Shown here: piece after piece, positions 1 to 64,000 of the stretch
Layout of the letters: each line of letters begins with the position of its first letter
How positions within the stretch are numbered: position 1 is the first letter of the stretch
Source: Aeropyrum sp.
Lineage (GTDB): Archaea > Thermoproteota > Thermoprotei_A > Sulfolobales > Acidilobaceae
Length of the DNA: 64,000 bases
Direction of reading: 5' to 3'
Assembly: GCA_015521685.1 (NCBI GenBank)
Contig: WANT01000030.1
Coordinates: 1-64,000 of the forward strand
Position numbers and translations under genes: made by a program
The notes under the pieces: model-generated
Told to the model about the DNA's origin: nothing
What the model saw: only the letters and a program-made list of their open reading frames with translations
Database searches by the model: none

Positions 1-2692
1 CGGCCTCCTGTCTGGGCGCCCCCTCCACGCTGAACGCCGCCCTGAGGGCCTCCCTCATGCTAGCCCCCCCCTCCCTAGCCTTGTTTATCGCGTCCACCGC
101 CCTGTACTTCCACTCCGCTGCAACGGTGACAACGAGCCTCCTGCCCCCGCCCAGCAGCTTGATAAGCTCCCTGGCGTCCTCGAGCACGGCCTCCACAACC
201 CCCTCGGCAGCCTCAACTCTTGGGTTTATCTTGGCCTCGTCTGGCTTCGGCCAGGGGGCGGTGGCGGCGAAGCCCTCCCCTCCTATGATCTCCCAGACCT
301 CCTCGGCGGTGTGGGGTGCGAAGGGCGCTATCAGCAGGGTCTGGACCTCTATGAACCTGCGCAGCAGGTCCTCCCTGGGCTCGCCGGCCCTCCTAACGTA
401 CCACCTGTAGTGCTCCTGCAGCTTGTACCAACCCTCGACTAAGGCGGTCTTGTAGTCGGCCCTCTCCATGGCCTCGGTGGCCCTGGCTATTGCTGTGTTG
501 AGCTTGCTCTCGAACCACGCGTCTATCCACCTCTCCTCCCTCCTAGCACTCCGGCCCCAGTTATCCCGGGCGAAGTCAATCCACTGGTTGAGCAGCACGA
601 CCGCGCTGTCGGCCACGCTTGGCTCGAAGTTGGCGTCGTCCAGCCCGGAGTCGGCTCCAGCCAGGACCTCGGCCCACCGGGTGGCGTCGGCGCCCCACCA
701 TTCCAGCGCCTGCCTCAGCAGTATGAAGTTGCCCTTGCTCTTGCTCATCTTCTCCCCCGCGACTAGCACCCAGCCGTTGACGCCTATCCCGCGGGGCCAC
801 TTGTCCTCGGGGAATATGGCTGTGTGGTGGAATATGTAGAAGACTAGGTGGTTCGGTATGAGGTCCTTACCACTTATCCTTAGGTCCACAGGGTACCAGT
901 ACTCGAACTCCCTCCTCATGCTCCTGAGGACCTCGGAGGGTATTCCCGTCTTCCGAGAAAGCTCCTCCGGCTCCCCCATCCCTAGGAAGACGTAGTCGAA
1001 GACCTCGGGCTCCAGGCTCTCAGGCCTTACCCCATACCTCTCAGGGTGCTGGGTGTACTTGGCTATGGTGTAGTAGGCCATGTATATTGTGGAGTCGCTG
1101 AGGCTCTCAACCACCCACTCCCTGTCCCACGGCAGAGGTGTGCCCAGCTCGCCCTTGTGGGTGAAGGCCCAGTCCCTAAGGGCCTCTATGTGGGCCTCGA
1201 AGTCCCTCCTAACATCCTCAGGGTAGAACCTCATTGAGGAGACGGCCTTCCTCGCCAGCTCCTTCCACTCGGGCTTGCTGTATAGCAGGAACCACTGGTC
1301 CTCAACTATCTTTACATGCGTCCTCGCACCGCAGCGGCAGTAAACCTCCTGGGGGAGCGTGTAGACCTTTAGCGCCGCACCCTTCCCAGCCAGCCACTCC
1401 ACCACCTTCTCCTTAGCCTCCTCCACCCTCATCCCCGAGAACTCGCCTGTAACCTCAAGCATCACACCCTCATAATACTCCCTAGAGTACACCTCCCTCG
1501 TGGCCTCATCCAGCTTATCCCTCTCCTCCTGGCTCTCTACGCCCCTCCTCCTGAGCTCCTCCTCAACCAACAGCCCCTCAGCCCCTGGTACGGCTATCAG
1601 CTGGATGGGCCTCAGGCCCTCGACCAGGGCAGGATCTAGGCCGAAGATCTTGAGGGACTCCGGCCTCCTCCTCAGGTCCTCGAGCGCGGCGTAGTCGTAG
1701 GGGGCGTGGGCGGGGACGCTCATAACCACCCCCGTCCCCAGGTCCGGCCTCACGAAGCTGGCGGGGAGCACGGGCACCTCGCGGCCGTCAGCCGGGTTTA
1801 CCACCACCTTGCCTAGAAGGCTCCTGCCCCTAACCCTCTCGACCACCACGGGTCCCAGACCCTGGCCAGCCAGCTCCATAACGCCATACTCCCCTACGAC
1901 CCACCTCTCGCCGCCTACCTCGACTACTAGGTACTCTGCCTCGGGGTGGACCCATATGTTGGTCACGCCGAACACAGTCTCAGGCCTGTAAGTCAGGGCG
2001 GGGAAGACGAGGCCATCCCTAGAACGGAACTTTATGATGACGGCCTCCTGAGGACCTATGCCAGCATACTCGTCTGGCCTATCGTGGTCCCCGACAACCT
2101 TGCCCTCCTTCGGGCACCACACTACCGGGTGCCTCCCCTTCCCCACTAGCCCCTTCTCCCTCAGCTTCAGGTACTGCCACTCAATGAACCTCGAGTAAGC
2201 CGGATTCAGGCTGGTGGTGTAGAACTCCCTCCTCCAGTCAATGCTCATCCCGTACCTCTCCAGGTCCTCGCGCCAAGCCCTTGTGAAGAACCTAACCCAG
2301 TACTCCGGCTCGCGGAACCTGGGTATCTCCTCCTCGGGTATACCCATATCCCTTAGGGTCTTCAGGATCTTGGGGTCCCCCTCCCTCACCCTCAGCGCCG
2401 AGCTCACTATAGGCCCGCCAGTCGCATGCCACCCCTGGGGGAACAGGACGTTGTAGCCCCTCATCCTCTTGTACCGAGCCGTTATGTCTACCCTCAGTAT
2501 CGTGAACGCGCTCCCCAGGTGGGGGTAGGCGTTTACGTAGGGATAGGGGAAGGTGACGAAGAACTTAGGCTTCCCCGGCTGCGGGTCCGCCTCGAAGACA
2601 CGGGCACTCCTCCACCTCTCCTGCCACTTAGCCTCGACAGCCTTCAGCCTCTCAACCAGCCGCCTATCCACCCTAGGGCCTAGGATGCTCAA
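1..2692 (-). CDS. leuS: Leucyl-tRNA synthetase, C-terminus cut by window edge
   Basis: Class I aminoacyl-tRNA synthetase charging tRNA-Leu in the cytoplasm. The minus-strand frame is open from 2692 to base 1, about 897 residues. A Rossmann signature PHLGS lies near residue 45, a long CP1 editing insertion follows, and KMSKSKGN lies near residue 640; the opening around GWHATGGPI is archaeal LeuRS-like. Archaeal LeuRS is about 950 residues, so some 50 residues lie outside the window. The start is TTG at 2692, with in-frame GTG at 2671 as an alternative; neither has a clear Shine-Dalgarno (SD) motif. It is divergent from the aldolase gene at 2803. Confidence 0.93.
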   Translation of the reverse strand, partial: MSILGPRVDRRLVERLKAVEAKWQERWRSARVFEADPQPGKPKFFVTFPYPYVNAYPHLGSAFTILRVDITARYKRMRGYNVLFPQGWHATGGPIVSSALRVREGDPKILKTLRDMGIPEEEIPRFREPEYWVRFFTRAWREDLERYGMSIDWRREFYTTSLNPAYSRFIEWQYLKLREKGLVGKGRHPVVWCPKEGKVVGDHDRPDEYAGIGPQEAVIIKFRSRDGLVFPALTYRPETVFGVTNIWVHPEAEYLVVEVGGERWVVGEYGVMELAGQGLGPVVVERVRGRSLLGKVVVNPADGREVPVLPASFVRPDLGTGVVMSVPAHAPYDYAALEDLRRRPESLKIFGLDPALVEGLRPIQLIAVPGAEGLLVEEELRRRGVESQEERDKLDEATREVYSREYYEGVMLEVTGEFSGMRVEEAKEKVVEWLAGKGAALKVYTLPQEVYCRCGARTHVKIVEDQWFLLYSKPEWKELARKAVSSMRFYPEDVRRDFEAHIEALRDWAFTHKGELGTPLPWDREWVVESLSDSTIYMAYYTIAKYTQHPERYGVRPESLEPEVFDYVFLGMGEPEELSRKTGIPSEVLRSMRREFEYWYPVDLRISGKDLIPNHLVFYIFHHTAIFPEDKWPRGIGVNGWVLVAGEKMSKSKGNFILLRQALEWWGADATRWAEVLAGADSGLDDANFEPSVADSAVVLLNQWIDFARDNWGRSARREERWIDAWFESKLNTAIARATEAMERADYKTALVEGWYKLQEHYRWYVRRAGEPREDLLRRFIEVQTLLIAPFAPHTAEEVWEIIGGEGFAATAPWPKPDEAKINPRVEAAEGVVEAVLEDARELIKLLGGGRRLVVTVAAEWKYRAVDAINKAREGGASMREALRAAFSVEGAPRQEA

Positions 2693-2802
2693 TCCTGAAA
2701 CCCCAAGCCTCCAAGGGTGGGAGGAACAGGGATTTAACCTGTACCAGCCCGGAGGGCTGTGGGATGGCCTGGCGTATTGTTCTGGGGCCTTGAGGCGATT
2801 AA

Positions 2803-3762
2803 GTGTCCGGCCACAACACCAAGCCATATACGTGGAGGCTGGTTGCCTTGCCAGGCCCTCAGGTAGTAGTTGCTATGGTAACCCCATTCTCAAACGGCGG
2901 GATAGACAGGGGTGCTGTGTCCTGGCTCGCGTCTAGGCTCAGCGAGTCAGGCGTGACGGGGGTCTTCGTCCCCGGCACTACGGGGGAGTGGCCCCTCCTC
3001 ACGCCAGAGGAGAGGGCTGAGGCGTTCTTCTCTGTGGCCTCGAGCGCTATAGGAGGCCTCAGGCTGATAGCTGGTGTCTCCTCGCTCAGGCCCGAGGAGT
3101 CTTACAGGCTGGCGGAGGAGGCGGCGTCCCACGGTGCCCATGCTGTTATGGCTACGCCGCCATTCTACTACCGCCCCACACCTAGCTTCCTCGCTGAGTT
3201 CTACCGGGGGCTGAAGAGGGCTTCTGGAGGCCTGCCGACTATGATGTACCTCATACCCTCAAACCTAGGCTTCACCCTCGAGGTAAGCGTAGTGGAGAGC
3301 CTAGTGGCCGCCGGGGTGGTTGACGGGATAAAGGCTACTGTCTACGACTACTCCTACATCCTGGGCCTGGCCAGCGTGAAGGACCGCCACCCCGAGTTCG
3401 AGGTCCTCGCCGGAGGCCTCGAGATGCTCGCCCCCACACTACTAGCCGGGGGCGACGGGGCTGTGGACGCCTTCGCCAACGTACTCCCAGGACTGGCAGT
3501 CTCAATAGTGGAAGCCATTGAGGAGGGAGAGCTTGCTAGGCTGGGGGAGCTCCAAAGGAGGGCGAGGAGGCTAGCAGGACTGTTCAGAGGCTACCAGACG
3601 CCCCCAGCCCTCAAAGCACTGTTATCCAGGCTTGGAGCCCCAGTCAAACCAGAGTCCAGGGAGCCCCTCGAGTCTCTAGGTGAGAGGGACGCTGAAACCC
3701 TAGTAAAGGCGGTGTGCGAGGGCTATAGTGAGTTCCTGCTCCCGGGGCTCAGGTGCCCCTGA
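2803..3762 (+). CDS. Dihydrodipicolinate synthase / 2-keto-3-deoxygluconate aldolase family
   Basis: Class I (Schiff-base) TIM-barrel aldolase of the DapA/NanA/KDG-aldolase superfamily, 319 residues. Visible family signatures: GTTGEWPLLT (pyruvate carboxylate loop, about residues 57-66), the YLIP catalytic tyrosine region (about 147), and DGIKATVYD carrying the Schiff-base lysine (about 175). A GGDGAV motif follows. The GTG start gives a short N-terminal tail before VVVAMVTPF, the usual first strand. The substrate cannot be told from sequence: lysine synthesis and sugar-acid cleavage (branched Entner-Doudoroff) are both possible. It is a single gene, divergent from leuS and convergent with the VWA gene. 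Confidence 0.85.
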   Translation: MSGHNTKPYTWRLVALPGPQVVVAMVTPFSNGGIDRGAVSWLASRLSESGVTGVFVPGTTGEWPLLTPEERAEAFFSVASSAIGGLRLIAGVSSLRPEESYRLAEEAASHGAHAVMATPPFYYRPTPSFLAEFYRGLKRASGGLPTMMYLIPSNLGFTLEVSVVESLVAAGVVDGIKATVYDYSYILGLASVKDRHPEFEVLAGGLEMLAPTLLAGGDGAVDAFANVLPGLAVSIVEAIEEGELARLGELQRRARRLAGLFRGYQTPPALKALLSRLGAPVKPESREPLESLGERDAETLVKAVCEGYSEFLLPGLRCP

Positions 3763-3780
3763 GTAGCTGGGTTTGGCGAG

Positions 3781-5169
3781 CTAGTCGAAGTCTATAACCC
3801 TGACGGCCTCCTTGTTCTCAAGCTTCCTCACACTCATATACCTATAGCTAACCCTCTTGAGGTAGGGGTTGTGGCCCTGCACCACCACCGTGTGCAGCCT
3901 CGCCCCAGCCCGCTTCAGGCTCTGCTCTACAACGTCGCTGTTGAGCCTGTCCTCGCCGTCAGTTATCAACACGATGTCGCTGACCTTCTCCTCGCCCCTC
4001 GGAGACTTTACTATGTCCTCTGCCGCCGTCCTTATGGCAGCAGTGATATCGGTCCCGCCCCCAGCCTTCACAGCCGCAAGGTACTTAACCAGTTCTAGGA
4101 ACTCCTTCGGCTTGCTGCTCGGCCTTAGGTGTATGGCGGGGTAGGTTATGCTGTCGAAGAACCTAGCCGAGAACCTCCTGTTCTCGCTGAGGCTCCTCTT
4201 GAAGAGGGCTACCGCGACAGCCCTAGCCCAGTCTATCTTAGCCCCCACCATGCTCCCGCTCTTATCTAGGAGGACGTAGATGGGGCCCATGGCCGAGTCT
4301 AGCACCTTCCTGTAGAGGAGGAGCTTCGAGCTGCTGTAGCTGGCCCAGAAATACTCGTCGGGGAGCACTAGCTGGCTGTAGTGGAGCCTCTCCAAGTCGC
4401 TTCCGTACTCCAGCCCCTCCATCCACCCCTTAGGGCTCCTAGACTCCCTCCTCGACCTCTTCCTAATTATTTCCTTAATCCCCTGGACATTCTCGAGGAT
4501 CCTGGACACGTCCGTCTCCCTAGCGATCCTTAGTATCAGGTCGAAGTTCTCGTCGAACGCCAGCACGCTAGTGTCCCCGGCACCCATCATGCTTAGGAGT
4601 TGCTTCAGGTTCTTGGCTGCAGAGGCGTCCTTCTCAGCAGTCTCCAGAGCCTTCTCAACAGCCTCACCCAGCTTCTCCTCGTCCATCCCCGACTGCGACT
4701 CTCCAGACTCGCCGCTCTCTCCCCTCCCCTCCCTCCTGTCACCCTCCTCGCCGCTCCTCCCACTGTTGGATCTCTGCATCCTAGACAGCATCCTCGCTAG
4801 CCTCTCCACGAAGCTCGCAGCGGCCACCACGCTGGTGAGGCTGTCTGCAGTGGTGTACGGCTTGGCCCTCCATAGGTTGGGGCTCATCAACAGCTTCTCC
4901 AGAACCTTGGCCCTGAAGACCGCTGCCTCGTCTGTGGGGTCGAGGTCCTGGAGGGCCTCATCGTCCATCCTGGGGACGGGGTAGAAGAACGAGTAGAACA
5001 CGTCGACCGCCATCTCTGGGGATATTATCTCGGGCACCTGGCCTAGCGAGAGCTTCTGGGCGGTCGATATTATCTTTGACCCCCTGTAGAGCTTGACCTC
5101 GTCTACGAGCCCCACTCCCTTAATGAGACTCCTCTTCTCCTCCTCGCCGCCCCTCTCCCGTTCACCCAT
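3781..5169 (-). CDS. VWA-domain protein, partner of MoxR ATPase
   Basis: A protein of about 462 residues with a C-terminal von Willebrand A domain. The MIDAS motif DKSGSM lies near residue 303 and GGGTDIT near 375; these bind a divalent cation. A low-complexity Ser/Gly/Glu linker occupies roughly residues 130-165. The ATG at 5169 is preferred to the GTG at 5181 because GAGG lies six bases before it. It is co-directional with and 44 bases behind the MoxR-type ATPase, the usual pairing in which MoxR and VWA proteins act together as a chaperone-like activation system for metal or cofactor enzymes. No client enzyme is adjacent here. Cytoplasmic; no signal peptide. Confidence 0.85.
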   Translation of the reverse strand: MGERERGGEEEKRSLIKGVGLVDEVKLYRGSKIISTAQKLSLGQVPEIISPEMAVDVFYSFFYPVPRMDDEALQDLDPTDEAAVFRAKVLEKLLMSPNLWRAKPYTTADSLTSVVAAASFVERLARMLSRMQRSNSGRSGEEGDRREGRGESGESGESQSGMDEEKLGEAVEKALETAEKDASAAKNLKQLLSMMGAGDTSVLAFDENFDLILRIARETDVSRILENVQGIKEIIRKRSRRESRSPKGWMEGLEYGSDLERLHYSQLVLPDEYFWASYSSSKLLLYRKVLDSAMGPIYVLLDKSGSMVGAKIDWARAVAVALFKRSLSENRRFSARFFDSITYPAIHLRPSSKPKEFLELVKYLAAVKAGGGTDITAAIRTAAEDIVKSPRGEEKVSDIVLITDGEDRLNSDVVEQSLKRAGARLHTVVVQGHNPYLKRVSYRYMSVRKLENKEAVRVIDFD

Positions 5170-5213
5170 CCAGGACCTCACCCCCGCGAGTGGCTCCCGA
5201 GACGCTATGCCCC

Positions 5214-6359
5214 CTACATGTTGAGCTTCGCCATGATCTCCTCGACTAGTATGTCTATCGTCATTATTATCTCGTCAGCTAGCCTCTGAACCTCGGGATC
5301 GTCTATGTCCTTAACTAGGTGTGCCACCCTGTTCCTGGCTGCCTTAAGGTTCCTGAAGTAGTCGGTCAGCCTGGGGTCGAAGCTCTGCATCCTCTCTATA
5401 ACCTCCTGCGCAGCCTCAATGTTCTTCCTTATCTCCTCCAGCTCCCTAACAACCCTATCCTTGGTCTTCAGCTCCTCCATCAGGATTATGTTTATCTTGT
5501 CGAAGTCCTCAGGATCCCTCGGGACGGTGAACTTGAGAACTATCAAGTCCGTCTCCTCAGCAGCCCTCCTCCCGTTGAGGAGTGCGTGGGCCGCGATAGC
5601 CTTCAGTATCTTCCCCTTCCTCCTGTCGGTGACGTGCATGCCCTTCTCCTCCAGCATGACGAAGAGCCTCATGAGGCTGGGCTTCACTGGTGTGACGTCC
5701 ACGCTCAGTAGGTGCTTGTGTATCTCCTCCAGCTCCCTCATCCCCATCACGGGCTTGGCCGCCAGGTACTCGCCCTTCTCTATCCTCCACGCAGCGTCTA
5801 GAAGCTTGTCCCAATAGTCCTGGTCTAGGGGCCTGACGTAATCCCTGAAGACGAACCTGTCGTAGAGGGCCTCAAGCTCTGGCTCCTCAGGCACCCTGTT
5901 GCTAGCCCCTATAACGCTCCATATCGGCACGTTGATCTCGGTGTACCCATCGTAGATTATGCGCTCCTGCATTAGGCTTAGCAGGGTGTTGAGGACGGCG
6001 CTGTTCGCGTTGAATATCTCGTCGAGGAAGGCTATCTCAGCCTCAGGAAGCTTGCCCCTAGTAATCCTCACGTACTTGCCCTCCTTGAGAGCCCTCAGGT
6101 CTAGGGGGCCGAAGAGCTCGCTGGGCTCGGTATACCTGGTGAGGAGATACTTGAAGAACCTGGCGTTCAGCAGCTCTGCCGCCCTCCTAGCCAGAGCGCT
6201 CTTCGCTGTCCCAGGCTCGCCTATCATGAGTGCGTGCTCCCCGCTTATCAGGGCTAGAGTTAGCATTAGCGCCTGCTCCTGCCTGCCCACGAAAGGCTCC
6301 TGAAGGCTCTCCAGGAACCTCCTGGCCAGCTTAGACGCGGAGCTAAAATCCATACTCAT
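5214..6359 (-). CDS. MoxR-family AAA+ ATPase
   Basis: AAA+ ATPase of 381 residues. Walker A GEPGTAKSA lies near residues 46-54, and Walker B FLDEIF near 109 followed by NANSAVLNTLLSLMQER, the MoxR/RavA hallmark. A helical C-terminus rich in charged residues (about 290-380) probably forms a coiled coil. It is the promoter-proximal gene of a two-gene operon with the VWA protein at 3781-5169. MoxR ATPases remodel or activate partner enzymes using ATP; the partner is not evident from context. Two in-frame ATGs (6359, 6353) are equally good starts. Confidence 0.9.
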   Translation of the reverse strand: MSMDFSSASKLARRFLESLQEPFVGRQEQALMLTLALISGEHALMIGEPGTAKSALARRAAELLNARFFKYLLTRYTEPSELFGPLDLRALKEGKYVRITRGKLPEAEIAFLDEIFNANSAVLNTLLSLMQERIIYDGYTEINVPIWSVIGASNRVPEEPELEALYDRFVFRDYVRPLDQDYWDKLLDAAWRIEKGEYLAAKPVMGMRELEEIHKHLLSVDVTPVKPSLMRLFVMLEEKGMHVTDRRKGKILKAIAAHALLNGRRAAEETDLIVLKFTVPRDPEDFDKINIILMEELKTKDRVVRELEEIRKNIEAAQEVIERMQSFDPRLTDYFRNLKAARNRVAHLVKDIDDPEVQRLADEIIMTIDILVEEIMAKLNM

Positions 6360-6520
6360 CTAAACCCCACACCTAGAGAGATCGGTTGCCGACACTTTAA
6401 TCCGGGATACCCCCACACTACTTAACTAACCCCAGAAGCCATTATTTAAAGTATTAGCGGCGCCACTGGCATCCAGCAACGAGGAGCTTCAGCCAGAGAA
6501 TCCAGCGGAGGCTGGTACCA

Positions 6521-6530
6521 CTATTTAACG
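6521..6530 (+). promoter_or_regulatory. TATA box of cdd
   Basis: The segment CTATTTAACG is a good archaeal TATA element. About 26 bases downstream puts transcription start near 6549-6552, giving a leader of about 30 bases before the TTG at 6583. A second, weaker TATTTAAAG lies at 6443-6452. Confidence 0.5.
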
Positions 6531-6582
6531 TTCGGAAGACTTCATTCCTAACAGGGCTGTGTAGTCCAGAGGTCAAGCCGCT

Positions 6583-7002
6583 TTGGGTGGGATTGGGGAG
6601 GTTGAGGACCTCAGGGAGGAGGCTATCAAAGCCTCCGCTAGGGCCTACGCTCCCTACTCTCGATTTAGGGTTGGGGCGTGTGTTCTCACCTCTCGGGGGA
6701 AGATATACTCGGCCGCGAACGTTGAGAACTCGAGCTACGGACTCACTATATGCGCTGAGAGGGCTGCGGTTTTTAAGGCGGTCTCAGAGGAGGGACCCCA
6801 GATTGAGGTTAAAGCCGTCTACATCTACGCCGCAGACAGCATGGAGCCTGTGCCGCCCTGCGGGGCGTGCCTCCAGGTCCTAGCAGAGTTCGCGGGCGGC
6901 GACGTGGACGTCTATCTAGAGTCGGGAGATGGTAAGATTGAAGCCTACAAGCTATCACAACTACTACCAAAGGCTTTCAGGCTTCGAGCTGGAGGAGGCT
7001 AG
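6583..7002 (+). CDS. cdd: Cytidine deaminase
   Basis: Zinc-dependent homotetrameric-type cytidine deaminase, 139 residues, converting cytidine or deoxycytidine to uridine forms in pyrimidine salvage. It shows YSRFRVGAC (about 24-32), the catalytic CAERAA with zinc Cys and proton-shuttle Glu (about 57-62), and PPCGAC with the two other zinc cysteines (about 91-96). The length matches the short CDA family. The TTG start is the only good start near the conserved N-terminus; AGGT lies nine bases upstream. Its leader contains a tRNA-5'-half-like stretch (see findings). Followed after about 20 bases by a membrane-protein pair. Confidence 0.93.
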   Translation: MGGIGEVEDLREEAIKASARAYAPYSRFRVGACVLTSRGKIYSAANVENSSYGLTICAERAAVFKAVSEEGPQIEVKAVYIYAADSMEPVPPCGACLQVLAEFAGGDVDVYLESGDGKIEAYKLSQLLPKAFRLRAGGG

Positions 7003-7022
7003 AGAGCCCGGGGTGTCGAGGG

Positions 7023-7694
7023 TTGTCTATACGTGACGCGAGAGCGCCGCTATACAAGGCCCTCAACATTGCATATAGGAGGATGCAGTCGGAAGAGGAC
7101 TGGAAGATAGTGTGGAGCGTTATGGAGGAAGTTGCGAAGAGGGTTGAGCGGCTCTACGAGCTCACGGCCAGACTATCCCTACCCAGGCCGGAGTGGCTAT
7201 CTCCAAAAACTAGAGCCGTGCTCGAGCGTGTTGAGGAGGGTGATGCCCCCTCATCCCTGAGGATCCTGTCCTCGATCTCCGAGGAGATGGTGCCAGCCGG
7301 GCTCGTGGGGGAGTATGCTCACAACACTAGCACGGCCTCAAGGCTAGTGGCATCACTCTTCTCCCTGCTGGCAGCCGCCTACATAGCTATAGCGGGAGTC
7401 CAGGTGGAATCCCTACCCATAGTAGCCACTATACTAGTCATGGCGGTGTTCAGCCTAGCCAGCCTCCTGACATCCCTAAACTACTACTCCTTATACATGC
7501 TAGCCGTCACGATAGGAGCCAGCCTCTCAATTGTGACAGCCTATAGAGGGGCTGTAACCCCCGACGCGGCACTAATGGCTGGGGCTTCAGCCGTTCTCGG
7601 GGCCTCTGCCGTAGCTTACAGCTCGTACGCTAGGAGGAGGTTCTACAGGGCTCTGAGGAGGCTCGAGGCTAGCCTGGCAGGGGTCCACCGGTGA
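7023..7694 (+). CDS. Unrecognised membrane protein, about 4 TM helices
   Basis: 223 residues, no family recognised. The first 100 residues are charged and helical, and from about 100 to 200 there are four closely spaced hydrophobic helices. A basic tail ends the protein. The TTG start follows the cdd stop by about 20 bases. Its stop overlaps the start of the next gene by four bases (GTGA), so the two membrane proteins are translationally coupled. Function cannot be stated; co-expression with cytidine deaminase is possible but may be incidental. Confidence 0.7.
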   Translation: MSIRDARAPLYKALNIAYRRMQSEEDWKIVWSVMEEVAKRVERLYELTARLSLPRPEWLSPKTRAVLERVEEGDAPSSLRILSSISEEMVPAGLVGEYAHNTSTASRLVASLFSLLAAAYIAIAGVQVESLPIVATILVMAVFSLASLLTSLNYYSLYMLAVTIGASLSIVTAYRGAVTPDAALMAGASAVLGASAVAYSSYARRRFYRALRRLEASLAGVHR

Positions 7695-8212
7695 CCGCCT
7701 CAATAGAGGGCATTATATCGCTAGTCCAGAGTGTGGGAGGGGAGCGTCTCGCTGTACTAACCGCATCGCTACTCCCAGCTGTCGAGCCAAGATACGCATA
7801 TATACTGGGAGTCGCTCTAGGCCTGGGCAGACTAGAGAGCCTGGCCCTCTCGACTCTAGGGCTCATCCTCCTCACAGCGGGGGCCTACATGGCTGTCGAG
7901 GTAGGCGACTCGATAATGGCCCGCGCCTGCTCGAGGTGGAGCTCGAGGGCTAACCCGGCTTGCATCTACGAGCACGTCAAGAGGGCGAGCGGCAGAAGGG
8001 CTAAAAGCTATGTCGACAGATATGGGTGGATAGGTCTAGCCTTATTCATAGCGATCCCCTTCCCAGCCACAGGCATATACAGCGGAGCTCTGGCAGCAGC
8101 CCTTCTCGGTGTGAGGGGCTGGAGGCTAATAGCTAGCCTCATTGTGGGGGGCTCCGCGAGCCTCGCGATAGTAGCTCTTGCAGAGGGAGGTGCGACCACA
8201 GTAGTCACATAA
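7691..8212 (+). CDS. Small multidrug export-like membrane protein (Sm_multidrug_ex family)
   Basis: 173 residues with about four to five membrane segments (roughly 15-45, 50-75, 115-140, 145-170). The pattern LLPAVEPRYAYILGVALG near the N-terminus and the RYGWIGLALFIAIPFPATGIYSGA block near residue 115 are typical of the COG2426/Sm_multidrug_ex family. Those proteins carry a drug-export name, but their function is not established. The GTG start overlaps the upstream gene by four bases, indicating translational coupling. Confidence 0.75.
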   Translation: MTASIEGIISLVQSVGGERLAVLTASLLPAVEPRYAYILGVALGLGRLESLALSTLGLILLTAGAYMAVEVGDSIMARACSRWSSRANPACIYEHVKRASGRRAKSYVDRYGWIGLALFIAIPFPATGIYSGALAAALLGVRGWRLIASLIVGGSASLAIVALAEGGATTVVT

Positions 8213-8339
8213 CTAGCGAGGACCTCAAGGAATACGAGAATGTAAAGGTAAAGGTAATTGATATACAGGGAGGAAAAAAGAGAGCTGCGTCTTGTGCGCC
8301 AGCCAGTGGCAGGCCAGCCTATCTTATTGATGTCCTCGT

Positions 8340-8762
8340 CTACTGGCTTCTGGCGCACTTCACGCTTGCTAGCATGAGTCTCATCATGGCGGCCATCTCG
8401 GGGCTTGTCATAGCCCTCATGAGGTCCCTTATTCCCATGCCTTTCTCAGTTTTGGCGGCCTCCTCGAGGGCCTTGTTCATGCACACTGGCATCTTCTCAG
8501 CAGCCTTCACTAGGAGGGACTGGTCTATCTGGGAGAGCATGTATCCTAGCATCATCATGTTCCCCACCATCTTCATAACCTCGGGTCTCGCCATGGCGTT
8601 AAAGATCTCATCGCCCATCTCAGCAAGCTGTAGCATGAAGTCTAGGAGCCCCGACTTCTTCATAGCGGCCAGCAGCTCTATAGCGGTTGATATAGCCTCG
8701 TAGTTCTCCTCCAGGAGCTCCACGAGCTTTATGATCTTCTCCTCCTGATGATGATGCTCCAC
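8340..8762 (-). CDS. DUF1641 protein, partner of SQR-like flavoprotein
   Basis: 140 residues, helical and methionine-rich, starting with a His-His-His stretch. The pattern of leucine- and alanine-rich helices with a late MAAMMRLMLASVKCARS matches DUF1641 proteins, which are regularly encoded beside sulfide:quinone-oxidoreductase-like or formate-dehydrogenase-like redox enzymes. Here it lies 15 bases behind the SQR-like gene. No membrane helix is convincing. Role probably accessory to the oxidoreductase; not experimentally defined as far as I know. Confidence 0.8.
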   Translation of the reverse strand: MEHHHQEEKIIKLVELLEENYEAISTAIELLAAMKKSGLLDFMLQLAEMGDEIFNAMARPEVMKMVGNMMMLGYMLSQIDQSLLVKAAEKMPVCMNKALEEAAKTEKGMGIRDLMRAMTSPEMAAMMRLMLASVKCARSQ

Positions 8763-8777
8763 ACCACACCACCCCCT

Positions 8778-9923
8778 CTATGCAAACCACTTCTCGAGCC
8801 AATATCTCTCGAACGCATACTTCAAGGGCCTGAAGGCCCTCATACCGCCCAGGATAACGCAGTCCGGGTACTTCGACTCCCCCTTTACTTTGCCTGAGAA
8901 GTCGCAGTAGACCGCTGCGCCCACATAACCCAGGTCCATAACGCAAACACCGCTCATGTTGTAGTGCTCCCCCATGTAGGTGCCGAGGACCTCGTCGGCG
9001 ATCTGTGCGGCGACGAACTCGGCTTGGAAGTGGGCGAATATCCCAGCCATACCTAGGCCTAGGGATGGGGCTACTATGTCGCCCACGCCAAAGACGTTAT
9101 CGTACTTCGGGCTTCTGAGGGTTCTCCAGTCGACCCTCATGTAGCCCCATATAGACTCGTCGGCTAGAGGCGACTCTGCGACGGCCTTAGGCGGGGTATG
9201 GGGAGGAGCGAAGACTGCCAGATCATACTCTATTGCCTCGCCGCTCTCGGCAACGAGCCTCCCAGACTTGGCCTCCGCAGGCTTGAATCCCCCTCTAAAG
9301 CCGACTCCGTACATGTCGAGGAACTTCTTGAAGCTCTCCACCATGTACGGCCCGAAGGGCTCCATAGGCTCGCTCCAGAAGTGGGTTACTGTGACCTCAG
9401 GCTCCCCAGCCCTCTGCTCCACTACATACTTGAGTAGGAAGGCCGTCTCGAATGGTGCCGGCGGGCACTTGTAAGGCCAGTCCCATGCTCCCACAACTAT
9501 CTTTCCCTTCTTGAAGCCGGCAAGCTTCCTCCTACAGTCTAGAGCGCCTTCCACAGTCCAGGGACTACACACCGTCTCGTCTGCGTTCATCAAATCGGGT
9601 CTGGGCGCGCTCCCGAGCGCCACGATCAGATAATCATAGTCGAGCCGCCCAGCAGAAGTGCCCACATAACTATTATCGGGGTCTATCTCCTCAACGCTTG
9701 CCTCCACAACCTTGATGCCATGCTTCGATAGCCTTGATAGGGGCCTCATAATATCCTCGGGCTCCCTCTGGCCCACCATAACCCAGAGGAGGCTCGGGGG
9801 GAAGAGGTGGTAGCCAGTCTTGTCGACAAGCGTTATCTCCGCCTTGTCTTTAAGGAGCTTAGCTAGGTTGTGTGCGGCTACGAGCCCCCCGGGCCCTCCG
9901 CCCAGGACGAGTATTTTCGTCAA
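8778..9923 (-). CDS. Sulfide:quinone oxidoreductase-like FAD protein
   Basis: FAD-dependent pyridine-nucleotide-disulfide-like oxidoreductase, about 381 residues. N-terminal dinucleotide fold ILVLGGGPGG; YDYLIVALGS near 100; GVGDIVAP near 285 (FAD ribityl site). Cysteines near residue 118 (VCSP), 163 (YKCPPAPFE) and 325-340 correspond in placement to the redox-active cysteines of archaeal SQR and flavocytochrome c sulfide dehydrogenase, so electron transfer from sulfide to quinone at the membrane face is the likely role. A TATA box at 9941-9952 places transcription start near 9921, favouring the TTG at 9923 (leaderless) over the GTG at 9932. Confidence 0.85.
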   Translation of the reverse strand: MTKILVLGGGPGGLVAAHNLAKLLKDKAEITLVDKTGYHLFPPSLLWVMVGQREPEDIMRPLSRLSKHGIKVVEASVEEIDPDNSYVGTSAGRLDYDYLIVALGSAPRPDLMNADETVCSPWTVEGALDCRRKLAGFKKGKIVVGAWDWPYKCPPAPFETAFLLKYVVEQRAGEPEVTVTHFWSEPMEPFGPYMVESFKKFLDMYGVGFRGGFKPAEAKSGRLVAESGEAIEYDLAVFAPPHTPPKAVAESPLADESIWGYMRVDWRTLRSPKYDNVFGVGDIVAPSLGLGMAGIFAHFQAEFVAAQIADEVLGTYMGEHYNMSGVCVMDLGYVGAAVYCDFSGKVKGESKYPDCVILGGMRAFRPLKYAFERYWLEKWFA

Positions 9924-9940
9924 ATTGACCACGCTCCACT

Positions 9941-9952
9941 AATATATTTAAA
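9941..9952 (-). promoter_or_regulatory. TATA box of the SQR-like gene
   Basis: Read on the minus strand the bases are TTTAAATATATT, a near-ideal TATA box. Transcription would start near 9921 and yields a leaderless message beginning at the TTG codon. Confidence 0.6.
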
Positions 9953-10017
9953 GAAATAGCTAGTAATAGTTATACTTATTAAAATCTGTCGAGGGTCGCA
10001 CCATTTGTAATTACAAA

Positions 10018-10030
10018 GATTATATATAGA
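10018..10030 (+). promoter_or_regulatory. TATA box of the nitroreductase gene
   Basis: GATTATATATAGA. Expected transcription start is near 10050, which excludes an apparent start at 10033 and supports the GTG at 10099. A second AT-rich element lies at 9970-9984; this is the divergent promoter region shared with the SQR-like gene. Confidence 0.5.
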
Positions 10031-10098
10031 GGTTGGTAAGATCTCGCCATCTAGTTAATAGCTCCACACAGCAGCTAAATCTAGGCCTGGGTAGCGTA

Positions 10099-10845
10099 GT
10101 GTTGGAGAGCCCCCGCGAGATAGGAGCAGCGGTGTCGAAGGTCTTTGAATCCCATAGATCGATAAGGAAGTACGTGAAGGAGCCCCTACCCGAGCACCAC
10201 TTAGACTTGATAATGGAGGCTGGGCGGAGAGCCCCTACCGACGCCACTCTACACCTCTGGACAGCCTTGAGGATAGTCGACGACAAGCTTAGGAGGAGGA
10301 TTGCAGACGAGATTGGCCAGGAGCACGTGTACGAGGCCGGAGAGTTCTTCATCTTCATAGCAGACCTCTATAGGCTAAAGAGGCTCCTGGAATACAGGGG
10401 GGAGAAGCTAGGCAGGGTTGATAGGGCGCTGCTGGTGTTCGCGGCTATTGATGCAGCTCTGGCCGCAGAGAATATGGCGGTCATGGCGGAGGCTCTGGGC
10501 TACGGTACTTGCTTCATAGGAGGAGTGCAGAACGCTGCAGAGCTAATAATAAGGGAGCTAGGCCTGCCCGAGAAGACCTATCCACTCTTCGGCCTCACAA
10601 TAGGCATACCAGCCGAGGAGCCAGGAGTAAGGCCTAGGCTGCCTAGGGATTTGCTATTCCACGAGAACATGTATAGAGACTACTCTGACAGCGATCTGGC
10701 GAGGGCCTACGAGTCCATGTCAGCCTACAGCAGGAGGAGAGACTGGCTGAGGATACTGAAGAGATATGTGGCAGAGGGAGGCTACTTCGAGTCAAGGAGC
10801 GTGGAGATGTGGAGGCTGCTAAAAACTCAGGGCTTCGAAGTATGA
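10099..10845 (+). CDS. Nitroreductase-family FMN oxidoreductase
   Basis: About 248 residues. The N-terminus SHRSIRKY is the classic nitroreductase opening binding FMN phosphate; APTDAT and the later GYGTCFIGGVQNAAEL complete the FMN site, and FGLTIGIPAEEPGVRPRLP is typical of the NfsA/Frp subgroup. It probably uses NAD(P)H to reduce flavin, nitro compounds or quinones as a cytoplasmic dimer. The start is GTG 10099 or TTG 10102; the frame is open from 10033, but that lies upstream of the predicted transcription start. Divergent from the SQR-like gene. Confidence 0.85.
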   Translation: MLESPREIGAAVSKVFESHRSIRKYVKEPLPEHHLDLIMEAGRRAPTDATLHLWTALRIVDDKLRRRIADEIGQEHVYEAGEFFIFIADLYRLKRLLEYRGEKLGRVDRALLVFAAIDAALAAENMAVMAEALGYGTCFIGGVQNAAELIIRELGLPEKTYPLFGLTIGIPAEEPGVRPRLPRDLLFHENMYRDYSDSDLARAYESMSAYSRRRDWLRILKRYVAEGGYFESRSVEMWRLLKTQGFEV

Positions 10846-10879
10846 AGCCCTACGTGCAGATTTTCACAGAGTAGTCTCT

Positions 10880-11974
10880 TCAATAGTTTTCTACGCCGCC
10901 TATCCTGAGAGCCAGCCTGTCTAGGAATCTAAGCCTCTTTGGTATGGGCGGGTGAGAGCTGAAAAGCTCGAGCACAGGGTTTACTTCCGAGTGCTTTAGC
11001 CTCTCGACCACGTAGTCTACGTCAACCAGTGGCGACGCCCATAGCTCTATGAAGGGGGCTACGATGAAGAGCATGGCAGCCATCTCGTTGCTCCTAGCCT
11101 CCTCCACGAGCGCGGGGTTAGCCTCGTAGGCTGAGTGTATCCTGGCTAGAGCTCTCTGGAGGCTGCGCGGACTCCCAGTTATGAGGGCGCTGTGGGCGTC
11201 CGCGTAGTACTCCCTAAGCCTGTTGAAGTGCGAGACTATCAGCTGGAAGAGGAATCCCGCCGCTATCAAAGCGGCTCCGATGGCTAGGAGGGCGGCTGGG
11301 TTAGCTCTCCTATCACCTCCCCCTAGAATACCTGCCCACACTAGCGCCCTGCCTATGAAGAAAGCCGCTATTGGGACTAGGCTTAGGGCTAGGATAACCG
11401 TGACGTCCCTATGCTTTAGGTGGCCTACTTCGTGTGCCAGCACAGCCCTGACCTCGTCCTTAGGCAGGAGTCTTAGTAGGCCCCTCGTGACTGCTACATA
11501 GCTCCCCGCTATCGGGCTACCGTAGGCGAAGGCGTTCGGCATAGTCATGTCGCTTACTAGGACCTTGGGAGGCTTTATCCCGCTCCTCCTTGCGAGCTGC
11601 TCTACCTCGCCTACTATCCATGACTCGCTCGGCAGAGGGTCTCTAGTCCTATACATTATGTTGATGATGTATGGGGAGAATAGCCACTGGACGGCGACCA
11701 TTAGGAAAGCGAGGACGGATAGCATTATTGCTACTCCAGTGCCGGAGAGGCCCATATAGGCGTTTATGGCCCAGGCAGCCACACCCACAACCACAAGATA
11801 GCCTCCAATAAGGGCTAGGACTGTCAGCCCCATACTTGACTTTAGAGCCGCGAGGCTCTGGGGGGCGTCTCCTACAATCCTGTGGGCGTTCAAGGCGACG
11901 AGGGCTATAACCCCCGCTATTATCAGCGACTCTATGAGGCCTAGCCACCACCAAGCGAATAGGAACTCCAGCAT
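10880..11974 (-). CDS. htpX: HtpX-like M48 zinc metalloprotease
   Basis: Membrane protease of the M48 family, 364 residues. Two N-terminal membrane helices (about 10-30 and 50-110 region), the zinc motif HEVGH near residue 180 followed by LKHRD, a second pair of helices (about 195-240) and REYYADAHS with the third zinc ligand near 255. Family role: degradation of misfolded membrane proteins. The SD GGTGATC, a full match to the anti-SD core, lies seven bases before ATG 11974, and a TATA-like element lies around 12009-12020. Confidence 0.92.
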   Translation of the reverse strand: MLEFLFAWWWLGLIESLIIAGVIALVALNAHRIVGDAPQSLAALKSSMGLTVLALIGGYLVVVGVAAWAINAYMGLSGTGVAIMLSVLAFLMVAVQWLFSPYIINIMYRTRDPLPSESWIVGEVEQLARRSGIKPPKVLVSDMTMPNAFAYGSPIAGSYVAVTRGLLRLLPKDEVRAVLAHEVGHLKHRDVTVILALSLVPIAAFFIGRALVWAGILGGGDRRANPAALLAIGAALIAAGFLFQLIVSHFNRLREYYADAHSALITGSPRSLQRALARIHSAYEANPALVEEARSNEMAAMLFIVAPFIELWASPLVDVDYVVERLKHSEVNPVLELFSSHPPIPKRLRFLDRLALRIGGVENY

Positions 11975-12045
11975 CTTTACTGATCACCCTGCTATTCTTC
12001 CGCCCCCATACTAAATATAATACGTAATCCTAGGCCTAAAGATCA

Positions 12046-12078
12046 AACTATAAAGTGGCTATAAGGATTAGTATAGCC
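12046..12078 (+). promoter_or_regulatory. TATA box plus start-site inverted repeat upstream of eIF2B-like gene
   Basis: AACTATAAAG at 12046-12055 predicts transcription start near 12077. Between them lies a perfect inverted repeat, GGCTATA (12057-12063), eight-base spacer, TATAGCC (12072-12078). A repeat between TATA box and start is a natural repressor site, though it could also form an RNA hairpin if transcription starts earlier. Confidence 0.45.
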
Positions 12079-12110
12079 ATGCATATGCGTCAACGGAGGT
12101 TTAGATAGCT

Positions 12111-12953
12111 GTGTCGAGGCTTGAGAGCGCGCTGGAGGAAGTTTCAAGAGAGAGGATCAGGGGCGCGAGCTGGGCTCTCTCGACGCTGGCGAGAGCCCTC
12201 CTAGAGGACCTGGAGGAGGGGTATGAGCTGGAGTGCGATGAGGCGTCTAGGAGGATAGAGAGTGTAGTCAGGGGTATGGCCAGCCTCTCAAACCTAGCTT
12301 GGCTTGTGAGGAAGACGTGTAGGGATCGTGAGGCGTTAGCTGAGTCTCTAAGGGGGCTTCTCTCATATATGGACGAGGCCTCCTCAACTTTGGCCGAGCA
12401 CGCGGTGGGCTTGCTGGGCGGGGATATAGTGACCACTATAAGCATGAGTAGCGCGGTGCTTAATGCCCTAGTTAGAGCAGGGCCTCAAGCTGTCTACGTG
12501 TTGGAGTCGAGGCCTGGAGGCGAGGGGGCCATGATGGCTAAGGCTCTAGCCCACTCTGGGGTTAACGCCTCGGTGATCCCAGATAGTGCGCTGGGATGGG
12601 CACTATCAAGGAGTAGTGTGGCGGTTATGGGTGCAGACGCTGTTAGCACGGGAGGATGTGTAGTGAATAAGATAGGGAGCCTAGCGTTGGCCTCAGCTGG
12701 CAGGAGTCTTGGGGTGAGGGTTGCGGCGGTTTTCGAGGCCTATAAGTCGGTAGAGGTGGACGTGTGCAGCTATGAGTACTCTATAGCTAGGACTTATAGG
12801 GTTGAGGGTTGGGGTGACGTCTTCTATCCTGTGTTCGAACCTATCAGGCTAGACCTTATTGACTACTTGGTGACGGATCAGGGAGTGCTTGATTCTTCGA
12901 TAGATGCTGTTAGGAGGCTTAGAAGTAGGTTCATTAAGTACGTGATTGACTAG
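12111..12953 (+). CDS. eIF2B alpha/beta/delta-like protein (ribose-1,5-bisphosphate isomerase family)
   Basis: 280 residues. The C-terminal half carries the eIF2B-family signature: VAVMGADAVSTGGCVVNKIGS (about 171-191, with the Asp and Asn used in the catalytic relatives) and VFEPIRLDLIDYLVTDQG. Archaeal members with this look include e2b2/R15P isomerase, acting in AMP/nucleoside degradation through RuBisCO, and proteins annotated as aIF-2B. No RuBisCO or AMP phosphorylase lies in this window, so the role stays open. The GTG start has GGAGGT ten bases before it. A strong hairpin follows the stop codon. Confidence 0.8.
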   Translation: MSRLESALEEVSRERIRGASWALSTLARALLEDLEEGYELECDEASRRIESVVRGMASLSNLAWLVRKTCRDREALAESLRGLLSYMDEASSTLAEHAVGLLGGDIVTTISMSSAVLNALVRAGPQAVYVLESRPGGEGAMMAKALAHSGVNASVIPDSALGWALSRSSVAVMGADAVSTGGCVVNKIGSLALASAGRSLGVRVAAVFEAYKSVEVDVCSYEYSIARTYRVEGWGDVFYPVFEPIRLDLIDYLVTDQGVLDSSIDAVRRLRSRFIKYVID

Positions 12954-12954
12954 C

Positions 12955-12974
12955 GCCAGTGCACCGTCACTGGC
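12955..12974 (+). terminator. Hairpin after eIF2B-like gene
   Basis: GCCAGTG, six-base loop, CACTGGC, beginning two bases after the TAG stop and followed by TTCTTGG. A seven-pair perfect stem at a gene end suggests a transcript-end or stability element; no long T run is present. Confidence 0.45.
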
Positions 12975-12985
12975 TTCTTGGCATC

Positions 12986-12995
12986 GTTTAATAGC
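12986..12995 (+). promoter_or_regulatory. TATA box of the importer operon
   Basis: GTTTAATAGC centred at 12990 predicts transcription start near 13016, right at the GTG start (13019): a leaderless operon mRNA for the three ABC-importer genes. Confidence 0.5.
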
Positions 12996-13018
12996 CCCCA
13001 AACAAGAATCTGGATACG

Positions 13019-14491
13019 GTGTCCAGTTTGTCTGGGAAGGTCAGTGCACTCCATGTATCAGCAGCTCTAGCAGTACTCCTACTCCTAATAATCGGGGCTG
13101 GATTCTACACGATATACCAGAAGCTAGGCAGCCTTGAGAGCCAAGTGGCCGAGATAAGTGAGAACTACGAGAGGGTGAGTAGCGATATTGAAGCAATAAA
13201 GTCGGAGATACGGGAGTCGCAGGAAGGTGTTGAATCGATCAACGATAGCATTGAGAGCCTCTCCCGCAGGGTCGGGGAGATAGAGTCTAAACTTGGGGAT
13301 GTTGCGAGCCTCGAGGACCTAGAGAGGATACTGCAGGATGTGGCCGAGATTTCAGCAGCCATCGAGACGCTCGGCGAGAGAATCGCCGAGCTAGAGGAGG
13401 CTGCTTCGGGCGAAGAGGAACAGATACAGGGGCTGGTCACACAGCTTGAAGAGCTACGCTCCAAGCTCGAACAGCTGGGCCAGAGGGTCGACCAGCTATA
13501 CGAGTCACTATTCTTCCCCGCCACTATAGTCGACGGTACAGGCCAGACCGTGATAGTGAGCGAGAGGCCTGAGAGGGTGGTATCCCTTGCTCCCAGCGTG
13601 ACAGAGGCCCTCTATTATATCAACGCGCTGGATATGCTGGTGGGTGTGGACGACTACAGCGACTTCCCTCCGGAAGTGGTCGAAGCTAGAGAGGCGGGTA
13701 CGATAGCCAGCATAGGAGGCTTTTGGAACCCGAGCATAGAAGCAATACTAGAACTAGAGCCCGACCTAGTAATAGGGGTCACCAGTGTACCCTCACACCT
13801 GCAGGTCAAGGAGGTGCTTGAGGCCTACGGCATACCAGTCCTCCTGCTACCTAACAACAGTCTCAGCGACGTGAGGGAGTCTCTAATAATGCTAGGCAAG
13901 GCTACAGGCAAGGTGTCAGAAGCCTACACAACAGCTCTCAAGTTCGATATGGCCCTCGCGGCGCTGGGAATAGTAATTGGTGGTGGCGAGCCGCTAGATG
14001 TTGCTGTAGTCGTGTGGCCAAACCCGCTCTTCGTGGTGGGCGGCGGTAACTGGGAGGACGAGATCATTGCTAAGGCCGGGGGCGTTAACGTCTACGGCGA
14101 CATCCCTGGATGGCCGCAGGTCTCCTACGAGAGCCTCGTAGAGAGGAACCCAGATATAATAATCATAATGTCGGGAGCGGGAGTCACAGTGGAAGACTTC
14201 ATAGCTGCGCTAGAGAGCCAGCTGGGTGACGCGGCCTATGAGATTACAGCTGTGAGGGAGGGCAGGGTGTATGTATTGCAGGGGGCCTACAACGATAGCT
14301 TTGCGAGGCCCTCGCCTAGAACCGCCCTCTCCGCCTATGTCCTAGCAGCTATTATCAGCCCTGAGGCCTTTGGCTTGGACCAGAGCGATATTCCGGAGGT
14401 TGTCTCCCCAGACACTCTAGACGTGATCGAGCTGATTAGGGGGTTCGTCGACGAAGAGATAGTGGAGTTCCTAGGTGAAGCATTAGGTTGA
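13019..14491 (+). CDS. Membrane-anchored coiled-coil periplasmic-binding protein (Fe/B12 family)
   Basis: 490 residues. An N-terminal membrane helix (about 10-32, ALAVLLLLIIGAGFYTI) is followed by a long heptad-like region, about residues 35-165, that reads as a coiled coil. A BtuF/FepB-type solute-binding domain follows, starting near VDGTGQTVIV with RVVSLAPSVTEALYYI, ELEPDLVIGVTS and ISPEAFGLD. It should capture a corrinoid, siderophore or haem outside the membrane and deliver it to the permease at 14488, which its stop overlaps by four bases. The coiled-coil stalk replaces the usual short lipid anchor and is unusual (see findings). Confidence 0.88.
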   Translation: MSSLSGKVSALHVSAALAVLLLLIIGAGFYTIYQKLGSLESQVAEISENYERVSSDIEAIKSEIRESQEGVESINDSIESLSRRVGEIESKLGDVASLEDLERILQDVAEISAAIETLGERIAELEEAASGEEEQIQGLVTQLEELRSKLEQLGQRVDQLYESLFFPATIVDGTGQTVIVSERPERVVSLAPSVTEALYYINALDMLVGVDDYSDFPPEVVEAREAGTIASIGGFWNPSIEAILELEPDLVIGVTSVPSHLQVKEVLEAYGIPVLLLPNNSLSDVRESLIMLGKATGKVSEAYTTALKFDMALAALGIVIGGGEPLDVAVVVWPNPLFVVGGGNWEDEIIAKAGGVNVYGDIPGWPQVSYESLVERNPDIIIIMSGAGVTVEDFIAALESQLGDAAYEITAVREGRVYVLQGAYNDSFARPSPRTALSAYVLAAIISPEAFGLDQSDIPEVVSPDTLDVIELIRGFVDEEIVEFLGEALG

Positions 14492-15450
14492 AGGCTAGAC
14501 TGAGATTTTTTATCGTGCTATCCTCCCTCACTATAATAGCTCTCGCGAGCCTCGCCTTAGGACCGGCTGGGCTCAGAACCCCCCTAGACTACTTGGATGG
14601 TATTGATGGGGTGGAGAGGTATAGGCTTCTTAGGACGCTGGCAGCCGCCGTTGTCGGGGTCTCGCTAGCGCTGGGCGGAGGGGTACTCCAACAATCACTC
14701 AGAAACCCTCTCGTGGACCCGTATCTTTTAGGCATATCGACGGGAGCGTCTCTATCAGTGGCCATAGGCCTACTCCTCGGCCTTGCAGGGCCGCTGGAGA
14801 TGGGATTCTTAGCCATCGTGGGTGGCTTGGCATCCTATTCCCTCGTCATAGCGACAGCGGGGCTTGCTGGCTTCACGGGGTCAAGCCTCATTATAGTCGG
14901 CGTGGCCTACTCTTACCTCTTCAGCAGCGTGACTACCCTACTGGTCATATCGTTCCCCGACAAGCTCCAGGGCAGCCTCTACTGGATATTCGGGAGCGCA
15001 GCATACATTGACAGAGAGGTGCTATCCCTAGCAGTTATCTCAGCACTGGCTGCACTCGCAGTCGTGGTAATCAGGCTAAACGCTCTAGAAGCCCTCTCCC
15101 TGGGAGAGGAGGCTGCTGAAGGTCTGGGCGTCGACGTGAGGAGGCTCAGGCTGGACTCAGTGACCTTTAGCCTCATGGCCGTGGCTACTGCTGTAGCTCT
15201 GGCGGGGCCAGTCGGCTTCGTGGGGTTGACGGCGCCGTGGATCGCTAGGCTTCTAGGTTCGACGAGGTTCAGCCAGCTAGCAGTCTACAGCATCCCCCTT
15301 GGGGCAGGCCTGGTCCTGCTATCAGATATTATTGCTAGGACCGCAGCTAGCCCCTCAGAACTCCCACTAACACCTGTAACTAGCCTACTCGGAGTTCCTG
15401 TCCTGGTATACGCCACCCTAGAGAGGTGGAAGAGGCTTGAGGCCCTGTAG
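14488..15450 (+). CDS. FecCD/BtuC-type ABC transporter permease
   Basis: 320 residues, about nine to ten membrane helices. The signature GGGVLQQSLRNPLVDPYLLGISTGAS (about 65-90) and late GPVGFVGLTAPWIARLL (about 240-257), the cytoplasmic contact with the ATPase, are diagnostic of the iron-siderophore/cobalamin permease family. The TTG start overlaps the binding-protein stop by four bases, and the end overlaps the ATPase start by 14 bases, so all three importer genes are translationally coupled. Imports an iron chelate, haem or B12; the substrate cannot be read from sequence. Confidence 0.92.
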   Translation: MKARLRFFIVLSSLTIIALASLALGPAGLRTPLDYLDGIDGVERYRLLRTLAAAVVGVSLALGGGVLQQSLRNPLVDPYLLGISTGASLSVAIGLLLGLAGPLEMGFLAIVGGLASYSLVIATAGLAGFTGSSLIIVGVAYSYLFSSVTTLLVISFPDKLQGSLYWIFGSAAYIDREVLSLAVISALAALAVVVIRLNALEALSLGEEAAEGLGVDVRRLRLDSVTFSLMAVATAVALAGPVGFVGLTAPWIARLLGSTRFSQLAVYSIPLGAGLVLLSDIIARTAASPSELPLTPVTSLLGVPVLVYATLERWKRLEAL

Positions 15451-16177
15451 TGTTGAGGCTAAGGGCCTTTCGGCGGGTTATAGGGACCACCTAGCCATCC
15501 GTGGCGTGAACCTCGAGATCCCCGAGGGGAGTATGGTGGCTGTATTGGGGCCTAACGGCGCAGGCAAGACTACCCTCCTCAGAGTCTTGGCAGGCATTAT
15601 CAATCCTACGGAGGGCCAAGTAAGGGTCTGCGGCCGCCCTCCAAGGGAGGCTAGGGGGCTCATCGGCTATGCTCCAGCAACTCCAGAGGTGGATCCTAGG
15701 CTTAGGGGCGTGGAGGTTGCCCTACTCTTCAGATACGGAGTCTCTAGGAGGGTAGGCTGGGGTAGGAGTGACTGGGAGGCCGCTAGAAGGTCTCTCGAGG
15801 AGCTGGGTGTCGAGGACTTAGCCGAGGTGGTTTGGGGGGAGATGAGTAGCGGGCAGAGAAGGCTAGTAATCCTTGCTGGCGTACTCTCCCGCGGTTCGGG
15901 CCTCCTGCTGCTGGACGAGCCTCACTCTTTCCTCGACATCTCCAACAAGCTACTAATATCAAGAGTGTTGGGGAGGCTTAGGAAGGGCTCCACAGTTATC
16001 TATACAACTCACGACCCTCTGCTAGCCATAAGGGCTGATATAGCTGTAGTAATGAAGGACGGCAGGATCCATGTCAAAGGACCTCCGAGGAGTGTGATCA
16101 CGGAGAGGACTCTAGAGGATGTCTATGGAGTTCCTGCGATTAGGGTTGGTGAGATAGTGGTTCCAAAGTACTTCTAA
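15437..16177 (+). CDS. FecE/BtuD-type ABC transporter ATPase
   Basis: 246 residues. Walker A GPNGAGKTT (about 36-44), signature MSSGQRR (about 136-142, variant of LSGGQ), Walker B LLLLDEP (about 155-161) and switch His in TTHDPLLAI (about 193). It powers the permease encoded just upstream. TTG start within the permease end. The C-terminus (EDVYGVPAIRVGE...) is typical for iron/B12 importer ATPases. Confidence 0.92.
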   Translation: MRPCSVEAKGLSAGYRDHLAIRGVNLEIPEGSMVAVLGPNGAGKTTLLRVLAGIINPTEGQVRVCGRPPREARGLIGYAPATPEVDPRLRGVEVALLFRYGVSRRVGWGRSDWEAARRSLEELGVEDLAEVVWGEMSSGQRRLVILAGVLSRGSGLLLLDEPHSFLDISNKLLISRVLGRLRKGSTVIYTTHDPLLAIRADIAVVMKDGRIHVKGPPRSVITERTLEDVYGVPAIRVGEIVVPKYF

Positions 16178-16230
16178 AGCTCCCTAGAGCCACAGTATTC
16201 AAGACATGGGATAGAGCCTAAGCTCCTCGG

Positions 16231-16275
16231 GATGAGGACTCCACGGGTCCGGAGCGCGGGGAACTCCGCGCTATG
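16231..16275. repeat. Hairpins between convergent gene ends
   Basis: Between the ATPase stop (16177) and the AMMECR1 stop (16288) lie a GGAC/GTCC mini-stem (16236-16250) and a perfect seven-pair hairpin AGCGCGG, six-base loop, CCGCGCT (16253-16272). It may serve as a two-way transcript-end structure. It shares GATGAGGAC followed by GTCCG with the candidate RNA at 34755-34845. Confidence 0.4.
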
Positions 16276-16287
16276 TCGACACCTGTC

Positions 16288-16974
16288 TCACCTGACCGCC
16301 TCTAGAATGCGCTCCTCGATGATCCCGTCAGGCTCTATCTCCCGCCATATCCTAGCCCTAAACCTGTAAACCCTAACATCCTCCCTCAACCAGCAAGTAC
16401 CCGAAAGCCCGGCCTTGATGCAAGCCCACGTAAGGAACATAACCTCATTCCAACCCTCCTCCACAGCAACCTGAGGCAGTAGCAAGCCTGAGTTCGGGGG
16501 GCTCTCAACCAGCAGGCCGTGGACACCCACCTTAACTTCGGCTAGCCTTAAATCCGGCCTCTTAGGCAATTCTTCCAGGCCGCCGAGGACTGTAACCTCG
16601 AAGCGCGACTCGGGGAGCTCCTCGGGCGTCAGGGGCGGGAAGCGGGGGTCTGAGAACGCGGCGTCAACCGCAGCTCTAACCACGGCCTCGGCTAGTGGGG
16701 CGATGGGCCTAACTAGCCCGATGCAACCCCTGAGCTCCCAACCCTCAGAACCCCGCTCCTCAATAGTAACGAACGCAGCCCCCGGCCTACCCAGCTTGCT
16801 TGGAATTGAAATGCCCACGTCTTGGAGGCTAGGTGGCCTTCCCGACTCCATGAAGTATTTGACTGAGGCGCGGGCTAGCCTTACAAGGAGCCCTCCATCC
16901 AGCTGGCTAAGCTCTTGAGGATCCACAGGGCCTCCGAGCTCCCTTGCCCTGGCTATTCTCAAAAGGGTATACAC
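16288..16974 (-). CDS. AMMECR1-domain protein
   Basis: 228 residues, the normal archaeal size. The diagnostic AMMECR1 block LRGCIGLVRPI (about 78-88) is present, followed by the AVVRAAVDAAFSDPRFPPLTPEEL segment and a late LLLPQVAVEEGW. The family is universal in archaea and eukaryotes; its biochemical activity is not settled. GTG start at 16974. The roughly 160 bases upstream (16975-17137) hold no gene that I can support. Confidence 0.88.
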   Translation of the reverse strand: MYTLLRIARARELGGPVDPQELSQLDGGLLVRLARASVKYFMESGRPPSLQDVGISIPSKLGRPGAAFVTIEERGSEGWELRGCIGLVRPIAPLAEAVVRAAVDAAFSDPRFPPLTPEELPESRFEVTVLGGLEELPKRPDLRLAEVKVGVHGLLVESPPNSGLLLPQVAVEEGWNEVMFLTWACIKAGLSGTCWLREDVRVYRFRARIWREIEPDGIIEERILEAVR

Positions 16975-17137
16975 CTGAAGGATGGGTATGTCGTGGAGGG
17001 CTCAAAATGGTGACTCCCAAACCCGGAGGATAGAGGCCTCGGATTCCGGCGCACTCCTCCTCGAGTCTAAAGGGAGGCTCTCGGAGACGAGGTTGGTCGT
17101 CACAGGCCATTTGTTATGAGGTGGATTTTTGGAGTGT

Positions 17138-18178
17138 TTATGGCATTATGTCGGGGTCGTAGGCGTCGTCGTACTCGCCGACCTCAGGCTCGGGCGTGTC
17201 GAGGCCTAGCGGGCATCCGCTACCCAGCCGTATGGGCTTTTCGAGCCTGCTGAGGAGTACAACTCTGCTGGCTCTGCTCTCACCTAGGATTGGGTAGCCT
17301 GTGAGCTGGGATAGCCTCTCGCCCACCTTCCTAACATACTCGTGCTCGGCCATGTTTGCCTTGCTTAGCCTCATCCTGCTGGCTCCTATCCACATGTAGC
17401 TCTTTATCTCTACGTATGTTGGCTGCGACATCTCTATTAGCCTGGCGAACCCCCTGAGGGCCTCGTCAGTATCGTTGAACCCTGAGACGAGAGTAAGCCT
17501 CAGGACGGTTGGCGAGGTGAAGCTTGGCAGCAGCTCTAGGGTCTCGTAGGTGAGCTCCCAAGCCCTCGGCACTAGGGGCCTCGTGAAGTAGTTGTAGCTC
17601 TTCTTGTCCCACGCCTCGAGGCTCACGTATAGCTGGCTTGGCTCCTCCTCTAGGTTTGCAAGTATGTCGGGCCTCACACCCCTAGTAACCAGGAAGCTGG
17701 TCATACCCCTCCTGTGTATCTCCTTCAGGAGGTCTCCCAGCAGCGGGTAGAGCGTAGGCTCGCCAGTGAGGCTTAGTGTGACGTGCACCGGGTTCCATGC
17801 CTCCCAGAACTTCTTGGGATCCACCTTCGGGTGGCCCTTGTAACCGCTGATCAGCTTCCTGTGTATCCTTATCAGCTCGTCTACGAGCCACTTAGGGTCG
17901 TCCGTGAGTGTGAGCTTGGTCTCGTCGAGATCCACGCCCAGGTCCTGAGGCCTGATCCTCCAGCAGTGTAGGCAGGCGTTCCAGCACCAGAATGCTGCGG
18001 GGCTCATCTGTATGTCTCTGTGGCTCTCTATGCCGTAGAACTTGCACTTGTAGCAGTGCCTGTCCTCGGTGAGGGCTTTGTGCGTCCAGTAGCACTTCTT
18101 GACTACTGTGTGCCTGCCGGCGAAATGGTATTTTTGCTTTACCATAACCTCGGCTAGCGGCAGCCACTTCTCTGGCAT
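17138..18178 (-). CDS. taw1: 4-demethylwyosine synthase (radical SAM)
   Basis: 346 residues. Radical SAM cluster motif CWNACLHC (C-x3-C-x2-C, about residues 63-70) preceded by a second cysteine set CYWTHK...CYKC (about 29-45) for the auxiliary iron-sulfur cluster, as in archaeal TYW1/Taw1. SLTGEPTLYPLL (about 135-146) is the family GEP motif. The enzyme condenses pyruvate with m1G37 of tRNA-Phe to form the tricyclic wyosine core. Its substrate is made by Trm5, encoded at 37470. The ATG 18178 start is kept; ATG near 18145 is an alternative. Confidence 0.92.
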   Translation of the reverse strand: MPEKWLPLAEVMVKQKYHFAGRHTVVKKCYWTHKALTEDRHCYKCKFYGIESHRDIQMSPAAFWCWNACLHCWRIRPQDLGVDLDETKLTLTDDPKWLVDELIRIHRKLISGYKGHPKVDPKKFWEAWNPVHVTLSLTGEPTLYPLLGDLLKEIHRRGMTSFLVTRGVRPDILANLEEEPSQLYVSLEAWDKKSYNYFTRPLVPRAWELTYETLELLPSFTSPTVLRLTLVSGFNDTDEALRGFARLIEMSQPTYVEIKSYMWIGASRMRLSKANMAEHEYVRKVGERLSQLTGYPILGESRASRVVLLSRLEKPIRLGSGCPLGLDTPEPEVGEYDDAYDPDIMP

Positions 18179-18241
18179 GCCCTCTGGGATGTTCTTCAGT
18201 ATATTTCTCCTTCTGGGGATCTCTCTCCACCCAGACTATAC

Positions 18242-19258
18242 CTATACCTTTAACCCAGTTAAAGGCTTTGGCTTGTATAGCCCCTTCTCCTGCAGGTAGT
18301 TGTAGGCGCTGTAGGCAGCCACAGCCCCCATACTAGCGGCAGTCACTACCTGCCTGAAGCTAGGCCACATGCTGGTGCAGTCTCCAGCCGCGAATATCCC
18401 GTCGACGCTAGTCCTCATCCACTCGTCAACAATAACATTACCAGCACTATCAACCTCAAGGCCTATCCTCTCGAAGAATTCTCTAGGAGGCTCCGAGCCT
18501 ATCTCGATGAATATCCCGTCGGCCTTCAACACGGTCTCCTCACCCGTAACCCTGTTCCTAACTCTGACGGCCTCCACCTTGCCATCCCCAATAATCTCCG
18601 TCACCACGCTGTCAAGCACCATCTCAATGTTGTCCTTAGACTTGGCCTCCTCAACCAGGAACGGCTTAGCCCTGAACCCCCTCCTCCGGTGCACTAGGTA
18701 CACCTTCTTAACGTAGCCGCTCAGAAGCACAGCACCCTCGAACGCAGCGTCGCCTCCGCCAACAACGACAACCGCATCCTTACCCTTGAATAGGGGGGCG
18801 TCGCAAACGCTACAATAGCTTACACCCCTCCCCGCCAGCTCCGCCTCTCCAGGAACTCCAAGCTTCCTCCGCTGGCTGCCCACGGCGAGGATGACTGATT
18901 TAGCCTTCAGATCGAGCCCCCTAGATCCAGTGATCCTGAATACGCCGTCCTCCCCGCGCTCCACATTCTTGACTTCTACGCCAGTCACGATCTCAGCGTT
19001 AAACATCTCTGCATGCTTCTTGAAAGCCTCGACTAGCTTGCTAGCCTCTAGACCTCCCATACCCGGGTAGTCGTCCACCCAGTTAGTTAGGTTTAGCTGG
19101 CCTCCGACATCCTTGGAAACCACTATTGTCGACATAAGGAACCTTGTTGTGTAGATCGCAGCTGAAAGCCCAGCGGGCCCGCCTCCAACTATCACAACGT
19201 CATACTCGGCTCCCTTAGGTATTCTGGGCTGCCTCGCGGCGCCTAGCCTCAATGGCAT
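18242..19258 (-). CDS. trxB: Thioredoxin reductase
   Basis: Low-molecular-weight thioredoxin reductase, about 338 residues. FAD-binding GGGPAG near the N-terminus, redox-active CSVC (about 148-151) in the NADPH domain, GGGDAAFE (about 166-173) for NADPH, and the C-terminal GIFAAGDCT (about 290) FAD contact. It reduces thioredoxin or protein-disulfide-oxidoreductase in the cytoplasm. ATG 19258 is chosen over GTG 19273 because GAGGTG sits seven bases before it. The last bases approach taw1, separated by about 60 bases. Confidence 0.93.
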   Translation of the reverse strand: MPLRLGAARQPRIPKGAEYDVVIVGGGPAGLSAAIYTTRFLMSTIVVSKDVGGQLNLTNWVDDYPGMGGLEASKLVEAFKKHAEMFNAEIVTGVEVKNVERGEDGVFRITGSRGLDLKAKSVILAVGSQRRKLGVPGEAELAGRGVSYCSVCDAPLFKGKDAVVVVGGGDAAFEGAVLLSGYVKKVYLVHRRRGFRAKPFLVEEAKSKDNIEMVLDSVVTEIIGDGKVEAVRVRNRVTGEETVLKADGIFIEIGSEPPREFFERIGLEVDSAGNVIVDEWMRTSVDGIFAAGDCTSMWPSFRQVVTAASMGAVAAYSAYNYLQEKGLYKPKPLTGLKV

Positions 19259-19460
19259 GCTGTGGCACCTCACTCAAGACTCTTATATCTCCAAGCATTT
19301 TTAACATTGTCAAAGCACCCCCAGCACCCGGCATTGTTTCAGGGGAACCTCTGCAGCTCTCACAGAAAAAACTGTTTGGCTTCATATCCATAGATCGGGG
19401 CCCGATGGGCGAGGCTGTACTCTCCGAGGACCAGCTGGCAGTGAGGACGCCTTTAAGTGG

Positions 19461-19775
19461 CTAGGGCCTCCTAAGCTGGCATCTACGCTTCCTCCCATCA
19501 AGATAGGCCTCGGCTACCCTCCTGAGGAGCTCATCAGGGCTAACAACCTCGATAGATATTCTCTCCTTCTCTACTTCCACTCGAGCCGCCCCTATCCTCC
19601 TTAGCCTCCTTACAATGTTGCTCGCTGTCCTCTTCGTAACGCAAAGCTCCTCCCTCAGTATCTCGATAGCCTCACCTAGATTCAGCCTAGGCCCTTTATC
19701 GTAGAGCAGAACCAGGGCTGTAAGCTCTCTCTTACCCGGTATTCTGGAGGTCCTCCGGGGCTCAACACTGCTCAT
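19461..19775 (-). CDS. Small winged-helix DNA-binding protein
   Basis: 104 residues. The middle segment (about 35-70: EAIEILREELCVTKRTASN-type helix-turn-helix followed by a VEVEKERISIEVVS beta wing) looks like a winged helix; the two ends are basic. No named family recognised. It is 85 bases behind and co-directional with the unknown gene at 19861. A regulator of that gene or of the neighbouring thioredoxin reductase is possible, but only by position. Confidence 0.6.
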   Translation of the reverse strand: MSSVEPRRTSRIPGKRELTALVLLYDKGPRLNLGEAIEILREELCVTKRTASNIVRRLRRIGAARVEVEKERISIEVVSPDELLRRVAEAYLDGRKRRCQLRRP

Positions 19776-19860
19776 GGTCGGTGATCCCCATACTACTGGC
19801 GTCGGAGTAGGGTAGCTAAGTCATCGCCCCCATAACTATACGGAGTGGCTTCCGGAGGGT

Positions 19861-20418
19861 TTAGATGCAAGACGAGAGAATAGGCGCCGCAAGGGCTAGC
19901 CTATCGTATGCCGGGCCCCCCGAGACCGCCACAAGGTAGCCATCCCAGCCTCCCAGCAGGACGGGCTGTCCACCCTCGAGAGAGGCGAAAACCTCATAGT
20001 CGTCTAGCGCCTGGCTAGACTCTACTATAACGTGTTCTCCCCCTAGCCCGTTTACGAGGGAGGCGACCGGATCCCTAAAGGCGTAGGCGACAACAGTACC
20101 CTCAACAGTCTTGCCATCACCCTCCAGGAAACCGGCCCTAGGCTCTCCTCCAGAAGGGCAAGCGTCAATCCACTCCGACCTAGCTAGCTCATAGTAGGAG
20201 CCTAGAGGCGGCTCTTCCCTAGATATCAGGCTACCTACGCCAACAGCGACTAAAACTGTAGAGAAGCCTAGCCTTACAGCCGCAACAGAGGGGCTAGTAA
20301 CGGCATACACCTGGCCGCCAAGAGCCCACTCCACTAGGAGTCTTCTGTCATCCTCGCTGAGCCCCCCAAGGATTCGGGAGATTTCTAGAAGCTTGAAACC
20401 TCTATCGAATCTCGGCAT
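19861..20418 (-). CDS. Unrecognised protein, 185 aa
   Basis: No family recognised. Alternating hydrophobic and glycine-rich strands (SPSVAAVRLGFSTVLVAVGVGSLI, VLLGGWDGYLVAVSGGPAYDRL) suggest an alpha/beta soluble protein; there is one cysteine mid-protein and one penultimate (SSCI). The ATG start has GAGGTG seven bases upstream, a strong translation signal supporting a real gene. Forms a likely operon with the winged-helix protein. Divergent from sucC across 195 bases. Confidence 0.6.
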   Translation of the reverse strand: MPRFDRGFKLLEISRILGGLSEDDRRLLVEWALGGQVYAVTSPSVAAVRLGFSTVLVAVGVGSLISREEPPLGSYYELARSEWIDACPSGGEPRAGFLEGDGKTVEGTVVAYAFRDPVASLVNGLGGEHVIVESSQALDDYEVFASLEGGQPVLLGGWDGYLVAVSGGPAYDRLALAAPILSSCI

Positions 20419-20560
20419 TCAAACACACCTCAAGTCGCGGGTTGGGCGGGGCGGGCTCCACAGCCTGGTCTCAGGTCACAGCCCCCGCGGCTCCCCCCTT
20501 ACATGGCGCTTCACTGCCCAGCCCCACATTAATCCTCACTCCTAGGAGGCTGGGACTTAT

Positions 20561-20570
20561 GATATTAACC
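20561..20570 (+). promoter_or_regulatory. TATA box of sucCD
   Basis: GATATTAACC, preceded by the purine-rich GGGACTTAT as a possible BRE. Start expected near 20591, a leader of about 23 bases. Upstream, CCCAGCC and GGCTGGG (about 20519-20553) form a wide inverted repeat. Confidence 0.45.
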
Positions 20571-20613
20571 TTACACACCACCAACCCATGATCGGCGCCT
20601 AGAGGGAAGGGGC

Positions 20614-21750
20614 TTGAAGCTGTATGAGTTCGAGGCCAAGGAGATCCTGAGGATGTATGGTGTCGGCGTCCCCGAGTCTATTCTAGTTCTGCCGGGCGAC
20701 GATGTCGCGGCGAAGATCAAGGAGGCGGGATTGGAGCCCCCGCTGGTGGTCAAGAGCCAGGTCCTCGTGGCTGGTAGGGGGAAGGCTGGAGGTATAAAGC
20801 TAGTTAAGACTGTGGAGGAGGCTGTTAGCGTTGCCGAGGAGCTTTGGAAAAAGCCTATCAAGGGTATACTGCCTGGGGCACTGCTGATAGAGAAGGCAGT
20901 GCCCCACGATGTGGAGCTATACACCTCAATAATAATAGACAGGAGTGAGAGGAGGCCCGTAATATTGGCGAGCGCGTTCGGGGGGATGGATATAGAGGAG
21001 ATAGCTAGAGAGAAGCCGGATAGCATTGTAAGGCTCTATGTGGACCCGTTCGTCGGGTTGAGGGGCTACGAGGCTCGAGAAGTAGGTAAGAAGATAGGGT
21101 TGAAGGGTAAGGTGCTAAACTCCTACGCCTCATTCCTCCAGGTCATGTACAAGGTGTTCACAGCACTCGAGGCAGAGCTAGTTGAGAGCAACCCCCTAGC
21201 AATATCTGGTGAAAGGGTGGTGCCCCTAGACGCTAGGATAATAGTGGACGACAACAGCCTCTTCAGGCACAGAGAGCTCCTCGAGAAGAGGAAAGTGGAG
21301 CAGAGGGGCGAGTTCACCGAGTGGGAGGTCAAGGGTAGAGGACAGGGCCTGCCCTTCGTCGAGCTAGACGGAGACATAGGGATTATAGGAAACGGGGCTG
21401 GCCTGACGATGGCCACCATGGACCTAGTATACCATTTCGGGGGGAGGCCAGCCAACTTCCTCGATATCGGAGGTGGGGCTAGATCTGAACTGGTTAAGAA
21501 GGCGGTCTCCTTCCTTCTAGAATTCCCCAAGGCGAGGAAGGTATTCATAAACGTTTTCGGAGGGATAACCCGTGGCGACGAGGTAGCCAAGGGTATAGTA
21601 GAGGCGGTAAGGGAATCCAAGGCCGGCAAGCCTTTGGTTGTGAGGCTAAGCGGGACTAGAGAGGAGGAGGGGAGAAAGATACTCGAGGACGCTGGCATCT
21701 ACGCCTACAAGGATCCAGTGGAGGCTGTAAAGAAGGTAGTATCCCTCTAG
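20614..21750 (+). CDS. sucC: Succinyl-CoA synthetase (ADP/GDP-forming) beta subunit
   Basis: 378 residues, ATP-grasp fold. N-terminal [14 protein letters not shown] is the standard opening; VESNPLAI (about 190-197) and the C-terminal LDIGGGA...[18 protein letters not shown] block are family signatures. With the alpha subunit it makes ATP or GTP from succinyl-CoA in the TCA cycle. TTG start after the purine-rich GGGAAGGGG. sucD follows after 17 bases. Confidence 0.95.
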
Positions 21751-21767
21751 GCCCAGGGGTGGTGGTT

Positions 21768-22655
21768 ATGGCTGTCTTAGTAGGGTCTGAAACCAAAGTT
21801 CTTGTACAGGGTATAACGGGTCGAGAGGGCTCATTCCACACTAAGCAGATGCTAGAATACGGTACAAAGATTGTTGCGGGTGTTACGCCAGGGAAGGGAG
21901 GCAGCGAGGTTCATGGGGTGCCTGTGTACGATAGCGTCAAGGAAGCCCTGGCCGAGAACCCGGGTATTAACACCAGCATAATATTCGTCCCAGCCCCCTT
22001 TGCACCAGACGCTGTATACGAGGCCATTGATGCTGGTATCAAGCTGGTCGTGGTGATAACTGAAGGTATTCCGGTGCATGACACTATGAGGTTCGTAAAC
22101 TACGCTAAGAGCAAGGGTGCAACTATCATTGGCCCCAACTGCCCAGGCCTCATAACTCCTGGCCAGTCGAAGGTTGGCATTATGCCGGGCCACATCTTCA
22201 AGCCGGGGAAGGTAGCGGTAGTGAGTAGGAGTGGAACTCTAACCTATGAGATAAGCTATATGCTCACAAGGGAGGGGATAGGCCAGTCGACAGTCATAGG
22301 GATAGGTGGAGACCCCATAGTAGGATTGAGCTTCACAGAGGCTCTAAAGCTATTCGAGAAGGACGAAGAGACGGAGGCTCTAGTGCTTATAGGGGAGATA
22401 GGCGGCGACATGGAGGAGAGGGCGGCAGCAATGATAAAGAGGGGAGAATTCACAAAGCCGGTAGTAGCCTATATAGCAGGCAGGACCGCGCCTCCGGAGA
22501 AGAGGATGGGGCACGCGGGCGCAATCATAATGATGGGCGCAGGCACCTATGAAGGTAAGGTCAAGGCCCTGAAAGACGCTGGGGTCTTAGTAGCGGAGAC
22601 GCCATTCGAAGTCCCAACGCTAGTAAAGAAGGCACTCGAAGAAAGAAAATCCTAG
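21768..22655 (+). CDS. sucD: Succinyl-CoA synthetase alpha subunit
   Basis: About 295 residues. CoA-binding Rossmann domain: [20 protein letters not shown] near residue 12; [12 protein letters not shown] near 120; the phospho-histidine loop GHAGAII (about 243). Pairs with SucC. ATG 21768 is chosen; in-frame GTGs at 21759 and 21762 are alternatives, but the GGTGG they contain serves as SD for the ATG. Co-transcribed with sucC. Confidence 0.95.
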
Positions 22656-22677
22656 TCAACCATTATGTGATCTTCCT

Positions 22678-24282
22678 TCATCCTAGTCCTCTCCTCCTCC
22701 TACTCTGGGCCTCCTCGCTAGTCCCCCTCGCGATAACCTCATAAAGGACAGCCTTCTTGCCCTCCTTGGGCCTGAGAAGCCTCCCAAGCCGCTGTATAAA
22801 CTGCCTCCTGCTGCCGGTACCTGAAACGAAAATCCCCACGTTAGCGTCAGGTATGTCTAGCCCCTCGTCTCCAACAGTAGTCACAACCAACACGCCGCTC
22901 TTAGAAGCCTTGAACCTTCGTAGCACTATATCCCTCGTCGACTTGTCGAGCCCGCCGTGCAGGAGGAGGCCTCCAAGCCTCCTCGCAATCTCCTCGGCCT
23001 GCCTCCTATACTGCGTGAATATGATGATTTTAGAGCCCTTCCTGAGTTCGTCGTTAGCTATCTTGACTACCTCTCTAAGCTTCGACTCGCTATTCTGCAC
23101 TATGCTCCTCATAGAACTATTGATCTTCAGCGCTTCGATAGCCGTGCTATCCCCCCTCCTAGCGTCTTCTAATAGCTTCTCGAAGCTCCTACCCTTGGCA
23201 AGAGCTCTGAACCTCCTCCTGAGGTCATCGTACCTCTTCTTTTCATCCTTAGCTAGGTCGACCTTGACTCTCCTGATTACGAACGGAGCTAGATAGCCCT
23301 TCTTAGTAAGCTCTCCTGGATCACTCGCATAGACTATACCGCCCACAAGGGCGAAGACCTCCTCATGCCTCCCGTCCTCCCGCTCTATAGTTGCGGAGAG
23401 GCCCATTCTGAAGGGGGCTGGGCTAGACTGGGCTATCCTCTTGAACTTGTCTGCCGGTATGTGGTGAGCCTCGTCGAATACCAGCATAGGAAATAGTGGA
23501 GCGAGCTCACCGATCCTCCTATAGGCGGTTTGGTAGGTCGTCACAGTTATTGGTGCTAGTCGCTTCTCCTCCCCGTAGTAGGCTCCTACAAGCCCGCCAG
23601 CGTCGGTGAACCGCCTGAAAGAGTCTAACCATTGCTTGACGTGGTCGCGGGTATAAACAACAACTAGACTCCATACCCCGGCCCTGGCTATGGCCGCAAT
23701 GGCGATGACCGTCTTGCCTGCACCGGTCGGGAGTACTATGACACCCTTCTTCCCAGCCTTCTCCCAAGATCTCAGCGCCTCATTCTGGTAGTCCCTCAGC
23801 TCCCCCGTAAACCTTATCCCCCGGGGTAGGGCTAGGCTGGTTGGGTTGAAGACTTTGTCTTCAACCAACATCCCCTTCCTGGTGAAAAGATCCTTCAATG
23901 TCTGGTACATTATTGGGAGGGCTGTATATGCCTTTAACTCCCTGTTGTACTGCAGGAATATTCCCTCAGACTCGAGTATAGGCTTGAGTAGAGCTCTACT
24001 CCTAATAATCAGCCTTCCATCACTGTACTCTATGACGACCTTGCTAGACTCCTCAGCAATCCTTCTAAGCTCCTCCACATCATCGGGGACAACGACACCT
24101 ATACTCTCCAAAACTGCAACGACGTCCCAGAGGCCCATCCCGCTAGCCCTCATCCTGTCAGGGTCGAGCCTAAAGAGGGCATAGCCCCTGTCCCTCCCAA
24201 CATATCTCGAGAACTTCGAGAGTTCCTTGAACTCCTCGTCCCCTATCCACCCTCTTACCCTGAATGTGTAGCCGCTAACCAA
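22678..24282 (-). CDS. xpb: XPB/Rad25-type DNA helicase
   Basis: Superfamily 2 helicase of 534 residues. Walker A LPTGAGKT (about 183-190), DEAH-type box VFDEAHH (about 271), SAT-type LSAT motif III (about 297), motif V VTTVGDEGLDIPDA and motif VI QRLGRLLRPK near the C-terminus. The N-terminal damage-recognition-like domain (about 1-80) is present. Acts in DNA repair or transcription-coupled unwinding. Many crenarchaeal xpb genes are followed by the Bax1 nuclease gene; here the upstream co-directional neighbour is an unrelated 169-residue protein 21 bases away. TTG start. Confidence 0.92.
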   Translation of the reverse strand: MVSGYTFRVRGWIGDEEFKELSKFSRYVGRDRGYALFRLDPDRMRASGMGLWDVVAVLESIGVVVPDDVEELRRIAEESSKVVIEYSDGRLIIRSRALLKPILESEGIFLQYNRELKAYTALPIMYQTLKDLFTRKGMLVEDKVFNPTSLALPRGIRFTGELRDYQNEALRSWEKAGKKGVIVLPTGAGKTVIAIAAIARAGVWSLVVVYTRDHVKQWLDSFRRFTDAGGLVGAYYGEEKRLAPITVTTYQTAYRRIGELAPLFPMLVFDEAHHIPADKFKRIAQSSPAPFRMGLSATIEREDGRHEEVFALVGGIVYASDPGELTKKGYLAPFVIRRVKVDLAKDEKKRYDDLRRRFRALAKGRSFEKLLEDARRGDSTAIEALKINSSMRSIVQNSESKLREVVKIANDELRKGSKIIIFTQYRRQAEEIARRLGGLLLHGGLDKSTRDIVLRRFKASKSGVLVVTTVGDEGLDIPDANVGIFVSGTGSRRQFIQRLGRLLRPKEGKKAVLYEVIARGTSEEAQSRRRRGLG

Positions 24283-24303
24283 GCATCAACACCTGCACCA
24301 GGG

Positions 24304-24813
24304 TCAATCACCAGCTTGGATCGGGCTGGGAAGCCTAACTCCAAGGGGCCTCCAATTGCTAGGGTCTAGCCCGAGCTTCTCGACAGCCCGCTTGACCCTA
24401 TAGGGTGGATCTAGAGGTATTACTATCTCAGTGCAATCCCTCTCGAGAGCAACTGCAGAGACCTCAGGCCAATCAGCAGCCTTCACTAACCTCGCGGACT
24501 CGCCTCCACACCCCCTAACCACTAGACTCGCAACTCTAAAGCACTCCATGACAGGATCCCAGAGAACTCTGAAGCCGGACTCCAACTCCTGCTCACTATA
24601 CACAGTGACGATTGCCTCGTCAATGCCAAGCTCCTCTAAAGTAAATACCACATGGTGTACTTCCTCAATATCACTAGCCGTGAGGGGAAGGCCGTCTTCG
24701 AGGCAAGGCCCGGCTTCAAGCGTGGGTTCCAGATCATCCCCTCGAGAGCCGAGCCGGGGGGGTCCGCGCTTAAAACTCCCTTCATCGCCGGGCCCCAATC
24801 CAGAGACACCCAT
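24304..24813 (-). CDS. Unrecognised acidic protein upstream of XPB
   Basis: Up to 169 residues, no family recognised. The first 45 residues are low-complexity (Gly/Pro/Asp/Glu); the remainder (VHHVVFTLEELGIDEAIVTVYSEQE onward) looks like a compact alpha/beta domain. It ends 21 bases before the xpb start, so the two are probably co-transcribed. TATA-like bases at 24829-24845 support a start at ATG 24813 or TTG 24798, but a shorter protein beginning at an internal GTG near the alpha/beta domain cannot be excluded. Confidence 0.55.
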   Translation of the reverse strand: MGVSGLGPGDEGSFKRGPPRLGSRGDDLEPTLEAGPCLEDGLPLTASDIEEVHHVVFTLEELGIDEAIVTVYSEQELESGFRVLWDPVMECFRVASLVVRGCGGESARLVKAADWPEVSAVALERDCTEIVIPLDPPYRVKRAVEKLGLDPSNWRPLGVRLPSPIQAGD

Positions 24814-24871
24814 CCACCAGTAATCTTTATCATTTACTATTTGGAAGCCTTATTTCGGAAAAAATAGCCGT

Positions 24872-24942
24872 GAGAACCTCATTATGATTTTAGGATCCAT
24901 AATTTAGTTATGGATGCTCCAAAGGATTTTCTAGAGGTTCTC
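24872..24942. repeat. Nested inverted repeats in divergent regulatory region
   Basis: Outer perfect arms GAGAACCTC (24872-24880) and GAGGTTCTC (24934-24942) enclose an inner perfect hairpin, ATCCATAA (24895-24902), five-base loop TTTAG, TTATGGAT (24908-24915). It lies between the unknown gene at 24304-24813 and the membrane-protein operon at 25093. It may be an operator pair or a small structured RNA of about 75 bases. Confidence 0.6.
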
Positions 24943-24990
24943 TAGAGCTACGCTAGGCACGTTTGTAGGGTTTTAGTTTTGTTGTTGCTA

Positions 24991-25092
24991 AAGATAAAAT
25001 ATTTTGAATATTTCAAACATAAAGTTTTCCATTTAGTAGAGTACAGCAAAATAAATATATATTATCATATTAAAATAATTACTGGTGGAAAC
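24991..25092 (+). promoter_or_regulatory. AT-rich promoter region of the His-rich membrane operon
   Basis: About 100 bases of strongly AT-rich DNA in a GC-rich genome. It holds a perfect inverted repeat AAATATT-TTG-AATATTT (24997-25013) and several overlapping TATA-like stretches at 25049-25081. GGTGG at 25084-25088 serves as SD for ATG 25093. The 24814-25092 interval (279 bases) contains this element and the nested repeats but no gene I can support. Confidence 0.55.
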
Positions 25093-25695
25093 ATGGTATT
25101 AAGCGAGCTGGGTTTAGTAGTTGCTGGCCTAGCTCTGGCAGGGAGCGGGCTTCTAGTCGTGCGCAGGAGGATAGAGCCTGCTACAGTACTCTGGAGTTTG
25201 GGTGGCTTGGTATTTGCCGCTGTATCCATACTGCTGGCAGTACTCGGGACTAAGCTACTGGAAATAAATGTGTCCAGCCTGGTGGGCAGCCTGTACCCAG
25301 CCTTCCTGGCTTTAGGGGTGATTGCTGCCCATACCAAGTGGTGGAAGCCCCTAGGACTAGTCTACCTAATACTCCTGGCGGGTATAGCCATAGGCATCTT
25401 CACCAATTTAGAAGTCTTGAAAGGAGCCTCACACGGAATTCTGCACGGCAGTGCTGGCCTCATCCTCGTATTACTACCAGCATACTATTACTATAGGCTT
25501 GGAATCTCCCGCTGGAGCCTGGCAGTATCCCTAGGTGGATTGACTATATCAGTGGGTGGCATCGTCCTAGCCCTGGCATCTGCAGGAGTTCCATGGGCGG
25601 CAGAGATAGTAGCGTCAGCACTCTACCCAGTCCTCGTAATCTCAGCTCTCCTCCTAGCGGCTGGATACATAGGAAGCGAGGGCTTCAAGAGGTGA
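25093..25695 (+). CDS. Unrecognised 6-TM membrane protein, partner of His-rich 12-TM protein
   Basis: About 200 residues with six hydrophobic helices (roughly 5-22, 30-52, 60-78, 85-105, 115-137, 145-165 and a last one to 195). The start of the fourth or fifth helix carries closely spaced histidines (ASHGILHGSAG), resembling the paired-His helix starts in the protein encoded immediately downstream. ATG 25093 has GGTGG at proper spacing; the frame is open further upstream, but that AT-rich stretch is promoter. Only four bases separate it from the next gene. No family recognised; a subunit of a membrane redox complex is my inference. Confidence 0.65.
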   Translation: MVLSELGLVVAGLALAGSGLLVVRRRIEPATVLWSLGGLVFAAVSILLAVLGTKLLEINVSSLVGSLYPAFLALGVIAAHTKWWKPLGLVYLILLAGIAIGIFTNLEVLKGASHGILHGSAGLILVLLPAYYYYRLGISRWSLAVSLGGLTISVGGIVLALASAGVPWAAEIVASALYPVLVISALLLAAGYIGSEGFKR

Positions 25696-25699
25696 CTGC

Positions 25700-27082
25700 A
25701 TGGTGGAAGGGGAGCGCCGCACATTTTTGATTCACGGCTTTGCAGCACTAACCATAACCATTATTCTGCTAGGTTGGGGCTCCCTACTATCGCCACCACT
25801 GAAACCCGTCAGAGAAGCCTTAGGTCTAGGGGAGCTGGAGGGCACTAGACTGGTTGATGGAAAGTTCGAGTTAATAAATCCTTCACTGGAAGAGGGCTTT
25901 GAGTATCTTGGCCGGGTATCCCACTACTATCACGCTCTATTCATTGTACTCCTCTATGGTACGATGGCGCTACTAGCACTTGCCTATCCTCGAGCATCTA
26001 AAAACTGGAGCGCCGTCCTGCTGGTAATCGGGATAGGAACGGTTATGACGATTGCGGGGGCTATACTGTACGCCTACATAAGTCACGAGCCTCAATGGCA
26101 TGGGCTCTTCATTGGCGGCCTGGCCGTAGTCTTCGCCGGGGGCGTCCTAGGCCTAGTATATTCTAGGCCTTCGAAACCACTAGAGTGGGCGGCGGTAACA
26201 TGCGGCGCTATACTACTGATTGGGGGGTTGATAGGAGGCTATGTCGGGGCCCACTATATGTCTCCGACGGAGTCATACGAATTCAGGAAGGCTCTAGTGG
26301 ACTCGCGCTTCGATCCAGATCTGGCCGAGGAGAACGAGTTGTGGAGGGCCTGGACGGGCCACCAGCACGCGATGATAGCAACCTCGCTAGCGCTAGCTTT
26401 CACAGCCCTAGCAGGGTTTATGGAGTTTAGGGAGGGGAGGCTTAGCAGAGCATTCCAGTGGCTTATAGCTCCTTCGACGGCAATCATGTCTCTAGCCAGC
26501 TATTCGGTGTGGTTTGTTGGGGGCGCTGCACACCTTATAATAACGCCCTCGGCCCTCCTACTCATAACATCAACTACGGCGCTATCACTGGTTGCCAAAG
26601 GAGGTAGCCTCCTGACAGTTAGGGGGGCGGTGGTATGGGCATCGAGGATAGGCAACGCCTTTGTCTGGCTATTCGTAGCCGCTCCAGGAGCGATGACGGC
26701 TATGAGCCTGAGGAAGCCCACCATATTCTTCGACCCCGCGTTCAGAGACCCCCTTTGGGACTGGGCTGAGCTAGCGTTCAACATAGGCCACTGGCACTAC
26801 CTACTCTTGGGGTGGGGCGCTATACTACTAGTGGGAGCCGCCGCAATAGCGGGGGGAAGGCTAGGCGTTACAGCAGTGTGGCTACTACTACTCGGTATGC
26901 TGGGTAGTGGTGTTGGCTATGTGCTTTATTTCATGACAGCAGAGCCCAAACCTTACTCTCTGAACCCCTATGACAATATCTGGGTGAAAGCATTGATAGA
27001 GCCTGGGCTAGCGGCGGTAGCGGCTTCAGTAGCCTTAACTTACTACAGCTTGCTGAAGAGGGGTCTGAGGGGTACTCTCTAG
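25700..27082 (+). CDS. Unrecognised 12-TM membrane protein with paired histidines (possible haem protein)
   Basis: 460 residues with about twelve membrane helices. Even-numbered helices begin with histidines on the same membrane face: SHYYHALFI (helix 2), HEPQWHGLFIGG (helix 4), TGHQHAMIA (helix 6), GAAHLII (helix 8) and GHWHYLLLGWG (helix 10), plus GAHYMSP at the end of helix 5. The helix-10 H-x-H resembles that of haem-copper oxidases, and the overall size fits, but the His-His pair expected on helix 7 is absent. NnrS-like or oxidase-derived haem/metal binding is an inference. Cotranscribed with the 25093 gene. Confidence 0.7.
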   Translation: MVEGERRTFLIHGFAALTITIILLGWGSLLSPPLKPVREALGLGELEGTRLVDGKFELINPSLEEGFEYLGRVSHYYHALFIVLLYGTMALLALAYPRASKNWSAVLLVIGIGTVMTIAGAILYAYISHEPQWHGLFIGGLAVVFAGGVLGLVYSRPSKPLEWAAVTCGAILLIGGLIGGYVGAHYMSPTESYEFRKALVDSRFDPDLAEENELWRAWTGHQHAMIATSLALAFTALAGFMEFREGRLSRAFQWLIAPSTAIMSLASYSVWFVGGAAHLIITPSALLLITSTTALSLVAKGGSLLTVRGAVVWASRIGNAFVWLFVAAPGAMTAMSLRKPTIFFDPAFRDPLWDWAELAFNIGHWHYLLLGWGAILLVGAAAIAGGRLGVTAVWLLLLGMLGSGVGYVLYFMTAEPKPYSLNPYDNIWVKALIEPGLAAVAASVALTYYSLLKRGLRGTL

Positions 27083-27153
27083 ATATCCGTGGTGCAGCGG
27101 CTGAGCTAACCCAAGCGATGCTCGGTAGACCAACTCAGTTTTGCTTTACAAGC

Positions 27154-27196
27154 TAGTCTAGAGGCGAGACTATCTAGACGTTCTAAACTATAATAG
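27154..27196 (+). promoter_or_regulatory. Hairpin and TATA box upstream of GfcR-like regulator
   Basis: A perfect six-pair hairpin TAGTCT, seven-base loop, AGACTA (27154-27172) precedes AACTATAATAG (27186-27196). Transcription would begin near 27217, after the TTG at 27197, so translation must start at ATG 27260 or 27299. The interval 27083-27298 shows nothing else I can support. Confidence 0.4.
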
Positions 27197-27298
27197 TTGT
27201 GGAAAGGTCTCGGCTTGAATAATGGGTGTGGAGTAATTCAATCAAAGAGGCTCTCCTCAATGGGGGGATGCCTCACTCGTGATAGAGACCTCCCCCCC

Positions 27299-27991
27299 AT
27301 GGAGCTCAGGTATAGGGCGGCCATAGTCCTCAGGTCCGTAAGGGCTTTCATGACGCTTAAGGAGCTATCAGGTGTGCTGGGGTTACCTCAGTCTATCATC
27401 TCTAGATATGCAAATATGAGGCTGCTGCCCAGCAGGGACAGCGCTCAGCGAATCATGGACTCCCTCCTCTCGAAGAAAGTTCTGGCTGGGATACTTATGA
27501 AGCGAATAACAGCGTCGAGACCGTTCAAGGCTGGGACTGTCTATGACATAACAGCTGCCGCTGGAGACCCGAATATCCTAAACTTAGTAGGTGAATACGT
27601 GTGTACGAAGAGTGGCGGGAATTTTGATGCAGTGATAGCTCCTGAAGTGGGGGGAATAACATTCGCCACAGCGGTCTCGATGGTGTCTAGGAAGCCGCTA
27701 ATAATTGCCAGGAGGAGCAAGGTTGCTTCAGAGGGCTTCCTAGAAATACCGGTCTATAGGGATCCAACTGCGGTCGACTATTACTATATAAAGTCGGTCG
27801 ATCTAGAGAGGGCTCGCAAAGTTTTGATAGTCGACGACTTCGGCTTGAAAGGCTCAACGCTATCGAGCTTCGTCGAGAGGCTTGAGGCGGCGGGGAAGGA
27901 GGTTACAGGCGTGTACCTAATGATAGGTATTGGTAGCGACTGGAAGAAGGCTCACCCTCTAGCGGACGCGATACTTGAGATAGAGCTATAG
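27299..27991 (+). CDS. GfcR-like transcription regulator with PRTase domain
   Basis: About 230 residues. N-terminal helix-turn-helix (TLKELSGVLGLPQSIISRYANMRLLPS, about 20-45) fused to an orotate-phosphoribosyltransferase-like domain with the PRPP loop VLIVDDFGLKGST (about 178-190). This HTH+PRTase layout is that of GfcR, the haloarchaeal regulator of sugar degradation, and of PurR-like regulators that sense PRPP or nucleotides. ATG 27299 fits the family length; ATG 27260 is an alternative. Its targets are unknown; the membrane operon just upstream and the sugar-phosphate enzymes in the window are candidates by position only. Confidence 0.82.
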   Translation: MELRYRAAIVLRSVRAFMTLKELSGVLGLPQSIISRYANMRLLPSRDSAQRIMDSLLSKKVLAGILMKRITASRPFKAGTVYDITAAAGDPNILNLVGEYVCTKSGGNFDAVIAPEVGGITFATAVSMVSRKPLIIARRSKVASEGFLEIPVYRDPTAVDYYYIKSVDLERARKVLIVDDFGLKGSTLSSFVERLEAAGKEVTGVYLMIGIGSDWKKAHPLADAILEIEL

Positions 27992-28017
27992 TGGTGGCGT
28001 GTCAGTGAGGTCACCAC
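27991..28017 (+). terminator. Hairpin at end of GfcR-like gene
   Basis: GTGGTG (27991-27996) and CACCAC (28012-28017) form a six-pair stem that starts within the stop codon. Likely a transcript 3'-end structure; the gene is convergent with ftsY. Confidence 0.35.
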
Positions 28018-28143
28018 TCTACATCCCCCGAGCATGAGGGCTTTGGCACGGGGTTTCGGCACTCGGCAAACACATCATCCACTTATAACACCTATAGCGG
28101 GTAGTTAAAGAGTTTCACCAAGCTGGGTGGGGAGAGGTTCCAA

Positions 28144-29076
28144 TCATGATATAAGTTCCGCTGCAAGCCTTTTGGGGTCGAACTTCTCAAGGTCGCTGTA
28201 GTCTTGGCCTACACCTATATATATTACAGGCTTTCTTATCGCGTGGGCTACGGAGACGAGAGTCCCTCCCTTGGGGTCGGCGTCAACCTTAGTCACTATA
28301 ACGGCGTCAACTCCAACAGCCTCATCGAAACTCCGAGCCTGCTCTACAGCATCGTTCCCTGTGAGGGAATCTACAACAAGCACCTTGAGATCTGGCTCGA
28401 CCACCCTCACTATTTTCCTAAGCTCCTCTACTAGATTGCTATCCACGTGCATACGCCCAGCAGTATCCACTAGAACAACACAAAGACCCTTCGACTTCGC
28501 ATGTTTTATTGCGTCGAAGGCCACGCTCGCGGGGTCAGAACCATACCTACCCTTAACTATAGGCACTCCTATCCTCTCTGCGTGTATGGATAGCTGCTCC
28601 TGAGCGCCCGCCCTGAAGGTGTCTGCAGCGGCGATTACAGGAGTTATCCCAGAGTCTTTGAGCATTTTGGCCACCTTGGCTATAGTCGTAGTCTTGCCTG
28701 TCCCGTTAACGCCTAGGAAGAGAATAACCAGCGGCTGGCCTCTGCTACAGGCCTCCCTAGCCAGCTGTACAAGGTCTATGCTCTGCCCTGCTCCTGCCAG
28801 CACCTCCAGGATAGAGGACTTCAATGCTTCTTTTACAACCTCCTCGACGGCTGCAGCCCTGGGAACCTTAACGCCTACGAGCTTATCCCTGACAGACCTT
28901 ACTATCTCCTCTGCAGCCTCCAAAGCAACGTCAGACTCTACCAGATCAAGCATGACCTCCTCCAGCACGGGCCCCACGTCACTATCGCGGAGCTCCTTGT
29001 AGGCGATAGTATCCTTAACACTCGAGGCTAGAGCCTGGGAGGCCCGCTTCAACGTCTCCTTGAGTCTGGAAAACAC
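28144..29076 (-). CDS. ftsY: SRP receptor FtsY
   Basis: SRP-type GTPase, 310 residues. G1 FLGVNGTGKTTT (about 119-130), DTFRAGAQEQL insertion-box motif (about 155), G3 DTAGRMH (about 203), G4 TKVDADPKGG (about 258) and closure loop. It docks SRP-ribosome complexes to the translocon. GTG start at 29076, about 65 bases after pfdA; last gene of the leftward translation cluster starting at the ligase. Confidence 0.95.
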   Translation of the reverse strand: MFSRLKETLKRASQALASSVKDTIAYKELRDSDVGPVLEEVMLDLVESDVALEAAEEIVRSVRDKLVGVKVPRAAAVEEVVKEALKSSILEVLAGAGQSIDLVQLAREACSRGQPLVILFLGVNGTGKTTTIAKVAKMLKDSGITPVIAAADTFRAGAQEQLSIHAERIGVPIVKGRYGSDPASVAFDAIKHAKSKGLCVVLVDTAGRMHVDSNLVEELRKIVRVVEPDLKVLVVDSLTGNDAVEQARSFDEAVGVDAVIVTKVDADPKGGTLVSVAHAIRKPVIYIGVGQDYSDLEKFDPKRLAAELIS

Positions 29077-29141
29077 CTACAACACCCTAGAGAATTTTGG
29101 AGAGATTAGGAGAGGGGATCGCTTAGCCAAGAGCTCAGCAG

Positions 29142-29612
29142 CTATCCAGCAGGCTTGCCAGACCCCCCTCCCTGCTGGCCCCGCGCCTGGGACTGCTGGA
29201 GTGAGATCATCTGCAACAGCTGGAGCTGCTGGTCGTGCATCTTCGCCAACTTCTCTATCTCCGCCTTAATGCTCTCTAGGCTCTTCTTGAGTGCAGCCTC
29301 CTTCTTTGATAGAACTTCGACCGCCTTGGCTTTATCTAGGGTAGCGTATATGTTCAGCCCCAACAAGACTATAGCCTTCCCTGTCTCAACAGGCTTAGCT
29401 CTCACCAGAACGTTGAGATCGGGGTCTGCAGGGAACAGGGTCTCTCCGCCTCCCTCCTTCTCAAGGGCTTCTATAGTATCCTTCGCGGCCTGGACGCTCC
29501 TAAGCCTAGACTCGATCTGCGCCGCGAGCCCCTGGAGCTCGGCGATCTGATCTCTGATTATCTGTATCTGCGTTGCGATCTCCTCAGGACTTGGAAGCCT
29601 CTCTCCTGACAA
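29142..29612 (-). CDS. pfdA: Prefoldin alpha subunit
   Basis: 156 residues with N- and C-terminal coiled-coil helices (about 10-55 and 100-150) flanking a beta-hairpin region (ETLFPADPDLNVLVRAK...GLNIYATLDKAKAVEVL), the prefoldin alpha layout. It delivers unfolded proteins to the thermosome as an alpha2beta4 hexamer. The C-terminus is a Gln/Gly-rich tail. TTG start, 12 bases behind the L18a stop; fixed archaeal order L18a-pfdA-ftsY. Confidence 0.92.
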   Translation of the reverse strand: MSGERLPSPEEIATQIQIIRDQIAELQGLAAQIESRLRSVQAAKDTIEALEKEGGGETLFPADPDLNVLVRAKPVETGKAIVLLGLNIYATLDKAKAVEVLSKKEAALKKSLESIKAEIEKLAKMHDQQLQLLQMISLQQSQARGQQGGGSGKPAG

Positions 29613-29623
29613 CTCGCTATCAC

Positions 29624-29887
29624 CTAGAGCTTAACGAACTTCTCCAGCCTAGAGAGCCTTATTATGTTGAGGTCCTCCACCTCCTCCGGGTCTACCTCCT
29701 CCACCTTGGAGATCCTGATATGTTTCCTCCTCAACTTGTGCCGGCTACCCAGGTCTGAGTACACCTTCTCCACAGCGTGCTCAGGCTTCAAAGCCCTAAT
29801 GTAAACCTCGAACTCCCTCCACTCAGGGAACCTGTCGTGAGAGAGCATCATCTCGCCTACAATCCTATAGACCTTGATCTCGGACAC
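29624..29887 (-). CDS. rpl18a: Ribosomal protein L18a (LX)
   Basis: Short archaeal L18Ae/LX protein, about 87 residues: SEIKVYRIVGEMM start, FPEWREFEVYIRALKPEHAVEKVYSDLGSRHKLRRKHIRI core. Large-subunit ribosomal protein. GTG 29887 is chosen because GGAGGTG lies six bases upstream and the family begins there; a longer reading to 29911 would overlap aIF6. Immediately follows the aIF6 stop. Confidence 0.93.
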   Translation of the reverse strand: MSEIKVYRIVGEMMLSHDRFPEWREFEVYIRALKPEHAVEKVYSDLGSRHKLRRKHIRISKVEEVDPEEVEDLNIIRLSRLEKFVKL

Positions 29888-29888
29888 C

Positions 29889-30593
29889 CTAAACACCTCC
29901 GCCAAGCGCAATCTGGATCCTCGCTATCTCAGGCCCTGTGGTATCCTCACCCACTAGGGCCCCATAGCTATTCGCAACCAATCCAGTCCTGACAAATTCA
30001 ACCCCAAAATTTATTGTGCCGGGCTCGAAGGGGATTTTGAAGAGATCAGAGAGAAACCGGACCTCATCCTCACTTGCATCAGGGTGAACTAGACCCCCCC
30101 TGTTGGTGGCAACTACAGCGGACCCCACGGTGTATACCCCTGCAATAGTTGCCTCCACAACCTCAACGCCAAGAACATCTCTAATAACCGCGAGCGCCTC
30201 CCTCTCTAGGCCCGGCGACACGAGGCAAGCCCTATCATTGCTCACTACGACATTCCCAAGAGCGTTGCTCCTCGTTGGGACGATGCCTACATTTACATCG
30301 GGGAGCCGCTTCCTGAGGAACTCAGCCTCAACATCAGCGCCCTCAGGCAGCAGAACGCCGTTACTGTTACCACTTATCATGACTCCGACGAGCCTCATGC
30401 CAAGAATCCTAAGACCTATAACCCTTTCAGCTGGTAGGGAGAGGACCTCTGAGACGATCTCAACGTCGCCGGGCACCAAATCGTCAGGTATGATGGCGTA
30501 GGAGTCGGACGCCGTTATATACACTCCAATATTGGAGTTGCCGTAGAGGTTAAGCTTCTCGATGACGAATTTCCTGTCACTATCCTTATTCAA
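29889..30593 (-). CDS. eif6: Translation initiation factor aIF6
   Basis: About 234 residues in the pentein fold of five repeated alpha/beta units: NLYGNSNIGVYI at the start, then repeated GNSNGVLLP, TRSNALGNVVV, TNRGGLVHP and NSYGALVGE motifs. It binds the large subunit and prevents premature joining; released by SBDS (58610) with EF-2-like factor. TTG 30593 matches the family N-terminus; GTG 30647 would add 18 unusual residues. Sits in the conserved L31e-aIF6-L18a order. Confidence 0.93.
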   Translation of the reverse strand: MNKDSDRKFVIEKLNLYGNSNIGVYITASDSYAIIPDDLVPGDVEIVSEVLSLPAERVIGLRILGMRLVGVMISGNSNGVLLPEGADVEAEFLRKRLPDVNVGIVPTRSNALGNVVVSNDRACLVSPGLEREALAVIRDVLGVEVVEATIAGVYTVGSAVVATNRGGLVHPDASEDEVRFLSDLFKIPFEPGTINFGVEFVRTGLVANSYGALVGEDTTGPEIARIQIALGGGV

Positions 30594-30671
30594 CCCATAC
30601 ACCCATGTAGTGCTATGGGGCGGGAGGTCCAGACTGGCATTAAACACGATACACCCAGCCCTACTCTTTCC

Positions 30672-30980
30672 TCACTCCTTATATTTGCCTGGCTTCAGCT
30701 TCGGGCCAGCGAGCCTGACTATAGCCAGCCTCACAGGGCCCTCCTCGCCCTCTTCCTCTCTAATAGTAACCAAGATTTTAACGCGTGAAGGAGGCTTCTC
30801 CCTACTCCTACTCCATATGTACTTGTTTACCTCGTTATCAATAATCACCTCGTCAGCCTTAGTGTGCCTCTTCACGAAGCTCTTAACCATCTTAACAGCC
30901 CGTATGGCACGCCTGGTCTTCCTACCCCAATAGACACGCCTGAGGTTGACCACATAGACCCACGAACCCCTATCGGGCAC
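30672..30980 (-). CDS. rpl31e: Ribosomal protein L31e
   Basis: 102 residues. VYVVNLRRVYWGRKTRRAIRAVKMVKSFVKRHTKADEVIIDNEVNKYIWSRS is a clear L31e sequence, a basic large-subunit protein near the exit tunnel. Preceded by L39e and followed by aIF6, the usual archaeal arrangement. Confidence 0.95.
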   Translation of the reverse strand: MPDRGSWVYVVNLRRVYWGRKTRRAIRAVKMVKSFVKRHTKADEVIIDNEVNKYIWSRSREKPPSRVKILVTIREEEGEEGPVRLAIVRLAGPKLKPGKYKE

Positions 30981-31002
30981 CCGACCACACCCCCCATCCA
31001 GT

Positions 31003-31158
31003 CTAGACCTTTAGCTTGCTCCTCCTCCAGTGCCTCCTAACCATGTTCCACCTAATCCTCCTGCTAGTCCGGATGACTACCCAGATTGGGATAGCCCTGT
31101 TGGACTTCAAGGCTCTAGCTAGCCTCATCTTCCTGCCTAGAGGCTTGTTCCTAGCCAT
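31003..31158 (-). CDS. rpl39e: Ribosomal protein L39e
   Basis: 51 residues, translated by hand: it starts [18 protein letters not shown] and ends [10 protein letters not shown], with the family core [18 protein letters not shown] tiny, very basic protein lining the large-subunit exit tunnel. It is below usual gene-calling cut-offs. ATG at 31158, TAG at 31003, between the PDCD5-like gene and L31e, its standard location. Confidence 0.96.
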
Positions 31159-31202
31159 ACTATACCGCCCTCCGTCAAGCCCTATCTCCGGAGGCTTTTA
31201 TT

Positions 31203-31550
31203 CTACTTACGCTTAATCTTGATGTCAAAGTCCCTGCGTGTACTCCTGTCTAGCTCCAAGAGGATCTGCACTAGGACATCATCGTCAATAGGGGGAGCAA
31301 GCCTCCCAGCCTGGACTAGCTGTATAATAGTGTTTTCAGCAGCCTCGGCAATCTGAGGCTTCACAAGCTTTAGGTTGGACAACCTCTCTCTGGCCTTGCT
31401 CGTCAACAGCCTCCTGAGAAGAGCATCCTTCTGTGCCCTCAGCCTAGCCTCCTCCTCTTCCCTCCTCTTCTCTTCCTCAATCCTCCTCTGGAGCTCCATC
31501 AGCTTCCTCCTTCTAATCTCCTCAAGCTCGTCGTCGTACTCATATGACAT
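31203..31550 (-). CDS. PDCD5-family DNA-binding protein
   Basis: 115 residues. A charged N-terminal helix (EEIRRRKLMELQRRIEEEKRR region) is followed by the TFAR19/PDCD5 core: RLLTSKARERLSNLKLVKP and late DDVLVQILLELDRSTRRDFDIKIKRK. Archaeal members bind DNA or ribosome-associated partners; the exact role is open. Conserved neighbour of S19e and L39e. Confidence 0.93.
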   Translation of the reverse strand: MSYEYDDELEEIRRRKLMELQRRIEEEKRREEEEARLRAQKDALLRRLLTSKARERLSNLKLVKPQIAEAAENTIIQLVQAGRLAPPIDDDVLVQILLELDRSTRRDFDIKIKRK

Positions 31551-31652
31551 CTGCTGTCAACACCCCGTACGCCGAAAAATACTCCGTTAGGATAGAGGCC
31601 TATTAATATGATGAAGAGTTTAGAGGGGGACGGATTAGGTGTTGGGAGCGGG

Positions 31653-32114
31653 CTAGAGGTACCTCTCCAGCTCTGGGCGCTCTTTGGCCAGCTCTTGAAG
31701 GATCTCCTTAGCCGTGGTGTCCAGCAGGCTCCTCCCCGCTGGCGAAAGAGTCCTCCCCTTGCCAGGTATCTTGACAACCAAGCCAGCCTCCTCAAGCTGC
31801 TGGAGTATATTCCTTGGGACGCTGCCGCCAGCCTTCCTAAAGTGCTCTGGAGCTGAGCCCCTATTCTGCCTGCCACCATAAATCACTCTGAACGCCTCCA
31901 CCCCTACTGGCTCTGGGCTCTTGTAGAGCTTCCTCAGGATACTAGCGGCTCTTATATACCACCAATCCCTATCCACTGGGGGGCGCTCCTTGTGGGGCCC
32001 GGTCTTCGCGAAGTAAGCCCATACTGGTGGCTTAACCTGGGGGTACTTCTCCTTAAGCTTGGCAGCCACCCTCCTGATCAGCATATCCGCAGGGACCTCT
32101 AGCGCGGTCACCAT
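31653..32114 (-). CDS. rps19e: Ribosomal protein S19e
   Basis: About 153 residues: VTALEVPADMLIRRVAAKLKEKYPQVKPPVWAYFAKTG, DRDWWYIRAASILRKLY and VYGGRQNRG-like YGGRQNRGSAPEHFRKAGGS are S19e signatures. ATG 32114 has GGGAGG six bases upstream and is preferred to GTG 32132. Small-subunit protein needed for late assembly. Confidence 0.95.
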   Translation of the reverse strand: MVTALEVPADMLIRRVAAKLKEKYPQVKPPVWAYFAKTGPHKERPPVDRDWWYIRAASILRKLYKSPEPVGVEAFRVIYGGRQNRGSAPEHFRKAGGSVPRNILQQLEEAGLVVKIPGKGRTLSPAGRSLLDTTAKEILQELAKERPELERYL

Positions 32115-32142
32115 GCTAATCCTCCCTACCACCTACGGATCC

Positions 32143-32442
32143 CTAACTCAGCCTTTTATCCTTGACCCTCCGCTTGCCCTGCCGGTGGAGGACGAAAGTC
32201 CTACCCCTAACTCCTAGTAGTCTCGCGCCCAGCCTCTCAGCAACCATGGCAGCGACCAGCTTCCTCTCTTTGCTTCCAGGCCTGACGGCGGTCCTAAGCA
32301 TTTTGACCTTCACAACGCCCTTCTGCTCAAGCCTCCTATCGATCTCCCTTAGTACAGCCTCAGTCACCCCGCTCTTCCCAATTATAACGTCTGGAGGCCC
32401 GTGGTGAGCTCTAGCCTTAGCCTCGCGTACACTATCAGACAC
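32143..32442 (-). CDS. YhbY/CRM-domain RNA-binding protein
   Basis: 99 residues, a single CRM domain: PDVIIGKSGVTEAVLREIDRRLEQKGVVKVKMLR and LGARLLGVRGRTFVLHR, with the GxxG-type loop. The bacterial homologue YhbY associates with pre-50S particles, so a role in ribosome assembly is likely. Between rnp4 and S19e, six bases downstream of rnp4. Confidence 0.9.
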   Translation of the reverse strand: MSDSVREAKARAHHGPPDVIIGKSGVTEAVLREIDRRLEQKGVVKVKMLRTAVRPGSKERKLVAAMVAERLGARLLGVRGRTFVLHRQGKRRVKDKRLS

Positions 32443-32448
32443 GACACA

Positions 32449-32844
32449 CTACCTCGAGTGTGAGTTAGTGTCTGGAGGCCCATATGCTTGGGGGCCGCTG
32501 GCCCGCCGGCCCGACTTATAGGGAAGCCTGTGAATCCAGCCGCACACCAGGCACCTAGTCACAATGTAGGAGAGCCTGCCCTGACTTGCTAGTCTAACCC
32601 TGGATGTGACTCCCGGTATTAGAGGTGCTCTACACCTCTTGCAGAAGAGCCTCCTCGACGCGCGGGGCATCCTAACCCGCGTGACGGCCTCGAGCTCCCG
32701 GATCTGAGATACCACAAGCCTAGCTTCCTCAACAAGCCCTTCTCTCGCTAGGCCAATGGCATGATGGGAGAGCCTCTCAAGCTCGCTCCGCACGAAGGCC
32801 CTCCAAGCAGACTCCCTACAGCCCCGCCTCCGCCTCCTCCTCAA
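32449..32844 (-). CDS. rnp4: RNase P protein component 4 (Rpp21)
   Basis: 131 residues. Zinc-ribbon cysteines CKRC (about 68-71) and CLVC (about 98-101), with a helical N-terminus and basic linker RAPLIPGVTSRVRLASQGRLSYIVTRC, as in archaeal Rpr2/Rpp21. Part of RNase P, which trims tRNA 5' ends. The start overlaps the ligase end by 29 bases. Two other RNase P proteins are encoded at 55997 and 60587. Confidence 0.93.
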   Translation of the reverse strand: MRRRRRRGCRESAWRAFVRSELERLSHHAIGLAREGLVEEARLVVSQIRELEAVTRVRMPRASRRLFCKRCRAPLIPGVTSRVRLASQGRLSYIVTRCLVCGWIHRLPYKSGRRASGPQAYGPPDTNSHSR

Positions 32845-34627
32845 GCCTCCTCAACTGCCTTCTATACATCTCCAAGAGCTCCTGGGGTGTTGTGGCGTCC
32901 TCAGGCCTCTTATCATCCCTCCACCTTATGAACCTGGGGAACCTTATGCTTATCCCCACTCCAGGCCTGACCGAGTCTAGGCAGCATGTATGTAGTGGGG
33001 ATAGCGTCAGCTCAGCGCCTAGTATCTCGGCCACAATCCGGGGCTCAACCCATACGTCAGGCTCTAGCTTGGATGATACTCTTGGATGCTTCCTGGGTAT
33101 AATTAGAGGCTTCAGCATTTCATTCATCCTATCCAGCTCCTCATCCGTAAACCCTGTAGCAACCTTACAGACTGTTGGGAACACGTCCCTCTCGGGGTCG
33201 TAGGCCGCCATCAGGAGGCTGCTGAGCTTGCCCCCCCTCTTGCCTCTTCCGTAGAACGCCCCCACGACGACGAGATCCACTGTATCTATCATCTCGCTCT
33301 TGTAGTCCCTCTTCAGCTTAACCCATAGCCAGCCCCGGACTCCAGCAGTGTATACCGACTCCCTGTGGATAGCCTTTATCATAACCCCCTCGGCGCCGTC
33401 CTCTACGGCTTTAAGGAAAAAGTTCCACACCTCCTCAGCGCTGTCAGTCTCCACATACTCAGCCATCCTCCACGAGTCGCTCTCCTGGACAATGCTAGCC
33501 AGCCTATCTTTCCTAACTGGGAGGGGTGCTTGGGTGAGGTCCTCACCGTCCACATAGAGGGCGTCGAAGAGGAACACCGCGACTGGGACCTCCCTCATAA
33601 CCCTGTGTATATCGTGCTTCCTCTTGCGGTGCATGAGGACCTGGAATGGCTGCAGCTCTAGGGTGTTAGGGTCTATAGCGACTATCTCGCCCTCTACTAT
33701 CGCGTTCTCAGCCCTCAGGCCTTCGCGTGCCATCTCAACGACGTCGGGATACATTCTAGTTATGTTCTCGAGCCTCCTGGAGAAGATGGTGATTTCGCCG
33801 CCCTTCTTGTGTATCTGAGCCCTCTCACCATCATATTTATACTCAACTATAGCCCGTCCTCCCACCTTCTTGAGAATCTCCCCAGGATCTCTCCCCCTCT
33901 CCGCTAGCATGGGTCTTATCGGGACGCCCACCTCGGGCTTAACTCCCCGGAGCGCGTCTACACCCCTCGACGCCACTATCTCGGCTATAAAGCCTAAGTC
34001 CGCTCTAAGGTTGTAGGCCCTCTCTATGACTGGCCGGGCGTGAACTCCACCACCATAGGCTACTGCTAGGGCATCGAGTATGGTGGCGTCTCCAATACCT
34101 ACTCGGAGGCGGCCCTCGACAAACCTAACGATGTATTTGGCCTCTATAGGCTCGGCGTCAGCCAGGAGCCCTGCCAGAAGCCTCAACTTCAGATCCCTAC
34201 TACCCTCTCCCTGGGCCAGCGCGATCCTGTAGAGCGTGGTGTATACCCTAGTTACGGTGAGCTCCTCCCTCCCCCTATCCATGAAAGCTTCTAGGGTAAC
34301 ACCCTTCGAGCCCCTAGCCCTATACTCTCTAGCTAGCCTCTCGGCGACGCTACCTAAATCTCCTATATTCTTGTAGAGCTTGTCAACGCTAGACTCGGTT
34401 GACTTGTACGCCAGTGCAATAGCCTTCGCCAGAAGCTTTTCCCCTACCCCTAGCTCAGGTAAGCCCTTCCAGTCGGGCCCTAGCTTCCCCTGAATGATGT
34501 AAACAACCTTACCTATAACGCCAGGGGGAGCATCCTTCAGGAGCCTCGACAGTAGTAGAGTTAGCTGGGTTCTAGAGGTTATCCTCTCCATCGATGAGAA
34601 AGCCTCTGCCACAACCCTAAAAGGCAT
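32816..34627 (-). CDS. lig: ATP-dependent DNA ligase
   Basis: About 603 residues. Adenylation motif KYDGER (about 250-255) with the nucleotidyl lysine, later EGEIVA, EGVMIK and WVKLKRDY motifs (III-V), an N-terminal DNA-binding helical domain and C-terminal OB domain. Seals nicks in replication and repair. The family begins at MPFRVVAEAF, so ATG 34627 is chosen; TTG 34651 is in frame. A TATA-like TTATTTAAG near 34667-34680 predicts transcription start near 34647. First gene of the leftward operon. Confidence 0.95.
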   Translation of the reverse strand: MPFRVVAEAFSSMERITSRTQLTLLLSRLLKDAPPGVIGKVVYIIQGKLGPDWKGLPELGVGEKLLAKAIALAYKSTESSVDKLYKNIGDLGSVAERLAREYRARGSKGVTLEAFMDRGREELTVTRVYTTLYRIALAQGEGSRDLKLRLLAGLLADAEPIEAKYIVRFVEGRLRVGIGDATILDALAVAYGGGVHARPVIERAYNLRADLGFIAEIVASRGVDALRGVKPEVGVPIRPMLAERGRDPGEILKKVGGRAIVEYKYDGERAQIHKKGGEITIFSRRLENITRMYPDVVEMAREGLRAENAIVEGEIVAIDPNTLELQPFQVLMHRKRKHDIHRVMREVPVAVFLFDALYVDGEDLTQAPLPVRKDRLASIVQESDSWRMAEYVETDSAEEVWNFFLKAVEDGAEGVMIKAIHRESVYTAGVRGWLWVKLKRDYKSEMIDTVDLVVVGAFYGRGKRGGKLSSLLMAAYDPERDVFPTVCKVATGFTDEELDRMNEMLKPLIIPRKHPRVSSKLEPDVWVEPRIVAEILGAELTLSPLHTCCLDSVRPGVGISIRFPRFIRWRDDKRPEDATTPQELLEMYRRQLRRLEEEAEAGL

Positions 34628-34721
34628 ATCCCCGCCAGGATCGCTAGGCAAGGAGAACCCCCACTTAAATAACTATCATGTACTCTGCGTACTTGAATAG
34701 GGGTCAGCCAGCCCTTCTGAG

Positions 34722-34730
34722 ACATTAACC
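34722..34730 (+). promoter_or_regulatory. TATA-like box for candidate RNA
   Basis: ACATTAACC; about 26 bases downstream lies the G-run that starts the candidate structured RNA (34755-34845). Confidence 0.35.
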
Positions 34731-34754
34731 TCCTAAGAACCAAGCAATAGCATT

Positions 34755-34845
34755 AGGGGGCGATGAGGACGACCTGGCAAGTCCGAGACCGCTAGCCCTT
34801 GGCTAGCGGCCCATGAGTCGAAGTCGGGGTTTAACGAGCCCCCGC
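34755..34845 (+). ncRNA. Candidate structured RNA
   Basis: In the 335-base gap between lig and the m5C methyltransferase gene. Closing stem GGGGGC (34756-34761) and GCCCCC (34838-34843). Inside, GATGA precedes a GGAC/GTCC stem followed by GA, the tandem-GA arrangement of a kink-turn (L7Ae-binding) motif. A nine-pair hairpin CCGCTAGCC-CTT-GGCTAGCGG follows at 34789-34809. A TATA-like box stands 26 bases upstream of the G-run. Not a tRNA, since no T-arm is present, and the RNA class is unassigned. The rest of the gap shows only a small CAGCCC/GGGCTG hairpin at 34918-34942. Confidence 0.4.
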
Positions 34846-34962
34846 CTCGATGCTAGCAGATTAATCCCGCATCCACAGCGATACAATGAGGGGGATGATT
34901 AGGCCGACATAGGCGGACAGCCCAAATTGTTAGCGTGGGCTGGATGATGTGGGGTCAATGGA

Positions 34963-36129
34963 ATGACCGGTAGCGGTCTATGCGGCACATGGATAAGCTA
35001 TGACTTGGGGCTGGCCGAGGTCCTAGACTCATCCTCAGGCCCGCTATGCCACCTAGTTAGGAGGCTGGAGAGACCTCCGGACAGGCTATACGTTAGAGTT
35101 AACACGCTGAAGATAGGCGTCGACGAGTATCTGCAGGTCCTGAGTGAGAGGGGACTCAACTTCAGCGTAGACGAGGACATCCCTGAGGCGGTTTGGCATC
35201 CAGTCGAAGGGCCCCTAAAATGGGAGTATCGGGGTAAGAGGGTTGTTGCCGATAAGATTGCAAGCGAGTCAGTGTTGATGGGGAGCGACCTCTACGCGCC
35301 CGGAGTGGTAGACGCGAGGGGTGTTGACAGGGGTGACGAAGTTGTCGTCGTGTCTCCGAATGGAAGGATCGTGGGGGGAGGCGTCGCAGCCATGTCCTGG
35401 CGGGAGATTAGGCTGAAGCGCCGCGGGCTAGCTGTGAGGATAACGAAACCTGTCTTCAGGGCGCCGCGTGTTTCGGAGCTCCCCGGCTTCCTAGAGGGGC
35501 TGATATACGGTCAGAGCATTACTTCGATGTATGTAGCTAGGGCTCTAGACCCTAGGCCTGGCTGGACTATAGTGGATCTCAATGCAGCCCCGGGCGGGAA
35601 GGTCAGCCACGTGGCTCAGCTTGTTGGGCCGCGTTCCAGGATTATAGCCTTCGACAGGCCTAGCAAGATCCCCGTTCTCGAGGAGACGCTGAGACGGCTT
35701 GGTGTTTGGTGGGCCGAGACAATCGGTGGCGATTCCAGAAAGGCTGATGGACTGGTGAAGGGTACTGCTGGCAAGGTTGACGCAGTCCTAGTCGACCCTC
35801 CCTGCACCAATATTGGAGTCATACCAAAGGTCCACGACTCCAAGACTCTCAGGCAGTCTATAGCCGCGTCAAGGTATCAAGAGTCGTTCATAAAGGCGGC
35901 CTACAGGCTGCTGAAGCCCGGAGGGCTACTTGCATACTCCACTTGCACCCTGAGTAGCCTGGAAAACGAGCTCGTGGTGGCTAGGGCGGAGAATCTCGGG
36001 TTAAGGCTTTCGTGGTCTTGGGGAGTAAAGCCGTCTAGAGGCCGGAGAACTAGCCTAGGATTCAGGTGGGAGCCGCACAGGGATGGCACACCTGGATTCT
36101 TCCTAGCCGTCCTAGAGAAGGTAGGCTAG
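34963..36129 (+). CDS. NSUN/RsmB-type RNA (cytosine-5) methyltransferase with PUA domain
   Basis: 388 residues. N-terminal part includes RVNTLKI and an embedded PUA-like domain (about 85-170, DLYAPGVVDARGVDRGDEVVV). SAM-binding NAAPGGK (about 207-213), DPPCTNIG (about 271-278) with one catalytic Cys, and STCTLSSLENE (about 322-332) with the second. Methylates C5 of cytosine in tRNA or rRNA; the PUA domain points to tRNA or structured RNA. ATG start. Convergent with the PIN gene, overlapping by four bases. Confidence 0.92.
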   Translation: MTGSGLCGTWISYDLGLAEVLDSSSGPLCHLVRRLERPPDRLYVRVNTLKIGVDEYLQVLSERGLNFSVDEDIPEAVWHPVEGPLKWEYRGKRVVADKIASESVLMGSDLYAPGVVDARGVDRGDEVVVVSPNGRIVGGGVAAMSWREIRLKRRGLAVRITKPVFRAPRVSELPGFLEGLIYGQSITSMYVARALDPRPGWTIVDLNAAPGGKVSHVAQLVGPRSRIIAFDRPSKIPVLEETLRRLGVWWAETIGGDSRKADGLVKGTAGKVDAVLVDPPCTNIGVIPKVHDSKTLRQSIAASRYQESFIKAAYRLLKPGGLLAYSTCTLSSLENELVVARAENLGLRLSWSWGVKPSRGRRTSLGFRWEPHRDGTPGFFLAVLEKVG

Positions 36130-36548
36130 CTATTGCCGACACCCTTATACCTGAGCCTGACAACCCTCACTCCAGCAGACATAGAGGCCTTCTGGAGCGA
36201 GTAGTCGTCGGTAGCTACTGCCACGTCAATCCCGCACTCTTTGAGCCCTATAGCTAGGGCGAGAACCTCGAGGTCTGTGCCGCTTAGCCTTCCTAGTACC
36301 TTGGAGTTCTTAGCGGCTTTTATTGCCCTATCAACCCACGTTCTTGGTACATCCACCACTTCTAGCCTACCTACGCTCTGGAGTGTCTCTAGAATTGCGA
36401 GACTATACCTATCCCTAACCTCGCTTATTACGCTGTGCGTCGTCGCGAGGCAGTCCCTGAAGGCTGTGGCCTTTCCTGAGATGAATGCTGCTGTGTCCAA
36501 TACTATTACACTACCAGTATGCGAGCAGCCTTGTGTACAGCCTCTCAT
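36126..36548 (-). CDS. Nob1-like PIN-domain endoribonuclease
   Basis: 140 residues. PIN-domain acidic residues: VLDTAAF (about 16-22), the SEVRDR glutamate (about 42), GTDLEVLALA (about 89) and VATDDYS (about 110). The pattern is that of Nob1, which makes the final 16S 3'-end cut in archaea. The protein stops soon after the PIN domain and lacks the usual C-terminal zinc ribbon. GGGAGG six bases before ATG supports the start, which lies inside the end of the NAD kinase gene (38-base overlap). Confidence 0.85.
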   Translation of the reverse strand: MRGCTQGCSHTGSVIVLDTAAFISGKATAFRDCLATTHSVISEVRDRYSLAILETLQSVGRLEVVDVPRTWVDRAIKAAKNSKVLGRLSGTDLEVLALAIGLKECGIDVAVATDDYSLQKASMSAGVRVVRLRYKGVGNS

Positions 36549-37353
36549 AGTAGCCCTCCCACCACCTAAACCTGGCTATGCGTACGGGGCTCTTACAAAC
36601 CTCGATATCTACGACGCCTCCGGGCTCTAGCTCGTAAATGTACTGCCCGTCTATGTTGAGGATTAAAGGGTTGCTGTAGACGCTGGCCTCGACGGTGATC
36701 CTGGAGGACTCTGGGACAATTATGCTCCTCAGGAATAGCTGGACAGGGTTTAGGGGGGTCACCACCAGGACTCCCAGCCTCGGGTCTACGACGGGCCCGC
36801 CCGAGCTCAGGCTATACGCCGTGCTCCCTGCGGTGGTCGATACCACAACGCCATCCCCATCAATATTCATGGCGAACTGCCCGTCGACAAGCACATGAAC
36901 CCTGGCCATCTTCGCATTATTCGCTGTTATAGCTGAGTCGTTGAACATACAGGCCTTTGCGTCGCCGTTAACATACACCCTGAACCGCGGGTACTCCGCT
37001 TCACGGTAGTTACCAGCTAAGAAGTCCCTTACCCTCTCGGCGGCCTCGTACCTCTCAACATCAAGCAGAAACCCCTTCTTACCGGCTTTTATAGTCATGA
37101 ACAGGGGGCTATCCATCTCGCCGAGCCTGAGGAAGGTCCTAAGGAGCGTCCCATCACCACCTATAACAATGACTCTCTCCGGAGGGTTCACGCCCACATC
37201 GAACCTTCTATACTCGGAGAGGAATCCGGCCTCCACAGTAGTATCTACTAGGACACCGTACCCCTCCCTCTCTAGCTCCCTCACAACGATCCTCGCGATC
37301 TCCTCAGCTATGCTGCTATTCCTCTTGACAACAATCCCAACATCGCTAGGCAT
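36511..37353 (-). CDS. nadK: NAD kinase
   Basis: About 280 residues. GGDGTLLRTF (about 65-74) is the catalytic GGDGT loop; FNDSAITANN (NE/D-type motif, about 135) and the glycine-rich TTAGSTAYSLSSGGP (about 170-184) complete the NAD kinase signature. Phosphorylates NAD to NADP. ATG 37353 is chosen; GTG 37365 is an in-frame alternative. Operon with the Nob1-like PIN gene through overlap. Confidence 0.93.
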   Translation of the reverse strand: MPSDVGIVVKRNSSIAEEIARIVVRELEREGYGVLVDTTVEAGFLSEYRRFDVGVNPPERVIVIGGDGTLLRTFLRLGEMDSPLFMTIKAGKKGFLLDVERYEAAERVRDFLAGNYREAEYPRFRVYVNGDAKACMFNDSAITANNAKMARVHVLVDGQFAMNIDGDGVVVSTTAGSTAYSLSSGGPVVDPRLGVLVVTPLNPVQLFLRSIIVPESSRITVEASVYSNPLILNIDGQYIYELEPGGVVDIEVCKSPVRIARFRWWEGYYERLYTRLLAYW

Positions 37354-37469
37354 GGCGCTATGCACCTAGGGTCCTCTCTCAACCTTGTGAGGGCCTATCT
37401 GAGACCCCCTGCTGGTGGGCTTCACTATTCAAAGGTCTCAATGCGGAGCCTAAATTATCCTGGGAGGGT

Positions 37470-38516
37470 ATGGCAGGCGTGGGTGGAGGACCTCAGTGTG
37501 TCTCGGTAGAGCTGAGGGATGCGGAGAGGGCTATCAAAGCTCTTAAGAGCCTTAGCTTGATGGCTAGGGACTACAAGCCCGTAAGGCTGGGTGGGAGGCT
37601 TCTTATCCCAGTGGTGGATAGCTCTGAGGCTGTAGAGCATCTAGCAACTATAGGTATAGGCGTGGAGGGATGCGAGGCCAGCTTCCCATTGAGGAAGAAG
37701 CCTCGGCGCCTGCGGGAACTAGGCTTTCACGGGGTATCGGGCTACTCTCTCGTGGGGGACATAGCGGTCTTCAGCAGGAGGCTCGGAGGCCCCCCACTAG
37801 AGGTATACAGGGAGGCTGCACAAGCCCTTCTCGACGAGAACAGGGGCGTGAGATCAGCATACCTAAAGGAGTATACAGGCGGCGACTATAGGGTACAGAG
37901 TCTCGTACACCTAGCTGGGGAGGAGCGGACAACAACTGTGCACAAGGAGTACGGGCTGGAGTTTGAGGTTGATATTGCTAGGGTCTACTTCAACCCTCGC
38001 CTTGCCGGCGAGCACAGGGCTATAGCAGATAGTATAGGCGAGGGCGAGAAGGTGCTCGACATGTTTTCCGGGGTAGGAGGATTCTCTATACATGCTGCTA
38101 GCTTGAGGAGGGTTTGGGTTGTGGCAAACGATCTAAACCCCCATGCAGCAATGCTGGCAGCCCGCAACGCACGCCGCAACAGGAGAAGACTCAAAGGGGT
38201 GGTTGCTGTGATGAGGTCTGACGCCTCCAAGCTCCCGGCCATACTTAGGCCTGTCTTCAACACGATTATAATGAACCACCCCACAGCCTCGAGGAATTTC
38301 GCTGTCCACGCATGCCGCCTTACGGCCGGGAAGTCGAGGATAATATACTACACCCTCTCTACGTCATGCCACGACGCCAGAGACGAGGCTTTCACCGTAT
38401 TTAACCACAGATGCTGCGGCGCGGTGGAGGTGGGGTGGTGTAAAAACGTGGTAGACTATAGCCCCAGCATGTCCGTATACAGGGTAGAGGTGGGTGTCAA
38501 GGGGGCAAAGCTGTGA
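37470..38516 (+). CDS. trm5: tRNA (guanine-37-N1) methyltransferase Trm5
   Basis: 348 residues. YGLEFEVDIARVYFNPRLAGEHRAIA (about 155-180) and VLDMFSGVGGFSIHAA (about 196-211) are the Trm5 Rossmann-fold signatures. The catalytic N-x-P motif appears as MNHP (about 269), where MNLP is common. It makes m1G37, preventing frameshifting, and supplies the substrate for Taw1 (17138). It could alternatively be a Taw2-like transferase of the same family; the size and motif favour Trm5. Convergent with fbp, four bases apart. Confidence 0.85.
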   Translation: MAGVGGGPQCVSVELRDAERAIKALKSLSLMARDYKPVRLGGRLLIPVVDSSEAVEHLATIGIGVEGCEASFPLRKKPRRLRELGFHGVSGYSLVGDIAVFSRRLGGPPLEVYREAAQALLDENRGVRSAYLKEYTGGDYRVQSLVHLAGEERTTTVHKEYGLEFEVDIARVYFNPRLAGEHRAIADSIGEGEKVLDMFSGVGGFSIHAASLRRVWVVANDLNPHAAMLAARNARRNRRRLKGVVAVMRSDASKLPAILRPVFNTIIMNHPTASRNFAVHACRLTAGKSRIIYYTLSTSCHDARDEAFTVFNHRCCGAVEVGWCKNVVDYSPSMSVYRVEVGVKGAKL

Positions 38517-38520
38517 AGGC

Positions 38521-39693
38521 CTAGTCTACGTCCGATGCCCCCGAAAGCTCCTCGCTATGCTTTACCCTGGGCTTGTAGCCCATCTCTACCGGCTTGAACC
38601 TGTCCTTGAGCCTCTTGAGGACCTCGGGCAGAGTGGTGTATTCCATCTCTTCAGGGCCTAGCCTATGAGGCATGAAAGGCCCGTGCCTCCTCAGGTAGTC
38701 GGCTACCTCTTGGGCCTTTCTCCTAGCCTCGTCGAAGGCCGGGTCGTCGAACAAGTCTGCAGGGCCTATGAGCTCCCCATTCTTAACCTGGAATCCTAGC
38801 GCTAGAACCCTTGGTGGCCCGTCGAATCTAGACACCTTGGAGTCCTTGAGGCCCACAGGCATCAGAGGCCCGTGATGGCTGCCCCTCATCCAACCTGCCA
38901 CTAGGTGGGGGAATGCGAATGGCTCTAGGACCTCGCCGACTGCTGGAAAGCCGCTCTGAGCCCTCACAATCATGACTGGATCATCCTTACCCACGTACCT
39001 CCCAGCTATAAGGCTGAGCCTCTCGCTGCTCACAACCGCTGCTATCTCCCCATCGCTCTTCCTGTACACCCTCTTGACGACGTACCTTGCAGGAGTCCCT
39101 ATGAGGGCCAGGAGGTCGTAGGACTCCTCGGGCGTCTTCAGCTCGACCGCTTTACCCTCGAAGACGTCGAGGACCTCGAAGGTGAAGCCTCCATGGAGCC
39201 TGGGGTCTATGACTAGGCCTGCAGTGTTGAAGGGGTCGGCGAAGATCCTGTAGAGTGGTAGGTTGAAGGCGCCGGGCTCTGTCTTGTCAGCCATGAACAC
39301 AACTATGGGTTCGCTGGGCCTCTCGACGAACTCCATCTCGGCGACGCCAGGCCCCATACCCCTGATGTTACCGCTGAAGGCGTCGCTCAGAAGATCCTGG
39401 CCAGCAGCATACAGGCCGAGGTCCTTAGCGACTTTTGTCGCTTCTTTGAATGCGGTCCACGCTAGCTCGTGCACCTCGTGGTTGTCGACGCCCTTGAAGT
39501 GTGTCATGATGAGCTGTAGATCGTCTCCAGCGTTCGTAACGTAGAAGCTCTTGATGACGCCTTTCCTCTTTGCCTCGGCTAAGACGCGGCTTGCGGCGAG
39601 GATTGTATCGGGGTGAACTCGGTGGTGGCCAGCTAGGCTCCCGATGTCGGCCTTGATAACGCTGATGGTGGTTGTCCTCCCCGATTCTGACAC
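38521..39693 (-). CDS. fbp: Bifunctional fructose-1,6-bisphosphate aldolase/phosphatase
   Basis: About 390 residues. KADIGSLAGHHRVHPD near the N-terminus supplies metal and substrate ligands; NTAGLVIDPRLHGGF and the FPHLVAGWMRGSHHGPLMP block are diagnostic of the ancestral archaeal FBPA/P, which turns triose phosphates into fructose-6-phosphate in gluconeogenesis. GTG 39693 fits the family start; ATG 39723 is upstream of the transcription start predicted from either TATA-like element (39707-39717, 39729-39737). Confidence 0.95.
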   Translation of the reverse strand: MSESGRTTTISVIKADIGSLAGHHRVHPDTILAASRVLAEAKRKGVIKSFYVTNAGDDLQLIMTHFKGVDNHEVHELAWTAFKEATKVAKDLGLYAAGQDLLSDAFSGNIRGMGPGVAEMEFVERPSEPIVVFMADKTEPGAFNLPLYRIFADPFNTAGLVIDPRLHGGFTFEVLDVFEGKAVELKTPEESYDLLALIGTPARYVVKRVYRKSDGEIAAVVSSERLSLIAGRYVGKDDPVMIVRAQSGFPAVGEVLEPFAFPHLVAGWMRGSHHGPLMPVGLKDSKVSRFDGPPRVLALGFQVKNGELIGPADLFDDPAFDEARRKAQEVADYLRRHGPFMPHRLGPEEMEYTTLPEVLKRLKDRFKPVEMGYKPRVKHSEELSGASDVD

Positions 39694-39874
39694 GGCTAGC
39701 GCACCTGACTTAAAGTGTATCATCTAGGCCTCAAATAAGCCATAATCGGCTTGAGCCTTACTAGTAGCTTATACTAAGGCTTGTGGTATTACTTCAGGGC
39801 TGGCACAAGTCTAGGCGTTCCCAGGATACCATATCCTATCAAACATAGAATCCTATACTCTGAACTAGAAGTGG

Positions 39875-40459
39875 ATGGGTAAGCGCCTATTGGCCCGATC
39901 CCGTAACGGCAACGGCCTTAGGATCTCGAGGTTGCACGCCGCGGTTCAAAGTATAGTGGCGGGATGGCTGGAGGCCCAAGGCTTCGACGCTTCCGTCGAG
40001 GAGTTTATTGGTGAGGACCTTGTTGCCGATGTCTACGCCGAGAGTCCATGGGGCTCCATAATCGTGGAGGTGGAGACTGGATTCATAGATCCTAAGGCTG
40101 TAGCCACACCCGAGAGGTACCTCCTGGCCAAGATTCTGGTGAAGGCCTCGAGATACTCGCGCTACGCCGACGCTTTCGCCGTAGCCTTCCCATCATTCGT
40201 CCAAGTCGACGGAGCCGCCCTCCAGAGGATACTATCGGGAGACCTATCGATCCTAGGCGGTGGAGGGGCTTGGGAGGTGATCAGGCTAGTGAAGAGGCCT
40301 AGGCTTGGTAGTTTGCTCGACGCTAGGGTAGACGCCATACTAAGTGTTAATGTTAGCGAGAGGATTGTGAAGACTTTGAGCCTTACAGATAGGGGGTTTA
40401 GAGTCCTTGGTGGGCTATGCTGCGTAGAACAGCTTCCTAGCCCTCTGCATCCTATCTAG
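39875..40459 (+). CDS. Predicted PD-(D/E)xK-like nuclease, unassigned
   Basis: 194 residues, no named family. The first half reads like a restriction-endonuclease fold: helix RISRLHAAVQSIVAGWLEAQG, then DLVADVYAESPWGSIIVEVET (Asp ... Glu-Val-Glu; the lysine expected in the third position is Glu or displaced), followed by a helix with ERYLLAKILVKASRYSRYADAF. DNA- or RNA-cleaving activity is inferred from this pattern only. ATG start. Its 3' end overlaps the convergent ABCE1 gene by 45 bases. Confidence 0.65.
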   Translation: MGKRLLARSRNGNGLRISRLHAAVQSIVAGWLEAQGFDASVEEFIGEDLVADVYAESPWGSIIVEVETGFIDPKAVATPERYLLAKILVKASRYSRYADAFAVAFPSFVQVDGAALQRILSGDLSILGGGGAWEVIRLVKRPRLGSLLDARVDAILSVNVSERIVKTLSLTDRGFRVLGGLCCVEQLPSPLHPI

Positions 40460-42244
40460 GTAGCTGCCCTCCTTGTTTATCCTGGGCCTGCCAGTCTGGT
40501 CGTCCTTCCTTACTGTGACTCCCAGCTCCTGGAGTAAGAGGTTCATCCCCGCCTTTACGGGCCTTGGAGTGTTCACCCTACCGTAAACTCCGGGCTCTCC
40601 TGAAACAAGGCTGATTCTGTCGCTTACATAGTCGAGAATCATTAGGTCGTGCTCGACGACCAGTGCTGCGGCCTCTCTAGTCTCTATGACCCTCCTTATT
40701 ATCCTGGCGACGTTGACCCTCTCCTCTACATCGAGGTAAGCGCTTGGCTCGTCCAGCAAGTAGATGTCGGCTTCTCTTGAGAGGGAGACAGCTATAGCTA
40801 GCCTTTGTAGCTCGCCTCCACTCAGGGTTCTAGCCTTACGATCCATCATTCTATCCAGCCTAAGCTTCTTAACCAGCTCGAGATAGAGCCAAGAGCCGGG
40901 GACAACGGCTGCAGGGTTAGCGGCCTTGAGGACCTCGAATACCGTGGCGTCGGGGAGGGCCTCAGGACTTATATACTGGGGCTTATAGCTGACCCTCAAG
41001 CCCTCGACGTAGGGATAGACAGCGCCCTCGGAGGGCTTGAGAACGCCTGCAAGCGTCTTGACGAAGGTTGTTTTACCGATACCATTAGGACCCGCGACTC
41101 CTACTATCTCCCCTCCTGACAGCTCTCCCTCCTCAGCCTCAAGAGTAAAACCCTGTAGCTCGACCTTGAGACTAGTCCACCCCACTATCCTGCGCGGACC
41201 ACCGCTGGGCTTTGCATCGAGGCCTACTTCGGCGGGTTTCCGGAACTTTATGGGCTCCTTCCTCAACCTTATGTTCTCGGCTGGGAGGTATCCTTCTAGG
41301 AATATGTTGATGCCCTCTCTGCTGGAGTAGGGTTTTGAAACAATGCCGTATGCACCTGGCTCGCCGTAGAGGAGGTGTATGTTGTCGCTCAGATAGTCTA
41401 GGACGGAGAGGTCGTGCTCCACTACAACGACATAAGTGCCGGGCCTAGCTGCCCTGGATATTATCTTGGAGACTCGCATCCTCTCCCTTATGTCGAGGTA
41501 GCTTGATGGCTCGTCGAATATGTACACGTTGGCGTCCTTGCTGAGCGTAGCAACTATAAGCATCTTCTGGAGCTCGCCGCCGCTGAGGTGCCTCACATCC
41601 CTATCCAGAACCTTATCCAATCCAATCTCGCTGGCTAGGTCCAGGTATACGCCCTTCTCATCTGCTCTCGCAAGCAAATCTCTTACCCTGCCCTTGAGCC
41701 TCCTAGGTACGAGCTCGACATACTGGATCTTGTGGGCCGTCCTCAGCTTTCCCTCAGACAATTGCTTGAAGTATGTTTGCAGCTCGCTCCCCCTAAACCT
41801 CCTTATGATCTCGTCCCAGCCCGGCTCGGGCCCCTCAACCCTGCCAAGGTTAGGCTTAACCTCCCCTGATAGGATCCTTATGGCGGTCGTCTTCCCAGTG
41901 CCATTCCGGCCGAGCAGGCCGACAACCTGGCCCTCCCTAGGTATAGGGAGCCTGAAAAGCTTGAACCCGTTCACGCCATACCTGTGGACAGCCTCCTCCT
42001 CCAGCTCCTGAGGAAGGTTAACTATGTAGATAGCGTCGAAGGGACAAGCCTTGACGCAGAGGGCACAACCTATACAGGCGTCTTCATATATCACAGGCTT
42101 GCCCCGGGCAGCCATATCGGCGTCTATGGCCACGCCCCTACCACTCTTGTTGACAGGGCAGACACTGATGCACTCGTAGCTGCACTTCCTTGGCTTACAG
42201 ACGTCGTAGTCTATTACTGCTAGCCTCAGCTTCAACGCTGTCAA
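40415..42244 (-). CDS. abce1: Ribosome recycling ATPase ABCE1
   Basis: 609 residues. N-terminal ferredoxin-like domain with two 4Fe-4S clusters (CKPRKCSYECISVCP and CIGCALCVKACP, about 16-70); two ATPase domains with Walker A GRNGTGKTT (about 111) and GPNGIGKTT (about 380), and LSGGELQ signatures in each. Splits ribosomes after termination or rescue. TTG start with GGAGTG upstream; TTG 42235 is an alternative. A TATA box, TCTTTATGAG read on plus at 42291-42300, supports a separate promoter. Confidence 0.96.
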   Translation of the reverse strand: MTALKLRLAVIDYDVCKPRKCSYECISVCPVNKSGRGVAIDADMAARGKPVIYEDACIGCALCVKACPFDAIYIVNLPQELEEEAVHRYGVNGFKLFRLPIPREGQVVGLLGRNGTGKTTAIRILSGEVKPNLGRVEGPEPGWDEIIRRFRGSELQTYFKQLSEGKLRTAHKIQYVELVPRRLKGRVRDLLARADEKGVYLDLASEIGLDKVLDRDVRHLSGGELQKMLIVATLSKDANVYIFDEPSSYLDIRERMRVSKIISRAARPGTYVVVVEHDLSVLDYLSDNIHLLYGEPGAYGIVSKPYSSREGINIFLEGYLPAENIRLRKEPIKFRKPAEVGLDAKPSGGPRRIVGWTSLKVELQGFTLEAEEGELSGGEIVGVAGPNGIGKTTFVKTLAGVLKPSEGAVYPYVEGLRVSYKPQYISPEALPDATVFEVLKAANPAAVVPGSWLYLELVKKLRLDRMMDRKARTLSGGELQRLAIAVSLSREADIYLLDEPSAYLDVEERVNVARIIRRVIETREAAALVVEHDLMILDYVSDRISLVSGEPGVYGRVNTPRPVKAGMNLLLQELGVTVRKDDQTGRPRINKEGSYLDRMQRARKLFYAA

Positions 42245-42373
42245 TACTATCCACTCCTATCAGCCTTTGATTATGCTGGTAGAAGGGAAATCTTTATGAG
42301 GAGGTATAAGCTGCGGAGCCTGTGAAAAACGTGTAATAGTTTTGGGTTTTTGCTTAGGCTGGAGTAGGTGGAG

Positions 42374-43102
42374 TTAGGGCTTGGAGAAGTCGAACTCGTA
42401 GGACTCCCCTGGATTTAGTATCTTCACCTGGGTTGGCACGCACTTCTCCTCGACTCTCTTCTTGAAGTCGCTAGGATCGCCGTAGAGTACCGGGAAGGTG
42501 CCGTAGTGCATGGGTATGGCGACAAGCGGCTTTATCAGCTCTACGGCTTTGGCGGCTTCAACTGGGTCCATTGTGAAGTGGCCACCTATGGGGAGCAGAG
42601 CTACGTGGGGCTTGTAGATCTCACCCACAAGCCTCATATCAAGCGTGACTCCAGTATCGCCCGCGTGGTATACTCTAGCCTCCTTGCCTATAACGACCAC
42701 CCCAGCTGCCACGCCCACGCCGCTGTGGGTCGCTGGCGTGAAGGCAACCTTGAGGCCTAGGTCCTCGAGTATTACGGGCCCCCCTATGTTAGCCCCTATG
42801 ACTCTGCCACTGTTGAACAGCTGGTCTTTGCTCTCACCACTGGACTTCGAGATTTCTTCAGCGACAAGGTCGGCCACCTCATAGACTGCGAGGACCTTGG
42901 CGTTGGGGTTGTTCTTGAAGACCGTGGCTGTGTCCCCAACGTGGTCGAAGTGGCTGTGGGTTACTAGTATTAGATTAACGTCTTTAACTTCCTCCGGCTT
43001 CACGGGCGATTTGGGGTTTGAGAGCCAGGGGTCTATGAGGACCTTCTTACCGTCAATAACAAGCTCGAAGGCGGCGTGACCATAGTATGTTAGCCGGGCC
43101 AT
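42374..43102 (-). CDS. Metallo-beta-lactamase-fold hydrolase (UPF0173)
   Basis: About 242 residues. THSHFDHVGD (about 53-62) is the metal-binding HxHxDH motif; YYGHAAFEL at the start, HAGDTG (about 150) and late PIPMHYGTFPVL (about 200) are UPF0173 signatures. Substrate unknown. ATG 43102 is chosen, with TTG 43117 in frame. Divergent from map; a short T run on the minus strand near 42326-42331 may end this transcript. Confidence 0.9.
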   Translation of the reverse strand: MARLTYYGHAAFELVIDGKKVLIDPWLSNPKSPVKPEEVKDVNLILVTHSHFDHVGDTATVFKNNPNAKVLAVYEVADLVAEEISKSSGESKDQLFNSGRVIGANIGGPVILEDLGLKVAFTPATHSGVGVAAGVVVIGKEARVYHAGDTGVTLDMRLVGEIYKPHVALLPIGGHFTMDPVEAAKAVELIKPLVAIPMHYGTFPVLYGDPSDFKKRVEEKCVPTQVKILNPGESYEFDFSKP

Positions 43103-43154
43103 GTCAGCCAGCCTCAAATTCTAGATTAAGTTATCGTCCGAGGGTTTAACCTAT

Positions 43155-44120
43155 ATGTCTTCCGGGAGTAGAAACCTAGGTTTTAGGTATTGTGTCGTGG
43201 AGCCTCCTGAACAGCTGCTCAAGGCGGGCGTGATAGCCGCTAGGGTTAGGGACGAGTCTAGAGAGCTTGTAAGGTCTGGAGCTAGCTGCCGTGAGATATG
43301 CGAGAAGCTCGAGTCTAGGATAGTAGAGCTGGGGGCGTCGCCCGCCTTCCCTTGCAACATATCGATTAGCCACATCGCAGCCCACTATACTCCAGGTATT
43401 AGGGACGATTGCGTGGTTGGCGAGGATGATGTTGTTAAGATAGATGTGGGTGCCGAGATTGAGGGCTATATTGCTGATACTGCAGTTACTGTCAGCCTGT
43501 CGGAGAAGCACCTAGGTCTTGTGGAGGCTAGCAGGGCGGGGCTAGAGGCGGCAATGAGGGTCCTCAAGCCGGGGGTCAGGCTATACGATATTGGTAAGGC
43601 TGTTGAGTCCGCGGTAAGGGCTCGAGGCTTCAAAGTAATTAAAAACCTGTCAGGCCACACGATAGATCGCTACACGATCCACGCTGGAATAAGCATACCT
43701 AACTACGCTGACAGGGCGGCCTGGATTCGGAGGATCCAGCCCGGCACAATATTCGCTATTGAGCCGTTCACCACCACAGGTAGGGGTTACGTGGTCGAGT
43801 CGTCTACGGTCAACATATACGCCTATACTGGCAAGGGCGCTAGGAAGGCGGTGCTAGGGGAGTTGGAGTCCAGAATTATGGATTACATTGAATCCAAGTT
43901 CAAGACACTCCCATTCACTCCCAGGTGGCTCCCCTCCAACATGGGGAGTCCAAACGAGATCGAGTCAGCCCTCAAGCTTCTAGCCAAGAGGGGTATACTC
44001 CACGCTTACCCGGTACTCGTGGAGGCTGGCAGGGGTGTGGTGGCGCAGAGCGAGCATACGTTCTATGCAACCAAGTCAGGCGTCATTGTCGTTACAGACA
44101 GAGAGCAGCCTGAGCTCTAA
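43155..44120 (+). CDS. map: Methionine aminopeptidase, type II
   Basis: 321 residues. Two-metal pita-bread fold: HIAAHYTP (about 73), KIDVGAEIEGYIADTA (about 95-110, two Asp ligands), SGHTIDRYTIHAGISIPNY (about 170, His ligand) and EPFTTTGRG (about 204, Glu ligand), with the late EHTFY Glu. The archaeal/eukaryotic type II insert is present. Removes initiator methionine. TATA-like GATTAAG at 43124-43130 predicts a leaderless start at ATG 43155. Confidence 0.94.
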   Translation: MSSGSRNLGFRYCVVEPPEQLLKAGVIAARVRDESRELVRSGASCREICEKLESRIVELGASPAFPCNISISHIAAHYTPGIRDDCVVGEDDVVKIDVGAEIEGYIADTAVTVSLSEKHLGLVEASRAGLEAAMRVLKPGVRLYDIGKAVESAVRARGFKVIKNLSGHTIDRYTIHAGISIPNYADRAAWIRRIQPGTIFAIEPFTTTGRGYVVESSTVNIYAYTGKGARKAVLGELESRIMDYIESKFKTLPFTPRWLPSNMGSPNEIESALKLLAKRGILHAYPVLVEAGRGVVAQSEHTFYATKSGVIVVTDREQPEL

Positions 44121-44132
44121 TGTGGGATGAGA

Positions 44133-44175
44133 CTATATCCATTATTAAATTAGGGCCCATACCCCAAGGATATAG
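44133..44175 (+). promoter_or_regulatory. Promoter of DUF1512 operon within inverted repeat
   Basis: TTATTAAATTA (44142-44152) is the TATA element; predicted start near 44173. CTATATCC (44133-44140) and GGATATAG (44168-44175) flank it as perfect eight-base inverted arms, a layout compatible with regulator binding. Confidence 0.4.
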
Positions 44176-44210
44176 CCAATGGGGTTGCTTAAGATAGGGG
44201 GTTTAAGAGG

Positions 44211-45329
44211 GTGCCGGAACTACCCGCTAACCTCCCAGACTGGATATCAGCTATAAGCCAGCTACTGTTAGTTCTGATATTCGTGGCTCTATTCACCGGT
44301 GCCAACCAGAGGCTGCAGGTCTACCTGTGGAGCAGAGACATTAGAGCGAAGCTAAATATACTCGAGGCGTTCGCTGGGGAGGCTAGAAAGAAGACGCTGG
44401 AATATATGGCTTCCTCGGGCGCTAAGGAGGCGGAGTCGACTCTCAAAAGGCTTACCGACTTCTTCGTCATATCTCCAGTAGACATCGAGCCAGTGGACAT
44501 AATAAGGAGGCTAGAGCACCTCGTCAACCTAAGGCAGAGGAGGTTCAAGGAGGAAGTCGCCAAGATCATGCCAGAGTCCGACGACGTCGTGAGGAGCAAG
44601 GCGGAGGTGGCCGTGGAGATAACCTCAGCCCTAACATTCATAAGCAAGTTCGTGAGGCACCTCCTACTAACTGGTGAGAAGACTAGGAACTGGATACTCA
44701 TAATGCAGCTACAGCTACTGATGCCTCTGATACTAAAAATGGCCGACACCTACAGGAGAGCCCTCTACGACTTCCTCAAGGGAGTCCCTATTGGCGACTC
44801 GGCGGGGCCGATGGTGGCGTTGAGACTCGCGGGTGTTGATGCTTCTTGGGAGAGGATTGAGGAGGAGACCGTCTACACGGTCAAGAGGATAGACGGTAGG
44901 GAGGTATACATAGTCAAGGCTGAGGGCCCGGGTAGTAGTGTTGGCAGGCCGGGCTCGGCCACTGAGAGGCTGATCGAGAAGCTAGTTGCTGGAGGTAAGA
45001 AACCCAGGCTCCTCATAACCGTGGACGCCGCCCTCAAGCTCGAGGGGGAGGAGAGCGGCTCTGTAGCAGAGGGTGTTGGCGCTGCCATCGGTGATATAGG
45101 GCCTGAGAAGATCAGATTCGAGAGGGTTAGCGTCAAGTATGGAATTGCTCTTAGAGCTGTAGCGATCAAAATGAGCCTCGAGGAGGCGATCCTGGGGATG
45201 AATGAGAAGATAGCTAGGGGTGTGGAGAAGGCTGTGGAGACGGTAAGGTCGATGATCAGCAGGGAGTCTAGGGAGGGTGATGTGGTAGTGGTTGTGGGCG
45301 TTGGGAACACTGTTGGGGTGGGCCAGTAG
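44211..45329 (+). CDS. DUF1512 membrane-anchored protein
   Basis: 372 residues. One N-terminal membrane helix (about 15-30, ISQLLLVLIFVALFTGANQ) followed by a helical, charged region (to about 215) and a C-terminal domain rich in Gly/Val strands (LLITVDAALKLEGEESGSVAEGVGAAIGDIGPEKIRFERVSVKYG). Matches the archaeal DUF1512 family of unknown function. GTG start with the purine-rich TTAAGAGG before it. Its stop touches the next gene's start. Confidence 0.8.
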   Translation: MPELPANLPDWISAISQLLLVLIFVALFTGANQRLQVYLWSRDIRAKLNILEAFAGEARKKTLEYMASSGAKEAESTLKRLTDFFVISPVDIEPVDIIRRLEHLVNLRQRRFKEEVAKIMPESDDVVRSKAEVAVEITSALTFISKFVRHLLLTGEKTRNWILIMQLQLLMPLILKMADTYRRALYDFLKGVPIGDSAGPMVALRLAGVDASWERIEEETVYTVKRIDGREVYIVKAEGPGSSVGRPGSATERLIEKLVAGGKKPRLLITVDAALKLEGEESGSVAEGVGAAIGDIGPEKIRFERVSVKYGIALRAVAIKMSLEEAILGMNEKIARGVEKAVETVRSMISRESREGDVVVVVGVGNTVGVGQ

Positions 45330-45649
45330 TGTTTCACGAGGGGACCCCCTTAGAGTGGCTGCAGCCTCTCCTATTCGTGTTCATACTGGGCCTCACGATA
45401 GCTCTCATGGTGAGGCAGGCGTCTGAGATGAAAAAGCTGGAGCAGACGGTGTCTAAGAAGAGAGAGTTCATTACTGTGATAAGTTGTGGCGATAAGGAGG
45501 TTAGGCGCCCCTTCAAGGAGGGGGACTTTGTGGGCAAGAAGGTTAGCGAGTGTGATGGGGGCGAGGGCCTGATACACTATATAATCGTCAAGGAGGAGAA
45601 GAAGGAGGAGAAGTCCTCCAAGGGTTTAAAGTCTCTATTCAAAATATAG
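45329..45649 (+). CDS. Small membrane-anchored protein coupled to DUF1512
   Basis: 106 residues: one N-terminal membrane helix (about 10-28) and a soluble part with FITVISCGDKEVRRPFKEGDFVGKKVSEC, two cysteines about 25 residues apart, and a lysine-rich tail. I recognise it as the conserved crenarchaeal companion of DUF1512 but know no function. Its start codon overlaps the DUF1512 stop by one base. metG follows 21 bases later. Confidence 0.75.
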   Translation: MFHEGTPLEWLQPLLFVFILGLTIALMVRQASEMKKLEQTVSKKREFITVISCGDKEVRRPFKEGDFVGKKVSECDGGEGLIHYIIVKEEKKEEKSSKGLKSLFKI

Positions 45650-45670
45650 CTTACCCCAAGGGTCAGCTTA

Positions 45671-47389
45671 ATGGGCAAGTATATAGTAACCTCAGCTTGG
45701 CCCTACGTCAACCACGTACCTCACCTCGGAACCCTAGTCGGCAGCATACTTAGCGCCGACATATACGCACGATACCTGCGGCTCAGAGGCCACGACGTGG
45801 TATTCGTAAGTGGTAGTGACGAGCACGGCACCCCCATAGAGCTGGAGGCCCGCAAGAAGGGGGTGGAGCCAAAGGAGCTCACGGACCAAGTCCACAGCTA
45901 TGACGTCGAGATGTGGAACCGTTACGGGATCACTTTCGACAACTATTCTAGGACTGAGAGCGCTGTGCACAAGGAGTTCGTTATGGGATTCATGAAGAAG
46001 CTCGAGGAGAACGGCTATATATTCTCCCAGGAAGAGGTGCTCCCATTTTGCGAGAACGACGATATGTTCCTCCCCGACAGATTTGTGGAGGGCACGTGCC
46101 CATACTGCGGATACGAGAGGGCCCGTGGAGACCAGTGCGATGAGTGCGGAAGGCTGCTCCACCCCACAGAGCTGAAGAACCCCAGGTGCTCCCTATGCGG
46201 TGCAACACCGAAATACAAGTCAACGAGGCACTGGTTCATAGACCTCAGGAAGGTGCAGGACAGGCTTCTAAACTGGCTAGAAAACCATAGCGAGCTTCAG
46301 GATAACGTGAAGAAATTCAGCCTCAATTGGGTGGCGCAGGGGCTCAAACCGAGGAGTGTGACTAGGGACTTGAAGTGGGGAGTGCCAGCGCCCTTCGAGG
46401 GAGCGGAGGGTAAGACCATCTATGTTTGGTTCGACGCCCTGCTGGGCTATGTTAGCGCCACGAAGGAGTACTTCCTAGAGTCTCGGGGCGACGCCGAGGA
46501 GTGGAAGAACTGGTGGTGGAGTGAGGAAGTCAAGACGATCTACTTCATCGGAAAGGATAACATACCGTTCCACGCCATCATACTCCCAGCGCTTTTCATG
46601 GCAAGCCACGACCCCTACACGTTGCCTTGGAGGATAAGCGCTACTGAATACCTCATGTTCGAGGGGCAGCAGTTCAGCAAGAGCAGGAGGATCGGTGTTT
46701 GGATAGACGAGGCGCTCGAGATTGCACCAGCCGACTACTGGAGGTGGGTCCTAGCTAGGATGAGGCCTGAGGCCAGGGATACCAACTTCACGTGGAAGGA
46801 GTTCTATAGAATAGTTAATACTGAGCTTAACGACGACATAGGGAACTTCGTGAACAGGGTTCTAAGCCTAGTTAGGAGCAGGATGAGCGGGGTAGCGCCC
46901 GAACCCGAGGATTTGGGCGAGTACGCATCGTTCGTAGAGCGTGTGAGGACCGCTGCATGGAGGGTGGCCGAGGACCTTGATAGGATTAGGATAAAGAAGG
47001 CCACTGAGGGGATATTAGAGATAGCTAGAGAGGGGAACGGCTTCCTCAACAAGACAGAGCCATGGAGGCTTATGAGGGAGGATAGGGAGGAGGGTGTGAG
47101 GGTCCTCACTGCAGCCCTCTATGCAGTCAAAACCCTAGCGCACCTCCTTGCCCCCTTCACGCCTGAGGCGGCTGATAGGCTTTGGTCGATGCTGGGTATG
47201 GCGGGCAGCGTTCATGAGGCGGTGTGGGACGAGTGGCTCGACAGGAACGTGCCTGGAGGGTCGCGGATACGTGAGGTAAAGCCACTCTTCACCAAGCTAC
47301 CGGAAGACTTCTTAGATAGGGTTGATGAGATAGTGGCTGAGGCGAGGTCTAGAGCCGCTAGCAAGAGGCCTCCACTCCTAAGAGATTAA
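45671..47389 (+). CDS. metG: Methionyl-tRNA synthetase
   Basis: 572 residues. HIGH-type HLGT in [11 protein letters not shown] (about 12-22), zinc knuckles CPYCG...CDECG and CSLCG (about 142-180), KMSKS-type FSKSR (about 336-340) and the anticodon-binding helical domain. The C-terminal EMAP-like tRNA-binding domain of longer forms is absent, as in many archaea. Charges tRNA-Met. ATG start. Confidence 0.95.
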
Positions 47390-47470
47390 TATCCTCTGGT
47401 TTGGAGGCGTCGGTTTTCTCGGGCATAGTAGTTAAAAGGGTCTATACTAATAAGGGGGGTCGGGGGTAGA

Positions 47471-47827
47471 GTGTTGAGTAGCGCCAGCAGCGAGCAGGTG
47501 AGGACGGTAGATCTAGGTGAGATGGGTAGCGGCGAGGTTCTGTCTGACTGGTATAATCCTCTGATTAAGAGGAGGGAGGTTATTATCAGGGTCCGCCACG
47601 ACCTTAAATCAACTCCTATGAGGATTCTCCTGAGGCAGAAGCTATCCGAGGTATTCGGAGTCGACATTAAGAGGTTGTATATTAGGTTCATCAAGACAGA
47701 GTATGGCGCAGGAGTGAGCACGGTAAGAGTCCATATCTACGACTCTCCCGAGAAGGCGCTTTCCTTCGAGCCAGAATATATCATAGAGAGGAATGGTGGA
47801 GTGGATCCCTTCCAGGAGGAGGGGTGA
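47471..47827 (+). CDS. rps24e: Ribosomal protein S24e
   Basis: 118 residues: [69 protein letters not shown] is clear S24e. Slightly longer N-terminus than usual from the GTG start; TTG 47474 is equally possible. S27ae follows after six bases. Confidence 0.94.
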
Positions 47828-47833
47828 TGAAGC

Positions 47834-48019
47834 ATGGCAGACAAGGAGCTGAAGACGTACGTTCACAAGCTATACGAGGTGGACTATGAGAAGGGCGTTA
47901 TAAAACTGAAGAACAAGAGGTGTCCTAGGTGCGGGAGCATAATGGCGCACCACGTGAAGCCTGTGGAGAGGTGGCACTGCGGGAAGTGCGGCTATACAGA
48001 GTTCTTAACCAGGAAATGA
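47834..48019 (+). CDS. rps27ae: Ribosomal protein S27ae
   Basis: 61 residues with a C4 zinc ribbon: CPRCG (about 30-34) and CGKCG (about 49-53). Lacks the ubiquitin fusion of eukaryotes, as normal in archaea. ATG start with GGAGGAGGGGTGATG upstream as SD. Kae1 follows after 15 bases. Confidence 0.95.
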
Positions 48020-48034
48020 TGGGTAGGCAGGGTT

Positions 48035-49075
48035 ATGCCTAGCAGGCCCCGAGACGAAACCATAGTCCTGGGGATAGAGTCTACTGCCCACACTTTTGGC
48101 GTGGGTATCGTCTCCGACAATCCTCCCTACATTCTCGCGGATGTAAGGCGCAAGTGGGAGCCCCGCTCTGGCGGCATACTGCCCAGAGAGGTCGCTGAAT
48201 ACTTCTCCAAGGTGGCGGGCGAGGCCGTCGAAGAAGCGTTAGGGAGCGCTGGCTTATCAATTAAGGAGATCTCAGCTATAGCTGTATCCCTAGGCCCTGG
48301 CATGGGGCCAGCCCTAAGAGTGGGGGCCACAGTAGCGAGAGCTCTAGCCCTAAAGCATGGGAAGCCACTAGTCCCTGTTAACCATGCTGTGGCTCACATT
48401 GAAGTAGCTAGGTGGTCTACAGGGCTAAGAGATCCCGTGGCTCTGTATGTAGCGGGTGGTAACACGACTGTTGTTTCCTTCGTGGACAGAAGGTACAGGG
48501 TGTTCGGGGAGACTCTAGACATAGCACTTGGCAACTTGCTTGACACCTTCGCCAGGGAGGCGGGAATAGCCCCGCCTTACATAGTCAGCGGGCAGCACGC
48601 TGTAGACGTGTGTGCAGAGGGCGGTGAGTTCATTGAAGGGATTCCCTATGTTGTCAAGGGACAGGACGTCTCTTTCTCAGGCATTCTAACGGCCTCTCTA
48701 AAACTGCTGAAGAGGGGTGCTCGGCTGAGGGATGTCTGCTACACGCTCAGGGAGGTGGCATTTTCAAGTGTTGTAGAGGTGACTGAGAGGTGTGTGGCGC
48801 ATACCGGCAAAAAGCAGGTAACACTAACTGGAGGTGTCGCTGCCAACAAGTTGCTGAACTCTAAGATGGAGGCCATGGCGTCGCTTCAAGACGCTGTCTA
48901 CAAGCCTGTGGATGTCAGGCTTAGCGGCGACAATGGAGTAATGATAGCTGTAACTGGGCTGGCGGCCTTTAGGAGCGGTGTAACTGTGGAGCCTGAGAAG
49001 GCCTTCATAAGGCAGAAGTGGAGGATAGACGAGGTAGATATACCTTGGTATCCGTGGATGCCTGGATTGGGCTGA
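48035..49075 (+). CDS. kae1: KEOPS catalytic subunit Kae1 (TsaD)
   Basis: 346 residues, ASKHA fold. GIESTAHTFGVG start, metal-binding NHAVAHIEVA (about 107-116, HxxxH), AGGNTTVVS, and late TGGVAANKLL and GDNGVMIA. Transfers threonylcarbamoyl to A37 of ANN-decoding tRNAs. ATG start. The 3' end overlaps bud32; pcc1 is encoded 3 kb downstream, so three of the four classic KEOPS subunits cluster here. Confidence 0.95.
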   Translation: MPSRPRDETIVLGIESTAHTFGVGIVSDNPPYILADVRRKWEPRSGGILPREVAEYFSKVAGEAVEEALGSAGLSIKEISAIAVSLGPGMGPALRVGATVARALALKHGKPLVPVNHAVAHIEVARWSTGLRDPVALYVAGGNTTVVSFVDRRYRVFGETLDIALGNLLDTFAREAGIAPPYIVSGQHAVDVCAEGGEFIEGIPYVVKGQDVSFSGILTASLKLLKRGARLRDVCYTLREVAFSSVVEVTERCVAHTGKKQVTLTGGVAANKLLNSKMEAMASLQDAVYKPVDVRLSGDNGVMIAVTGLAAFRSGVTVEPEKAFIRQKWRIDEVDIPWYPWMPGLG

Positions 49076-49731
49076 ACCTGGAGGAGCTCCCCCTAATCAA
49101 AAGGGGGGCTGAGTCGGAGATAAGGAGGGGCAGGTTCCTCGGCGTTGATGCAGTGTATAAGATAAGGGTTAGAAAGCCATACATGCACCCAAGGCTCGCT
49201 GAGAGCCTTGCTAGGGCTAGAACCAAGCGTGAGGCCAAGATAATAGCTGCCGCGAGGAGGGGGGGCGTGAGCGCTCCTGCCCTCCTCGCCGTCTTCCCCT
49301 CACTAGCCGTCTTAATTATGGAATACGTGGAGGGCAGGCTTCTGAAGGACGAGGTAGATAGGTTGGGAGGAGGTTTGAGACCAGTTATCAATAAAGCTGG
49401 CGAGACCCTAGGCAGGCTCCACAGGCTTGGGATAGTTCATGGGGATCCGACGACATCAAACTACATTTTGTCCCGCGGAGTCCCGGTCCTGATAGATTAC
49501 GGCCTCTCGGAGTTTTCTGAAAGCATTGAGGATAGGGCTGTCGATCTCCACCTTTTCCGTAGGGCGGCATCCTCGACGCACGCCTCGATAGCCGACAGTC
49601 TTTACAAGTGGTACGTCGAGGGATACCTCTCTGAGATGGGGCTTGAGGGGGAGAGGGTTGTCAATAGGGCTGAAGAGGTAAGGCTTAGGGGCCGCTATGT
49701 CAGGGAGAGAAAGAAGACTGTCTGGGGGTGA
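49054..49731 (+). CDS. bud32: KEOPS kinase Bud32
   Basis: About 225 residues, a mini RIO-like kinase: IKRGAESEI (about 13), YKIRVRKPYMHPRLAES with the ATP lysine, MEYVEGRLL hinge, VHGDPTTSNYIL catalytic loop (about 130) and LIDYGLSEF metal site (about 150). Acts with Kae1 as ATPase. The start is uncertain: GTG 49054 (chosen), TTG 49045 or GTG 49018, overlapping kae1 by 22-58 bases. Separate gene, not the fused Kae1-Bud32 of some euryarchaea. Confidence 0.92.
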   Translation: MDAWIGLNLEELPLIKRGAESEIRRGRFLGVDAVYKIRVRKPYMHPRLAESLARARTKREAKIIAAARRGGVSAPALLAVFPSLAVLIMEYVEGRLLKDEVDRLGGGLRPVINKAGETLGRLHRLGIVHGDPTTSNYILSRGVPVLIDYGLSEFSESIEDRAVDLHLFRRAASSTHASIADSLYKWYVEGYLSEMGLEGERVVNRAEEVRLRGRYVRERKKTVWG

Positions 49732-50318
49732 AGCCGTGGTTGGAGCCTCCGAGACTCGTTTACATTGTTACAGGCAATGAGGGTAAGTTTAGGGAGGCTT
49801 CCAGGATTCTAGGAGAATATGGTATCGAGGCTAGGCAGGCTAGGCTAGTTAAAGTCGAGATCCAGTCGGACAGGCTCGAGGATATTGCGTTGAAGGCTGC
49901 CAGGATAGCTTACGTGCAGCTTAGAAGGCCACTGATAGTGGAGGATGCTGGCCTCTTCATCGACTCCCTAAGAGGGTTTCCGGGGCCCTATAGTGATTAT
50001 GTATATAGGACGATAGGCATCGAGGGAATCCTGAACCTGCTACAAGGCCGGGGAAGGAGTGCCTGCTTTAGGAGTGCGGTAGCGTATGTAGCTCCAATGG
50101 CCGAAAAAGTCTTCTCAGGTGAGGTGTGCGGTCGGATAGCCGAAGAGCCCAGGGGCTCTGAGGGTTTCGGCTTCGACCCCATATTCATACCTGAAGGCTA
50201 CAGCCAGACGTTCGCTGAGCTGGGTATAGGGGTGAAGAACAGGGTGAGCCACAGGGCCCAAGCTCTGAGGAAGCTCGCATCATGGCTGGTCGGGGCTGCT
50301 CATACTGGTGGGTGGTGA
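49728..50318 (+). CDS. rdgB: XTP/dITP diphosphatase
   Basis: 196 residues, Ham1/RdgB family: VTGNEGKFREASRIL start, VEDAGLFIDSLRGFPGPYSDYV (about 65-86) and SEGFGFDPIFIPEG (about 141-154). Removes deaminated purine nucleotides. GTG start overlapping the bud32 stop by four bases (translational coupling). Confidence 0.94.
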   Translation: MKPWLEPPRLVYIVTGNEGKFREASRILGEYGIEARQARLVKVEIQSDRLEDIALKAARIAYVQLRRPLIVEDAGLFIDSLRGFPGPYSDYVYRTIGIEGILNLLQGRGRSACFRSAVAYVAPMAEKVFSGEVCGRIAEEPRGSEGFGFDPIFIPEGYSQTFAELGIGVKNRVSHRAQALRKLASWLVGAAHTGGW

Positions 50319-50326
50319 GGAAGGAT

Positions 50327-50336
50327 TCTTTATAAT
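50327..50336 (+). promoter_or_regulatory. TATA box of rps15 operon
   Basis: TCTTTATAAT centred near 50332; start expected near 50358, leader about 36 bases containing GGAGGGTGATT as SD for the TTG at 50394. Confidence 0.5.
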
Positions 50337-50393
50337 CCCTCGAGCCTACCCAACTGGACAGGATTAGGCTGGAGTTTGGAGGGTGATTAGGGC

Positions 50394-50846
50394 TTGAATA
50401 AGAAGAGGGAAAAGGGTCAGTCCCACAGCACTAGGCCGCCGCATCCACAGCCTCCTCAGTGGCTCGTGTTCACCCCTGAAGAGATAGAGCTACTCATCGT
50501 CGAGCTGGCTAAGAAAGGCTACGGTCCTAGCATGATAGGGATAATACTGCGCGACCAGTACGGCATACCCCTCGTAAAGCCGATCCTAGGCAAGAGTATT
50601 AGCGAGGTCCTTAGGGAGAACAAGCTGGCAGGGCCTCTGCCCGAAGACCTGATGAGCCTAATCAGGAAGGCAGTCAACCTCAGGAGACACCTCGACGAGC
50701 ATCCTAAGGACGTTCACGCAAAGAAGGGCCTAATGGACCTAGAGTCCAAGATAAGGAGGCTCGTCAAGTATTACAAGAGAAGGGGTGTCCTGCCCAAAGA
50801 CTGGAAGTATGATCCCGAGGCCGCGAAGCTCCTGGTATCAACCTAG
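50394..50846 (+). CDS. rps15: Ribosomal protein S15
   Basis: 150 residues, archaeal/eukaryotic S15 (S13e-like) with an N-terminal extension; [43 protein letters not shown] and [19 protein letters not shown] are characteristic. TTG start after GGAGGGTGATT. Starts the S15-RecJ/Cdc45-Pcc1-S3ae group. Confidence 0.95.
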
Positions 50847-50930
50847 ACGCCTAAACTTCCCTCCCTGTTCTTCGCCCTCCCTCCTCAAATAACCTGTCCA
50901 ATTCAACTCAGGTTTTAGGGAGCGAGAGTC

Positions 50931-52229
50931 TTGTACAAGCTGAGACTAAGCCCTGGAGCCGATTTTGATAAGGTGTTGGAAGCTTCGTCAAATGCATTCA
51001 AGAAGATAGTTGAGGAGGGCGAGGATGACAGCGTCAGGATATACTCTTACCCCTCTAGGGATAGCGTTATCGCGGGTGCGTACATATTCAAGAGGCTGCT
51101 GGCCCTGGGGCTCAGGCCAGTGGTGAGCGTGTCTGTAAAGCCTCCCCCGATAATTTCTCCCACTATATTGCTGGGCTACGATTCCGTCAACTACCGTGCC
51201 AGCGAGGTGTCTAGCACTGTACTCGCCGTGTCGTCCGGCCCTGTGAGGGGTACTCCCGTCATGAACCTCTACATAGTTGAGGCTGAGGGAAGCTGTAGCG
51301 CAGCCATCTCAATAATATCCTCTGAGGTTGTGGGGTATAGAGGCTCGTGGGACATACTAGTCGCGCTAGCGGGCTCCTACGTTGGGAGGTATGTGGAGAG
51401 GAATGGCAGGTTCCACGGCATTGACAGGATACTCCTCGAGGATATCAGCAGGATTGAGACGTATGAGCTCGAGGTTGTGACCACGCTCAAGGCCTACAAG
51501 CCCTTCGAGGGTGAAGTCTGCGAGAGTATAGCGAGGACTGTGAATCCCTACTATCCTAAGATGACTGGAGATTCTGATTATTGCAGACAGGTACTCAGAG
51601 GCGAGGGCCTAGAGGATCTCTCCTCGAGGAGCCTGGACTCTGTGAGGGATAGAGACGAGCTGGGGAGGCTAGTCTCGGTGGTTCTCGGGCATGTAGGCAA
51701 GTATGCTAAAGGGCTGGAGGGAGACGATCTCGTGGAGGAATATGTTGGAGGCTTCCCACTTTCGAGGTCTGCGTCGGCGCCCATATCCGACATTAGGATG
51801 GGCGCGGACGTGCTTACACTATCGCTGGAGGTTGGAGGGCTTGAGGGGTTAGTGTCTACGGTTGTAGATCTCGAGGGGGAGTATTCTATCGCCGAGGCAG
51901 AGCTAGAGTCGCTTGCAGGTGGATTCGGCCAAGTGGTTGAGGACGCGAAACCAAGGAGGCTTAAGACTATCCCGAAGTATAGGATATATGTTGTCGACGC
52001 TCCTCAATCAACGCCCCTCTACCACCTTTGGAGAGCTCTCGTCCTCCTAGGGTTAGTGGAGAAAGATAGCATTCTTGCCGTGGAGGCTGGTGGAAGGCTC
52101 AGGGCAAGCCCGGCCCAGGTTGAGGAGGCGGCCCGTGGCTTAGGCGGTGTGAGAAGGCTTGTCGAATCTAAGATAGCTAGCTTGGAGGGGGCTAGCCTAT
52201 GGCTGGACAGGGATGTGTTGCAGAGATAG
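50931..52229 (+). CDS. RecJ/Cdc45-like protein (DHH fold, apparently inactive)
   Basis: 432 residues. By position between S15 and Pcc1 and by faint DHH-superfamily features it is the crenarchaeal RecJdbh/Cdc45-like protein that associates with GINS and MCM. I cannot find the DHH or DHHA1 catalytic motifs: the first conserved block reads SYPSRDSVIAGAYIFKRLL and the expected GYDS takes the place of active-site aspartates. A structural replisome subunit is therefore more likely than a nuclease. TTG start. Its 3' end overlaps pcc1 by 31 bases. Confidence 0.75.
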   Translation: MYKLRLSPGADFDKVLEASSNAFKKIVEEGEDDSVRIYSYPSRDSVIAGAYIFKRLLALGLRPVVSVSVKPPPIISPTILLGYDSVNYRASEVSSTVLAVSSGPVRGTPVMNLYIVEAEGSCSAAISIISSEVVGYRGSWDILVALAGSYVGRYVERNGRFHGIDRILLEDISRIETYELEVVTTLKAYKPFEGEVCESIARTVNPYYPKMTGDSDYCRQVLRGEGLEDLSSRSLDSVRDRDELGRLVSVVLGHVGKYAKGLEGDDLVEEYVGGFPLSRSASAPISDIRMGADVLTLSLEVGGLEGLVSTVVDLEGEYSIAEAELESLAGGFGQVVEDAKPRRLKTIPKYRIYVVDAPQSTPLYHLWRALVLLGLVEKDSILAVEAGGRLRASPAQVEEAARGLGGVRRLVESKIASLEGASLWLDRDVLQR

Positions 52230-52453
52230 TTCTACCTGGGTCTCGGGAGATAGCGGCTAGTCTAGAGCCCGACAACCTGGAGACCCCGTCTTGGTTGAGG
52301 GTGACATGCAGCCCAAGCGGGGAGACGGCTATACGGTGCATCATAGAAATAGATGACTGTAGAGACTCCAAGAGGATTCTTAGCATGAGGAACACTATAG
52401 ACGACCTGCTGAGGTCTTACAAGGCAGCTGTAGAAGTGCTTGAGAGAGGCTAG
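52199..52453 (+). CDS. pcc1: KEOPS dimerisation subunit Pcc1
   Basis: 84 residues, LAGE1/Pcc1 fold: repeated beta strands then SMRNTIDDLLRSYKAAVEVLERG, the family's C-terminal helix in which SxRAxxNS/DxxR is typical. It bridges Kae1 dimers. It overlaps the Cdc45-like gene. The small size and ATG start are standard. Confidence 0.85.
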   Translation: MAGQGCVAEIVLPGSREIAASLEPDNLETPSWLRVTCSPSGETAIRCIIEIDDCRDSKRILSMRNTIDDLLRSYKAAVEVLERG

Positions 52454-52512
52454 TGGAGTCCTTCTCGGCGATAGGCTTGGTGGTAATTGCTAGGCGTTCG
52501 CTCTAGAAGGTA

Positions 52513-52522
52513 GATATTTAAT
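52513..52522 (+). promoter_or_regulatory. TATA box of rps3ae
   Basis: GATATTTAAT; expected start near 52543, a short leader with AGAGAGGG before ATG 52560. Confidence 0.45.
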
Positions 52523-52559
52523 TGTTAGAGGTTCCAGGGTGTGATGGGGTAGAGAGGGA

Positions 52560-53204
52560 ATGGTTAGGGGTGGCATAAGGGATACGTGGAGGCTGAAGAA
52601 GTGGTATAAAGCGGTCGCCCCGCCCCTATTCGGAGAGACTCTTCTCGGCACAACTCCGGCGGATGACCCGGAGAAGCTTATAGGTAGGGTGCTTGAGACG
52701 ACGCTCTTCGACATTACAGGAGACTATAGCTATGTTCACGTGAAGCTATACTTCCAGGTGGTGAGGGTAGAGGGAGACACTGCGTACACTCGCTTTAAGG
52801 GCCACGAGCTTCTGCGCGACTACATAAGGGGTCTTACAAGGAGGAAGAGCAGCAAGGTTACTGGCATATTCAACGTGTGGACCAAGGACGGCTACGGCCT
52901 AAGAGTTACAGCTATGGCTTTCACGAGGCAGAGGTGTAAGACGAGCCAGAAGAGGGCGATCAGGAAGGCTATGCAGGAGGTTATAGAGCAGAAGGCCCGA
53001 GAGTCAACGCTCGACGAGTTCATCCAGCTCATGGTGTTCAGCGACCACGAGGGGAGCCTAGCCTACCTAATAGACGAGAGAGCAAGGAAAATATATCCTC
53101 TGAGGAAGGTGGAGATAGCCAAGAGCAAGCTCTTATGGGTTCCGGGACCGGAGGGACCCGAGAAAGCCGTAGTCATATCTCCAGTACAGCTCAAAGCGAC
53201 ATAG
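52560..53204 (+). CDS. rps3ae: Ribosomal protein S3ae
   Basis: 214 residues: DTWRLKKWYKAVAPPLFGETLLGTTPADDPEKLIGRVLETTLFDITGDYSYVHVKLYFQV is unmistakable S3ae (S1e). Archaeal-specific small-subunit protein. ATG start. The following 100 bases (53205-53307) show no gene. Confidence 0.96.
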   Translation: MVRGGIRDTWRLKKWYKAVAPPLFGETLLGTTPADDPEKLIGRVLETTLFDITGDYSYVHVKLYFQVVRVEGDTAYTRFKGHELLRDYIRGLTRRKSSKVTGIFNVWTKDGYGLRVTAMAFTRQRCKTSQKRAIRKAMQEVIEQKARESTLDEFIQLMVFSDHEGSLAYLIDERARKIYPLRKVEIAKSKLLWVPGPEGPEKAVVISPVQLKAT

Positions 53205-53307
53205 TGCTCCCTCAAGCACTTAAACAAACCACTACAACTGCTATCCTAGCGCCTCCAGAGGCTGGAGCCTCCTCTCGGCACATTCTTCTTCGGTAACCTA
53301 TAGTGGG

Positions 53308-54420
53308 GTGTGCCCTACACTGTCCCGCCACCTAGAATCATGGGGTACTCCGTGCCTCTTGGTGAAAACTTCTCTCGGGCTAGAGAAACTAGTTGCATCT
53401 AGAATAGAGGAATTCTCTCCCCATCTTAAAGCGGTTCCGTCGCCCTTGGGCTTTAAAGGACTTATCCTGGTTTATGGCTGCAGGGATGTTGATGTCGATG
53501 CTGAGAAGGTGCTTGATGAGGTTGTTGAGGCTGATCGGGTTCTCCGTATACACGCAGTGGCTAAGGCAAGTATCGATGAAATGAGTAGGGCTGCCTCCAT
53601 TGCGGCTTCAAGGTTCTTCGGCTCTGAGTCGTGCTTTGCGGTAAGGACTACTAGGAGGGGTAGGCATAGCTTCACGAGTATAGATGTTAATGTGGCTGTG
53701 GGAGACAGCATAAGGAGGTCTACCGGTGCATGCGTAAACCTGTCGAACCCTGACTGGGTTGTCGCTGTGGAGATAATCCAGGACCTAGCCCTCATCTCGG
53801 TTTATAGGGGGGCTGAGGAGTGGAGGAAGATGCGGGGCAAGCACCCCGTACTCCCTCTACTAAGGAAAATATCTGTTGTCCAGATGCCTTACTTGGGGCC
53901 TCTAGACGCCTGCAGAAATATGGGAGTTAGAGTTGGAAGGGAGGTACAGAACTTCGAGGTCGGAGAGCTGGTGGTAGCACCTAGTGGCTTGGTAGACGCT
54001 AGACAGCTTCTAGAGTTCCTGGCAGGAGTGTTCGAGGGTGTTGAGAGCAGGTTTGAGATTCAAAGGAAGAGTTATCACCGGAAGGTGTGGAGGGTTCCTG
54101 TGTACCTTCAGGATATCCACCAGCTAGTGAGGTCTAGGAAGGGCGAGCCGATTATAGTTATGGAGCCTGAAGGCGAACACATCTCTCGGAAGGTCGAGGA
54201 GTTGTGGGATTTATTCAGGAATTCTAGGAGAGTCAACATCCTCATAGGCTCTAGGGAGGGGATACCCCTAGGAGTCTATAGGTTTGCGGATATCGTTGTA
54301 GATCTGGCTCCCGGCATAACGCTCTCCACGGACTATGCAGCCGCAGCAGCACTTACTGCGATAGCTACTCTCCTCTACGAGAGGGCCTCGCGGCTAGATG
54401 AGGAGAGGGAGAATGGTTAG
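53308..54420 (+). CDS. THUMP domain RNA-binding protein, SPOUT-like C-terminus
   Basis: 370 residues. N-terminal THUMP-like region (about 20-165, ending DLALISVYRGAEEWRKMRGKHPVLP, where THUMP proteins close with a similar strand). The C-terminal part (about 185-365: SVVQMPYLGPLDACRNMGVRVGREVQNF ... IIVMEPEGEH ... NILIGSREGIPLGVYRFADIVVDLAPGITLSTDYAAAAAL) has the LIGSxxG and LxPGITLST elements of SPOUT methyltransferases. Probably modifies tRNA; target unknown. GTG start. Confidence 0.78.
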   Translation: MCPTLSRHLESWGTPCLLVKTSLGLEKLVASRIEEFSPHLKAVPSPLGFKGLILVYGCRDVDVDAEKVLDEVVEADRVLRIHAVAKASIDEMSRAASIAASRFFGSESCFAVRTTRRGRHSFTSIDVNVAVGDSIRRSTGACVNLSNPDWVVAVEIIQDLALISVYRGAEEWRKMRGKHPVLPLLRKISVVQMPYLGPLDACRNMGVRVGREVQNFEVGELVVAPSGLVDARQLLEFLAGVFEGVESRFEIQRKSYHRKVWRVPVYLQDIHQLVRSRKGEPIIVMEPEGEHISRKVEELWDLFRNSRRVNILIGSREGIPLGVYRFADIVVDLAPGITLSTDYAAAAALTAIATLLYERASRLDEERENG

Positions 54421-55978
54421 GAAAGGCTACTCAATACTACTACTTTACCCAGGCCCGCGAAGCGTGGCGTACAGTAGTCTAGCGTTCTACATGATAAAGA
54501 GTCTATTCTCTAGCCTAGGTATAGGTGTTAAGACCGCGTTTATAGAGGATGGCTATGTTGATGTGGACGGACCCCTGGATCCTAGGGAGACTAGGGCTAT
54601 TATGGTGAGCCTCCCATACGAGGTTATGTATGCCGACCTAGTGAAGGCTCTGGAGTCCATTGGTATTCCCGTGTGGAGGATGGGTAGGGGTGAGGAGCAT
54701 CCTATCGTTATCGGTGGGGGTCCTGCAGTCACAGCGAACCCTCTACCGGTCATTGATATTCTGGATGCAGTGCTAGTTGGGGAGCTGGAACCGGTGGCTG
54801 AGCAAATAGCGAGCTCGCTGGCATCATCGTCAAGGCGGGAGAGGCTTAGGAACCTCTCAACTATCCCCGGAGTACTAGTCCCGGCTATGGAGAACTGGCC
54901 TGTAACTAGGGTATACGTCGAGAGGCTGGACGAAGCCTGGTATCCTCTGGATCAGAGGCCTCCCAACGGTGTTGAGCCAGTATGGGGTAGGGGCTTCATA
55001 TTGGAGACTAGCCGGGGGTGTGGCCGCGGGTGCAGGTTCTGTATGGAGGGCTCTATATTCAGGCCCAGGAGGGATAGGAGCCTGCCGACGCTGGAGAAAC
55101 TTATGATAGAGGGGGTCAGGAGGAGCAGAGTCAGGAGGGTGATATTCTACAGCCTAGTATTCTTTGACAACAGGGCTTCAGACGCTATACTAGAGAGGGC
55201 TGTTGAGGAGGGTTTAGAGGCGAGCGTCCCAAGCTTGAGGGCTGAGACCCTGACGGAGGAGAGGGCGAGGCTTATAGCCAGAGCAGGGCAGAAGACAGTA
55301 ACAATAGCCCCCGAGACTGGCTCGTGCGTGATATCCAAGGCAATACTGAAGCCTATAGGAGAGGAGATTACCCTATGGGCCGCTAGAAACGCTCTCTCAG
55401 GCGGTGTTAAAGGAGTCAAGCTCTATCTCATGGTAGGGTTTCCCGGAGAGGATGAGGAGGAGTTCCAGCAGACAGTAGATACTGCTGTAAAGGTGGTTAG
55501 GCTGGTTAGGCGTCTGGGTGGTATCGCTAAAGCCTCCGTAAACCCGTTTATGCCAAAGCCCGTGACGGGTATGCAGTGGGCTGGGCTAGGAGATAGGAGC
55601 CTGCTCAGGAAGAGGATTGCAATCCTTACCCGGGAGCTTGCTAAGAGTGGGGCTAGGGTGTCGGGCTATGATGTCAGATGGGCGGAGGTTCAGGTGGCGC
55701 TGGCACGTGGGTCTAGAGACATGAGTAGGGTTATAGTGGATTGGGCGCGGAGCCCCTCTCAAACACCATCATCCTTCAGAAGGGCAGCTAAGAGAAGCGG
55801 GGTGAATCTATCCTGGCTCCTATCGGAGTGGCCCCCAGACTACACGCCACCGTGGCACGAGTACGTTGAACATCCTAGAGCCGAGTTGTGGAGGCTTAGG
55901 AGGGACTGGGATATCTATGTTAAGGTGGTCTCCTCGAAAGGGGGAGAGAGCAGGTTGAGGATACCCGGCTGCAGCTAG
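54413..55978 (+). CDS. B12-binding-domain radical SAM protein
   Basis: About 521 residues. N-terminal cobalamin-binding-like alpha/beta domain (SILLLYPGPRSVAYSSLAFYMIKSLFSSLG), then the radical SAM cluster motif CGRGCRFC (C-x3-C-x2-C, about 203-210), and MVGFPGEDEEEF (about 345) of the B12-dependent class (COG1032). Probably methylates or modifies an RNA, protein or metabolite; the substrate is not known. ATG 54413 has GAGGAG upstream; it overlaps the THUMP gene by eight bases. Confidence 0.88.
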   Translation: MVRKGYSILLLYPGPRSVAYSSLAFYMIKSLFSSLGIGVKTAFIEDGYVDVDGPLDPRETRAIMVSLPYEVMYADLVKALESIGIPVWRMGRGEEHPIVIGGGPAVTANPLPVIDILDAVLVGELEPVAEQIASSLASSSRRERLRNLSTIPGVLVPAMENWPVTRVYVERLDEAWYPLDQRPPNGVEPVWGRGFILETSRGCGRGCRFCMEGSIFRPRRDRSLPTLEKLMIEGVRRSRVRRVIFYSLVFFDNRASDAILERAVEEGLEASVPSLRAETLTEERARLIARAGQKTVTIAPETGSCVISKAILKPIGEEITLWAARNALSGGVKGVKLYLMVGFPGEDEEEFQQTVDTAVKVVRLVRRLGGIAKASVNPFMPKPVTGMQWAGLGDRSLLRKRIAILTRELAKSGARVSGYDVRWAEVQVALARGSRDMSRVIVDWARSPSQTPSSFRRAAKRSGVNLSWLLSEWPPDYTPPWHEYVEHPRAELWRLRRDWDIYVKVVSSKGGESRLRIPGCS

Positions 55979-55996
55979 GTTCTCAAGAATTTAGAG

Positions 55997-56497
55997 CTAG
56001 GGTTTGCCCGCAAACGCCCTAAGAGCTCCCTTAATAGTGCCTGAGGTCCTCAGAGGCACCACTAGCACCTCTCTTCCACCTGCCCTCCTCAGAAGCCCTA
56101 GTGCAGCTAATGCGTGATACTTGTACTCTCTCCTCACTTCCAATACCCCCCTCCCTGCCTTCTCGTCGTATTCTACAATCCTTAGCCTAGATACTGCCAG
56201 AGCCTTGAGCCCGAAGACCTCCTTGTATACTTTGCGAAGCGAGTGTTCTAGCTGGATCTTGTCGGGGGGTTTGTCATCCCTGGCGAGGACCTCGAAAGCT
56301 ATATATCTCTTCCTAGGCCTAGACCCCAGCCTTCTCCTAATTCTGGCCAGCTCTCGACTTCTAAACCCGGCCTCGCTTAGAGCTTCAAGAATCTTCAAGG
56401 CTTTGCCAGATGCTATCTTTGCGGCTGCGTAGCCGGCTAGCCCGCCCGATACAAACCCTGCTATTACGGCTGCGGTTAAAGCGGCCTCCACGTCCAT
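55997..56497 (-). CDS. rnp2: RNase P protein component 2 (Pop5) with N-terminal hydrophobic extension
   Basis: 166 residues. The Pop5 core starts near residue 60 (RPRKRYIAFEVLARD) and includes QLEHSLRKVYKEVFG and GVLEVRREYKYHALAALGLLRRAGGREVLVVPLRTSGTIKGALRA. Before it lies a Gly/Ala-rich hydrophobic stretch (about 5-30, TAAVIAGFVSGGLAGYAAA) that reads as a membrane helix or glycine zipper, unusual for an RNase P subunit. GAGGGG six bases before ATG 56497 supports this long start. A C/D box sRNA gene lies immediately upstream on the same strand. Confidence 0.88.
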   Translation of the reverse strand: MDVEAALTAAVIAGFVSGGLAGYAAAKIASGKALKILEALSEAGFRSRELARIRRRLGSRPRKRYIAFEVLARDDKPPDKIQLEHSLRKVYKEVFGLKALAVSRLRIVEYDEKAGRGVLEVRREYKYHALAALGLLRRAGGREVLVVPLRTSGTIKGALRAFAGKP

Positions 56498-56518
56498 AGC
56501 CTACCCCTCTAGCTGTGT

Positions 56519-56580
56519 GAGGTCAGATCGTCGTGAGACATTCATCCCTTCATTCTGGGACGGCGTCATCATCCCAGGTG
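56519..56580 (-). ncRNA. C/D box sRNA guiding 2'-O-methylation of 23S rRNA
   Basis: Read on the minus strand: box C ATGATGA (56572-56566), imperfect D' (CAGA), C' (GGATGAA) and box D CTGA (56526-56523), about 50 bases from C to D as in archaeal C/D sRNAs. The guide before box D contains TGTCTCACGACG, perfectly complementary to the universally conserved 23S rRNA stretch CGUCGUGAGACA, which ends at A2602 of the peptidyl-transferase centre. By the fifth-nucleotide rule the methylated residue is the U equivalent to E. coli U2593. A TATA-like box (56601-56610, minus) lies 26 bases before the expected 5' end. Confidence 0.75.
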
Positions 56581-56600
56581 AATCATGGGTAGTGTAGAGC

Positions 56601-56610
56601 GGGTTTAATG
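56601..56610 (-). promoter_or_regulatory. TATA box of the C/D box sRNA gene
   Basis: On the minus strand CATTAAACCC. Its centre is 26 bases from 56580, where the sRNA should begin a few bases before box C. Confidence 0.5.
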
Positions 56611-56649
56611 TGTGGGCATCTAGAGCTGGGAGACCCTTGTCGAGCGGCT

Positions 56650-57888
56650 TTACTTTCCTGCGGTCGCGACTATCTTTATCACATCTCCATCCTTAAGGCT
56701 ATAGTTCTCCCCTACTCTTTGCCTCGTCTTAGCGTTTATCGCGTAGAGGAAGGTCTTGCCGAGGTCTGTGTGAATTCTGAACGCTAATTCTCTGGGGTTA
56801 GATCCCTTGGGCACTAAGAGGACGTCAGGCAGCACCCTCCCCTCCTTGTCGGTGTACTTGTTTGGATCTTCAACAGGATAGACTGCTATCATACCGAGCC
56901 TGTCGAACACAGCTGTGTTGATTGACTGAACTACCCCCGTGCTGCCCCAGAGCTTGAAGACCCTCTCCTCGATAAGCTTCAACGCGGACTTTGCCCTCCC
57001 ATCTAGGGCTTCAGGCTTGAGGACCTCGAATGACCCGTCGCCCGGTAAATACTTTATTACTCCTTTTCTCGCTAGCCTCCTCAGCATCGCCTCCGCAATA
57101 GCGCTGGTGGGAATCACTGGTATCTCGGGGAACCTCCCTCTAAGCGCCTTAATATTCTCCTCCGAGCCTGGAACGTCAGACTTATTCGCGACAATAACCA
57201 TAGGCTTCCCCCTATGCAAAGCCTCGGAGACGAAGAGCCTGAGGTCCTCGTCTCCCCAGGACGTGAGCCTCTTCTCCCCCAGACCTGTGGCCTCCAGGAC
57301 CTCAGCAACAATACTTCTAGGGATCTCGAAACCCGATACACGCTGGTGGAGCGCGCCCACGATATCACTTATGCCCCCCGTATCCACCCGCCTCGCAAAC
57401 CTCTCCCAATCCCTCCTCAGGCTTTCCACCATCCACTCTCTGATCTCGAGTATCATTGACTCCACTTCCTCCACAGGACTGTGGGAGCCGGGCTTTGACG
57501 GAACCCCCTCTGGGTCTGTAGATCCGCTGGCGTCGACTACTAGGAGCAGGGCGTCAGCCTTTCTAACATCGTCGAGAAACCTATTTCCCAGCCCCCTGCC
57601 CTTGTGAGCCCCGGGGACTAGGCCTGCTACGTCTAGAAGCTTGACAGGTATGTACCTCCAGCCCTCGAGGCATAGGCTGTTAACGGGGTCGCACTTGGGC
57701 AGGCCTAGGTCGACGTGGGCGCACTTTTTCCTAGCGTATGCTACACCCACGTTTGGCTCTATAGTGACGAAAGGCCTATTCTCGATCTTCACTGGCTGCT
57801 CAGTAGCCGCCGTGAAGAATGTTGACTTCCCGACGTTCGTCTTGCCCACTAGGCCTAGGACAACGCTTCCTGCCTCCACTAGAGGCAC
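56650..57888 (-). CDS. OLA1/YchF-like GTP-binding protein with TGS domain
   Basis: 412 residues, archaeal YchF-related Obg-family GTPase. G1 GKTNVGKST (about 15-23), G3 DVAGLVPGAHKGRGLGNRFL (about 85-104), G4 NKSDV (about 237) and a C-terminal TGS-like domain (about 335-412, ending LKDGDVIKIVATAGK). Proteins of this group bind ribosomes and tRNA. GTG or ATG start ambiguity near 57888. Co-directional with and 20 bases behind SBDS. Confidence 0.92.
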   Translation of the reverse strand: MPLVEAGSVVLGLVGKTNVGKSTFFTAATEQPVKIENRPFVTIEPNVGVAYARKKCAHVDLGLPKCDPVNSLCLEGWRYIPVKLLDVAGLVPGAHKGRGLGNRFLDDVRKADALLLVVDASGSTDPEGVPSKPGSHSPVEEVESMILEIREWMVESLRRDWERFARRVDTGGISDIVGALHQRVSGFEIPRSIVAEVLEATGLGEKRLTSWGDEDLRLFVSEALHRGKPMVIVANKSDVPGSEENIKALRGRFPEIPVIPTSAIAEAMLRRLARKGVIKYLPGDGSFEVLKPEALDGRAKSALKLIEERVFKLWGSTGVVQSINTAVFDRLGMIAVYPVEDPNKYTDKEGRVLPDVLLVPKGSNPRELAFRIHTDLGKTFLYAINAKTRQRVGENYSLKDGDVIKIVATAGK

Positions 57889-57908
57889 CTCATGTGAGAC
57901 TCGCCGGT

Positions 57909-58610
57909 TCAGGCCACCTTCTTGACCTTAACATCCGCCGAGCCCCGTGCTAGGGCCTGGATCTTGTTAGTGACTTCTATCTGGGCTCCAGCTGGCACCT
58001 CTATCTCGGCTTTGAGGCTGCCGTCGGGCAGCCAGTCTGTCTTCTTTACGTCGCCTATCCTCATCAGAGCCTGGTAAGCCCTTCCCGAGTACTGGGGCGG
58101 TATGGTCACTTCTATGAGCGCTCTAGCCAGCCTTATCGGCATTACTCTAGCTATGAGCCTCACAGCCTCTACGGCCTGGCTTTCTGCGTCCTTCCAGAGG
58201 TTAACTGGGAACCTGACCTCCTCTAGCGCGGCCTCTATCCTCGGCTCTGGTATTGGGCTGCCGGTGGTTGGGTCTATAGCGTTCCGAGCTATATACGTTA
58301 TTATTTGTTTCTTCTTTGCTTCAAGCATCTTCCGGCGCTGCTCTTCTGTGATCTGTATTTCCCCTTCTTTGAGGATCCTCTGTGCTACGACCCGGATGTT
58401 GTCGGTGCCGAACGCCTTCTTAACGCTTTCTGGGCTGGCCTTCAACCCTCTCCGGACGTCCTTGTAGATGGTGTCTGTCCATAGCACGTCTTCAATGTCG
58501 ACGTCACCTTTCTCCTTATATCTGAAGGCTAAATCCGGCCTCACCAGGATTTCGAACCTCTGACCCTTGAGCTCCATCCAGGCTACTATGTAGTCTTGCT
58601 TTCTCGTCAC
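57909..58610 (-). CDS. sbds: Ribosome maturation protein SBDS
   Basis: About 233 residues: YIVAWMELKGQRFEILVRPDLAFRYKEKGDVDIEDVLWTDTIYKDVRRGLKAS is the SBDS FYSH domain, followed by the helical and ferredoxin-like domains (PPQYSGRAYQALMRIG). Releases aIF6 (29889) from new large subunits. GTG 58610 gives the standard length with GGGGAGG close upstream; GTG 58664 would add 18 atypical residues. In the conserved proteasome-exosome-RNase P neighbourhood. Confidence 0.94.
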   Translation of the reverse strand: MTRKQDYIVAWMELKGQRFEILVRPDLAFRYKEKGDVDIEDVLWTDTIYKDVRRGLKASPESVKKAFGTDNIRVVAQRILKEGEIQITEEQRRKMLEAKKKQIITYIARNAIDPTTGSPIPEPRIEAALEEVRFPVNLWKDAESQAVEAVRLIARVMPIRLARALIEVTIPPQYSGRAYQALMRIGDVKKTDWLPDGSLKAEIEVPAGAQIEVTNKIQALARGSADVKVKKVA

Positions 58611-58668
58611 ACTCCTCCCCAGGGATGGAGTGTTTACTCTCGGGGTAAAGAGTTGTTGGCCCACTCCA

Positions 58669-59422
58669 TCATGTCAGTCGCCCGGCGTTGACTTGTAGCA
58701 CGTGGCCAGTCACTGCTCTCGACCTGCGAGGATCAGCGAGGAAGAGTACGGCCTCTGCTACGTCCTCGGGCTTGACTATAGTTCTTAGAGGATGTAGCTC
58801 TTCGACCCTCCTCCTCTTCTCCTGTGTGTCGATGAAGTCCTTCACCATATCTGTCTCAACGAAGCTGGGTGCAACCGCATTCACTCTAATGCCTCTCTCG
58901 GCAAGCTCTACGGCTAGCCTCTTGGTCAACCCTATAACGCCGGCCTTACTAGCGCTGTATGCGGCCGAAGCCACTACATTCCCCGTTTGGCCCGCAATGC
59001 TTGCCAAGTTAACGATGCTAGCCCACTCAGCCCTGTACAGGAGGGGTAAGAATTCCTTTGTGACTATGAACGGGCCGGTAAGGTTGACGTTTATAACTCT
59101 GTTCCAATCCTCTGGAGTTGTCTCCTCAATTCCACCTACATGAAGAACGCCCGCATTGTTAACTAAAACGTTCAGATAGTCCACCAGCTCCTCAACCCTC
59201 TCCCTCGCACTTCTAACGCTCTCAACACTACTAACGTCCATCTGTATAGCCTCAGCTATGGGAGCGCCTATACTCTTGGCCTTTCTAACCACTTCCCCTG
59301 CTAGGTCCCCCCTATTCCTATAGGTTACTATGACACCGTAGCCCTCTCTCGCAAACCTTAAAGCCACAGCCCTACCGATCCCTCGACTTCCACCAGTTAC
59401 AAGCGCGAATACCTTGCCCAAA
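58669..59422 (-). CDS. Short-chain dehydrogenase/reductase
   Basis: About 250 residues, classical SDR: ALVTGGSRGIGRAVA (about 5-19) for NAD(P), NNAG (about 88), catalytic Ser in NLASIAG (about 137), and YSASK (about 153-157). FabG-like; substrate unknown. TTG 59422 is chosen because GGTGGAG stands just before it and the family begins there; the frame runs to 59487. It sits between sbds and psmA, interrupting an otherwise conserved gene string. Confidence 0.9.
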
Positions 59423-59588
59423 CCCGCTCCACCAAATACTATCGCAGAGGTTGTTGCGTGATAATCGTTGCAAGCTGCCTCTGCCACATGTGCTGAGCTC
59501 TACCCCGGCTAGTGGGATATGTGATGGAAGGAGTGGTTGGAAACGGGAATAGGGTGTGAATATGTTAGAGAAGGTCTGTCTGGAGGCC

Positions 59589-60365
59589 TTACAATTCTTT
59601 GAGCTCATCCTTTATTGACTCTATAACCTCTTTTACAGCCTCTCTGCTCATCTTGGTGAACATTCTGTCCTTCACGGTTATGTAGCTTATTTCCACAAGG
59701 TTGGGTAGCTGGCTCAATGCTTTGTCCTTGTCTTCTACGGTTTTCCTAGTTATCACGTATAGGACCTTGATGACGAGCTTTAGAGCTTCTTCGAAGCTCA
59801 TGTCGTCTCTATAGTTTTTCTCGAACATCTCGTTCGCTATCTGCTCGCCACCGCCAATAGCTATAGCCTTGAAGCTGAAGTACTGTCCTCCAGGGTCTGT
59901 CCTGTAGACCTTCGTCGAACCATCGCTATTGACCCCGGCGAATATTAGTGAAACTCCGAAGGGCCTTACGCCTCCGTGCTGGGTATATGCTTGCTTGAGG
60001 TCGGCAACTATCTTGGCTAGAAGCTCTACTGTGGGAGGCTCTCCGTAGAGTAGCCTGTGTCTGACGGCGTAGATCCTAGCGTAATCTATGAGTATCCTTC
60101 CATCTCCACCCATACCCGCGAATGCCACTCCGACGTGGTCGTCTACCTTGTATATCTTCTCGACATCATCCATATCGGCAAGAGGAGCTATTAGCCTCTT
60201 CTCGGCAGCGAGTATGACACCCTCCGACGTCTTTATACCCAGGCTTGTCCATCCCTTCTTAACGGCCTCAAATGCATATCTAACCTGGTATAAGTCGCCT
60301 TCAGGCGAGAATATCGTAGCCGCTCTATCATATGCAGTCTGGTGTGGTGGCATCGGGAAGGCCAT
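59589..60365 (-). CDS. psmA: Proteasome alpha subunit
   Basis: 258 residues: YDRAATIFSPEGDLYQVRYAFEAVKKGWTSLGI is the alpha-subunit N-terminal gate and H0 helix; GMGGDGRILIDYAR, RPFGVSLIFAGV and YFSFKAIAIGGG follow. Forms the outer rings of the 20S proteasome. ATG start with GGAGG nine bases before. A TATA box (60411-60422, minus strand) lies about 50 bases upstream. Confidence 0.96.
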   Translation of the reverse strand: MAFPMPPHQTAYDRAATIFSPEGDLYQVRYAFEAVKKGWTSLGIKTSEGVILAAEKRLIAPLADMDDVEKIYKVDDHVGVAFAGMGGDGRILIDYARIYAVRHRLLYGEPPTVELLAKIVADLKQAYTQHGGVRPFGVSLIFAGVNSDGSTKVYRTDPGGQYFSFKAIAIGGGEQIANEMFEKNYRDDMSFEEALKLVIKVLYVITRKTVEDKDKALSQLPNLVEISYITVKDRMFTKMSREAVKEVIESIKDELKEL

Positions 60366-60410
60366 CCACTACTCCCTCCTAGCGCCCATCTACTCCCGTA
60401 CCCTAGAGGC

Positions 60411-60422
60411 CCTAAATAAACG
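60411..60422 (-). promoter_or_regulatory. TATA box of psmA
   Basis: On the minus strand CGTTTATTTAGG. Expected transcription start near 60390, so psmA has its own promoter besides read-through from rnp3. Confidence 0.5.
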
Positions 60423-60499
60423 TATAATCAAGATCCCGGTAGGAGGTTTAGCAAGCCACGCCTTACAATATACCCCCCGTCCTTTCCGAAAAACTATCT

Positions 60500-60577
60500 G
60501 TGGGGGGTCCGGTGAGGTAGAGACCGACCACCGAGGAGTCTAGTGGGGAGAACTTCTCTCCACCGAGGTCCTCCCCT
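60500..60577 (+). ncRNA. Candidate structured RNA or leader element between rnp3 and psmA
   Basis: A G-run at 60502-60507 can pair with CCCC at 60573-60576. Inside lie a stem CGGTG (60510-60514)/CACCG (60529-60533) with an inner GGT/ACC and GA-rich bulge, and a nine-pair hairpin at 60543-60563 (one G-U). A TATA-like ACAATATAC (60465-60473) stands upstream on the plus strand. The layout resembles the candidate at 34755-34845. It could instead be part of the minus-strand rnp3-psmA transcript. Class unassigned. Confidence 0.3.
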
Positions 60578-60586
60578 ATAACTGTG

Positions 60587-61219
60587 TCAGAACCTCTTAG
60601 AAGCCTCTATAACCGACTTCAGCCTCTCCTCGCTCATATACAGCATTGAATGCTCGACTGGGACGCCAAGTGTCGATATTAACGACGAGGCTGATATTGG
60701 GCTCCATAGTTCGAAGGGGTTAGTGGCGTCGCTAACAACGAAGGCTTGAACTCCGAGGGGATACAGCCTTCTTATTATGGAGGCGAACGCTTGCCAGGAT
60801 CTAGGGTTCATCGAGAGTAAGGGTTTGAGGCTGATTTCAACCGCTCCCCACCCCCTCTGGCGGAATATTTCGGCCGTCCCCCTGTCGGCAGCCCACCTAT
60901 TGGACTCGTCAACTCTAATTACATGCACTTTCTTGCTTGCGGCCGAGTATCTTGCAGCTTCTAGAGTTAGAGGTTTCACAACAACTATGTCAACCTTAGG
61001 GTAGAGAGTCTCGGCACCCTTCCGCACTTCCCGCCTAGTCCTAGCCTCTATAAAGCCCCGGGTATACACCCTCAGGCCTTTGCTGCCACAGTAATCCCCC
61101 GACTCTAGCGGGATAGCAATAGCAGTGAACCCTAGCTTTGATGCTGCGCTGGCTATGCTCTTGCAGGAATCCTCACCTCCAGGTAGGACACTGCCGTCTA
61201 TCAATCCCACAGAGACCAC
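60587..61219 (-). CDS. rnp3: RNase P protein component 3 (Rpp30)
   Basis: 210 residues, PHP-like TIM-barrel relative: LGFTAIAIPLE, VDIVVVKPLTLEAARYSAASKKVHVIRV (central strand-helix pair) and late AFVVSDATNPFELWSP. Pairs with Pop5 (55997) in RNase P. In the archaeal superoperon with psmA and SBDS. GTG or ATG start at 61219. Confidence 0.92.
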   Translation of the reverse strand: MVSVGLIDGSVLPGGEDSCKSIASAASKLGFTAIAIPLESGDYCGSKGLRVYTRGFIEARTRREVRKGAETLYPKVDIVVVKPLTLEAARYSAASKKVHVIRVDESNRWAADRGTAEIFRQRGWGAVEISLKPLLSMNPRSWQAFASIIRRLYPLGVQAFVVSDATNPFELWSPISASSLISTLGVPVEHSMLYMSEERLKSVIEASKRF

Positions 61220-61228
61220 CAGGCGGCC

Positions 61229-61672
61229 CTAGGGTTTAGCGTAATTTGAGATGAGAGCTCGGAAGTATTCTAGGGCCCTTTTCCTTCCCCCCTTGAATCC
61301 TATGGATAGTCTTATTACATCGTCCCCTTCAAAAATCCTGATTTCCCCGTGGAAGGCGTCTTGCTTGGATACCCTGAGATATAGGGCCCCACTCTTGTCA
61401 ACCCTCTCATCCAGCGTGGAGAGCAGGTATTTCACATCATGCTCTGGGAGGCGGTCTAAAACGGACTTTAGGAGGTCCTCGGCCAGTCTCGGACTCTTGA
61501 CCCTGATTGTGAGTATTCTAATCGGGTTGCCATAATGGCCTTCAAAGACATCTTCAACTACCTCAACACCCTCCGATTTTGTCGGTACAACGCTTGAGAG
61601 CGCCTTCAAGACCTTCTCCCTATCTTCTGTAGCGTGTACGGCTACTCTGGCCTCGAACCACGATATGCCCAT
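61229..61672 (-). CDS. COG1325 exosome-linked RNA-binding protein
   Basis: About 147 residues. WFEARVAVHATEDREKVLKALSSVV, FEGHYGNPIRILTIRVKSPRLAEDLLKSVLDRL and KQDAFHGEIRIFEGDDVIRLSIGFKGG match the archaeal COG1325 family encoded between L15e and Rpp30. Predicted RNA-binding; no biochemical function known to me. ATG 61672 has GGTGG six bases before it. Confidence 0.85.
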   Translation of the reverse strand: MGISWFEARVAVHATEDREKVLKALSSVVPTKSEGVEVVEDVFEGHYGNPIRILTIRVKSPRLAEDLLKSVLDRLPEHDVKYLLSTLDERVDKSGALYLRVSKQDAFHGEIRIFEGDDVIRLSIGFKGGRKRALEYFRALISNYAKP

Positions 61673-61834
61673 GTGGAGCCACCTCAAGAATGGACTGCTT
61701 ATTGTTGAAGTGGGAGGCTTTGGCTGATGATAGTATGAGGAATTGTGGTTGTGGCGGGGTTGTTATGGTGTTTCTGTGTTCAAGGCTTTGATATCTCTGT
61801 ATCACGATTCCTATGTTTAGGCATAGTTGGCATC

Positions 61835-62488
61835 CTAGTCTTTCTTGGTTTCTGGGACTATAAGCCTCGCCCCTCTGCTAGCTTCATGCCGCTTCCTCAG
61901 CTTCCTCTCCTTGGCCTTCTTCTTCCACTTGTACTTGTGGGTTCCTTTGAGCCCCCTACTCTTTCTTAGTCCCCTCATCTTGCGGCCAGCGCTCGTCAAC
62001 CCTCTGAACGGCCTACCCCTGTGCTTACCGCTGGAGACCCATGAGAGCTCAGGGTCCCTTATAATAGCTGGGTGGTGGGGGTCGACGAGGATGACTTCAA
62101 ACCACTTATATTTGCCGTCCTCGCCGACGTAGTAGCTGTTGAGGACGACGAGGTTGGGGTACTTTCTCTGGGCCCTCTCTTCAGCTATGAGCCTTAGGCT
62201 TTTGGCGGGGGCGAACCCGTAGACTCCCATCCTCTTGGGCCTCCTGCCTTTATTCGGCCTTGGCTTCCTCCTGCCACCCTTCCTAACCCTAACTCTAACC
62301 ACTATGACGCCTTGCTTTGCCTTGTAGCCTAGAGCCCTCGCTCTATCCAGCCTGGTTGGCTTCTCTACCCTAAGTATAGCTGGCTCCCTCCTCCACTGTA
62401 TTAGCCTTGACTTCATCAGCTCTCCGTGGAGACCCTCGTATGGCCTCCTCCATTCTCTAGCAATATAGTGGTACATCGATAGCGCCAA
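61835..62488 (-). CDS. rpl15e: Ribosomal protein L15e
   Basis: 217 residues: [16 protein letters not shown] start, [33 protein letters not shown] and late [20 protein letters not shown] are L15e. Large-subunit protein, very basic. The family starts M-A-x-S-M-Y-H-Y, so TTG 62488 is chosen over ATG 62476 and over the open frame that continues upstream. A minus-strand TATA box (62531-62540) predicts start near 62509. Head of the leftward RNase P-proteasome group. Confidence 0.94.
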
Positions 62489-62530
62489 CTGGCTACACCC
62501 TACTGCCCAAACGATACTCAAGCATCGAAA

Positions 62531-62540
62531 CCTAAAAAAC
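62531..62540 (-). promoter_or_regulatory. TATA box of rpl15e
   Basis: On the minus strand GTTTTTTAGG, 26 bases before the expected start near 62509; the leader is about 20 bases. Confidence 0.45.
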
Positions 62541-62600
62541 TGGGGTAGAGTGAGGAGGGACCAGTATAGTCTAGGTGTGTGAGATCGTGGTGATTCGGTT

Positions 62601-62610
62601 ATTATACTCT
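62601..62610 (+). promoter_or_regulatory. TATA box of the exosome operon
   Basis: ATTATACTCT, expected start near 62631. Lies in the 166-base divergent region between L15e and rrp4, which holds nothing else recognised. Confidence 0.45.
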
Positions 62611-62663
62611 TGATTACCCCCATCATTTCAGCGGGATAGGATCTATAGGTCAGGGTGGAGTCG

Positions 62664-63368
62664 ATGGAGAGCGAGGAGAGGCAGCTGGCAGGGAGGATAG
62701 TTGTTCCAGGCGAGCCCGTGGATGATGCGGGCGGGGAGGAGCCATACGTGGCTAGTGTTGGAGGCGTGAGGAGGGCTACAGTTGTAGGCATGATAAGAGA
62801 GTCAGAGGAAGGGGGGAGGACGTTCGTAAAGCTCAAGGGAGTATACATCCCTGAACCCGGGCACGTCGTTATAGGTTTGATAACTAGCGTGGGAATTATG
62901 AACTGGTTCGTAGACATTAATAGCCCCTACACTGCAGTTCTATCCGTCCAGGATTTCCTCGGCAGACCGTTCAATCCGGCTGTGGACGATATGTCGGCGC
63001 TGCTGAAGGTCGGCGACTATATCAAGGCAAAGGTTGTAGCATTCGACAAGACTAGGAGCCCCACTCTGACAGTACAAGGCGAAGGTCTGGGGAGGATCGT
63101 TAGGGGTAAAGTTATAGAGATATCACCAGCTAAAGTCCCGAGAGTGCTTGGGAGGAAGAGGAGCATGCTTCAGGTTCTAGAGGAGAAGACTGGGTGTAGC
63201 ATATTCGTCGCTAGGAACGGGAGGATACACCTAGAGTGCCCCAACGAGGACCTCGAGGCCATAGCGGTTATGGCTATCAAGATTATAGAGGAAGAAGCCC
63301 ACACATCCGGCCTCACCAGAAGGATAATCAAGTTTATTGAGGAGGAAAGGAAAGTGAGGGAGGTCTAG
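62664..63368 (+). CDS. rrp4: Exosome RNA-binding subunit Rrp4
   Basis: About 234 residues: N-terminal domain (RIVVPGEPV), S1 domain (about 60-140, [30 protein letters not shown]) and KH domain (about 150-225, [34 protein letters not shown]). Caps the Rrp41/Rrp42 ring and guides RNA. ATG 62664 with GGTG six bases before it, or GTG 62655. rrp41 follows after four bases. Confidence 0.95.
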
Positions 63369-63372
63369 CGGG

Positions 63373-64000
63373 ATGGGTGGTAAACCGCCCGAGGGAGTTA
63401 GGCTCATCGGAGAGGACGGGCGCAGACACGACGGCAGGCTCCCCCACGAGCTGAGGCCCATCCACATGGAGGTGGGCGTGCTTAACAACGCAGATGGCAG
63501 CGCTATAGTCCAGTATGGCAGGACTAGAGTTCTGGCAGCGGTTTATGGTCCTAGAGAGCCCCACCAGAAATTCCCCCTCCTTCCAGACCGGGCCGCTCTC
63601 CGCGTTAGATACCATATGGCGCCATTCTCAACGGAAGACAGGAAGAGCCCGGCTCCCAGCAGGAGGGAGATAGAGTTGTCTAAGGTGGTTAGGGAGTCCC
63701 TAGAACCTATAGTCATAGCTGAGGAGTTCCCTAGGACGGTGATCGACGTTTTCCTCGAGGTCCTCCAGGCTGATGGGGGTACAAGGACAGCCTCAGTAAC
63801 GGCCGCCAGCCTAGCGCTTGCTGATGCTGGCATACCCATGAAAGCCCTGGTAGGATCCGTGGCCATAGGGAAGGTTGAGGGGGTTCTAGTGGTTGATGTT
63901 GATGAGCTAGAAGATATGTATGGTGAGGCGGATATGCCTGTTGCTGCAGCACCCGACCTAGGGGAGATAACCCTACTTCAGCTCAACGGCGTGTTATCAC
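63373..64000 (+). CDS. rrp41: Exosome catalytic subunit Rrp41, C-terminus cut by window edge
   Basis: RNase PH-type subunit; 209 residues visible. [43 protein letters not shown] start, RYHMAPFST and [16 protein letters not shown] are archaeal Rrp41. Phosphorolytic 3'-5' RNA degradation; the active-site region near [11 protein letters not shown] is included. ATG start with GAGGT upstream, right after rrp4. Rrp42 would be expected next, outside the window. Confidence 0.95.

Follow-up and report, generated by a model that had tools for sequence, protein, structure and literature searches.

A two-gene archaeal membrane system with a predicted haem-copper oxidase fold, seven invariant histidines and a probable link to nitrogen-oxide respiration

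Introduction

The fold common to haem-copper oxidases and nitric oxide reductases (NORs) normally goes with a single reaction centre that has six histidine ligands. A pair of adjacent genes in an Aeropyrum genome raises the question of whether that fold has also been kept for a different purpose. The pair lies in the stretch of 64,000 nucleotides that was analysed (the window), and an initial annotation had described its products, of 460 and 200 residues, as a haem- or metal-binding membrane complex related to, yet distinct from, oxidases or NnrS. Here we ask what fold the large protein has, which of its histidines are conserved, in what company the genes are found, and what the complex might do.

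Results

The gene pair and its genome

The small and large genes are transcribed in the same direction and are separated by 4 bases, with a likely ribosome-binding site ahead of the first (Table 1). The host genome (1.44 Mb in 68 contigs, 96.9% complete) contains the pair in single copy, and a close relative is found in another Aeropyrum sp. (L002) at 75% identity. The large protein belongs to no named family, as the initial annotation had supposed: neither protein matches a Pfam or NCBIfam family over the cut-off, and a literature search, with most subscription papers outside its coverage, found no such family. Housekeeping genes surround the pair in the window, with neither nar nor nor adjoining it, and ARAGORN finds no tRNA anywhere in this stretch. 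Elsewhere in the window a leftwards gene encodes an FAD-dependent oxidoreductase (Pyr_redox_2, weak FCSD_central) that is similar to a sulfide dehydrogenase flavoprotein, and it is adjoined by a gene for a 140-residue protein that starts MEHHH.

Table 1. Coordinates of the gene pair, of codons of interest and of genes at related loci.
Sequence	Position	Strand	Feature	Remark
Window	8340-8762		140-aa protein	Adjoins 8781-9932
Window	8781-9932	-	FAD-dependent oxidoreductase	
Window	25084-25088	+	GGTGG, likely ribosome-binding site of small gene	Read from sequence
Window	25093-25695	+	Small subunit gene, 200 aa, seven predicted membrane helices	ORF and prediction
Window	25444-25446	+	Codon of invariant H118, small subunit	
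Window	25700-27082	+	Large subunit gene, 460 aa, 12 membrane helices	Predicted haem-copper oxidase subunit I fold
Window	25931-25933	+	Codon H78, helix 2	On low-spin haem ligand of A-type oxidases (alignment)
Window	26099-26101	+	Codon H134, helix 4	Invariant; outside the six canonical oxidase ligands
Window	26360-26368	+	Codons H221-Q-H223, helix 6	H221 on copper-B His, H223 on Glu of HPEVY
Window	26498-26521	+	SYSVWFVG, residues 267-274, helix 7	Aligned to SFVVWMH of A-type oxidases
Window	26531-26533	+	Codon H278, helix 8 start in model	Invariant; oxidase counterpart varies by alignment
Window	26789-26797	+	Codons H364-W-H366, helix 10	On oxidase HFH (high-spin and low-spin haem ligands)
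L034	1540-3174		d1-haem protein	
L034	3734-4858	opposite	NnrS-like	Under Pfam cut-off
L034	5206-7371		norB	
L034	7449-7913		HTH-like protein	~150-aa CxxC-type family
L034	8456-9034		Small gene	
L034	9031-10371		Large gene	
L034	11418-15371		narG	Two opposite-strand ORFs between large gene and narG
L034	15368-16786		narH	
L028	11304-12977		Eight-CxxCH cytochrome	
L070	1321-2565		NnrS-like	Under Pfam cut-off
L082	10596-11057		~150-aa CxxC-type protein	
L083	8904-9365		~150-aa CxxC-type protein	
L108	10191-10640		~150-aa CxxC-type protein	
L118	4861-6636		d1-haem protein	
L119	6641-8431		d1-haem protein	
L121	429-2051		d1-haem protein	
L121	2073-2525		~150-aa CxxC-type protein	
L121	3520-3975		~150-aa CxxC-type protein	

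Seven histidines are invariant in the large protein

An AF2 model of the large protein made from 13 sequences (pLDDT 89, pTM 0.91) has 12 membrane helices, in agreement with the twelve or so first counted. Helices 1 to 6 comprise residues 3-29, 63-95, 103-127, 131-153, 160-187 and 213-238, and helices 7 to 12 residues 247-268, 270-297, 307-335, 351-384, 386-412 and 427-459. Conservation was read from an alignment of 18 homologues, with identity down to about 20%, taken from 18 of the 20 genomes that have the large gene (large-positive genomes); the broken copies in G334 and G489 were omitted from these rows, and both genomes are counted as large-positive. H134, H221, H223, H278, H364 and H366 are histidine in 18/18 rows, and H78 in 17/17, the remaining row being truncated at that residue. 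Histidine makes up seven of the 22 residues that are invariant in the 17 full rows, for which a naive hypergeometric P of 6e-8 ignores the general good conservation of this amino acid.

The pattern first noticed, of histidines at the starts of helices 2, 4, 6, 8 and 10, is thus retained in these seven but not in H75 (12/17 rows) or H129 (5/18). H12 is also variable (10/16), and the helix-5 GAH drops out of the pattern, with H185 kept in only 6/18 homologues. Positive-inside loop charges put the N-terminus inside in 17/17 full-length rows, so that the even helices run from outside to inside and carry their histidines at the outer end. By these counts the invariant histidines would lie near the outer face, in accord with the earlier claim that they share one side of the membrane.

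The modelled fold is that of oxidase and NO-reductase subunit I

VIA-align comparison of the model gives Z 23.6 to a cbb3 oxidase (3mk7_G; 390 aligned residues, 3.7 A, 9% identity) and Z 22.9 to the cNOR 4xyd_A. Each of the 50 structural matches listed is an oxidase or NOR subunit I, and no NnrS structure is among them. Foldseek gives no match at E 0.001; its first-ranked structure is MurJ (TM 0.16), its second is the cNOR 3o0r_B (E 4.1e-3, TM 0.55), and oxidases or NORs alone occupy ranks 2 to 16. Sequence searches of solved structures return nothing for the family profile, and two unrelated weak matches for the single protein.

On the strength of the model, the large protein is very probably related to the subunit I fold, sharing 12 helices over nearly the whole length with haem-copper oxidases such as cbb3 CcoN and A-type aa3. 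The structural comparison proposed with the initial annotation therefore leads to oxidases and NORs, and what that annotation had named as contrary to its reading, an unrelated transporter fold with non-conserved histidines, did not emerge. A transporter of metals or small molecules that has merely a 12-helix shape, with the histidines lining its transport path, would account for a polytopic protein of no named family. We consider it very improbable, given that every one of the 50 listed full-length matches is an oxidase or NOR chain, and that the histidines are in register with haem ligands and the genes have a denitrification context (both described below).

Haem ligands are aligned but the helix-7 histidine pair is absent

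Profiles for comparison were built from fetched loci and represent five archaeal A-type oxidases, seven B-type oxidases and six NOR sequences. Family alignment A3, which includes one frameshifted row (L035), scores 51.6 against the archaeal A-type oxidases and the 18-row family scores 41.3, with 0/100 block-shuffles as high in either case; the corresponding Prob values are 79 for A3 (the best), 23 for A2, 32 for A5 and 35 for the 18 rows. Against the mixed oxidase set none of 100 shuffles reaches A3, and two of 100 equal or exceed the 18-row family. In a control the NORs score 33.0 against A-type oxidases, so that by score the family is no further from the A-type oxidases than these NORs are. 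Scores of 17-22 against the NOR profile are at noise level (reversed control, 22), and among eight single-sequence oxidase or NOR templates one is clearly above four unrelated transporters.

H78, H221, H364 and H366 coincide with canonical ligand histidines of helices 2, 6 and 10 in each of the three A-type alignments, where S267 and W271 are also in register and SYSVW is placed on the SFVVW that directly precedes the oxidase His-His. GHWHY is aligned with the oxidase HFHY, which bears out the likeness to haem-copper oxidases first noted for helix 10. The His-His pair itself was said to be missing from helix 7, and it is: A3 has V273 on the first histidine and a gap on the second, and the 18 homologues have no invariant histidine on modelled helix 7. 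A5, one of the three A-type alignments, puts H278 on the first histidine, and H134 has no fixed oxidase counterpart across alignments. As judged from these sequence alignments, the low-spin haem ligands (H78 and H366), the proximal histidine of the second haem (H364) and the copper-B histidine H221 are kept, and H278 could at best make up for one member of the absent pair. Because this pair is lost, the protein should not be filed as a haem-copper oxidase or NOR.

The register is not the same in every comparison. A2 and A3 against the mixed set place H75, not H78, on the helix-2 low-spin haem ligand. The B-type template alignments, like that of A5 with the mixed set, are displaced by one fold repeat, such that family helix 6 pairs with oxidase helix 10 or helix 2; we take this displacement as a hint that helices 6 and 10 carry similar HxH motifs. 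An internal repeat of helices 3-6 and 7-10, which would pair H134 with H278 and H221xH223 with H364xH366, was considered and rejected, as shuffles matched it in 0/60 cases for A5 but in 13/100 for the 18-row family.

The Pfam COX1 model (PF00115) has no match to the large protein at E 10, and in its own genome matches only two other loci. With the fold matched and the His-His pair gone, and with further invariant histidines on helices 4, 6 and 8, the description as related to oxidases but distinct from them stands. NorB (cNOR and qNOR, and archaeal norB) has a like fold and shares gene clusters with the pair in Pyrobaculum-type genomes, but differs in its FeB histidine pair; a NorC-like domain finds no Pfam match.

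NnrS, which denitrifiers have as a haem-copper protein, is also polytopic. No sequence relation to it was detected: PF05940 has no match to the large protein at E 10 and none in its genome, and a comparison with an NnrS profile, consisting of two archaeal NnrS-like rows only, is at noise level. The archaeal NnrS-like proteins of L034 and L070 have few histidines (two in that of L034).

The small partner

The small protein is modelled by AF2 as a seven-helix bundle (pLDDT 92.8). In its SHGILH, singled out earlier as a histidine-bearing helix start, the second histidine (H118) is invariant in 9/9 aligned rows, and likewise in G051, read separately, but the first is not. Only generic seven-helix bundles (GPCRs and rhodopsins) are found as structural matches, and as the best Z of 12.8 is below the tool's meaningful level for helical bundles we claim no relation for this subunit. 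The small gene is directly upstream of the large one in 13 of the 20 large-positive genomes (12/19, plus G354), with a gap of -8 to +5 bases at the nine loci measured, and it is found in none of the 12 large-negative genomes tested. The large gene occurs without it in five genomes of family f8, in G042, and as a fragment in G489.

Distribution and broken copies

A 5-row profile has matches in 12/214 genomes of the order, and a 17-row profile in 15/398 genomes drawn from the phylum. The 20 large-positive genomes include 11 of the order, six of genus g89, which we take to be Pyrobaculum, and G293, G354 and G480; weak matches in G015 (52 profile positions) and G358 (81 positions, E 3e-4) were dropped from the counts. 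Large-negative genomes were hand-picked from the same or neighbouring genera. We further take f8 to be Pyrodictiaceae, and L034, L120 and L028 to come from P. aerophilum, P. calidifontis and a Pyrolobus, respectively.

Copies in the probable Pyrobaculum loci L035, L081, L082 and L083 are broken, through either decay or sequencing error. Both genes contain stops or frame breaks in G334 and frame breaks in G359, the large gene has a frame break in G489, and the small gene has a stop and a frame break in G324; the function can therefore be lost where narG and nor are kept. These broken Pyrobaculum-type copies, together with the lost canonical ligands, would suit a degenerate oxidase paralogue that has no redox chemistry of its own and either helps to assemble NOR or nitrate reductase or serves one of these enzymes as a structural subunit. 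This is improbable, however, for a protein in which seven histidines are invariant at about 20% identity, three of them additions and not remnants.

Genomic context

At L034 the genes are ordered d1-haem protein, NnrS-like, norB, HTH-like protein, small, large, narG and narH. Other loci present variations on this arrangement: norB, the small gene (broken), the large gene and narG are consecutive on one strand in L081, norB and the pair diverge in L082, and a broken large gene adjoins narG in L083. In L120 norB lies right beside narG, with the pair located in another part of the genome, and in L033 the pair and a molybdopterin oxidoreductase gene diverge. The solo large gene of L028 is followed 0.7 kb downstream, on the same strand, by a gene for a cytochrome with eight CxxCH motifs, and PF00115 has no match anywhere in that genome.

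A search with the L034 NarG finds homologues in 10/19 large-positive and 4/19 large-negative genomes (a 190-residue match in G156 is not counted), and within g89 in 5/6 and 0/5, respectively, the exception being G334 with its broken copies. The d1-haem protein (PF02239) is present in 7/20 large-positive and 0/16 large-negative genomes, with a Fisher P of 0.011 that ignores relatedness. The pair does not simply follow NOR, which is found in the large-negative genomes G001, G011, G014 and G037. The window's own genome has narG (in two contig-end pieces), narH and narJ, and no match to NOR or PF02239.

The four d1 proteins read (L034, L118, L119 and L121) have export-type or anchored N-termini and lack the CxxCH motif that textbook cd1 nitrite reductases have; they may act as nitrite reductases or be related to d1-biosynthesis proteins such as NirF. 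A family of about 150 residues with a CxxC-type motif is encoded beside the pair and beside nor/nir genes, gives weak C-terminal HTH matches in the three members scanned, and is possibly a denitrification regulator. A membrane NO reductase of P. delaneyi is reported to be more abundant on nitrate (PMC8105010), and the portion of that paper covered here contains no mention of the large gene. On balance, the pair probably acts in nitrogen-oxide respiration.

Discussion

There is good reason to expect that the complex binds at least two haems. The explanation that we favour, tentatively, is that the pair is a membrane haem protein of nitrogen-oxide respiration that passes quinol electrons outwards and lacks a canonical haem-copper centre. 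With the additional invariant histidines H134, H223 and H278 the fold would be able to accommodate two or three haems, for the most part with two histidine ligands apiece, in place of the canonical reaction centre. A protein with extra haems in that place would move electrons and itself reduce neither O2 nor NO. Electrons would be taken from menaquinol and delivered at the outer membrane face to exported nitrogen-oxide reductases; candidate acceptors are the d1-haem proteins (probable nitrite reductases without a c-haem motif) of Pyrobaculum-type and Aeropyrum-type genomes and, in the probable Pyrolobus genome, the neighbouring eight-CxxCH cytochrome. The seven-helix partner, with its one invariant histidine, may add a further haem site or a quinol site.

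The extra histidines, the loss of the binuclear centre and the exported, c-haem-free company of the genes are what lead us to prefer electron transfer over NO chemistry, a choice made with reserve. Several observations weigh against the explanation as a whole. These are the Foldseek result, the two shuffles that match the 18-row family with the mixed set, the noise-level NOR score and the two alignment sets shifted by one repeat, as well as the 13 of 20 large-positive genomes without a d1 protein, the seven without the small gene, the housekeeping surroundings of the window's pair and the broken copies where narG and nor persist.

The nearest rival is a complex that handles NO, by reducing it, dismutating it or protecting against it in the manner proposed for bacterial NnrS. 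The second haem would be five-coordinate and bind NO, and H221 and H278, perhaps with H223, would form a rebuilt metal site, which fits the single A-type alignment with H278 on a copper-B histidine better than electron transfer does. The oxidase/NOR fold with H364 and H221 kept points the same way, as do the proximity of the pair to norB in L034, L081 and L082 and to the NnrS-like gene in the L034 cluster, the presence in G009 of a large gene and a d1 protein with no NOR found, and the case of G167, in which the large protein is the sole oxidase-like one and the COX1 search finds nothing. We nevertheless think NO handling somewhat unlikely, in view of the lost helix-7 pair, the normal norB also present in 4/6 Pyrobaculum-type genomes with the large gene, and the want of any detected sequence relation to NnrS.

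A more specific form of the favoured explanation can be drawn, and we regard it as doubtful. Extra haem sites, one to each pore, would have taken the place of the haem-copper centre, making a conduit from quinol to the outside that feeds d1 nitrite reductases free of c-haem. H78 and H366 would provide one haem set and H134, H221, H223, H278 and H364 two more, with an eighth invariant histidine supplied by the partner, and the family would represent an archaeal branch, as yet unnamed, within the haem-copper oxidase fold.

If fold and haem ligands are preserved in a conserved branch that drops the copper-B site and adds invariant histidines elsewhere, this fold would be shown in another job. The pair is also a candidate for an unassigned step in archaeal nitrate respiration, the supply of electrons to exported d1-haem proteins that have no c-haem of their own.

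Follow-up and report, generated by a model that had tools for sequence, protein, structure and literature searches.

The gap between an OLA1-like GTPase gene (56650-57888, with SBDS as its same-strand upstream neighbour) and rnp2 (55997-56497, Pfam Rpp14/Pop5) in the 64 kb stretch of DNA analysed here, the window, raises the question of whether it holds an RNA gene of its own and, if it does, which nucleotides of the ribosome that RNA would guide for modification. A preliminary description had proposed a C/D box sRNA gene with its own promoter and with one guide directed at 23S U2593 (E. coli numbering). The class and the mechanism of box C/D sRNAs are already known, and the boxes, their geometry and their comparative conservation bear out the assignment to this class. 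Judged from sequence comparison, the locus would be a double-guide box C/D sRNA gene, transcribed from its own TATA promoter and guiding the 2'-O-methylation of both U2593 and G2251, a reading to which we assign a probability of roughly 0.93.

Arrangement of the sRNA element

Read 5' to 3' on the minus strand, the element runs GGG-AUGAUGA-CGCCGUCCCAGA-AUGA-AGGG-AUGAAUG-UCUCACGACGAU-CUGA-CC (Table 1), that is, box C, a 12-nt D' guide, box D', a spacer, box C', a 12-nt D guide and box D, which is the standard archaeal arrangement. The terminal features of the class, a RUGAUGA-type box C, a CUGA box D and a GG/CC stem, are all present and conserved, and boxes C (ATGATGA, 56572-56566) and D (CTGA, 56526-56523) can be read directly on the minus strand where they had been placed beforehand. 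The internal boxes, D' AUGA and C' AUGAAUG, are degenerate, yet they align with the better copies of relatives.

Table 1. Features of the putative sRNA gene and the guide patterns of its family.
Feature	Position	Strand	Basis or remark
sRNA gene	about 56521-56576	minus	gap between the OLA1-like and rnp2 (Pop5) genes
TATA-like box ATTAAA (TTAAA 56608-56604)	56604..56609	minus	about 28 nt before the stem GGG
Terminal stem, 5' side, GGG	56573..56575	minus	GG kept in most close homologues
Box C AUGAUGA	56566..56572	minus	sequence; UGA(N)GA invariant in alignments A1 and A2
D' guide, 12 nt, CGCCGUCCCAGA	56554..56565	minus	pairs with 23S P-loop CUGGGGCGGC
Degenerate box D' AUGA	56550..56553	minus	alignment A1; several homologues have CUGA
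Box C' AUGAAUG (RUGANNN)	56539..56545	minus	spacing from RUGA to box D in homologues
D guide, 12 nt, UCUCACGACGAU	56527..56538	minus	pairs with 23S 2591-2600
Box D CUGA	56523..56526	minus	sequence; conserved in A1 and A2
Terminal stem (short), 3' side, CC	56521..56522	minus	sequence
Family guide patterns GCCGYYCCAG and CGCGACGA			

Loose C...D matches are common, with nine in the window against 3.85 expected, and the element might accordingly be taken for a C/D-like sequence that arose by chance. A regular expression for the canonical D'/C' geometry, however, finds a single match in the 64 kb window, at this locus, and none in 60 Markov-shuffled windows. Together with the two complementarities to the peptidyl-transferase centre (PTC) and the wide conservation described below, this geometry already contradicts a chance origin, the probability of which is negligible. 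A search against the Rfam covariance models of C/D RNAs, which the preliminary description had named as a check, gave nothing above gathering score, the best score being 14.5 bits where the cutoff is 37; the weak matches of the exact sRNA stretch (sR7, snoPyro_CD, GlsR4 and others) are all C/D snoRNAs. A literature search on the guide sequences returned nothing relevant, and no tRNA genes were found in the 64 kb window.

In isolated folding, the sequence CUGGGAU, lying before and within box C, can pair with GUCCCAG of the D' guide, and the resulting hairpin is the preferred fold (folding window 56555-56580, minus strand, z = -2.35). This hairpin of the 5' flank may compete with the exposure of the guide, and the binding of a k-turn protein would have to overcome it.

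The D guide and 23S U2593

The D guide UCUCACGACGAU forms 10 contiguous Watson-Crick pairs with 23S 2591-2600 and one further pair at 2589, and its A5 lies opposite U2593, which is the N+5 position. The numbering was checked on E. coli rrlB, where CGTCGTGAGACA corresponds to 23S 2591-2602; U2593 and A2602 are therefore correctly numbered. Comparative evidence adds to the case for U2593 as the target: an A stands opposite it in every D guide among the matches listed, a conservation that is, at positions 4-6 of the guide, partly by construction because the regular expression behind this survey fixed GAC there. The sequence-model matches given below (171/214 and 267/398) were also selected by similarity, but without the fixed GAC. 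In the cross-species table of PMC11542601 we noticed no modified equivalent of U2593.

Box C' had been given as GGATGAA, which is two bases off. The RUGA of C' lies at a constant 12 nt from box D in a 20-sequence alignment (A1) and in nearly all of alignment A2, and its invariant UGA therefore leaves a guide proper of 12 nt, with 10 contiguous pairs, and places C' at 56545-56539 (ATGAATG). The guide had also been described as a 12-base complement ending at A2602; the complementary stretch (TGTCTCACGACG, 56540-56529) and its numbering stand, but not all 12 bases are guide, as the additional TG, which pairs with C2601 and A2602, is part of C' and unconserved. A functional D guide reaching A2602 was consequently rejected, its final two bases belonging to C' and being variable.

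No LSU rRNA gene is assembled in the window's genome (68 contigs, about 97% complete), and the targets were therefore sought in the 23S genes of relatives, where both are intact in 18 genomes (two complete genomes of the same genus and 16 further). The genes for fibrillarin and Nop5 adjoin each other on contig C37 of the host genome.

Conservation across the order and the phylum

BLAST with the intergenic stretch found a core of about 55 nt in many relatives, the flanks of which do not align, and in A1 the UGA(N)GA of box C, the guide cores, the UGA of C' and box D are all kept. A strict pattern including TCTCACGACG had matched the window alone and would have implied no conservation, a reading that BLAST and the sequence models corrected. 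The first of these models (R1), built from 20 members, matches 171 of the 214 genomes of the order, so that the boxes are clearly conserved among relatives; a lack of such conservation had been set beforehand as a refuting result. A broader model (R2, with a cut-off of E <= 0.001) has matches in 267 of the 398 phylum genomes sampled; the sample was drawn by the search tool, and the count includes partial matches. Individual inspection covered 60 distant members of the order, 40 members of the phylum and 20 weak matches; the double guide is kept in most of the distant matches inspected while the flanks diverge, and some outlying families have a single guide. Some of the outer families carrying the sRNA may be ammonia oxidisers. 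In families f22 and f31 the U2593 guide is combined with a different D' guide, and in f6, f20, f37 and part of f14 it is the P-loop guide that remains, next to a different D guide; this is the re-pairing of guides already known for archaeal sRNAs from the text of a review (PMC7994747). By model matching in the order, several genera in the family to which the window belongs lack the sRNA. The sRNA family is widespread to an unusual degree, conservation having been measured for this family alone.

Several observations on neighbouring elements stand beside this picture. The neighbourhood of the sRNA and rnp2 (Pop5) is retained across families f1, f2, f4, f7, f9 and f11, although side and strand change. 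On a Methanomethylicota contig (L013, at about position 656), a P-loop guide AGCCGTCCCAG follows a C-box-like GGATGAAGA; the D guide of this element is unrelated, and it lies about 2.3 kb from the OLA1 gene of the contig. In related genera without this sRNA (L050, L053, L054, L005 and L006), another C/D sRNA-like element, GATGATGAAGAGACCGACCAGAGA...CTGA, is found near the OLA1-rnp2 gap; its D' guide forms 11 Watson-Crick pairs with AGGUCGGUCUCU, with N+5 at C2606, a site described as conserved in thermophiles in the text of PMC4644070.

Probable promoter of the sRNA

The TATA-like box from which a separate promoter had been proposed can be read in the window as TTAAA, and the family comparison lends it weight. 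When the family is aligned on UGAUGA, the A+T content reaches 0.76-0.86 in the stretch from about -34 to -28. The starts of TATA-like matches are concentrated at -36 to -33, where they greatly outnumber those in any other bin, and the peak persists (41 loose matches against a background of about four per bin) when family f11 is left out, whose TATA signal overlaps the apparent 3' end of a coding gene. The window's TTAAA lies 2-3 nt further upstream than this peak. The peak in the aligned sequences supports independent transcription, which would proceed on the minus strand from the sRNA's own TATA promoter; the review text describes about 20% of the C/D genes of archaea as independently transcribed (PMC7994747). 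A sigma-70 promoter scan was set aside as inapplicable to archaea.

The conserved element could instead be a leader or regulatory part of the mRNA of rnp2 or of OLA1-rnp2, for example an L7Ae-binding k-turn, and not a separate RNA gene. The element shares its strand with rnp2 and lies 24 nt upstream of that gene's start codon, and rnp2 adjoins it in many relatives, all of which fits this idea. Across genomes, however, the element is found upstream of rnp2 or downstream of it on either strand, or is no longer linked to it, while the boxes and both rRNA-complementary guides persist. This change of side and strand argues against an rnp2 leader element, for which complementarity to two PTC sites would moreover be needless, and we regard such a leader as highly improbable and a separate sRNA gene as the better account.

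The D' guide and the P-loop

The preliminary description was right in calling the D' box degenerate (ATGA), but the target of this half, which it had left unclear, is evidently the P-loop. The D' guide forms 10 pairs, one of them G:U, with CUGGGGCGGC (E. coli 2248-2257), and G2251, at the N+5 position, pairs with the fifth base ahead of D'; on this match, a D' guide without a target was rejected. The pair C:G2251 at N+5 is Watson-Crick in 138 of 138 distinct members. In E. coli G2251 is converted to Gm2251 by RlmB, and in yeast and mammals its methylation is snoRNA-guided (PMC7600485, PMC11121408); in the text of Dennis et al. (PMC4644070) G2251, alignment position G2520 there, is a predicted target in three of seven archaeal species.

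Given the degenerate D' and C' boxes and the G:U within the D' duplex, it can be argued that the D guide of a real C/D sRNA alone methylates and that the D' guide binds the P-loop merely as a folding clamp. The Watson-Crick pair at N+5 throughout the 138 members, a perfect CUGA D' box in several of them and the fact that G2251 is 2'-O-methylated in bacteria by RlmB, and in yeast and mammals with snoRNA guides (PMC7600485), speak against this, even though many members have degenerate D' and C', the D' guide is perfectly complementary in none, and guide pairs with one interaction thought to be non-productive are reported in the text of Dennis et al. (PMC4644070). A role of the D' guide as a clamp without methylation is thus unlikely, and methylation directed by both guides is preferred.

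Imperfect pairing with the P-loop

Perfect complementarity of the D' guide to the P-loop core occurs in 0 of the 138 distinct members, which were collected by similarity and come from related, non-independent genomes. Each of them has one or more G:U pairs or mismatches, usually a single G:U at G2252 or G2253, beside the target nucleotide. Nearly all of the 138 D' guides are GCCGUCCCAG or GCCGCUCCA(G/A), and in the few members with CC at both variable places the G:U falls at another position of the core. A scan with a pattern that permitted the perfect form gave 75 matches in 398 genomes, all UC or CU except two UU, with CC in none. The UC and CU forms coexist within one genus (g71, with CU in G187 and UC in G188), and the calculated duplex energies of the guide forms differ by 2-3 kcal/mol.

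The swapping of UC and CU even within a genus, with the perfect CC unseen, suggests that imperfect pairing may serve a tuned release from a very GC-rich target. It may be, at somewhat less than even odds, that this C/D sRNA is ancient and phylum-wide, that it links the P-loop with helix 93 in PTC assembly and that its P-loop guide has been selected to stay imperfect. The family lends itself to the question of why guide-target pairing stays imperfect.

Proposed function and significance

The sRNA would assemble with L7Ae, Nop5 and fibrillarin, its D guide directing 2'-O-methylation of U2593 in helix 93 of the 23S rRNA and its D' guide that of G2251 in the P-loop, helix 80. Some 340 nt of sequence separate the two sites; since both regions belong, by published description, to the P site of the peptidyl-transferase centre, the RNA may hold both segments together during large-subunit folding, a chaperone role in which it would join the P-loop and helix 93. 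That the double guide is kept in most of the sampled families of the phylum, among them lineages resembling ammonia oxidisers, suggests a role in a core step of ribosome assembly and not in an optional thermal adaptation, and G2251 and U2593 form a concrete methylation pair that is testable in model species.

Comparison with known guide RNAs and enzymes

The archaeal C/D sRNAs described in the texts of PMC4644070 and PMC7994747 are like this one in their C, D', C' and D boxes, 12-nt guides, N+5 rule and two rRNA targets, and in the PTC as a hotspot; in Table 3 of PMC4644070 the targets are likewise far apart in sequence. The combination of a G2251 guide with a U2593 guide is not mentioned in the text of either paper, and whereas archaeal guides are described there as fast-evolving and re-paired, in a variable repertoire, this sRNA is conserved across a phylum. 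Among eukaryotic snoRNAs, snR67 (yeast Gm2619) and U31 (human Gm4196) address the same target nucleotide with the same machinery (PMC7600485, PMC11121408), but the second guide of the eukaryotic G2251-guiding snoRNAs is another one, and homology is not claimed. In the Rfam consensus of GlsR4 a D' box follows, with identical spacing, a guide related to this one, ACGCCGCCCCAG, but that consensus pairs perfectly with the P-loop, which no archaeal member of the family does. RlmB of E. coli acts on the same predicted modification site, but as a stand-alone protein enzyme that uses no guide RNA.
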